Shown here in pieces: positions 1 to 26,951 of a DNA stretch of 26,951 nt. The stretch is from a virus. The notes below the pieces were generated by a model. The model saw only the letters and a program-made list of their open reading frames with translations, was not told where the DNA came from and ran no database searches. The translations under genes were made by a program, and so were the position numbers. Every line of letters begins with the position of its first letter. The stretch's first letter is position 1. Location: positions 1-26,951 of the IMG/VR virus record IMGVR_UViG_3300030104_006426. One strand, written 5' to 3'.

Positions 1-15
1 TACGGTGATTCATAA
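1..15 (+). CDS. 3' end of an upstream gene (partial)
   Basis: The first bases read in frame as Tyr-Gly-Asp-Ser followed by TAA at 13-15, and the A of that stop is the first base of the next start codon (TAATG). This is the same stop/start overlap used between many later genes here, so these bases are most likely the C-terminus of the preceding phage gene. Nothing can be said about its function. Confidence 0.5.
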   Translation, partial: YGDS

Positions 16-1349
16 TGCCTGGTAGAATACTCGAAGATATACTAACTAAAGCAGTTGAGTTTAACACAGCACTTGTTACTGAAGTTCATATAAACGATTC
101 TGATAAGGAATCTGGTCAGAGCACAGAGACTAACTCTTCTCAAATAGTACAGATAAAACCTTTTAATAGTAACCTACCTACCTTATCAAGAAGATTAGAA
201 GCTAGACCTTTATTCAGAGGGATAAGTGATTCAATAACAAGAGGTGACATTGTTCTATTTACACAGATAGCAAAAAAGGTTTATTACATAGGTCCTCTAA
301 ATACTAAAAACGATCCTATGGAATCACCATACAATAAATATTCATCGACTATGGAAGGTCGAGGTGCTGTAGATAGAAGTCAAATAGACGAATCGGGTTA
401 TGGTAAATTATATCCATCCGAAAGAGCAGTAAAAAAATTATCTAAAAAAAGAAATAATGTTTTAGATTTTCTCACTCCAAAATATTATCAGTTCTCAAAA
501 CATAGTGATTTAATAATAGAGGGTAGACATGGTAATTCTATTAGGTTGGGTTCTAATGGTATATTTCCAAATCTAATATTAAGTAATAACAATGAAGCAG
601 ACGTGGAGAATATATCAATTGGTTCACAGATATCTTTTCTTTCTAATGGTACAATATCACAAAATTTTTCAACATTAAATACTGGATTTAGATTATCTGT
701 AGATATACCATTTGAAGTAGCTGAACAAACAGAACAAGAACCACCTCATAATTTTAGAATGAACAAAGGAAGTGGAGTCGAACCTTTTAACGTGTTTGAT
801 TATGATTATGGAATTGAAGATGGAACTGATGATGAAAACGATGAATATAATCAAATATTATTTACATCTGATAGAATGACGTTCAACGTTAGGGGTGAAA
901 ACAAAGGAGACTTTACTGTATCTTCAAAAAGAAATATAAGTTTTGGTGCTGGTGAAAATGTAATAATAAACAATCCTGGTTATTCACTTATTAATTCTGA
1001 TAATATTTATTTAGGAATAGAGTCTAAATCTAAAAAAGAACCATTAGTGTTAGGTGACGAGTTAAGGAAACTATTAGAAGATATGGCAAAGATATTAAAA
1101 AATGCTCATGCTCTTGTACAAGGAGTTCCAATACCACTCGTTGATGCGACTGGTGCTTTTTTAAATTTACCAGGAACTAAGGGTGCTACGTTGGAAAATA
1201 ATTTACTTTCTATATCTGAGATAGTAAAGGATTTAGAAGAAAGAACTACATCAAAAACAAATGCTGATGGTCAAGAGATAACAATACATGATGTTGGCAA
1301 AACAAAATTTTTAAGTCAACATCATTTCATAGAAACGAACAGGAGTTAA
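15..1349 (+). CDS. baseplate hub/spike protein, gp5/GpV/VgrG-like
   Basis: This 444-aa protein probably forms the central spike or hub of a contractile-tail baseplate. Residues about 65-95 (ITRGDIVLFTQI and flanks) look like a small beta-barrel of the OB-fold kind that starts gp5/GpV proteins. Residues 168-180 carry the motif EGRHGNSIRLGS, which I associate with phage spike proteins. Residues 281-335 are a run of short beta strands (FTSDRMTFNVRG, then ISFGAGENVIINNPG), as expected for a beta-helix or prism. A helix follows around EPLVLGDELRKLL (342-354). No lysozyme domain like that in T4 gp5 is present. The gene lies upstream of gp25-like and gp6-like genes, the same order as V-W-J in P2. 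The family call comes from pattern and context, without a database match. Confidence 0.6.
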   Translation: MPGRILEDILTKAVEFNTALVTEVHINDSDKESGQSTETNSSQIVQIKPFNSNLPTLSRRLEARPLFRGISDSITRGDIVLFTQIAKKVYYIGPLNTKNDPMESPYNKYSSTMEGRGAVDRSQIDESGYGKLYPSERAVKKLSKKRNNVLDFLTPKYYQFSKHSDLIIEGRHGNSIRLGSNGIFPNLILSNNNEADVENISIGSQISFLSNGTISQNFSTLNTGFRLSVDIPFEVAEQTEQEPPHNFRMNKGSGVEPFNVFDYDYGIEDGTDDENDEYNQILFTSDRMTFNVRGENKGDFTVSSKRNISFGAGENVIINNPGYSLINSDNIYLGIESKSKKEPLVLGDELRKLLEDMAKILKNAHALVQGVPIPLVDATGAFLNLPGTKGATLENNLLSISEIVKDLEERTTSKTNADGQEITIHDVGKTKFLSQHHFIETNRS

Positions 1350-1350
1350 A

Positions 1351-1767
1351 ATGAAGGTTAATATATTTAAGAAGTTAATAAGAGAAGTAGTAAGAGAAGA
1401 GTTAGATTATAAATTTAGTCGACTTGAAAAAAAATTAGATGAAGTGTTAGTTAAGAGTAATACTAACAGTATAGTAGAAGATAAGGCATTACAGCCTACC
1501 TCGTCTCCATCTAAAAAACAACCTGTCCTGGCAGCACCGAAGAAGAAACCAGCTGCTCCACTTACAAAAGACTCTATTCTTAATGATATATTAAAAGAAA
1601 CTGCTCATGCAGGAGATTGGAAAGATATAGAAAAAGAAGCAGAAGTTAAATCTGTAAAAGATACAACTCAAGGACTTCCTGATTTTCTATCAAACGCTAT
1701 AAACAAAGATTATTCAGCAGTAATGAATAAATTAGAGGAAAAAGATAGGTTTAAGAATGGCGCTTAA
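1351..1767 (+). CDS. small phage protein with N-terminal coiled coil, unknown function
   Basis: I do not recognise a family for this 138-aa protein. It has a charged amphipathic N-terminal helix (residues 1-35, FKKLIREVVREELDYKF then a Lys/Glu heptad-like stretch). A Pro/Lys/Ala-rich flexible linker follows at about 48-75, and then a C-terminal helical segment. It has no signal peptide or membrane segment, so it is probably cytoplasmic or a virion component. A good AGGAG ribosome binding site lies just upstream of the ATG, inside the end of the preceding gene. Its own end overlaps the next start by 11 bases. Its place between spike and wedge genes suggests a baseplate accessory or chaperone role, which is inference. 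Confidence 0.75.
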   Translation: MKVNIFKKLIREVVREELDYKFSRLEKKLDEVLVKSNTNSIVEDKALQPTSSPSKKQPVLAAPKKKPAAPLTKDSILNDILKETAHAGDWKDIEKEAEVKSVKDTTQGLPDFLSNAINKDYSAVMNKLEEKDRFKNGA

Positions 1768-2185
1768 AGACGACATATATAAGGCATTTGAAAAGAACTT
1801 AGGTAAAGAAAATGTTGATGCCACAGAAGATGGTAAGAAAAAGATAGACACTTTATCAATAGACTTAACAAATGCAATTGTTAATTGGGTAACATCACAG
1901 ACCTTTAGGGTGGACAAGTTAAATGCACCTGTAATACAAACAACTGTAGATGGACTTGTTATTGGTGCTCCAATACCAGCAGTAGGACCTCCTGGTGCTC
2001 CACTTATTCAACCAGCAACACCAGTTTCTCTTGCTGGAGCAGGACCGTTCATCATAGAAACTACTGCTGATGTTGATGCAAATGCTCCTGGTATGAGTCA
2101 AAACGCAGATGCTGCGTCAAATGCTTCAGAGGTTAGACTTAGAGCAGATGAGGTTGATAATACTGGATTGAATGAGGAATCATAA
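1757..2185 (+). CDS. small Pro/Ala-rich phage protein, unknown function
   Basis: This 142-aa protein has no family I can name. The N-terminal 55 residues look helical (MALKDDIYKAFEKNLG onward). The middle, about residues 60-100, is rich in Pro, Gly, Ala and Val (GAPIPAVGPPGAP), and the C-terminus is acidic and Asn/Ala-rich. The start overlaps the previous gene by 11 bases and the stop shares one base with the next ATG, so all three are likely translated as a coupled set. Placement immediately before the gp25-like gene suggests a small baseplate or tail-completion component. That role is inferred from position only. Confidence 0.72.
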   Translation: MALKDDIYKAFEKNLGKENVDATEDGKKKIDTLSIDLTNAIVNWVTSQTFRVDKLNAPVIQTTVDGLVIGAPIPAVGPPGAPLIQPATPVSLAGAGPFIIETTADVDANAPGMSQNADAASNASEVRLRADEVDNTGLNEES

Positions 2186-2655
2186 TGCCGATATTAGATA
2201 GAAGAAAAGATAGATTTGTAGAAGACCAAGATAAACGAGTATCAGTTGGAATTGATTTTCCATTTGGTCGTGTTGGTAATGGTGATGGGTATTTTAAATC
2301 CACAAAGACTACTATCGATGCTATTAAAAATAACATCAAACTTCTTCTACAGACAAATCAAGGGGAAAGATTATTTCAACCGAACTTAGGAATGAATTTA
2401 AAAAATTATTTGTTTCAACAGATGACAGAAGAAACAAGTATTCAAATTGAGAATGATATTGTTGATGTATTTAGTAGATGGCTACCATTCGTTGAACTTA
2501 AAGATATACAAATAACAAATAGAGATGAAGTAAATCAACTCGTGATAAACATAGTATTTAATATTAAAAGAGCACCAAATAGTTTAGAGAGTGTTCAAGT
2601 TACATTTGATGGTGTTGGAAACCAAACCACAACAGCAACTGATGGAGTTTACTAA
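2185..2655 (+). CDS. gp25: baseplate wedge protein, gp25/GpW family
   Basis: A 156-aa baseplate wedge subunit of the T4 gp25 / P2 GpW family, which joins the wedge to the sheath-tube initiation region of contractile tails. The family signature is visible at residues 53-69 (LLLQTNQGERLFQPNLG), where the NQGER...P.LG pattern is the conserved core. A helix follows (ETSIQIENDIVDVFSRWLPFVEL, about 83-105), then a beta strand pair ending in INIVFNIKRAP. T4 gp25 is about 132 aa, so the length fits with a short extra N-terminus and a Thr-rich tail. A GAGGA ribosome binding site precedes the start. The stop overlaps the gp6-like start by one base, which keeps the wedge genes coupled. Confidence 0.9.
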   Translation: MPILDRRKDRFVEDQDKRVSVGIDFPFGRVGNGDGYFKSTKTTIDAIKNNIKLLLQTNQGERLFQPNLGMNLKNYLFQQMTEETSIQIENDIVDVFSRWLPFVELKDIQITNRDEVNQLVINIVFNIKRAPNSLESVQVTFDGVGNQTTTATDGVY

Positions 2656-4598
2656 TGGGATATACTGAAAAACAAAAGTTAATACCAACAAATGTTAACT
2701 ATACAAGTAAGGATTTTAGTTCAATAAAAGCTGATTTAATTGAATATACTAAATCTTATTTTCCTGATACATACAAAGATTTTAACGAAACATCACCTGG
2801 TATGATGTTAATAGAATTATCAAGTTATGTTGGTGATGTTCTTTCTTACTATATAGATTATAATTACAAAGAAAATATTTTATCAACAGCAACTGAAAAA
2901 AGAAATGTAAGAAGACTTGCAGAATTTCTTGGATATAAAACTCCAAACAAAACACCATCCGTTGTTCGTTTAAAAGTTACAACCACTATAGATGCTGATA
3001 CAGATGGTAACCCAAAGTATGGTGATTTATCAAGTGGACACCCTATAGATAGTGGATTACAAATTACTTCAAATATAGATTCAGAAGTAATATTTGAGAC
3101 AACAGGTGAAGTAGATTTTACAGCAAGTGGTTCAGGTGATCCTGAAATAAGTGCACCAACACTTGATGATAATGGAGAAGCTGATACATATACGTTGACG
3201 AGATATGTTAGAGCCGTATCTGGTAAAACAAAAACAAAATCTTTTACCATTACGAGTCCAACTAAATTTTTAGAATTGGATTTAGGAGAAGATGACCTTA
3301 TAGAAGTTTTATCTTGTGAAGATAGTTCAGGACAAAAATGGTACGAAGTAGATTATCTAGCACAAGAAAAAGTATTAAGGGAACTTCACTATAGTGATCC
3401 TACAACTTTTAGAACATCTGCTTATGACATGTTAGATTTGGATGGAGATGGTGCTATTGATGTATCACCAATACCAATACCATATACTGCAGAATATATA
3501 AGAACAAATAAAAAGTTTATTACTAAATATGATGAAGATAGTAATAGTTACAAATTTTGTTTCGGTAATGGATTATTTAGATTTAGTAATTCAGGTTCAA
3601 ATGTAGATCCTGTAGAACAAGCTGGTGTAACAATAAATGGAACTAACCTTGCTGATATACCTGGTGCTATAGGTTCAACAACAGGTAATAATCTTAATTT
3701 AGGGGAGACTCCAACTAACACTGTTTTAACATTTACATACAGAGCTGGTGGTGGTTTAGAAACAAATGTACAGACAAATGAAATAACAGAAGTTCAAAAT
3801 TCACCAGCAGGTGTAACTATAACTGTCACAAATGATGAACCAAGTATAGGTGGAACTGATGGACAAACTGTAGATGAAATAAAAACTAATGCTAGTGCCT
3901 TCTTTGCTTCTCAACTTCGTTGTGTTACCAAAGAAGATTATACTGCTAGAATATTAAGTATACCACAGAAGTTTGGTAGTATTGCTAAATGTTACGTTGA
4001 ACGATTAGATCCTGAACAGAGTGGTGGAACTCTTTTGGTATCAACACTTTCTTATAATCAGAACAAACAATTAGTTCAAACACCACAATTGGCACTACAA
4101 AATGTTGCTAGATATCTTAACCAATTTAGAATGATAAACGATATTGTAGACTTTGGATTTACTGCAAATAGTAATTTATTTTCTGGCTATATTATAAATT
4201 TTGGTGTAAGATTTTTAGTTAATTATGATAGAAGATTTAACCCAACCGAAGTTAAAATAAATGTAATTGATGTCATAAAGGATTTCTTTAAAATAGAAAA
4301 GATGCAATTTAGACAATCAGTTAACATGAATGATTTACAATACAATATTTTGGCTTTAGACGGAGTCGTGGGTATACGAGAATTAAAATTATTTCAAGAT
4401 GGTAATTCTGACTATGCTGATGGTAGACAATTATATTATTATAAAGGTGATGGAGAAGTCATAGGTACAGATAGTAATTATGGTTTTCAATATAACTTCG
4501 ATGATGCTTTACAAGATGGTATTTACAGACCATCAGTTTCACCATCAGTATTCGAATTAAAAAACCCTAACCAAGACATATATGGAAAAGTGATATAA
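2655..4598 (+). CDS. gp6: baseplate wedge protein, gp6/GpJ family
   Basis: A 647-aa protein matching T4 gp6 (about 660 aa) in length and layout. Gp6 is the wedge subunit that forms the continuous inner ring of the baseplate, and GpJ is its P2 counterpart. The N-terminal block is characteristic: a YTSKDF element, then FNETSPGMMLIELSSYVGD at about 43-61, continuing into a helix with paired tyrosines and a conserved FLGY (91-94). A central beta-rich region follows. At about residue 420 comes CVTKEDYTARILSIP, resembling the baseplate-J 'VT.EDY' core motif. It lies directly after the gp25-like gene, as in T4-like and P2-like phages. The family call is secure; details of the C-terminal half are less certain. 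Confidence 0.9.
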   Translation: MGYTEKQKLIPTNVNYTSKDFSSIKADLIEYTKSYFPDTYKDFNETSPGMMLIELSSYVGDVLSYYIDYNYKENILSTATEKRNVRRLAEFLGYKTPNKTPSVVRLKVTTTIDADTDGNPKYGDLSSGHPIDSGLQITSNIDSEVIFETTGEVDFTASGSGDPEISAPTLDDNGEADTYTLTRYVRAVSGKTKTKSFTITSPTKFLELDLGEDDLIEVLSCEDSSGQKWYEVDYLAQEKVLRELHYSDPTTFRTSAYDMLDLDGDGAIDVSPIPIPYTAEYIRTNKKFITKYDEDSNSYKFCFGNGLFRFSNSGSNVDPVEQAGVTINGTNLADIPGAIGSTTGNNLNLGETPTNTVLTFTYRAGGGLETNVQTNEITEVQNSPAGVTITVTNDEPSIGGTDGQTVDEIKTNASAFFASQLRCVTKEDYTARILSIPQKFGSIAKCYVERLDPEQSGGTLLVSTLSYNQNKQLVQTPQLALQNVARYLNQFRMINDIVDFGFTANSNLFSGYIINFGVRFLVNYDRRFNPTEVKINVIDVIKDFFKIEKMQFRQSVNMNDLQYNILALDGVVGIRELKLFQDGNSDYADGRQLYYYKGDGEVIGTDSNYGFQYNFDDALQDGIYRPSVSPSVFELKNPNQDIYGKVI

Positions 4599-5692
4599 TG
4601 CATAGATATTTTTTTACAACCAAAGATGCCTTTATCAGTAGTGGTTCAAACCAAATTACTGGTGAAGACTTTAAAGATAAGAATACAGGACAAGACGAAG
4701 TTCTTGAGTTAAAGAAAGTATTTTTTGACAGAACCTTTTCTTATAATACTCGTGTTCTTCTTCAATTTAATACTACTGAAATAGAAAACTATATTAGTTC
4801 TTCAGTATTACCAAGTGATTATAAATTAAATTTAAGACTCTATGAGACTGAGGGTACAAGTGGATTGACTGAGGAATATACAATTGCCGCTTATCCATTG
4901 AGTCAAGAGTGGGATGAAGGTGTTGGTAAAGAAGTTGATGAACCAAAAACAACAGATGGTTGCAGTTACCTATATAGAAAAAATAGAGAAGGTGCTTCTC
5001 AGATTTCTTGGACAACTCCTGGTGGTACTTATCTTGCTGGAGACGAGGTAACACAGGCATTTTCTTCTGAATCACCTGATATTAATATGGATATAACTAC
5101 TATGGCTAAAAAATGGTTTAGTGGTGATAATACAAATTATGGTTTATTGATAAGATTATCTGGTAGTAGAGAAACATCAAGTGGTAGTTTTGAAGACATC
5201 AAGTTTTTCTCAAGACAAACCAATACAATATACTCTCCAAAGATAGAACTTAAATGGGACGACCACTTACCAGCAACTGGTTCAAATACTGGTAGTTTAA
5301 CTGAATTAGATGTTAGTGGTAATTCAGAAAACTATCTTTATCCAATACACTTTAGAGAGGCGTACAAAGAAAATGAAGTTGCTAAATTTAGATTTGGTGC
5401 TCGTAAAAGATATGTTCAAAAAACATTTTCAACATCATACCAAACTATTAGTGGTAGTTTCATACCTTATCCATCTGCTTCATATTCTATCATAGATATG
5501 GCAACAAACGAATCAGTTGTTCCGTTTAGTGCTTACACAACTATGAGTTGTGATACAACCTCTAACTATTTTAAACAAGACTTAAATGCGTTTGAACCTA
5601 ATCGTGCTTATAAGATTTTGGTAAAGGTCAATCACGATGATGGTCAAGAGATAATATACGACAACGATTTTGAATTTATATTGAGGACTTAA
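4598..5692 (+). CDS. virion protein with DNRLRE-like beta domain
   Basis: A 364-aa protein, largely beta, that probably sits on the baseplate or tail surface. Residues about 50-225 resemble the DNRLRE carbohydrate-binding-like fold: a strand giving VLLQFNTTEIE, LNLRLYETEG, YPLSQEWDEGVG, then ITTMAKKWFSG with NYGLLIRLSGSRE and a final IELKWDD strand. The C-terminal 120 residues are a second beta region (KFRFGARKRYVQ; NRAYKILVKVNHDDG). There is no catalytic motif and no signal peptide. The start overlaps the gp6-like stop by one base. The DNRLRE assignment is from pattern memory; the virion role comes from its position between wedge and fibre-type genes. Confidence 0.7.
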   Translation: MHRYFFTTKDAFISSGSNQITGEDFKDKNTGQDEVLELKKVFFDRTFSYNTRVLLQFNTTEIENYISSSVLPSDYKLNLRLYETEGTSGLTEEYTIAAYPLSQEWDEGVGKEVDEPKTTDGCSYLYRKNREGASQISWTTPGGTYLAGDEVTQAFSSESPDINMDITTMAKKWFSGDNTNYGLLIRLSGSRETSSGSFEDIKFFSRQTNTIYSPKIELKWDDHLPATGSNTGSLTELDVSGNSENYLYPIHFREAYKENEVAKFRFGARKRYVQKTFSTSYQTISGSFIPYPSASYSIIDMATNESVVPFSAYTTMSCDTTSNYFKQDLNAFEPNRAYKILVKVNHDDGQEIIYDNDFEFILRT

Positions 5693-5694
5693 TT

Positions 5695-8112
5695 ATGGGT
5701 TATGGAAATCCACCAGATCCTGCTGGAACTACTGGAAGTACTGGAAGTGAAACGAGTGAAGGGCAAGGTCTTGGTGATGTACAAGAAAATCCTATTGTAG
5801 CCGTTGATTTAGAAGCAACAGAGAGTAATAGGTTTTATTACAGAGAAAATCCTGAAGAACAATACATAGGATTATATCATCGTCATGAAGATGGAACTCT
5901 GATGATTGGTGGTGGTGAGTTGGGCATATCTCACGATATGAATATCGATGAGATTATATTTCAAAAATTTGATTACGAAACTCTACAAGAAGTTAGAGAG
6001 ATTGTAAGTGACAATGTTTATAGATTGTGGTTTGAATCTCGTAATTTAACCGACCAAGAAGTATTAACTTTACAAACAACAATTCGTGATGGTATAAAAA
6101 CACTAGGACGCACAGAAGACGAACCACTTGTGTTTTTTAAGAAAGACAGAAATACATTAGAAAGTAGAAAAGATTTACAAGGTGATACTTTTGAAATAGT
6201 ATGTCAACATGTCTATGATAATAATATTACTGATATATCAAGTGCTCTTTCTTTAATAACAATAAATAAGGGTACTGAGTTGATACCACCTGAGTTGGAA
6301 GAATTAGGTGAGGTTGTAGATTATATAATAGATTATACATATGGCGATGGACAAAAACATTCTATCACAATTGCAACAAAAATAGGTGGTGTGTTTACAG
6401 ATGTTTTAAATTTAGGACAATTGACAACACCAAAGACAACTACTAAAATAAATCCTATTTTAGCTAAAGAGATTTTAGATACTGATATTTTTGAGTTACT
6501 TCCAACACAATCAACTCGTCAACAAGAAATAAATAATTTTTTTGTCGACTTCAATGACCTTATAGGAGCAACGCCACCATTTGAAGATGTCGATGGTGAT
6601 GGTGTTGTTGAGAATATACCTGATGGGGGAGCTGCAGATTCTGGTTCTCGTATAAGTGAGGGTGACGTATCTGGCGCTGGTATAACAAGATTAGATTCAC
6701 AGGCAAATGAATTGAATCAAGGACAGACACTTGAGTCAATGAGAAATCGTCTTAACTCTTATCTCTCGGATGTTGATAACGTTGTTCAATCTATAGAAGA
6801 CCAAAGACCTCAATATCAAAATGTTTCTGAAGGTTTCTTAAAAGTAAGGAGACCTAATCAGGCAATTATACTTAGGTCACCTGATAATAAACAATTGGCT
6901 TTTAGTAAACCAGTTCAAGGTGCTGTAGTGATGTCTGCTAATGGTACTGAAGTTGTTGCTGTAGATGAAGAACCAAGTTACTTAGTAGATGGATTTACGA
7001 TAACAATGTGGGCTAAATTTTTAAGTAAAACTTCAGAGGGTACTTTATTTAATTATGGTAATCCTTTAGAACGTAGTATACCAGGTGGATTTAGATTAGA
7101 TACGAGAGTAAATGAACACAATGGTAAAGTTTTTAGATATTTTAGATTGATGGTGGACGATTACATATTACAAAAATATATTGACCAAGATGACTCGATA
7201 CAAAATCGTATTTGGGAAGAAGATTTTATTATGAACTTAAGAGATAATCATACTGGTGCTAATAACGATACTCTTGGGATAAGGTCACCTATGTATGATG
7301 ATACGGCAGGAGCTACGTTAGGTAGATTAAATCAAAGAATTGTAGGTAATCAACATTCTGAAATACATAGAGCTTTTCCCCATTATGAAATAAAAGATGT
7401 AGATGATTGGTATTTTATTTGTGCTACATTTAACCCAAGAATTATAGAAAAAATTTATGTGGGTGATGAAAATTCATACGACCATATTAATAGTCCATAT
7501 TACAATGGTAACAACATAAACTTTTCAGGTTGGACAAGTAGAGAATATTGGTTGAATCATCTTAATCAAGGTGATATGGTATATACACAAACGGGTGTAG
7601 GAACTTTAGATGACGCTCGATCAGTACGTTTTTCTCCGAGAACTCCCTTTATTAATGCAATTCAAAGTAGTGATGAAGTATTAATTAGATGGCCTGTTGG
7701 TGTTGAAGAAGCTACGATAAGAACTCTTGATATATCCTATATAACTTCAGGCGATGGCCATCGTACTTTGTTTTTTCCTGAAGGTACATTTGATGACATA
7801 TTTGATTCAGAAGATCCAGAACAAGTTGAGATTGGTGTATACTCACCAACTGGTGATTTTGTGGCAAATAGTGGAGTTGGTGCTAAATGTAAAGTAGAAT
7901 TCATAAGTCGTTCTGATTTACTTAGAGCTCGTGGATATAAATTACCTGATGAATCTTTGAGAATGGAAACTATTGAAGAGGAAGTTGAGGATGATGGAGA
8001 TGTAGATAGTGGTGACAATAACGGTGGTGGAACACAACAACAGACACAAGAAACAACCGAAAATACTGCACCACCAGATGGTGGTGGAGAAGGTGGTGGA
8101 TTTAACTACTAA
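5695..8112 (+). CDS. large virion protein with LamG-like domain
   Basis: An 805-aa probable tail or baseplate-attached protein. Near the N-terminus, about residues 57-75, is a YIGLYHRHEDGTLMIGG element that looks like a small structural module of marine phage virion proteins. A charged helical/beta middle follows. From about residue 400 to 600 there is a concanavalin/LamG-like segment (GFTITMWAKFLS, TLFNYGNP, FRLMVDDY, WYFICATFNP), the classical pattern of a jelly-roll glycan-binding fold. The last 45 residues are acidic and then Gly/Gln/Thr-rich, a likely disordered tail. A GAGGA ribosome binding site precedes the start. A role in host-surface sugar binding is plausible from the LamG-like fold but not demonstrated. 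Confidence 0.72.
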   Translation: MGYGNPPDPAGTTGSTGSETSEGQGLGDVQENPIVAVDLEATESNRFYYRENPEEQYIGLYHRHEDGTLMIGGGELGISHDMNIDEIIFQKFDYETLQEVREIVSDNVYRLWFESRNLTDQEVLTLQTTIRDGIKTLGRTEDEPLVFFKKDRNTLESRKDLQGDTFEIVCQHVYDNNITDISSALSLITINKGTELIPPELEELGEVVDYIIDYTYGDGQKHSITIATKIGGVFTDVLNLGQLTTPKTTTKINPILAKEILDTDIFELLPTQSTRQQEINNFFVDFNDLIGATPPFEDVDGDGVVENIPDGGAADSGSRISEGDVSGAGITRLDSQANELNQGQTLESMRNRLNSYLSDVDNVVQSIEDQRPQYQNVSEGFLKVRRPNQAIILRSPDNKQLAFSKPVQGAVVMSANGTEVVAVDEEPSYLVDGFTITMWAKFLSKTSEGTLFNYGNPLERSIPGGFRLDTRVNEHNGKVFRYFRLMVDDYILQKYIDQDDSIQNRIWEEDFIMNLRDNHTGANNDTLGIRSPMYDDTAGATLGRLNQRIVGNQHSEIHRAFPHYEIKDVDDWYFICATFNPRIIEKIYVGDENSYDHINSPYYNGNNINFSGWTSREYWLNHLNQGDMVYTQTGVGTLDDARSVRFSPRTPFINAIQSSDEVLIRWPVGVEEATIRTLDISYITSGDGHRTLFFPEGTFDDIFDSEDPEQVEIGVYSPTGDFVANSGVGAKCKVEFISRSDLLRARGYKLPDESLRMETIEEEVEDDGDVDSGDNNGGGTQQQTQETTENTAPPDGGGEGGGFNY

Positions 8113-8117
8113 TCATA

Positions 8118-11100
8118 ATGGCAAAATTTACAAAAACAGAGGAACTATTTAACTATGTTAAAGAGATTGGTCAATCAGTAGGACCAGTTAATGTAGGAAC
8201 TCCATTAACTATATATGATGGTGGGACACGAACATTGGGGGTTTTTTATCCAGAACGTGGTCAAAATCTTGAATTTAGAAATCCACTTGACCATGATGGA
8301 AACGAACCATATGCTAATGCCGGTTCATATTCCAGTCGCATAATAGAGGATTACGATGGTAGAGAACCATTAGGAACTATTGTCGTTAACGAGAGAGGAG
8401 ATTGGCCTGACGTAAATTATAACCCAGCCACACTTTCACCTTACTTAGCAAAGGTTTCAAATGTAGAAAACAAAGAAGAGGTAAATGTAACTAAACTAAA
8501 AGGTAGGAATAGAGAAACTATTTTTGTACCAGATAATACAATCGAACCACTCTCAGTTACCTACAGATTTTCTATTGATGCTTTACCATTTGTGTTAAAT
8601 AGTGCTGATGAAGATGAGATAATACACCTTGATAGATATTATGATAGACAGATAAATCCAACTGAGTATGGATTAGCAACAGAGGGTAAAATAAATTTTT
8701 ACCTTTATCCAAGACTTGATGGTAGAGAATCATTTAGACCACCATCAAACAATGTGTATAAAACATTTGTACCTTGGATGGAAAGAGGAGGATTTACAGC
8801 TGCAGATCCTGAAACCGGTGTAGGTGGAGTTAGTAGATTTAATGCTTATGCTAAATCAGGAGATAATGCTGGTGGTCCTGGTGGTTTTTATTTATTTAAA
8901 TTAAATTGGGGTGATGGTAGTCCTTTACAATATACCACCGATCCTCTACTTTTAGAACAATCTACTTTGTTAGAACACTATTACGATAAACCAGGATTTT
9001 ACAAAATTACTGGCGTGGTCTATGCTAGTTTCAAAGGAGAAAAGGTTGATAGTTATGAATTATTTGAAACATCTATATTTTTAAATCCATCTAAAAATTA
9101 TTCTATAAAAATGTTTGATTATGATGATTTTGCTATGATAGGTGGTGTGAGTAGAAACTCTGCGTTATCAAGAACAGCAGCAAATATATTAGGAATAGAT
9201 CCTTTAAAGTTATCTAATAGTCCTGATTTATTTTTAGCTGATGAAAGGAGTTCTCCTGAAGTTATTGAAAAATTAAATTTAATAGATAAGCTAGAACTCT
9301 TAAACTATCTTAGTAAATTAGAGGGTAGTGTGTTAACAAAATTTAATGAACTAATTGAACCATATTCAGGCAAACAACCGAGAGTTGACGAGTTTACAGG
9401 AGAAATTGAAGAACCAAATCCTCCTACAACACCACAGGATTATCAATATTATATTTTTAATGCTCCACTACATAATAGATTAAATTTGATTCCTGAAATA
9501 AATTATGGAATTATAACATTTAAATTAGCAAACGCTTTAGTACAAGATGATGATGCTGATTTATTTAGAACAACCAATCCGAATCCTGAACAAAGTTTTG
9601 ATATAGATTGGAATACTGTTTCTTATGAGATAGAATTAAAATACTTCGATGATGGTAGTAGTCCTTATTATGACGACTATGGTCGAACAGAATGGTTACC
9701 TCTTGGAACATATCCACATAGTCAAGTCTACGATGAAGATAATGACGAAATCATTGTGAGTGATGCATTTCAGTTCCAAGCTGGACATCCAGTGCCTGAA
9801 CTTGAAATGGTGGTGAATGAACCTTATAATTCATTATATATACCTGGTAGAGAGTATCAAGCTAGAGTAAGAATTAACGCTCAAGAATTACAACATCATA
9901 ATCCACCACTTTCTGTATCAAGTGGTTGGATTGAAATGGAAGAAGAAGGTGTTGTTGCTTTACCAATGGCAGAAAATACGGCAAAGGTATTTATAGATAT
10001 TAATCTAAACATAGCTGGTGATTTTCAAAGTGGTGATGGATTCCCAACTTTAAGTCCAGAGTACCCAAGTGGTTTTGATAATTTATTTTTAAATGCTGCC
10101 AATACTGAAGTACCGATTCAAGGTTCAACTGCTGAAGATTGGGAGTTTGGAGGTTGGAGTCTTGGTGGTAATAACAATGGTTTGTATTTAGAAAGTGGTG
10201 ATAATGAACGTATTAATAAACTTATGTTAAGTGAGGGGTATTCATATGACCCGAATGCTGAAGACACCACGATGGTCTTAAATGCAAACTATTCATATAA
10301 TGGTTCAAGTGGTGAAGATCCTCCACCAGAATTGGCAACAATTGATATAGAACTTTTACCACCACAAAATCCAAGTGGTAATGATACAGATGAGGCTACA
10401 TATTCATGGAATAGTGGAAATGATGAGACACAACTAACTACTAATTTTGATTCTGATTCTGCAGTAATATCTGCTCCAGATAGAGTTGTATCAATGGTAG
10501 CTCTTATTAGACAAGGTGGTGGAAGTAATGAGATAGGTCAAGACCAAAATCAAGCTGTTGTTGGTGGAGTTAGGTTTACATTAAATGGTGGTAATCTTAC
10601 TGCTCAAAATGAAAATGAAATGGAAGGTAGTTTTGAATCTATAGAAGTACAAGCAATAATGACCTCTACCGAAGGTGGTGGAGGCGGTGGTGGTAACTCG
10701 TGTTTCTTAAAAGGAACAATGATTACTATGGTAGATGGTAGTCAATTACCAATTGAAGATATACAAGTTGGAATGAAAGTAATGTCTTTTGATGAAAATA
10801 CAGGTGAGACAACCCATAATAAAGTGGTTGAAGTTTTCCATCATCCTAAAGAAGATACAAATGCTTATTTGATAATTAACGATACCATAAAAGTAACAGA
10901 GAATCACGTCATGTACGTTCCAAATAACAGATACACCGAAGACGATGGTCACATATGGTTAAGAGCTGACCACATCATAGTTGGTGATTTCTTGATAGGT
11001 AAATCTGCTGTTGAAGTTACGTCAATTAAAAAGGTAAACGAATCCGTTGCTACCTATAATTTTGAGGTAGAAAATACACACACTTATTTTGCTGAAGACG

Positions 11101-11204
11101 TGGTGGTGCATAATGCTGGTGGAGGTCCTGGTGGTGGTAGTGGTAAACAAAAACAAGGTGGAACTGGAGCTGGAGACGATAGTGGTACTGGAGGTGCTGG
11201 ATAA
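8118..11204 (+). CDS. large virion protein with PKD-like module and C-terminal Hint domain
   Basis: A 1028-aa probable tail or baseplate adhesion protein with an unusual C-terminus. Residues about 257-305 look PKD-like (LNWGDGSPLQY, then YDKPGFYKITGVVY). This is followed by a module with IGGVSRNSALSR (about 340) that is echoed in the 1001-aa gene downstream. A beta region near 670-710 (WEFGGWSLGG) may be an InlB-type repeat, weakly. From Cys862 to Asn999 there is a complete Hint domain, flanked by Gly runs on both sides and followed by only 29 Gly-rich residues. The protein could therefore cut itself near the C-terminus. The start follows the previous stop by a few bases with no strong ribosome binding site, so translation is probably coupled. 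Confidence 0.8.
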   Translation: MAKFTKTEELFNYVKEIGQSVGPVNVGTPLTIYDGGTRTLGVFYPERGQNLEFRNPLDHDGNEPYANAGSYSSRIIEDYDGREPLGTIVVNERGDWPDVNYNPATLSPYLAKVSNVENKEEVNVTKLKGRNRETIFVPDNTIEPLSVTYRFSIDALPFVLNSADEDEIIHLDRYYDRQINPTEYGLATEGKINFYLYPRLDGRESFRPPSNNVYKTFVPWMERGGFTAADPETGVGGVSRFNAYAKSGDNAGGPGGFYLFKLNWGDGSPLQYTTDPLLLEQSTLLEHYYDKPGFYKITGVVYASFKGEKVDSYELFETSIFLNPSKNYSIKMFDYDDFAMIGGVSRNSALSRTAANILGIDPLKLSNSPDLFLADERSSPEVIEKLNLIDKLELLNYLSKLEGSVLTKFNELIEPYSGKQPRVDEFTGEIEEPNPPTTPQDYQYYIFNAPLHNRLNLIPEINYGIITFKLANALVQDDDADLFRTTNPNPEQSFDIDWNTVSYEIELKYFDDGSSPYYDDYGRTEWLPLGTYPHSQVYDEDNDEIIVSDAFQFQAGHPVPELEMVVNEPYNSLYIPGREYQARVRINAQELQHHNPPLSVSSGWIEMEEEGVVALPMAENTAKVFIDINLNIAGDFQSGDGFPTLSPEYPSGFDNLFLNAANTEVPIQGSTAEDWEFGGWSLGGNNNGLYLESGDNERINKLMLSEGYSYDPNAEDTTMVLNANYSYNGSSGEDPPPELATIDIELLPPQNPSGNDTDEATYSWNSGNDETQLTTNFDSDSAVISAPDRVVSMVALIRQGGGSNEIGQDQNQAVVGGVRFTLNGGNLTAQNENEMEGSFESIEVQAIMTSTEGGGGGGGNSCFLKGTMITMVDGSQLPIEDIQVGMKVMSFDENTGETTHNKVVEVFHHPKEDTNAYLIINDTIKVTENHVMYVPNNRYTEDDGHIWLRADHIIVGDFLIGKSAVEVTSIKKVNESVATYNFEVENTHTYFAEDVVVHNAGGGPGGGSGKQKQGGTGAGDDSGTGGAG
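10701..11114 (+). other. Hint (intein/hedgehog-type) autoprocessing domain
   Basis: This is a 138-residue domain within the 1028-aa protein, residues 862-999. It begins with a Cys (SCFLKGTMITMVDGSQ), the N-terminal nucleophile of Hint domains, followed by the usual PIEDIQVGMKVMSF strand pair. The block-B TxxH motif is TENH at 927-930. The C-terminal block is NTHTYFAEDVVVHN, ending in His998-Asn999. The residue after Asn is Ala1000 rather than Cys, Ser or Thr. Canonical splicing needs a nucleophile there, so cleavage at one or both ends is more likely than protein splicing. This makes it resemble bacterial intein-like (BIL) or PT-Hint domains. There is no homing endonuclease insert. All key residues are present, so activity is expected but untested. 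Confidence 0.85.
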
Positions 11205-11866
11205 TGTCAACTGTACACAATGGATTTATAAAAGATAGATTTAAAAATTCTTTTAAGGAAAGTGATTTAAATAATTTTGATTTAGGAACAACAAGAGTTT
11301 TTAAAGGAGTTAAACCTATGTGGGATAATCTTGGATTTCCTAATGAGAGTTACGATGTGCCTGGTGAAAAATATTATTGGGGAAATATAATACCAAAAGA
11401 TTATAACTATAGTAACTTATCTGGTATAGAAAAAAACGAAGTCATTGGAGAACCAAATGTTGGTGTGATAAAAGGTATCAAAACTCCAAGAAAATCTTAT
11501 GTTGAAATAGTAATAAATGAAGATGAAGAACAAGAGTGGGAAGATAATTATTTATATCCAATACTACCAAAGATAAATAAATTTGGTGTGTTTGAAAGTG
11601 AAGTAAATGTATTGTCATCATATGGAGTATCAGATGCTGCTGTAACAAATCCAAATTTAACAGACGCTAATACTAATCAACCTTTGATAGCAGATATAGA
11701 TTTAAATCAAAAAACAACTAAAGATATAATAGATAAAACAGATTATACGAGAATAGATTACTATAAAGATTTTGAATTAACTTTAGATAAAAATTTAAGA
11801 TTATCGGTAGTTGGTAGGATTAATCCTGATAATTTAGAAACAAAAAAATCTGAACAGGCATATTAA
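11204..11866 (+). CDS. 220-aa phage structural-region protein, unknown function
   Basis: I do not recognise this 220-aa protein. It has no signal peptide, membrane segment or cysteine cluster. It is rich in Asn, Asp and Lys, with aromatic stretches such as WDNLGFPNESYDVPGEKYYW in the first quarter, which suggests a compact beta-rich fold or an adaptor. It overlaps the previous stop and the next start by one base each (TAATG). It therefore lies in a coupled set between the two large proteins that share a PKD-like module and may help assemble or connect them. That role is inferred from position only. Confidence 0.75.
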   Translation: MSTVHNGFIKDRFKNSFKESDLNNFDLGTTRVFKGVKPMWDNLGFPNESYDVPGEKYYWGNIIPKDYNYSNLSGIEKNEVIGEPNVGVIKGIKTPRKSYVEIVINEDEEQEWEDNYLYPILPKINKFGVFESEVNVLSSYGVSDAAVTNPNLTDANTNQPLIADIDLNQKTTKDIIDKTDYTRIDYYKDFELTLDKNLRLSVVGRINPDNLETKKSEQAY

Positions 11867-14800
11867 TGGCACATAAAAGAATAAATTATCCAAGTGTTAA
11901 GTTAAGGGGAGTTTATCCTGAATCATCTCTTGGTGAGGAACAAAGAAGTTCCGATACGGCCTACAATGAACTTGGATTAAACACAAATGATTTGTATAAT
12001 CAATCTTTAGGTAATTGGACTGAAAAAGTCGCATCAAATAGAGCTTTTGTTGCTAACTTAGATTTGATGGATGATATATTTGCTTCAGGTCAAGTAAGTG
12101 AAGATGACCGTGGTAGACCTATTAGAATTAGGTTTGGTCTCATGGATTATTTTAGGAATCATAATGCAAATGGTGAAAGTGGTGCACCATCCGCTGGACA
12201 ACCAGCTCCTGGTAGAAAAGCATATGTAAGTATGTTCGCTGAAATAAGTGAAGATGGGGTAATTACCAATATGCTTACCAGTGGAGATAATGAAGAGCCT
12301 TACTATGTTAATGGTATTGAGACTGATTTAAATCCTTACATATCTTTTCAAGATACTAAAATATTAGCAGAAGAAGCTGGACATGGGATAGGTGGTACTT
12401 TTTCGCATGGAACTGGTAATTTGATGGCTAATTATTTTTACGCTCCACATGATTTAATTTTTGAAGAACCTTTCTCAAAGGGAAGTGATAATAGTTATAA
12501 TGGTTTTAGGTCGTTTAGATGTCAAGATATTCTTCATTGGACATTTGGGGGAACACCTCATGAAATTGAAGAGGGTGAAGATTTTTATGTAAATAATTGG
12601 AGAAAATATCGTATACCAGCAGATAAAGTTGTAAAGATAGGAAATCCAATAGGTGGTCAAGGGTTTTGGGGACAGAGGGAAATGGCATTTAAAGAAACTC
12701 CTAACGCTTATATAAAACCATTTAGAGAAGATTATCAAGAAGGAATACTTGATCCTCTCGATGTCGATACAGACCAAGAAGATCCTTTAATAGTGGAATT
12801 TAGTAGTGATGAAGATAGAATATCAAGAAATATAATGATAAGAAAAGTTTACCCATCATTAATATCTTCCTTTAATGAGTCAAACTTAGGTGTTTCAAAA
12901 ATACAACAATTAGAAGAGATGGCTGAAGGTGACAGACTATTTGAAATTATCTTTCCAAGAACTTTTTTTATAAAAAATCCAGCAGATCCTATTCAGACCT
13001 TAGATAGTTTTCTTCAATATTGGGGTGACTCGGATGGTAATGGTATACCTGATATCATAACAATGGGACCTCATTCTACACAATTTTTTGATGTTGGTGT
13101 AAGACAGGTAATGCCATATTCAGGTAATAATCATCCAAAATTTACGTTGACAGGAGAGAATGGTTTTATAAGAGGTAGATATGACCAATTGGCTCAAATG
13201 ACTCAACCAGAAAATCCTAATTTAAAGGCACCTAATATTACCGATGAAGGTCCTCTAAAACCATCTGTAGATTCTGTTGCTGGTGGTGTTGTTTTTGAAT
13301 TTCCAGAATACGCTAGACAAGTACAGTCTTACGGTAATTTTTTTGTTGATGAGGCTGGTTTGGTAGAAACGGTATATGCTCAGTTTCTTGGATTTCCTCG
13401 ATTTAGATGGGAAACACAATTAGAATCTGATGAACTATATCAAGACGGTGAAGAATTAGATGAACAAGATTTTATAGTAAATGTAAAATCAACCATAGGA
13501 GAAGAAAAGGATTTATTGTACTATAGATTAGATAGTCAAGATTACGTTGACACATCCTATCCGTTAAAGGTAAAATTAAATCTTGATGTTTTTTCTGAAG
13601 AAAATGTCATTCAAGATATTGGTGTGATAAACGGAACTGGATTTATTGAAGAAGCTGGTGCTAGTAACGCAAACGAACTTGATGGTTCTACCGCAACAGA
13701 ACTTTATGGAGTTGCTTCTGGTGTATCTATTCCTGAAGAACTTTTTGATGGGATGGATAATCAATGGTCTCTTTTATCTTTGTTCTATATACCAACCGAT
13801 TTGCGTGCTGAACTTTTTACAAATCAAACCAACTTAGATGACGTATCTTCTTTTCATTATAGATATGAAGTCATACAATGGGGAGATGAATCTCAACTAG
13901 CAACCAACGAGAGTATAAAGAATTCTTTTTTCTTTAAACCATACGAGGGGGAAGAGGCACCAGAGACAACTGAATTTAATTTTAGAAAATTAATAAATTC
14001 ACAAGCTAGAAAATCTGTACCATTTCAACAAAATAGTTATCATACTTATAACAGACCTGGTGTATATCAAATAAAAGTTATTGCTTATCGTTATAGTGCT
14101 GATGGTACTTATGTTTTACAGACAAGTCTCGTAACTAAAAATATTGTTATAAATGATAATAATTTTAAAGACCAAGACTTTTCTATATTTGGTGGTACTG
14201 ATTTTGATTTTTTACCTTTAACATCACCAAATAGTCAGGCAATCATAGGTGGTTTAAGTGAACAATCTAATTACCATTCTGCTGTTACAAAGATGGTAAA
14301 GGATGATGAGTTTACTAATGATGATTTTTTAAGTAGGGTTTCAGCAAGAGATTATGTCATTCAAAACTCTTATGGGTTATATGGAGAAGAACCTGGTCAG
14401 TTGGATTTGTCACAAGTAAAATTATATAATCAACCAAAAGATTTTTGGGATATTATAAAAACACCAATACCAGATATTGTTTATAAAAGAAAAAGAAGTA
14501 ACGGAGATTTGGTATTTGATGGTTTGCCAGGATATTTTAATTTGGTAAGTCAAACTGGATATGGTGCTATGTCTTTATTGTTAAGAATGGCAGATGGAGA
14601 TGAAGATGACTTTGGAGAATTACCATTACCAAAAAACTTCGAATTTCCTATGGAACAGATATTTATTGATAAGAGTGAAGATGATTTAATATTTTATTTA
14701 AATCCTAATCTCAACGAACAAAATGTATTAAGAGATATAGCTGGTGGAGATATCTCTGGTATTTTACTCGGTGATTATAAAGTTGAAAAGACAAAAAATG

Positions 14801-14871
14801 GACCAGTAGTTAAAACTGAACAAATGGATACACCAATAGTTGAAAGAAACAAAGATAAACAAGCTTTTTAA
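11866..14871 (+). CDS. 1001-aa virion protein with PKD-like module
   Basis: A large probable baseplate or fibre-network protein. Residues about 668-745 carry a PKD-like pattern (YEVIQWGDESQL; later YNRPGVYQIKVIAYRY), followed at about 793 by IGGLSEQSNYHSAV. The same order of elements occurs in the 1028-aa gene upstream (YDKPGFYKI, then IGGVSRNSALSR), so the two share a module and may be distant paralogues. The first 650 residues have no family I can name; they include an Asp-rich segment near 386-392 (DSDGNGIPD) that could bind calcium. No Hint domain is present. The start overlaps the previous stop by one base, and the upstream ribosome binding site is poor. Confidence 0.72.
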   Translation: MAHKRINYPSVKLRGVYPESSLGEEQRSSDTAYNELGLNTNDLYNQSLGNWTEKVASNRAFVANLDLMDDIFASGQVSEDDRGRPIRIRFGLMDYFRNHNANGESGAPSAGQPAPGRKAYVSMFAEISEDGVITNMLTSGDNEEPYYVNGIETDLNPYISFQDTKILAEEAGHGIGGTFSHGTGNLMANYFYAPHDLIFEEPFSKGSDNSYNGFRSFRCQDILHWTFGGTPHEIEEGEDFYVNNWRKYRIPADKVVKIGNPIGGQGFWGQREMAFKETPNAYIKPFREDYQEGILDPLDVDTDQEDPLIVEFSSDEDRISRNIMIRKVYPSLISSFNESNLGVSKIQQLEEMAEGDRLFEIIFPRTFFIKNPADPIQTLDSFLQYWGDSDGNGIPDIITMGPHSTQFFDVGVRQVMPYSGNNHPKFTLTGENGFIRGRYDQLAQMTQPENPNLKAPNITDEGPLKPSVDSVAGGVVFEFPEYARQVQSYGNFFVDEAGLVETVYAQFLGFPRFRWETQLESDELYQDGEELDEQDFIVNVKSTIGEEKDLLYYRLDSQDYVDTSYPLKVKLNLDVFSEENVIQDIGVINGTGFIEEAGASNANELDGSTATELYGVASGVSIPEELFDGMDNQWSLLSLFYIPTDLRAELFTNQTNLDDVSSFHYRYEVIQWGDESQLATNESIKNSFFFKPYEGEEAPETTEFNFRKLINSQARKSVPFQQNSYHTYNRPGVYQIKVIAYRYSADGTYVLQTSLVTKNIVINDNNFKDQDFSIFGGTDFDFLPLTSPNSQAIIGGLSEQSNYHSAVTKMVKDDEFTNDDFLSRVSARDYVIQNSYGLYGEEPGQLDLSQVKLYNQPKDFWDIIKTPIPDIVYKRKRSNGDLVFDGLPGYFNLVSQTGYGAMSLLLRMADGDEDDFGELPLPKNFEFPMEQIFIDKSEDDLIFYLNPNLNEQNVLRDIAGGDISGILLGDYKVEKTKNGPVVKTEQMDTPIVERNKDKQAF

Positions 14872-17800
14872 TGAATATACTACAACCATATAATGACGAT
14901 ACATTAGAATTAATTTCCGATATCAATGAATATGATATAGGAGATTTTATATCTAACGAAAACGGTAAAGTAAAATTATCAGTATTTACTGAAAGTAATG
15001 TATTTCAAGACTCTGAAGATTTACAAAAAAATATTGATTTTTATACGACTCAAGATGGCCAAAGACTTTTTCTAAAACCAAATGAATATTTAGACAGAAA
15101 TGGTTTTGGTGAAGGAAACTATAATTTACAATATGATTTTATAGAAAGATTTGTTGAATCATCATTCACAGAATTATTTCACTTATCAGAAATATCACCA
15201 AGTAGAAAAGAAATTAGATTTGAAATAATTGAAGGTGATATACCTAATGATGGTCCTGTAAGTGAACAGGCCTTTAACGATTTTTTCAATGTAGAAAGAC
15301 AAGGTGTTGATGTTTATGGTTTTAATTCATACTTAGAACTTTCACGAGGTAGATTAGTAGCAATAAACGGATATGCTTTTGATAGAGTTACAAGGGATAA
15401 AGTAAGTTTAGTTTTAAAATTAAATCAACCATTACCTTTAGATGTAGCAACATTACAAAAATTTAACATAGTAAATAAGATTTTAGTTTCACAAGTAGAA
15501 ACAATATTTTTTATAGATAGAGAACGTCTTGCGATAAGTGGATTGGGATTACAAATTGATGAAGGATATACCACAGAAAATGTAACAATTACAGATTCAT
15601 ATACTAATAGAAATGATATAACAGGTTCATCAGGAACAAATATTGTAGAAGAAATTGTTAGACAACAAAAAGATTTAAATTTAAATATAGATTATGGTGA
15701 GTTTGATAATCATGTATTCTTTGGTTCAGCAAAATCAAAATTAGAAAACTTTAAAAACAAAGCAGTTAGACTTGAGGGGTTATACAATCAAATAAGTCAA
15801 TCTCTTGTTTACTCAAGTAGTTTAAAAGTTGTTGATAAACGAAAGTCTTTGTTTGATGAAATAAGAAAAATAGAAGATGAGTTTACTCATTATGAACACT
15901 TTATGTATCATGATGGACAAAGTTATTCTACATCATCAGCACCTGGTATTGGTGGTAATTTAGCTGGAAGTAGTTTTTCACAAGTCGGTTACACTCAGAC
16001 TGAAAACACTATGCAAGATAGTGAAGGATTTGATAAAATTTACAATAAAGAAAAAGATGGATTCTTACATTTAACTACGGATTTATATAATGTAGAAAAT
16101 CCACCTTTTTATAACTCAAATGATTTCTTTTATTTATCATTTATCTTAAGAGGCGGTGGTGATGATAGTGAATATAGTTTACACATTAGTGGGGGATTTC
16201 AAAATGAGTTGTATGACAATAAAAATGCAAATACCAAAGTTGGTAATTACGTTTATTTTAAAGATAGAAAGATACCTTATCATGCTTGGAGTGGTTCTGC
16301 TTTATTAAATCCACAAGTAACTGGTTCTAATTATCAACGATATGTGTTTAAGGCACAACAAAATTATTTTAGACCAATAAGAAGAGATGGATTAAAATTT
16401 GGTCTTATAGGATTTGGTGATGAGGTTTACAACGAAAATTCCAATACTCATTTTGAAATACTTTCTGGTTCAAACGCCATATCGGGTTCACTAAGTGGTT
16501 CTCTTGGAGATGGATTTGCTTATGGTAATGTAGATATAACAGGAAAATATACACCTTATTATTTTCCATCAAGGTTAGCCTCTGATGGTACTATAGATGA
16601 TGTTTTCCCACCACCAACAGGTTCTTTCTTACCACAAGGTGATTTATTTCCTGTATTTACTCAGGCAAGTGGTGATAAGAAGGCATTTTTTACTGATGTG
16701 GTAGTTACTAAAAATGATCCTAGAAACATACATCCTTTCTCAAAAATTTACAGACCACCAAGTGGTAGTTATGCTGGTTCATCCGAATGGAATGATTGGT
16801 ATAACACGATGGAGACTATTGCTGAAAATTATGATAATGATAATATAAATTCATTAGTTAATAATCTACCATTCTTTTTAAGAACAGATAGTGAACATAA
16901 AGTTCTTCGTGATTTCGTAAATATGTTGGGTGAACAATTTGACTTATTAAGAAGTTATATAAACAATTATGAAAATTTTTATACGTTAGGATATAAAAAT
17001 CCTGATTCCATACCAGATAATTTATTACCGATAATAGGAAATACACTTGGTTTTGATTTAAAAAATCCATTATCTGGTAGTTTAGAAAATTATTTACAAT
17101 CAACTCGTGGAGATGAAGTAGGAGATAGACAGGCAATTTCTTCTCTTTGGACAAAGATATTAAATAATATTATATACGTTTACAAAACCAAAGGGACAAT
17201 GGAGTCGCTAAATACTTTGTTAAATTTATATGGATATGATACCAACAATTTTGAACTTACCGAATTTGGTGGTTCGTTTGATGACCATAATCCAAGTGTC
17301 GTTACTAACGATTCTCCCAAAGAATTAGATAATGGATTAAACAATGTAAAAGGTAATGTTTCTTTTAGGGAAAAAACTGAACAAATGAAATCCCTAAATT
17401 TATCAACTAATACTAATTTACTACAATTAGATTGGTGGTCTAATGATGCTGAACCAAATGGTGTTGAATTTATTTTTAGAACTACTAATACACCTAATAC
17501 TCAAACTCTTGCAAGGTCAAGTGGTTCGGCGTCTAATAAACATAATTGGGATTTGAGAATCATACCATCTGGTTCTTCAAACTCTGCTGGTAAATTAGAG
17601 TTTAGATTAAATGATACTGCTGGTGCTGGTAGTGTTATATCAAATAATGCTATATCAATGTCAACTGATTTTATACAAAACGTTAATGATTTTAGATTTT
17701 ATAATGTTTTATTACAAAGACAATTTGTTACATCATCATATGAGGCTACTTCTGCATTAACACAATCTTATCACTTATTTGTTGGAAGACAAGAAGACGA

Positions 17801-19550
17801 TAAAATAAAAGATATACAACACATTAGTATGTCATCTCTAAGTTCTAATGCCAATCAAAACTACATAACTGCGTCAGGACAAACTTCTAATAATTTAGTG
17901 TTTGGTGACCACATTACTGGTTCAATTGCAGAAATAAGAGCTTGGGATTCTTACATTAGTATGTCCAAGTTTAAACAACATATTTTAAATTACAAAAGTA
18001 TTGTGGGTGGTAAGATAGATTCTGCTAGAGAAGATTTAGTTTATCATTACCCTTTAAGTGACAATGAATCGTCTACTGTAATTAAAGATTTTTCATCTAC
18101 AAATAAAGTAAAAAGTTTTGATAAACAATTATCATCACAACCAAGTTTATCAGCTGTAACAAGTAGTATGTCAACGATAAAGAATTTTAGTTTTCAAGTT
18201 AGAGGAACAGACCAATTAAAAAGTAAAAAACAATTTAAGATTGGTTCTGATTTAAAAGTAAATGGAAATTTAAATTCTAAAGTAGCTACATTATCAAATC
18301 CAAAAAAGGCAAACACAAATCAATCAACTGTAAAGGTAGTAAATAAAATAGGAAAATCATATTCTTATGTGGACGCTATAGATGCTATAGTAATAAATGC
18401 TATGGCTGATTTTCAGTTAGATGATTATTTAGATGATGGTGTTAATGATGGTATTTATACTGATTTGATAAATCTAAGAAAACAAATTATTACTGAAAGA
18501 AACGTTTCTGTTGATATACCAAGTAATTTGGCTTCCATAGAAAAACATACAGATGATCCTGAATTTATAGAAAGGGTAGAATCTTTAGTACCTGCTAAAA
18601 CAAAATTTGAATTTACATATGAAGTAAAAAATGATGTACTTCATAGGTCAAAACATAAAAGAGCCAGTCTACAAACTGAATTAAATCCAAATAAGGTAAT
18701 GGGTTCTACTAACTTAACTGAACCTGTTATCGGTATTGATTTTAATGAAAATAAATATAATGCATCTATTGACGTACCATTGGATGAAATGACTACATCA
18801 GGATTTGCAAATGAAAATTTAAAAGAAAAATCAATTGACGTACTTAGTGATGAGATTGATGTTAGTGGTGCTGGAAATGAAAATGTGTTAACAAATAATT
18901 CGGCACCTTTAGATGTGGTTGATTTATCTAACTCAGTTAATCAATCTGTTTTTGATTTAGAACCAAGTAATTTTAAAGGTTTATTATTAGGTTCTAAAAA
19001 TGAATTTTTTAAGAATCATGGAAAGAGTGAAAATCAAACTTTCTTCAAAACTGGTAATCCTGGTAGTGATGGTAACTACAATACTTACAAGTATGAAGAT
19101 AGAGTGGTTTTTAGAACAATAGGAGAGACCGAAGAGTTTTTTCCTACAAGTGGTTCATATAAAAATAGAACTGGCACAAATGCTAAACAACCTTTTAATC
19201 ATCATGATAACTTTAGACATTTTGGAAATCGTTATTATGTAGATAGTGGAAGTGGATTCACATACACATCTTTTTTTGGTAACCATGATGCTAGTGTAAA
19301 TGCTAGAATGGTAGGTAGAACTTTATTTTTTAGTTCATCCAATGGTGAGATATTCTATCCGATAAATCACTACTTCAAAGTTGGTACAAGTAAAGATGGA
19401 TTAACAAACCTTATTTATAAGGGAACACAGAACGATGGTTCAAATCCACCAAAATTTGATAAAGAACTTGATACGAAACCTAAAACACCAGCCTATATAA
19501 TCAAGGTAGGTGGTTCAGATACCGTTAAGAAGTTAAAAGTAATAAGGTAA
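14871..19550 (+). CDS. 1559-aa baseplate/fibre protein with tail-protein-I-like region and LamG-like domain
   Basis: The largest gene here, probably linking the baseplate to host-recognition parts. Residues about 662-790 are helical and resemble the P2 GpI-type tail protein pattern: LPFFLRTDSEHKVLRDFVN, then NLLPIIGNTLGFDL, and finally VYKTKGTMESLNTLLNLYGY, where the KGT...L...GY element is typical. From about 850 to 1045 there is a LamG/jelly-roll-like domain (LLQLDWWSNDAEPNGVEFIF ... TGSIAEIRAWDSYIS). The last 500 residues are Lys/Asn/Ser-rich with no recognisable fold. The start codon follows a stop directly (TTTTTAATG) with no ribosome binding site visible, so it depends on coupling. Domain calls are pattern-based. 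Confidence 0.72.
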   Translation: MNILQPYNDDTLELISDINEYDIGDFISNENGKVKLSVFTESNVFQDSEDLQKNIDFYTTQDGQRLFLKPNEYLDRNGFGEGNYNLQYDFIERFVESSFTELFHLSEISPSRKEIRFEIIEGDIPNDGPVSEQAFNDFFNVERQGVDVYGFNSYLELSRGRLVAINGYAFDRVTRDKVSLVLKLNQPLPLDVATLQKFNIVNKILVSQVETIFFIDRERLAISGLGLQIDEGYTTENVTITDSYTNRNDITGSSGTNIVEEIVRQQKDLNLNIDYGEFDNHVFFGSAKSKLENFKNKAVRLEGLYNQISQSLVYSSSLKVVDKRKSLFDEIRKIEDEFTHYEHFMYHDGQSYSTSSAPGIGGNLAGSSFSQVGYTQTENTMQDSEGFDKIYNKEKDGFLHLTTDLYNVENPPFYNSNDFFYLSFILRGGGDDSEYSLHISGGFQNELYDNKNANTKVGNYVYFKDRKIPYHAWSGSALLNPQVTGSNYQRYVFKAQQNYFRPIRRDGLKFGLIGFGDEVYNENSNTHFEILSGSNAISGSLSGSLGDGFAYGNVDITGKYTPYYFPSRLASDGTIDDVFPPPTGSFLPQGDLFPVFTQASGDKKAFFTDVVVTKNDPRNIHPFSKIYRPPSGSYAGSSEWNDWYNTMETIAENYDNDNINSLVNNLPFFLRTDSEHKVLRDFVNMLGEQFDLLRSYINNYENFYTLGYKNPDSIPDNLLPIIGNTLGFDLKNPLSGSLENYLQSTRGDEVGDRQAISSLWTKILNNIIYVYKTKGTMESLNTLLNLYGYDTNNFELTEFGGSFDDHNPSVVTNDSPKELDNGLNNVKGNVSFREKTEQMKSLNLSTNTNLLQLDWWSNDAEPNGVEFIFRTTNTPNTQTLARSSGSASNKHNWDLRIIPSGSSNSAGKLEFRLNDTAGAGSVISNNAISMSTDFIQNVNDFRFYNVLLQRQFVTSSYEATSALTQSYHLFVGRQEDDKIKDIQHISMSSLSSNANQNYITASGQTSNNLVFGDHITGSIAEIRAWDSYISMSKFKQHILNYKSIVGGKIDSAREDLVYHYPLSDNESSTVIKDFSSTNKVKSFDKQLSSQPSLSAVTSSMSTIKNFSFQVRGTDQLKSKKQFKIGSDLKVNGNLNSKVATLSNPKKANTNQSTVKVVNKIGKSYSYVDAIDAIVINAMADFQLDDYLDDGVNDGIYTDLINLRKQIITERNVSVDIPSNLASIEKHTDDPEFIERVESLVPAKTKFEFTYEVKNDVLHRSKHKRASLQTELNPNKVMGSTNLTEPVIGIDFNENKYNASIDVPLDEMTTSGFANENLKEKSIDVLSDEIDVSGAGNENVLTNNSAPLDVVDLSNSVNQSVFDLEPSNFKGLLLGSKNEFFKNHGKSENQTFFKTGNPGSDGNYNTYKYEDRVVFRTIGETEEFFPTSGSYKNRTGTNAKQPFNHHDNFRHFGNRYYVDSGSGFTYTSFFGNHDASVNARMVGRTLFFSSSNGEIFYPINHYFKVGTSKDGLTNLIYKGTQNDGSNPPKFDKELDTKPKTPAYIIKVGGSDTVKKLKVIR

Positions 19551-19606
19551 AATAATTTTTCGATATATTTATAGATGAGTAATATTATAACATAAGGATT
19601 ACAACT
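19551..19606 (+). promoter_or_regulatory. short intergenic leader, possible transcription start region
   Basis: This is one of the few gaps between structural genes. It is very AT-rich, contains TATTTATA at 19566-19573, and ends in an AAGGA ribosome binding site at 19594-19598, eight bases before the ATG. The break in translational coupling makes a promoter here plausible. No convincing -35/-10 pair was found, and TATTTATA also occurs inside a gene (near 18453), so the promoter reading is weak. Confidence 0.25.
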
Positions 19607-20275
19607 ATGGGACTTTTAGACAACGATACCGTAATAGTAGATGCCATTTTAACCAAGTTAGGTCGACAGAAGTTAGCAAATGGACAACCATTAGATATAA
19701 CCCAATATACATTTGGAGATACAGGAGTTGATTATACATTGTATAATCCTGACCATCCAAGTGGTTCAAGTGCATATGGTAGTGCTATAACAGACCTACC
19801 AATGTTAGAGGCTGTACCTGATGACAACGTTTTTTTAAGATTTAAATTATATGGACAAGGAGAAAGAAACGTTCAAAACTTTTCTTTTATTACTATAACA
19901 AGTGGAACGTCTGTCACTATAACAAAAGTTGCTGGTGAGACTGAAAGTAATCCTGTTACTATAGTTCCAAGAGTTTTTCCAAATGTACCAAATGCTTCTT
20001 TTGATTTTAAAATTTTAGACATGAGAGGTTTGGTGTTAGAAAATGTAATTGACCAAGACATATCACTAAGTGGTGATTTTACTTCCGATAGATTACCAGC
20101 ATTTGACCATCCAGATCCTGTCATAGGAACTATAAGTAATCAAAGACAATTGGCAATAAATGCTGCTCCACAACAATTTACATCACAAAGGTCGATTGGT
20201 GTTGAGATAACACGAGATGGTGCTGCTGCTGGATTTGTAACTATTACCGTTAACGTAAATAACACAACAACGTAG
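19607..20275 (+). CDS. virion structural protein, marine-phage type
   Basis: A 222-aa protein. The N-terminus (LLDNDTVIVDAILTKLGRQKLANGQ, residues 3-27, then YTFGDTGVDYTLYNPDHPSGS) resembles a recurrent module of phage virion proteins beginning with a 'DAILTK.GR..LA' helix and a FGD..VDY.LY strand. The rest is beta-rich, including a Val/Thr-rich strand set at about 100-135 and a Thr/Asn-rich C-terminus, as in an Ig-like surface domain. There is no signal peptide. It opens a new group after the 1559-aa gene, with its own ribosome binding site. A tail or baseplate decoration role is inferred from module and position. Confidence 0.75.
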   Translation: MGLLDNDTVIVDAILTKLGRQKLANGQPLDITQYTFGDTGVDYTLYNPDHPSGSSAYGSAITDLPMLEAVPDDNVFLRFKLYGQGERNVQNFSFITITSGTSVTITKVAGETESNPVTIVPRVFPNVPNASFDFKILDMRGLVLENVIDQDISLSGDFTSDRLPAFDHPDPVIGTISNQRQLAINAAPQQFTSQRSIGVEITRDGAAAGFVTITVNVNNTTT

Positions 20276-20285
20276 GGTTTAAATT

Positions 20286-21356
20286 ATGATGAAAACATTT
20301 AATATAGCAGAAGATACTATAACAACACAGATTACTGTTACCAATGGATTTTTTGATGGTGGTGTTGGAACTCTTGCTGGTACGAATTTTACAACATCTT
20401 CATTATCTGCTACTCAAAAATCCTACTACTATAATTTACAATATAATTCAAAAGACCATTTCAGTATAACTTATGGTCATATAGATGGTAGTGGTAGTGC
20501 TGAAGAGACGGCAACTACAGAAGGAACTACACAAGCTATCTATAAACAATTTTATAATTTTACTGAAACAAGTGCTGAAAACTTAAGAGATACTACTGGA
20601 TTCTCTTTGGTAGATGGAACTAATGGTACTAATTCAGTAGTTCAAAAAGGTATTTACATACTTACTGCCGAAAGATTACAGATGAAGGATAGGTTAAATC
20701 CTGGTACTTGGACTGTATCTCTTTCAGGTTCAAATACTGCTGGTGGTGGTGATTCAATACATTTAACAGATGATTCAAAAACTGTAAATGCAGAATCTGC
20801 TCCATTTGGCCCAAGATATAATATTGTATCTGGTTCAGCTGGTTCGGTTCATACTGCCGCTTCAACTAAGGCATATGGATATTTTTATCCTGATGCTGGT
20901 CTGATGGTACTAAGTGCTAATGCTCTTTCATCAAGTTTACCTGGAACTTCAGGATATATAAAGAGTGGTAGTTCATATGGAACTCCAGCTGCTATCAGAG
21001 GTAACGGACTTACTCAAGACTTGACTGTTGCAAGTAGTACAGATAATGCTAATAAGTTAACTGTTGCTTTACAAAAAGGTTCGGTAACATTACGTTCTGA
21101 AGAACAACAATATATCTATGATTATTTTTGTAGGGCTAAAGCTAGTGAGTTCAATCTTTCTCAGAACTTAACCTTTTGGAGTGGTTCAGATTACGGAATA
21201 AGACATAGTGATATGGTAACAAATCCTCAAACTTTTATAAGTGAAGTTGGATTATATGATGGACAGAATTCACTATTAGCTGTAGGAAGACTGAGTTCAC
21301 CGATAAACAAAAACTTTAGTTCTGAAGCAATCGTCAAAGTTCGTTTGACTTACTAA
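20286..21356 (+). CDS. virion structural protein, paralogue A
   Basis: A 356-aa beta-rich, Ser/Thr/Gly-rich protein of a virion type seen in marine phages. Visible elements are SATQKSYYYNLQYNSK with FSITYGH (about 40-60), AIYKQFYNF (about 83-91), IYILTAERLQMKDRLNPGTW (about 123-142), YGYFYPDAGLMVLS and the C-terminal FISEVGLYDGQNSLLAVGRL. The same sequence of elements occurs in reduced form in the next gene, which points to tandem duplication. A second ATG directly follows the first (MM), so the true start could be three bases later. The ribosome binding site is a weak AGGG. Confidence 0.75.
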   Translation: MMKTFNIAEDTITTQITVTNGFFDGGVGTLAGTNFTTSSLSATQKSYYYNLQYNSKDHFSITYGHIDGSGSAEETATTEGTTQAIYKQFYNFTETSAENLRDTTGFSLVDGTNGTNSVVQKGIYILTAERLQMKDRLNPGTWTVSLSGSNTAGGGDSIHLTDDSKTVNAESAPFGPRYNIVSGSAGSVHTAASTKAYGYFYPDAGLMVLSANALSSSLPGTSGYIKSGSSYGTPAAIRGNGLTQDLTVASSTDNANKLTVALQKGSVTLRSEEQQYIYDYFCRAKASEFNLSQNLTFWSGSDYGIRHSDMVTNPQTFISEVGLYDGQNSLLAVGRLSSPINKNFSSEAIVKVRLTY

Positions 21357-21365
21357 TGTCATGGA

Positions 21366-22178
21366 ATGTTTAAGCAGTTTACACCAAATAATCAGAACAC
21401 TTACGAGTATAAGGCTAATAAATCATTTAGATTAACTCAAGCTGATTTAACAAGACATCAATTTATAAAAGATTCTTCTAATGAAGTATCTAAAAGTTAT
21501 TACGATTTTGCTCGTATAAACTTTTATCTTAGTGGTTCTGCTGACGATGAGTATACTAAATCATTTAACATAGGTAATGATGGTAGTGGTAGAGATACTT
21601 TCCTACATAAATTCTACAATAATGGTTCAATTGCTTTTATACCACAATCAAAGTTTAATGAAGAGATAGTAAGAGGTAGTTTTGTTTTAACAGATACTAC
21701 AACTGGTGCTAGAATAATAGACGATAGTAACGGAAATCTTTATTCAACAAATGCTACTTTTTCACAATCTGTATCTGCTCTTTCTTCACGAGACAATTAT
21801 GTTGGAAACATTTTTTATAATGTAGGAGCATTTACGATTACCGAAACTGCTTCATTTGATGGAACGAATGATTACACAGATGTGACAAGTGGTAATTATA
21901 CAGTTCAGTATCAAGGTGTAAATACAATTAATACTTATGAGTGGACGTGTGAGACACAACCAAATGAATTAAATAACTCAACTAATATGACATCATATCA
22001 TTCAAATGGTCTTGGTCAATTAAAAGATAATTTAACTGGTAGTAATACACCAGTATATATTTCTGAAATTGGTTTATATGATGAACAAAATGGTTTAGTT
22101 GGGTATGCTAAATTATCTAAACCAATACCTAAGAGTCAAAAAATACCAATGAAATTTTTTGTAAGGTTAGATTATTAA
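21366..22178 (+). CDS. virion structural protein, paralogue B
   Basis: A 270-aa protein that looks like a shorter, diverged copy of its upstream neighbour. Matching elements, in order, are SKSYYDFARINFYLSGS, FLHKFYN, IAFIPQSKFNEEIVRGSF, VGNIFYNVGAFTI and the C-terminal YISEIGLYDEQNGLVGYAKL followed by SKPI and a final VRLDY. The C-terminal motif is the best conserved, so it may be the part that docks to a shared partner in the virion. The start is nine bases past the previous stop with only a GGA close to the ATG, so it probably relies on reinitiation. The gene ends just before the switch to membrane and exported proteins. Confidence 0.75.
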   Translation: MFKQFTPNNQNTYEYKANKSFRLTQADLTRHQFIKDSSNEVSKSYYDFARINFYLSGSADDEYTKSFNIGNDGSGRDTFLHKFYNNGSIAFIPQSKFNEEIVRGSFVLTDTTTGARIIDDSNGNLYSTNATFSQSVSALSSRDNYVGNIFYNVGAFTITETASFDGTNDYTDVTSGNYTVQYQGVNTINTYEWTCETQPNELNNSTNMTSYHSNGLGQLKDNLTGSNTPVYISEIGLYDEQNGLVGYAKLSKPIPKSQKIPMKFFVRLDY

Positions 22179-22187
22179 TATTTATAT

Positions 22188-22193
22188 AGGAGA
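22188..22193 (+). promoter_or_regulatory. strong ribosome binding site AGGAGA
   Basis: A clear AGGAGA five bases before the ATG at 22199. It marks the switch from the coupled, weak-ribosome-binding-site structural genes to the envelope cassette, whose next genes (22502, 23814, 23895, 25130) also have AGGAG- or GGAGA-type sites. A TATTTATA sits at 22179-22186 directly before it, too close to the start codon to serve as a normal promoter for this gene. Confidence 0.6.
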
Positions 22194-22198
22194 AGATT

Positions 22199-22492
22199 AT
22201 GAACAATCCAATAGCAAAATTTTATCAATGGCAAGTTAACTCAGGCGCTTTAGATGGATGGACATCATATCATTTAGCGGCTGGACTATTTATCGCTAAA
22301 GTAGCACAATGGTTAGGTCAATCTGATTTTTGGGCTGTAATGTGGGTTGTTATTATTGGAATTGCATGGGAAATATTTGAAGTATATGTTGAAGGTACTG
22401 AAGAAACATATGGAACAAAAGAAAGATGGGCTTGGAATACAGGAACAGATTTATTTGTTGAAATTGCTGCCGCTTGGTGGATGGTATTATAG
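22199..22492 (+). CDS. small inner-membrane protein (holin candidate or VanZ/YjdF-like)
   Basis: A 97-aa protein with two or three predicted membrane helices: about residues 24-38 (YHLAAGLFIAKVAQW, borderline), 43-60 (DFWAVMWVVIIGIAWEIF) and 82-97 (LFVEIAAAWWMVL). Polar residues lie within or beside them (His, WE and NTGTDLFVE), as in small VanZ/YjdF-type membrane proteins. There is no signal peptide beyond the first helix. Position at the end of the structural genes, size and helix count would also suit a holin, but no endolysin is adjacent and the fold is not diagnostic. The next gene starts ten bases after its stop, so the two are co-transcribed. Confidence 0.7.
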   Translation: MNNPIAKFYQWQVNSGALDGWTSYHLAAGLFIAKVAQWLGQSDFWAVMWVVIIGIAWEIFEVYVEGTEETYGTKERWAWNTGTDLFVEIAAAWWMVL

Positions 22493-22501
22493 GAGAAACA
22501 G

Positions 22502-23800
22502 ATGTTAAAGAAAATTATATTAGGTTTATTACTAACCTCATCTTTGTTTGGTGAAAACGAGATATGGAAGTTTTTAAAATACTCAACTGCTTATGGTAGT
22601 TTTAGTTTAAATGCTCCACGATATCAAGACGATAGATTTGCTATTATAGGTGGATTGTCTTCAGGTATTCTACAAGTAGAAAGAACTGAAAGAGAATTAA
22701 AACCTGATTTTCAAAAGTCATTTGGACTTCGTAAAATTGGAAGATTTCAATACGAACCAAAACGAGGTGTTAAATCTGCTGGTAAGGGTGGAACTTGGTA
22801 CGATGGTTCAGAACAAAACTCTAACGAAAGTGCTACATTCGGACCTGTTAAAGGTTGGGAGTATCTCATCAAGTGGACTGAAGGTAGACAATGGGGTAAC
22901 GATTATCTTAATCAAGAATATTGGATAAGATACATCGGTGATTGGACAATGGCTAAAGTCGGTAAGACAGAATTAGGTCTTGAAGATATTAGTTACATTC
23001 ATGGTGATTTGAGAATACATTGGACACCTGAAGTTTTAAATAATAAGTTACATTTTTCCATTGGTGCTAAACATAGACAACATCCAGTATATGGATTCGA
23101 TGCTATGGTATTAGATACGACTTGGTATAAAGGTCAATGGTGGAATTTTGCTGAAGACGCATTTGGTATAGATGATAACATGTGGTATGACTCGACTATG
23201 CTTGACCCGAACTCTCCAACTGGTTGGAAAAAAAGAACACTTTATGAAGTAGATCCTGAAACAGGTGAAATCAGAGAAGTAGAAGGTGAAGGTCCTTTTT
23301 GGAATGGTAGAGGTGAGTATTGGGGACACGATTGGTTGTGGAGAGGTGAAGATGGTCGTATATTTGCTTATACAGATAGAGAATATTTTGTATATCACTT
23401 CCCAAGAATGTTAGAAAAGTACATCAATGGTAAGAAAAGTGATTTAGGATATCAAGGTGAAACTTCAATTGTATTAGGAATTGATTGGTATCACTATGAT
23501 GAAAATTGGTGGTTACATGCTTGGGGTAATTGGTTACCATATCATTATGGTCATACTGATTATGCTTATCATAATGCTGCACACTATCAAACTCATTTAG
23601 AGGAAGGTGGTGAACCAAGTGAATTTATGTTTATGGAGCCAATGTGGCATAGTTGGAATGATTATGATTATGGTGCTATATTTGGTGTAAAAATTAAAGA
23701 CAACTTAGGTGTCTTTACTGAAGGTCGTTATTTGTATTATTGGGAACGACCAGCCTATGACATTAAGTTCGGAATGAACTATCAGTTTGTAGGGTGGTAA
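22502..23800 (+). CDS. exported Trp-rich protein, outer-membrane beta-barrel candidate
   Basis: A 432-aa protein with a standard signal peptide (MLKKIILGLLLTSSLFG, cleavage near residue 17). The mature part is extremely aromatic, with about 26 Trp plus many Tyr and His, including the dense stretch IDWYHYDENWWLHAWGNW near residue 325. Alternating strands such as YWIRYIGDW, HFSIGAKHRQ, GAIFGVKIKD and GVFTEGRYLYYW are typical of outer-membrane barrels, and the C-terminal residue is aromatic (QFVGW), as needed for barrel assembly. I cannot name a family. A phage-encoded surface protein could alter receptor access or nutrient uptake during infection, which is inference. It has an AGGAGA ribosome binding site six bases upstream. 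Confidence 0.72.
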   Translation: MLKKIILGLLLTSSLFGENEIWKFLKYSTAYGSFSLNAPRYQDDRFAIIGGLSSGILQVERTERELKPDFQKSFGLRKIGRFQYEPKRGVKSAGKGGTWYDGSEQNSNESATFGPVKGWEYLIKWTEGRQWGNDYLNQEYWIRYIGDWTMAKVGKTELGLEDISYIHGDLRIHWTPEVLNNKLHFSIGAKHRQHPVYGFDAMVLDTTWYKGQWWNFAEDAFGIDDNMWYDSTMLDPNSPTGWKKRTLYEVDPETGEIREVEGEGPFWNGRGEYWGHDWLWRGEDGRIFAYTDREYFVYHFPRMLEKYINGKKSDLGYQGETSIVLGIDWYHYDENWWLHAWGNWLPYHYGHTDYAYHNAAHYQTHLEEGGEPSEFMFMEPMWHSWNDYDYGAIFGVKIKDNLGVFTEGRYLYYWERPAYDIKFGMNYQFVGW

Positions 23801-23813
23801 ACTGGAGAACACT

Positions 23814-23885
23814 ATGTGTAATTGTAATGATTGTTCGTGTGATAAATGTTTAAGTGGATGTACATGTACATCTTGTGATTGTTAG
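23814..23885 (+). CDS. 23-aa cysteine-rich, metallothionein-like peptide
   Basis: A very short open reading frame encoding 23 residues, nine of them Cys (positions 2, 4, 7, 9, 12, 16, 18, 21 and 23). The spacing is CxC, CxxC, CxC, CxxC, CxxxC, CxC, CxxC, CxC, alternating in the way metallothioneins bind Zn, Cu or Cd in thiolate clusters. The other residues are small or polar (Asn, Asp, Ser, Thr, Lys, Gly). A good GGAGA ribosome binding site lies at 23804-23808, five bases before the ATG. The stop TAG forms part of the AGGAGA site of the next gene, so it fits the operon spacing exactly. Without an export signal it would act in the cytoplasm. Metal binding is inferred from composition; expression is not proven. 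Confidence 0.7.
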   Translation: MCNCNDCSCDKCLSGCTCTSCDC

Positions 23886-23894
23886 GAGATAAAA

Positions 23895-24461
23895 ATGAAG
23901 AAGTTATTATTGTTATCATTACTATTTTTGTTTAGTTGTGAAGACGATAGAGTAGAAGAACCATTAGTAGAAAATATTCAAATGTGGGTAAATGGTACAG
24001 AGATTATTGCTCGTGAGTATTACGAAAGTATTACTACATATGGAGCGTCAGAAGTACAAGAAGATGGTTCTGTAAAGAAGATATTTGTACTACACTTTCA
24101 AAGAGAAGATGGTAGAGTTACACCTGAAAAGGAACATTACGCTCTAATTATGTATGATAATGCTGGTCAAGATAATGGACAGCCAATAGATGAGAAACTC
24201 TATTTAGGTGGTACACAAATGGATTCATTATTACTACAAACAACAAGTGGTAGAATCACATTAGAGATTGTAGGTCTATCTGATTATACGGAGTTCTCAC
24301 AAGCATCAATCGATAAGTATGAAGATGGTTTAGTGAGTGGTATGGCTGATGGATATTTCTTTAATCCATATAGGAATGTGATGCAACATGGTATAATTAT
24401 TTTTGATAACTTAGAAGTGGGTTCAGATCCTGAAGCTACTTTTTATCAAGGAATATATTAG
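23895..24461 (+). CDS. lipoprotein, probably outer-membrane/surface
   Basis: A 188-aa lipoprotein. The signal peptide MKKLLLLSLLFLFSC ends in a lipobox (L-F-S-C) with the lipidated Cys at residue 15. The mature start CEDD is strongly acidic, like the lipoprotein export signal that sends lipoproteins to the cell surface in Bacteroidota. The mature domain is beta-rich (HFQREDG, HYALIMYDNAG, GRITLEIVGLSDY) with no family I recognise. Phage lipoproteins are known to block superinfection in other systems (lambda Bor-like, T5 Llp), so a similar role is possible but not shown. The ribosome binding site overlaps the stop of the Cys-rich peptide, and its own stop overlaps the next GTG start by one base. 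Confidence 0.8.
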   Translation: MKKLLLLSLLFLFSCEDDRVEEPLVENIQMWVNGTEIIAREYYESITTYGASEVQEDGSVKKIFVLHFQREDGRVTPEKEHYALIMYDNAGQDNGQPIDEKLYLGGTQMDSLLLQTTSGRITLEIVGLSDYTEFSQASIDKYEDGLVSGMADGYFFNPYRNVMQHGIIIFDNLEVGSDPEATFYQGIY

Positions 24462-25120
24462 TGAGTGATGGAGTCAAATTAGGACAATTGTTATGTGATG
24501 CAGATATCATCACAAAGAGACAATTAAGTAAGGCCTTACAAGCACAAGTTAAAGGTAACAAGGGAACTATCGGTGAAATTCTCGTTGAGATGAACTTTTG
24601 TGACTTTGATGACATTACTGATGCTTTAATGAACTCCTCAACAAATACTAAACAACACGAAGATAAACACGAAGAGATTCATAACGAACCCATAGAAATA
24701 AAACCTGAGGTAAAAGACATACCTCCTGTAGAACCAAAGAAAGAAGAACCTGTAGAAATATCAGAAGATAAAGTTATGGGTACAAAGTTTACAATGTCTA
24801 TACAGACTATTGTTGCTTTAGTTGGTGTTATATCAGCTGGTATTGGTGGTTATTATATGTTACTACAAGAGATAGAAGAAGCGAAAAACTTACCAGAACC
24901 ACCATCTATTGAATCTATATTTGGAGATGAATACCCATCCAAACCCGATGGACATAACTGGCCTCGTTCTTATGAACAATACAAATCACAAGTTGGTGGA
25001 TTGCAAGAAGATATGGATGCTGTCTATGAAATAATAGATGAGTATGAAGAGGCTATTGAAGATTTAGAAAAATTAGTAGCAAATCTAAGAGTAGAAGTTG
25101 CTAAAAAGAAGGATAAGTAG
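24461..25120 (+). CDS. membrane protein with MshEN/GspE-N-like domain and coiled coil
   Basis: A 219-aa protein with a GTG start that overlaps the previous stop by one base, supported by AAGGAA at 24448-24453. Residues 5-57 look like the MshEN (T2SSE N-terminal) domain: KLGQLLCDADIITKRQLSKA, then TIGEILVEMNF and DDITDAL. That domain sits at the N-terminus of type IV pilus and type II secretion ATPases and can bind cyclic di-GMP. The arginine usual at the start of each motif is Lys or Thr here, so ligand binding is uncertain. A Pro/Glu/Lys linker (60-108) leads to one membrane helix (about 112-134) and a C-terminal coiled coil (about 180-215). There is no ATPase domain. Proximity to prepilin genes suggests an effect on the host pilus or secretion machine. 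Confidence 0.72.
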   Translation: MSDGVKLGQLLCDADIITKRQLSKALQAQVKGNKGTIGEILVEMNFCDFDDITDALMNSSTNTKQHEDKHEEIHNEPIEIKPEVKDIPPVEPKKEEPVEISEDKVMGTKFTMSIQTIVALVGVISAGIGGYYMLLQEIEEAKNLPEPPSIESIFGDEYPSKPDGHNWPRSYEQYKSQVGGLQEDMDAVYEIIDEYEEAIEDLEKLVANLRVEVAKKKDK

Positions 25121-25129
25121 GAGTTACAT

Positions 25130-25504
25130 ATGCGAAATTTATTATGTTTATTGTTATTTCTATCTGTTACTTTCGGACAAGTAAATGATAAAAATTTCAA
25201 ATCAACAATAAATGGTGGAATGGTAGTTGCAGTATTCACATCAGAATGGCAAGAACAACCATTTGACAAAGATATTCTAAAGGGGGTTAGTGGATATCAA
25301 GATTGTGAAATAGTGTATGTAAAAAGTGAAGAAGCTAAAAAGGTGGTAAAAAAATTAAGATTAAGAAACTTCCCATCTATTGCTTTATTTTATGATGGTT
25401 CTAAGAAAGAAACTTGGAAGGCTGATATGGATGGAGAGTTAGACATCGATAATAAGGACGTTAAAAATGCTATTGATGATGTCCTAGCCGAAGATGTATT
25501 CTGA
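25130..25504 (+). CDS. exported thioredoxin-fold protein lacking the CxxC motif
   Basis: A 124-aa protein with a signal peptide (MRNLLCLLLFLSVTFG, cleavage before Gln17), so it is periplasmic. The mature part follows the thioredoxin order: strand MVVAVFTSEW, the active-site helix start, strand EIVYVKSEEA, then LRNFPSIALFYDG with the cis-proline at residue 82. Where thioredoxins have WCxxC this protein has Trp40-Gln-Glu-Gln-Pro, so both cysteines are missing and no redox activity is expected. Such folds can act as binding or chaperone modules. The ribosome binding site AGGAG at 25119-25123 overlaps the previous stop. It is the last gene before a terminator, ending the cassette. Confidence 0.72.
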   Translation: MRNLLCLLLFLSVTFGQVNDKNFKSTINGGMVVAVFTSEWQEQPFDKDILKGVSGYQDCEIVYVKSEEAKKVVKKLRLRNFPSIALFYDGSKKETWKADMDGELDIDNKDVKNAIDDVLAEDVF

Positions 25505-25524
25505 TGATACAATTCGTTTAATTT

Positions 25525-25539
25525 TGTTACACTGTAACA
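25525..25539. repeat. 15-base inverted repeat (operator-like)
   Basis: TGTTACACTGTAACA is a perfect 6-base inverted repeat around a 3-base centre, lying between the stop of the thioredoxin-like gene and the terminator hairpin. It is short for a stable RNA hairpin and not followed by a U-run. That makes it look more like a protein-binding site than a terminator, though it could also be chance in AT-rich DNA. Confidence 0.5.
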
Positions 25540-25544
25540 TTTTG

Positions 25545-25573
25545 AAAACCTCACTTTTTGTGGGGTTTTTTTT
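25545..25573 (+). terminator. intrinsic (Rho-independent) terminator
   Basis: A stem of ten pairs (25545-25554 with 25560-25569, one G-T wobble) encloses a 5-base T loop. The 3' arm runs into an eight-T tract (25566-25573). It lies 40 bases after the thioredoxin-like gene and is the only strong terminator seen in the window. It should end the transcript of the structural and envelope genes and separate them from the prepilin unit. Confidence 0.88.
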
Positions 25574-25714
25574 CGCACTCCTCTAAGTTCAACAATATCA
25601 ACACAGAAAAAAAAGTTTTAAAAATAGACCACTTTGGTACAGTTATTGTAGTATATAGGTAGAAATATGACTCACAAGGGGTTACATTCTAAACAAAACG
25701 ATAGGAGAACTGAA
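25574..25714 (+). promoter_or_regulatory. leader of the prepilin unit, probable promoter region
   Basis: A gap of about 140 bases between the terminator and the first prepilin gene. It is AT-rich, with A-runs near 25604-25612 and a TATATAGG at 25652-25659. A TTGGTA at 25634-25639 lies too close to that element for a standard 17-base spacing, so no firm -35/-10 pair is called. A promoter must lie here or the unit would be silent after the terminator. The phage or host RNA polymerase specificity is unknown. Confidence 0.4.
25703..25708 (+). promoter_or_regulatory. ribosome binding site deciding the first prepilin start
   Basis: AGGAGA six bases before the ATG at 25715. It supports this start over an in-frame ATG at 25667, which has no such site and would add 16 residues unlike a prepilin leader. 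Confidence 0.75.
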
Positions 25715-26374
25715 ATGTTCGAAACAATAAAAAAACTTTTAAAAAAGTTAAATAAAAAATTGAAGAGTAATACGGGTAATTCACTTGCTGAATTTGCGGT
25801 TACTACTGCTATGATGGCAACACTTGCTACAACAGCCGCTCCAAAATTTGGACAAATAGGTGCTGGGGCAAAAGAAAAAAAGACCATCGCTAATATCGAT
25901 AAAATTATTACTGTTGCTAATAACTTTTATAATCAAACATTATCTGAAGAGGGTAAAGGAAGATTTCCTGGTCAATCTAAATATGACTCACCTGTTGGTG
26001 GAATTTCATTAGGTGAGAATCAACTTACTGATGAAGCTCTTGAGATATATGTTGAAACTATTCTTGATGATAAAGAAAACTACGAATCAGACTTAGGTGA
26101 GTTTGTTTATGTATTTTCAACCGCAACAGATGACGATGATGCCTTACAAGGTAATTGGATGAATACACAAACTTCAGTAGTATTTGATACTGATGGGGCT
26201 TTGGACTTCAAAAAAGACTTTGGTAACAATGGTATATCATCTCCATTTCAGGATGGTTCATATGCTTACTTAGTAATTCCAGGAAGTGGAAGTGGAACAG
26301 ATGCTCAAGCACCTGCCCTTATCGTAATAGATACTGAAAATCCTGCTGAATTAAATAAAACTTTAGTACCTTAA
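25715..26374 (+). CDS. prepilin-like protein with long leader
   Basis: A 219-aa prepilin-type protein. The leader is 21 residues and very Lys-rich (MFETIKKLLKKLNKKLKSN), ending in Gly21. The mature N-terminus reads NSLAEFAVTTAMMATL, with Glu at +5 after the predicted cut. These are the features recognised by prepilin peptidase, and a hydrophobic helix follows to about residue 43 (ending TTAAPKF). The first mature residue is Asn rather than Phe or Met, and the helix is Ala/Thr-rich, unlike classic GFTLIE pilins, so it belongs to a different pilin subtype. The C-terminal domain is acidic with aromatic strands (YVFSTATDDDDAL). It is followed 33 bases later by a second prepilin gene. The start is chosen from the AGGAGA site. 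Confidence 0.75.
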   Translation: MFETIKKLLKKLNKKLKSNTGNSLAEFAVTTAMMATLATTAAPKFGQIGAGAKEKKTIANIDKIITVANNFYNQTLSEEGKGRFPGQSKYDSPVGGISLGENQLTDEALEIYVETILDDKENYESDLGEFVYVFSTATDDDDALQGNWMNTQTSVVFDTDGALDFKKDFGNNGISSPFQDGSYAYLVIPGSGSGTDAQAPALIVIDTENPAELNKTLVP

Positions 26375-26407
26375 ACAACAGAACGAAAGTTCAGAAAGAG
26401 AAACGAC

Positions 26408-26857
26408 ATGAAGAAACTAAAAAACCAAAACGGATTCACTCTTATTGAGTTGATAATGGTTATGATAATATTAGGTATATTATCAGCTGTTGCAATTCCA
26501 CGATACTTAGAGACTATTCAGAAAGCTGAAGAAGCTTCCGAAGATGCTGTCATAAGTAACATTGGTGTGGCACTTGAAAACTATGGAGTTCATAAACTCA
26601 TAGATGCTGGTAGAGCTATATGGCCAGATAATCCATTTGACGCTTTAAAAGACAAACCACAAACATACACAACTGATGGTACAAATGCCGACACAGATAA
26701 TGAGTGGACATTTGTAGATGGTGATCCTGCTTATATTACCCACCAAAGGTCTGATAACACCAGATGGAAGTGGGAGTATGATGCCGGTATAAACACAGGA
26801 ACAGATGCGGACACTACCGGATTCTTAGGAAACCGAGAAAGTCTTGTAAGTGAATAA
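26408..26857 (+). CDS. type IV prepilin / pseudopilin (GspG-like)
   Basis: A 149-aa protein with a textbook type IV prepilin signal: a 9-residue basic leader MKKLKNQNG, cleavage before Phe10, Glu14 at +5, and the helix FTLIELIMVMIILGILSAVA followed by IPRYLE. The extended helix and short C-terminal domain (YGVHKLIDAGRAIWPDNPF, then a Trp/Asp-rich beta part) fit a minor pilin or GspG-type pseudopilin. Such proteins are inserted in the inner membrane, cut and methylated by prepilin peptidase, and polymerised by a pilus or type II secretion assembly system. No assembly ATPase or peptidase lies in this window, so host machinery would be needed. The ribosome binding site is weak (AGAGAAA). Confidence 0.88.
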   Translation: MKKLKNQNGFTLIELIMVMIILGILSAVAIPRYLETIQKAEEASEDAVISNIGVALENYGVHKLIDAGRAIWPDNPFDALKDKPQTYTTDGTNADTDNEWTFVDGDPAYITHQRSDNTRWKWEYDAGINTGTDADTTGFLGNRESLVSE

Positions 26858-26951
26858 TAAAAATGGTTTTACTTTAGTCGAATTGATTATGGTAATGGTA
26901 ATCATTGGGATATTAGCCGCTGTGTCAATACCAAGATTCACTAATATTGTA
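26850..26951 (+). CDS. type IV prepilin / pseudopilin, partial (runs off window)
   Basis: Thirty-four codons are visible before the window ends. A GTG start, overlapping the previous gene by eight bases, gives the leader MNNKNG, then FTLVELIMVMVIIGILAAVS and IPRF. It carries the Gly before the cut, Glu at +5 and the IPRF element that follows the helix in type IV pilins and pseudopilins. The nearby ATG at 26863 is out of frame, so GTG is the best start. It is closely similar to its neighbour over the helix, making a tandem pair. Confidence 0.85.
   Translation, partial: MNNKNGFTLVELIMVMVIIGILAAVSIPRFTNIV

Follow-up and report, generated by a model that had tools for sequence, protein, structure and literature searches.

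A cysteine-rich micro-gene between exported-protein genes of a tailed phage, with a possible metallothionein-like product

Metallothioneins are very small Cu-, Zn- or Cd-thiolate proteins, 25-60% cysteine, whose cysteines are spaced as CxC, CC and CxxC and in which aromatic and other hydrophobic residues are nearly absent. Those of the prokaryotic SmtA/PmtA type, with about 55-80 residues, histidine ligands and a folded zinc-finger-like part, carry a CxCxxCxC motif near the N-terminus. From mycobacteria, polycysteine short open reading frames (ORFs) are described as leaders (Canestrari et al. 2020, as cited in PMC13236596 and PMC9094748), and Fe-S genes are known auxiliary genes of marine phages (PMC5332604); the text of the latter paper on IscU and Fe-S auxiliary genes nowhere mentions cysteine. 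Searches of open-licence papers on metallothionein with auxiliary metabolic genes and on related topics turned up no report of phage peptides like those described here, and a review of phage small proteins makes no mention of cysteine, metal or zinc.

The window, that is, the whole 26,951-base virus record that was analysed, comes from a marine phage and contains a tailed-phage structural region of baseplate and tail-like genes, its baseplate protein sharing 30-32% identity with proteins of a Microcystis phage and of Flavobacterium phages. 3' of this region come exported-protein genes, a gene for a protein with a c-di-GMP domain, and pilin-like genes. A micro-gene occupies the gap between two of the exported-protein genes, exactly where a sequence-only reading had placed it, and its neighbours encode a barrel-like exported protein and a lipoprotein (Table 1). 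The upstream product is probably an outer-membrane beta barrel, since outer-membrane barrels are the best Foldseek matches of its predicted structure, although the low confidence of that model (pLDDT 57) makes the fold matches indicative only. The model of the lipoprotein has a pLDDT of 67.

Table 1. Features of the micro-gene and its flanks in the window.
Feature	Position	Strand	Basis
Micro-gene, 23-residue cysteine-rich peptide MCNCNDCSCDKCLSGCTCTSCDC	23814..23885	+	ORF read, relatives and selection
Shine-Dalgarno site of the micro-gene, GGAG, ctGGAGaacactATG	23805..23808	+	Sequence
Ribosome-binding AGGAG ahead of the downstream gene, sharing bases with the TAG stop of the micro-gene	23884..23888	+	Sequence
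Upstream neighbour, exported protein, probable outer-membrane beta barrel	22502..23800	+	Low-confidence model, Foldseek
Downstream neighbour, predicted lipoprotein, lipobox SCEDD in LFLFSCEDD	23895..24461	+	No family match

Elsewhere in the window, positions 22199-22492 encode a 97-residue membrane protein with a sub-cutoff partial match to heliorhodopsin (PF18761, E 0.01; E 4e-4 for its relative at locus L304), and positions 8118-11204 a large virion-like protein with a C-terminal portion similar, by eye only, to a Hint/intein domain (CFLKGTMITMVDGSQLPIEDIQVG...VVVHNAGG). At its N-terminus, the membrane protein encoded at 24461-25120 matches the MshE-type c-di-GMP-binding domain above cutoff (NF053729, 41.8 bits). 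Its gene is followed by a thioredoxin-like gene (25130-25504; PF00085, E 7e-4, under the family cutoff) and then by two pilin- or pseudopilin-like genes (25667-26857; N_methyl, GspG-like) at the end of the structural region. No Rfam families were found in the window.

The 23 codons of the micro-gene specify nine cysteines (39%) in the spacing CxCxxCxCxxCxxxCxCxxCxC; cysteine makes up 0.21% of the long ORFs of the window. The stop codon (TAG, 23883-23885) runs into the ribosome-binding site of the gene beginning at 23895, and this overlap would tightly couple the translation of the two genes. The same arrangement is present at loci L014, L015 and L039, and a GGAG or AGGAG site lies 5' of nearly all related micro-ORFs. 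The ORF itself thus confirms the earlier claims of an own ribosome site, a stop forming part of the next one, and nine cysteines among 23 residues in CxC/CxxC spacing.

Searches with the lipoprotein gave 27 related loci, and those with the exported protein gave 59. Among 49 loci with the barrel gene, representing 39 distinct proteins, a cysteine-rich micro-ORF of 12-43 residues adjoins this gene in 29, downstream in 23 and upstream in six, nearly always within about 20 bases; the barrel gene is the constant neighbour among related phages. Same-place micro-ORFs include MKKCDCCDCCNCGCGC (L002), MSECGCKDCICNGGCMNCKCCKC (L014), MCNCENCNCDCGCCDK (L005), MCECKNCKCNESCGCGNCNC (L038), MCKLKCDCCDCCDCCNC (L042) and MCDCCGCDCNCNCGK (L035), and L047 and L004 have a 43-residue form. 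The gene 3' of the micro-ORF varies, encoding a lipoprotein, the barrel protein, a membrane protein like that starting at 24461, or a poly-Lys protein. Peptide sequence and cysteine spacing change from genome to genome while cysteine density is kept. Presence and side of the micro-ORF require at least eight changes on the barrel-protein tree, and it can be present, absent or shifted even between close relatives. Where it is absent, the stop of the exported-protein gene usually runs into the next gene, and otherwise other sequence is found; no relative was seen to retain the gap with a broken cysteine-rich frame, the observation that had been named as contrary to a gene. Since some relatives lack it, the micro-gene is dispensable. 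Eight long contigs from the group of the window, scanned over the parts retrieved, show essentially one cysteine micro-gene per genome, the copy in G003 being that at L020/L033.

A single 120-kb contig (IMGVR_UViG_3300030085_004215) has locus L030 at one end and L003 at the other, and these hold different versions of the barrel region with different cysteine peptides (MCNCENCNCDCGCCDK upstream and MKKCDCCNCCDCGCGC downstream), reflecting either two copies or a mixed assembly. Three of the eight long relatives have a tRNA-Cys(GCA) gene, G001 (L423:11196-11270), G004 (L442:7618-7691) and G007 (L452:10663-10737); G001 and G004 additionally encode tmRNA. The phage tRNA-Cys could serve translation of the cysteine-rich peptide.

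Chance origin of these micro-ORFs is ruled out by shuffle, strand and ribosome-site controls. When the complete window was dinucleotide-shuffled 300 times and read on both strands, a single ORF had at least five cysteines at 33% and none had seven or more, and in 878 kb of related loci (a redundant set) such ORFs with a Shine-Dalgarno site numbered 37 on the gene strand and none on the other. Eight close pairs gave a view of selection. Their 64 cysteine codons show nine synonymous changes and one non-synonymous change, and their 82 other codons 12 and 15, respectively (Fisher P = 0.023); against neutral cysteine codons, with a transition bias (kappa) of 2-5, P is about 2e-6 to 3e-5. The claim of a hidden gene is therefore upheld by a conserved cysteine-rich frame and purifying selection on its cysteine codons, and on this comparative evidence the micro-gene is a real gene.

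Constraint extends beyond cysteine. Across 25 distinct relatives, averaging 45% cysteine, hydrophobic residues occupy 19 of 243 non-cysteine positions against 78 expected, a fourfold depletion, and N, D, E, K and G dominate. CxC gaps number 106, compared with 46 under shuffling and a maximum of 67 in 2000 shuffles, and no run of cysteines exceeds three. The depletion of hydrophobic residues and the preference for CxC imply that the peptide, and not merely its codons, matters.

The window peptide and its relatives thus combine low mass and a cysteine content of about a quarter or more with CxC/CC/CxxC spacing and a near absence of aromatic and hydrophobic residues, as metallothioneins do. Their core is like the N-terminal CxCxxCxC of the SmtA/PmtA type, and the CxCxPCxC of the IscU-linked peptides described below is most like it. 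Unlike metallothioneins, these peptides are mostly 12-23 residues long, are phage-encoded and turn over their cysteine spacing rapidly between close relatives, and unlike the SmtA/PmtA type they have virtually no histidine. They also match no family model: Pfam, NCBIfam, PHROGs and PDB searches with the window peptide and its longest relatives gave no significant family, and among metallothionein models the best was PF12749 (E 0.49, 10.8 bits against a cutoff of 22), with none from NCBIfam, although the shortness of the peptides limits the power of such searches. The proposed likeness to a minimal metallothionein is accordingly borne out in composition and spacing and not by any family model, and the peptide fits a metallothionein-like kind outside any known sequence family. 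The suggestion that it might be post-translationally modified found no support, there being no maturation-enzyme domain among the immediate neighbours tested.

Similar peptides are also present in marine phages unrelated to this one. The pattern of a ribosome site followed by MC[KNDE]CxxCxC matched 26 viral stretches, compared with four when the site was replaced by a control pentamer. The 26 are mostly free-standing peptides of 9-20 residues, several of them in unrelated phages, and they need not be homologous to the window peptide and may be convergent. They adjoin capsid-like genes (L302, L322), a DUF6267-containing region (L298 type), a CopC copper-protein gene (L318, peptide MCNCTNCTC) and IscU genes (L301, L310, L311, L314), the last identified by PF01592 with E values of 1e-51 to 1e-54. 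No such peptide was found in the capsid region of pelagiphage HTVC115P or in an Acinetobacter isc operon. Nine matches came from GTDB, of which L329 and L331 resemble phage contigs and most others look like chance. A tblastn search with three peptides against named phages gave no match, although its low-complexity filter may mask such queries. Scans of viral contigs for cysteine spacing alone returned mostly simple repeats and carry no weight here, apart from refinding L003 and L002.

The linkage to IscU is close. A cysteine-rich ORF lies on the gene strand in 34 of the best 80 viral IscU loci, and directly 3' of IscU at least five cysteines fall within 16 codons in 25 of the 77 loci with enough downstream sequence. 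The usual form is MCKCxxCxCxPCxC, its ATG overlapping the IscU stop; at L363, L367 and L391 a longer form is encoded some 0.6 kb 5' of IscU, ahead of a nuclease-like gene. Two of the IscU-peptide loci, L411 and L414, also hold a gene that resembles an A-type carrier by sequence motif only. In contrast, a search of nine contigs from the group of the window detected neither IscU (PF01592) nor the A-type carrier (PF01521), and the window peptide, which adjoins barrel-protein and lipoprotein genes and not IscU, falls outside the IscU-linked class.

Our favoured reading, held with moderate confidence, is that the peptide works like a minimal metallothionein in the infected cell, binding soft metals. 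Composition, spacing and the metal-related neighbours of such peptides in other phages all point to metal-thiolate binding; IscU and CopC provide metal-handling contexts at unrelated loci, and the metal context is indirect in the window's own group, where neither IscU nor the A-type carrier was detected in the nine contigs searched and the constant neighbour is a probable outer-membrane barrel. The micro-gene would give a very small, hydrophilic, cysteine-rich peptide, translated from its own ribosome site in coupling with the surrounding exported-protein genes, downstream of the structural genes. Having no signal peptide, the product is probably cytoplasmic. Its CxC/CxxC cysteines would hold Zn2+ or Cu+, both soft metal ions, as a metal-thiolate cluster, and the peptide may buffer or redirect metal during infection and incidentally take up thiol oxidants too. 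We infer its translation, its metal binding, the metal bound and any advantage to the phage. More tentatively, several unrelated marine phage groups may carry dedicated, unannotated micro-metallothioneins of about 9-43 residues, some of them fixed partners of IscU, with spacing that evolves fast and cysteine density that is kept.

The IscU linkage makes a role in Fe-S metabolism the main rival, if a doubtful one: the peptides would receive, transport or assist in loading Fe-S clusters (or iron or sulfur), cooperating with a phage or host scaffold such as IscU. The peptides that follow phage IscU genes, the A-type-carrier-like genes beside two of them and the standing of Fe-S genes as marine phage auxiliary genes are all consistent with it. 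However, no such partner genes were detected in the nine contigs searched from the window's group, its peptides differ in spacing (CC, CxC) and lack the proline, and the same kind of peptide also lies beside capsid and CopC genes. Improbable in our view is a metal-free thiol or redox buffer, acting as a reductant or through disulfides to protect thiols or aid folding of the exported phage proteins. The exported-protein module does include a thioredoxin-like gene and the peptide is rich in thiols, but that gene is not a constant neighbour, a peptide without a signal would remain in an already reducing cytoplasm, and CxC is strongly preferred where any cysteine would suffice. A host-takeover peptide, inhibiting a host protein by binding it or stripping its zinc, is quite improbable; an accessory pattern even among close relatives is typical of phage host-interaction genes, but sequence and spacing so variable that only cysteine is kept are unlike a surface fitting one protein partner.

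Least probable of all, a cysteine-codon attenuator, in which clustered cysteine codons would sense charged tRNA-Cys and control the next gene in cis whatever the peptide, is unlikely: as in the mycobacterial precedent, the micro-ORF is short, rich in cysteine codons and directly before another gene, its stop overlaps the ribosome site of that gene, and three relatives have a tRNA-Cys gene, but an attenuator of the mycobacterial type would have a leaderless ORF and, ahead of an unvarying operon, a regulatory RNA structure or a terminator, and the reading is disfavoured here because the following gene differs between genomes, there is a ribosome site and no terminator-like hairpin, RNA folding is no better than in shuffles (z-scores -1.4 to +1.3), cysteine runs stop at three, and selection also acts on non-cysteine residues and CxC spacing, which a codon counter would not need.

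Genes of 12-23 codons lie under the usual annotation limits, and a whole class of phage products may therefore be missed. If these peptides bind metal, phages have metal-thiolate peptides of their own, tied in many genomes to the gene of an Fe-S scaffold, and the idea that phages control the supply of metal and Fe-S in metal-poor seawater becomes directly testable. Were the micro-metallothionein reading true, it would reveal a previously unrecognised route by which phages control the allocation of metal and Fe-S during infection.
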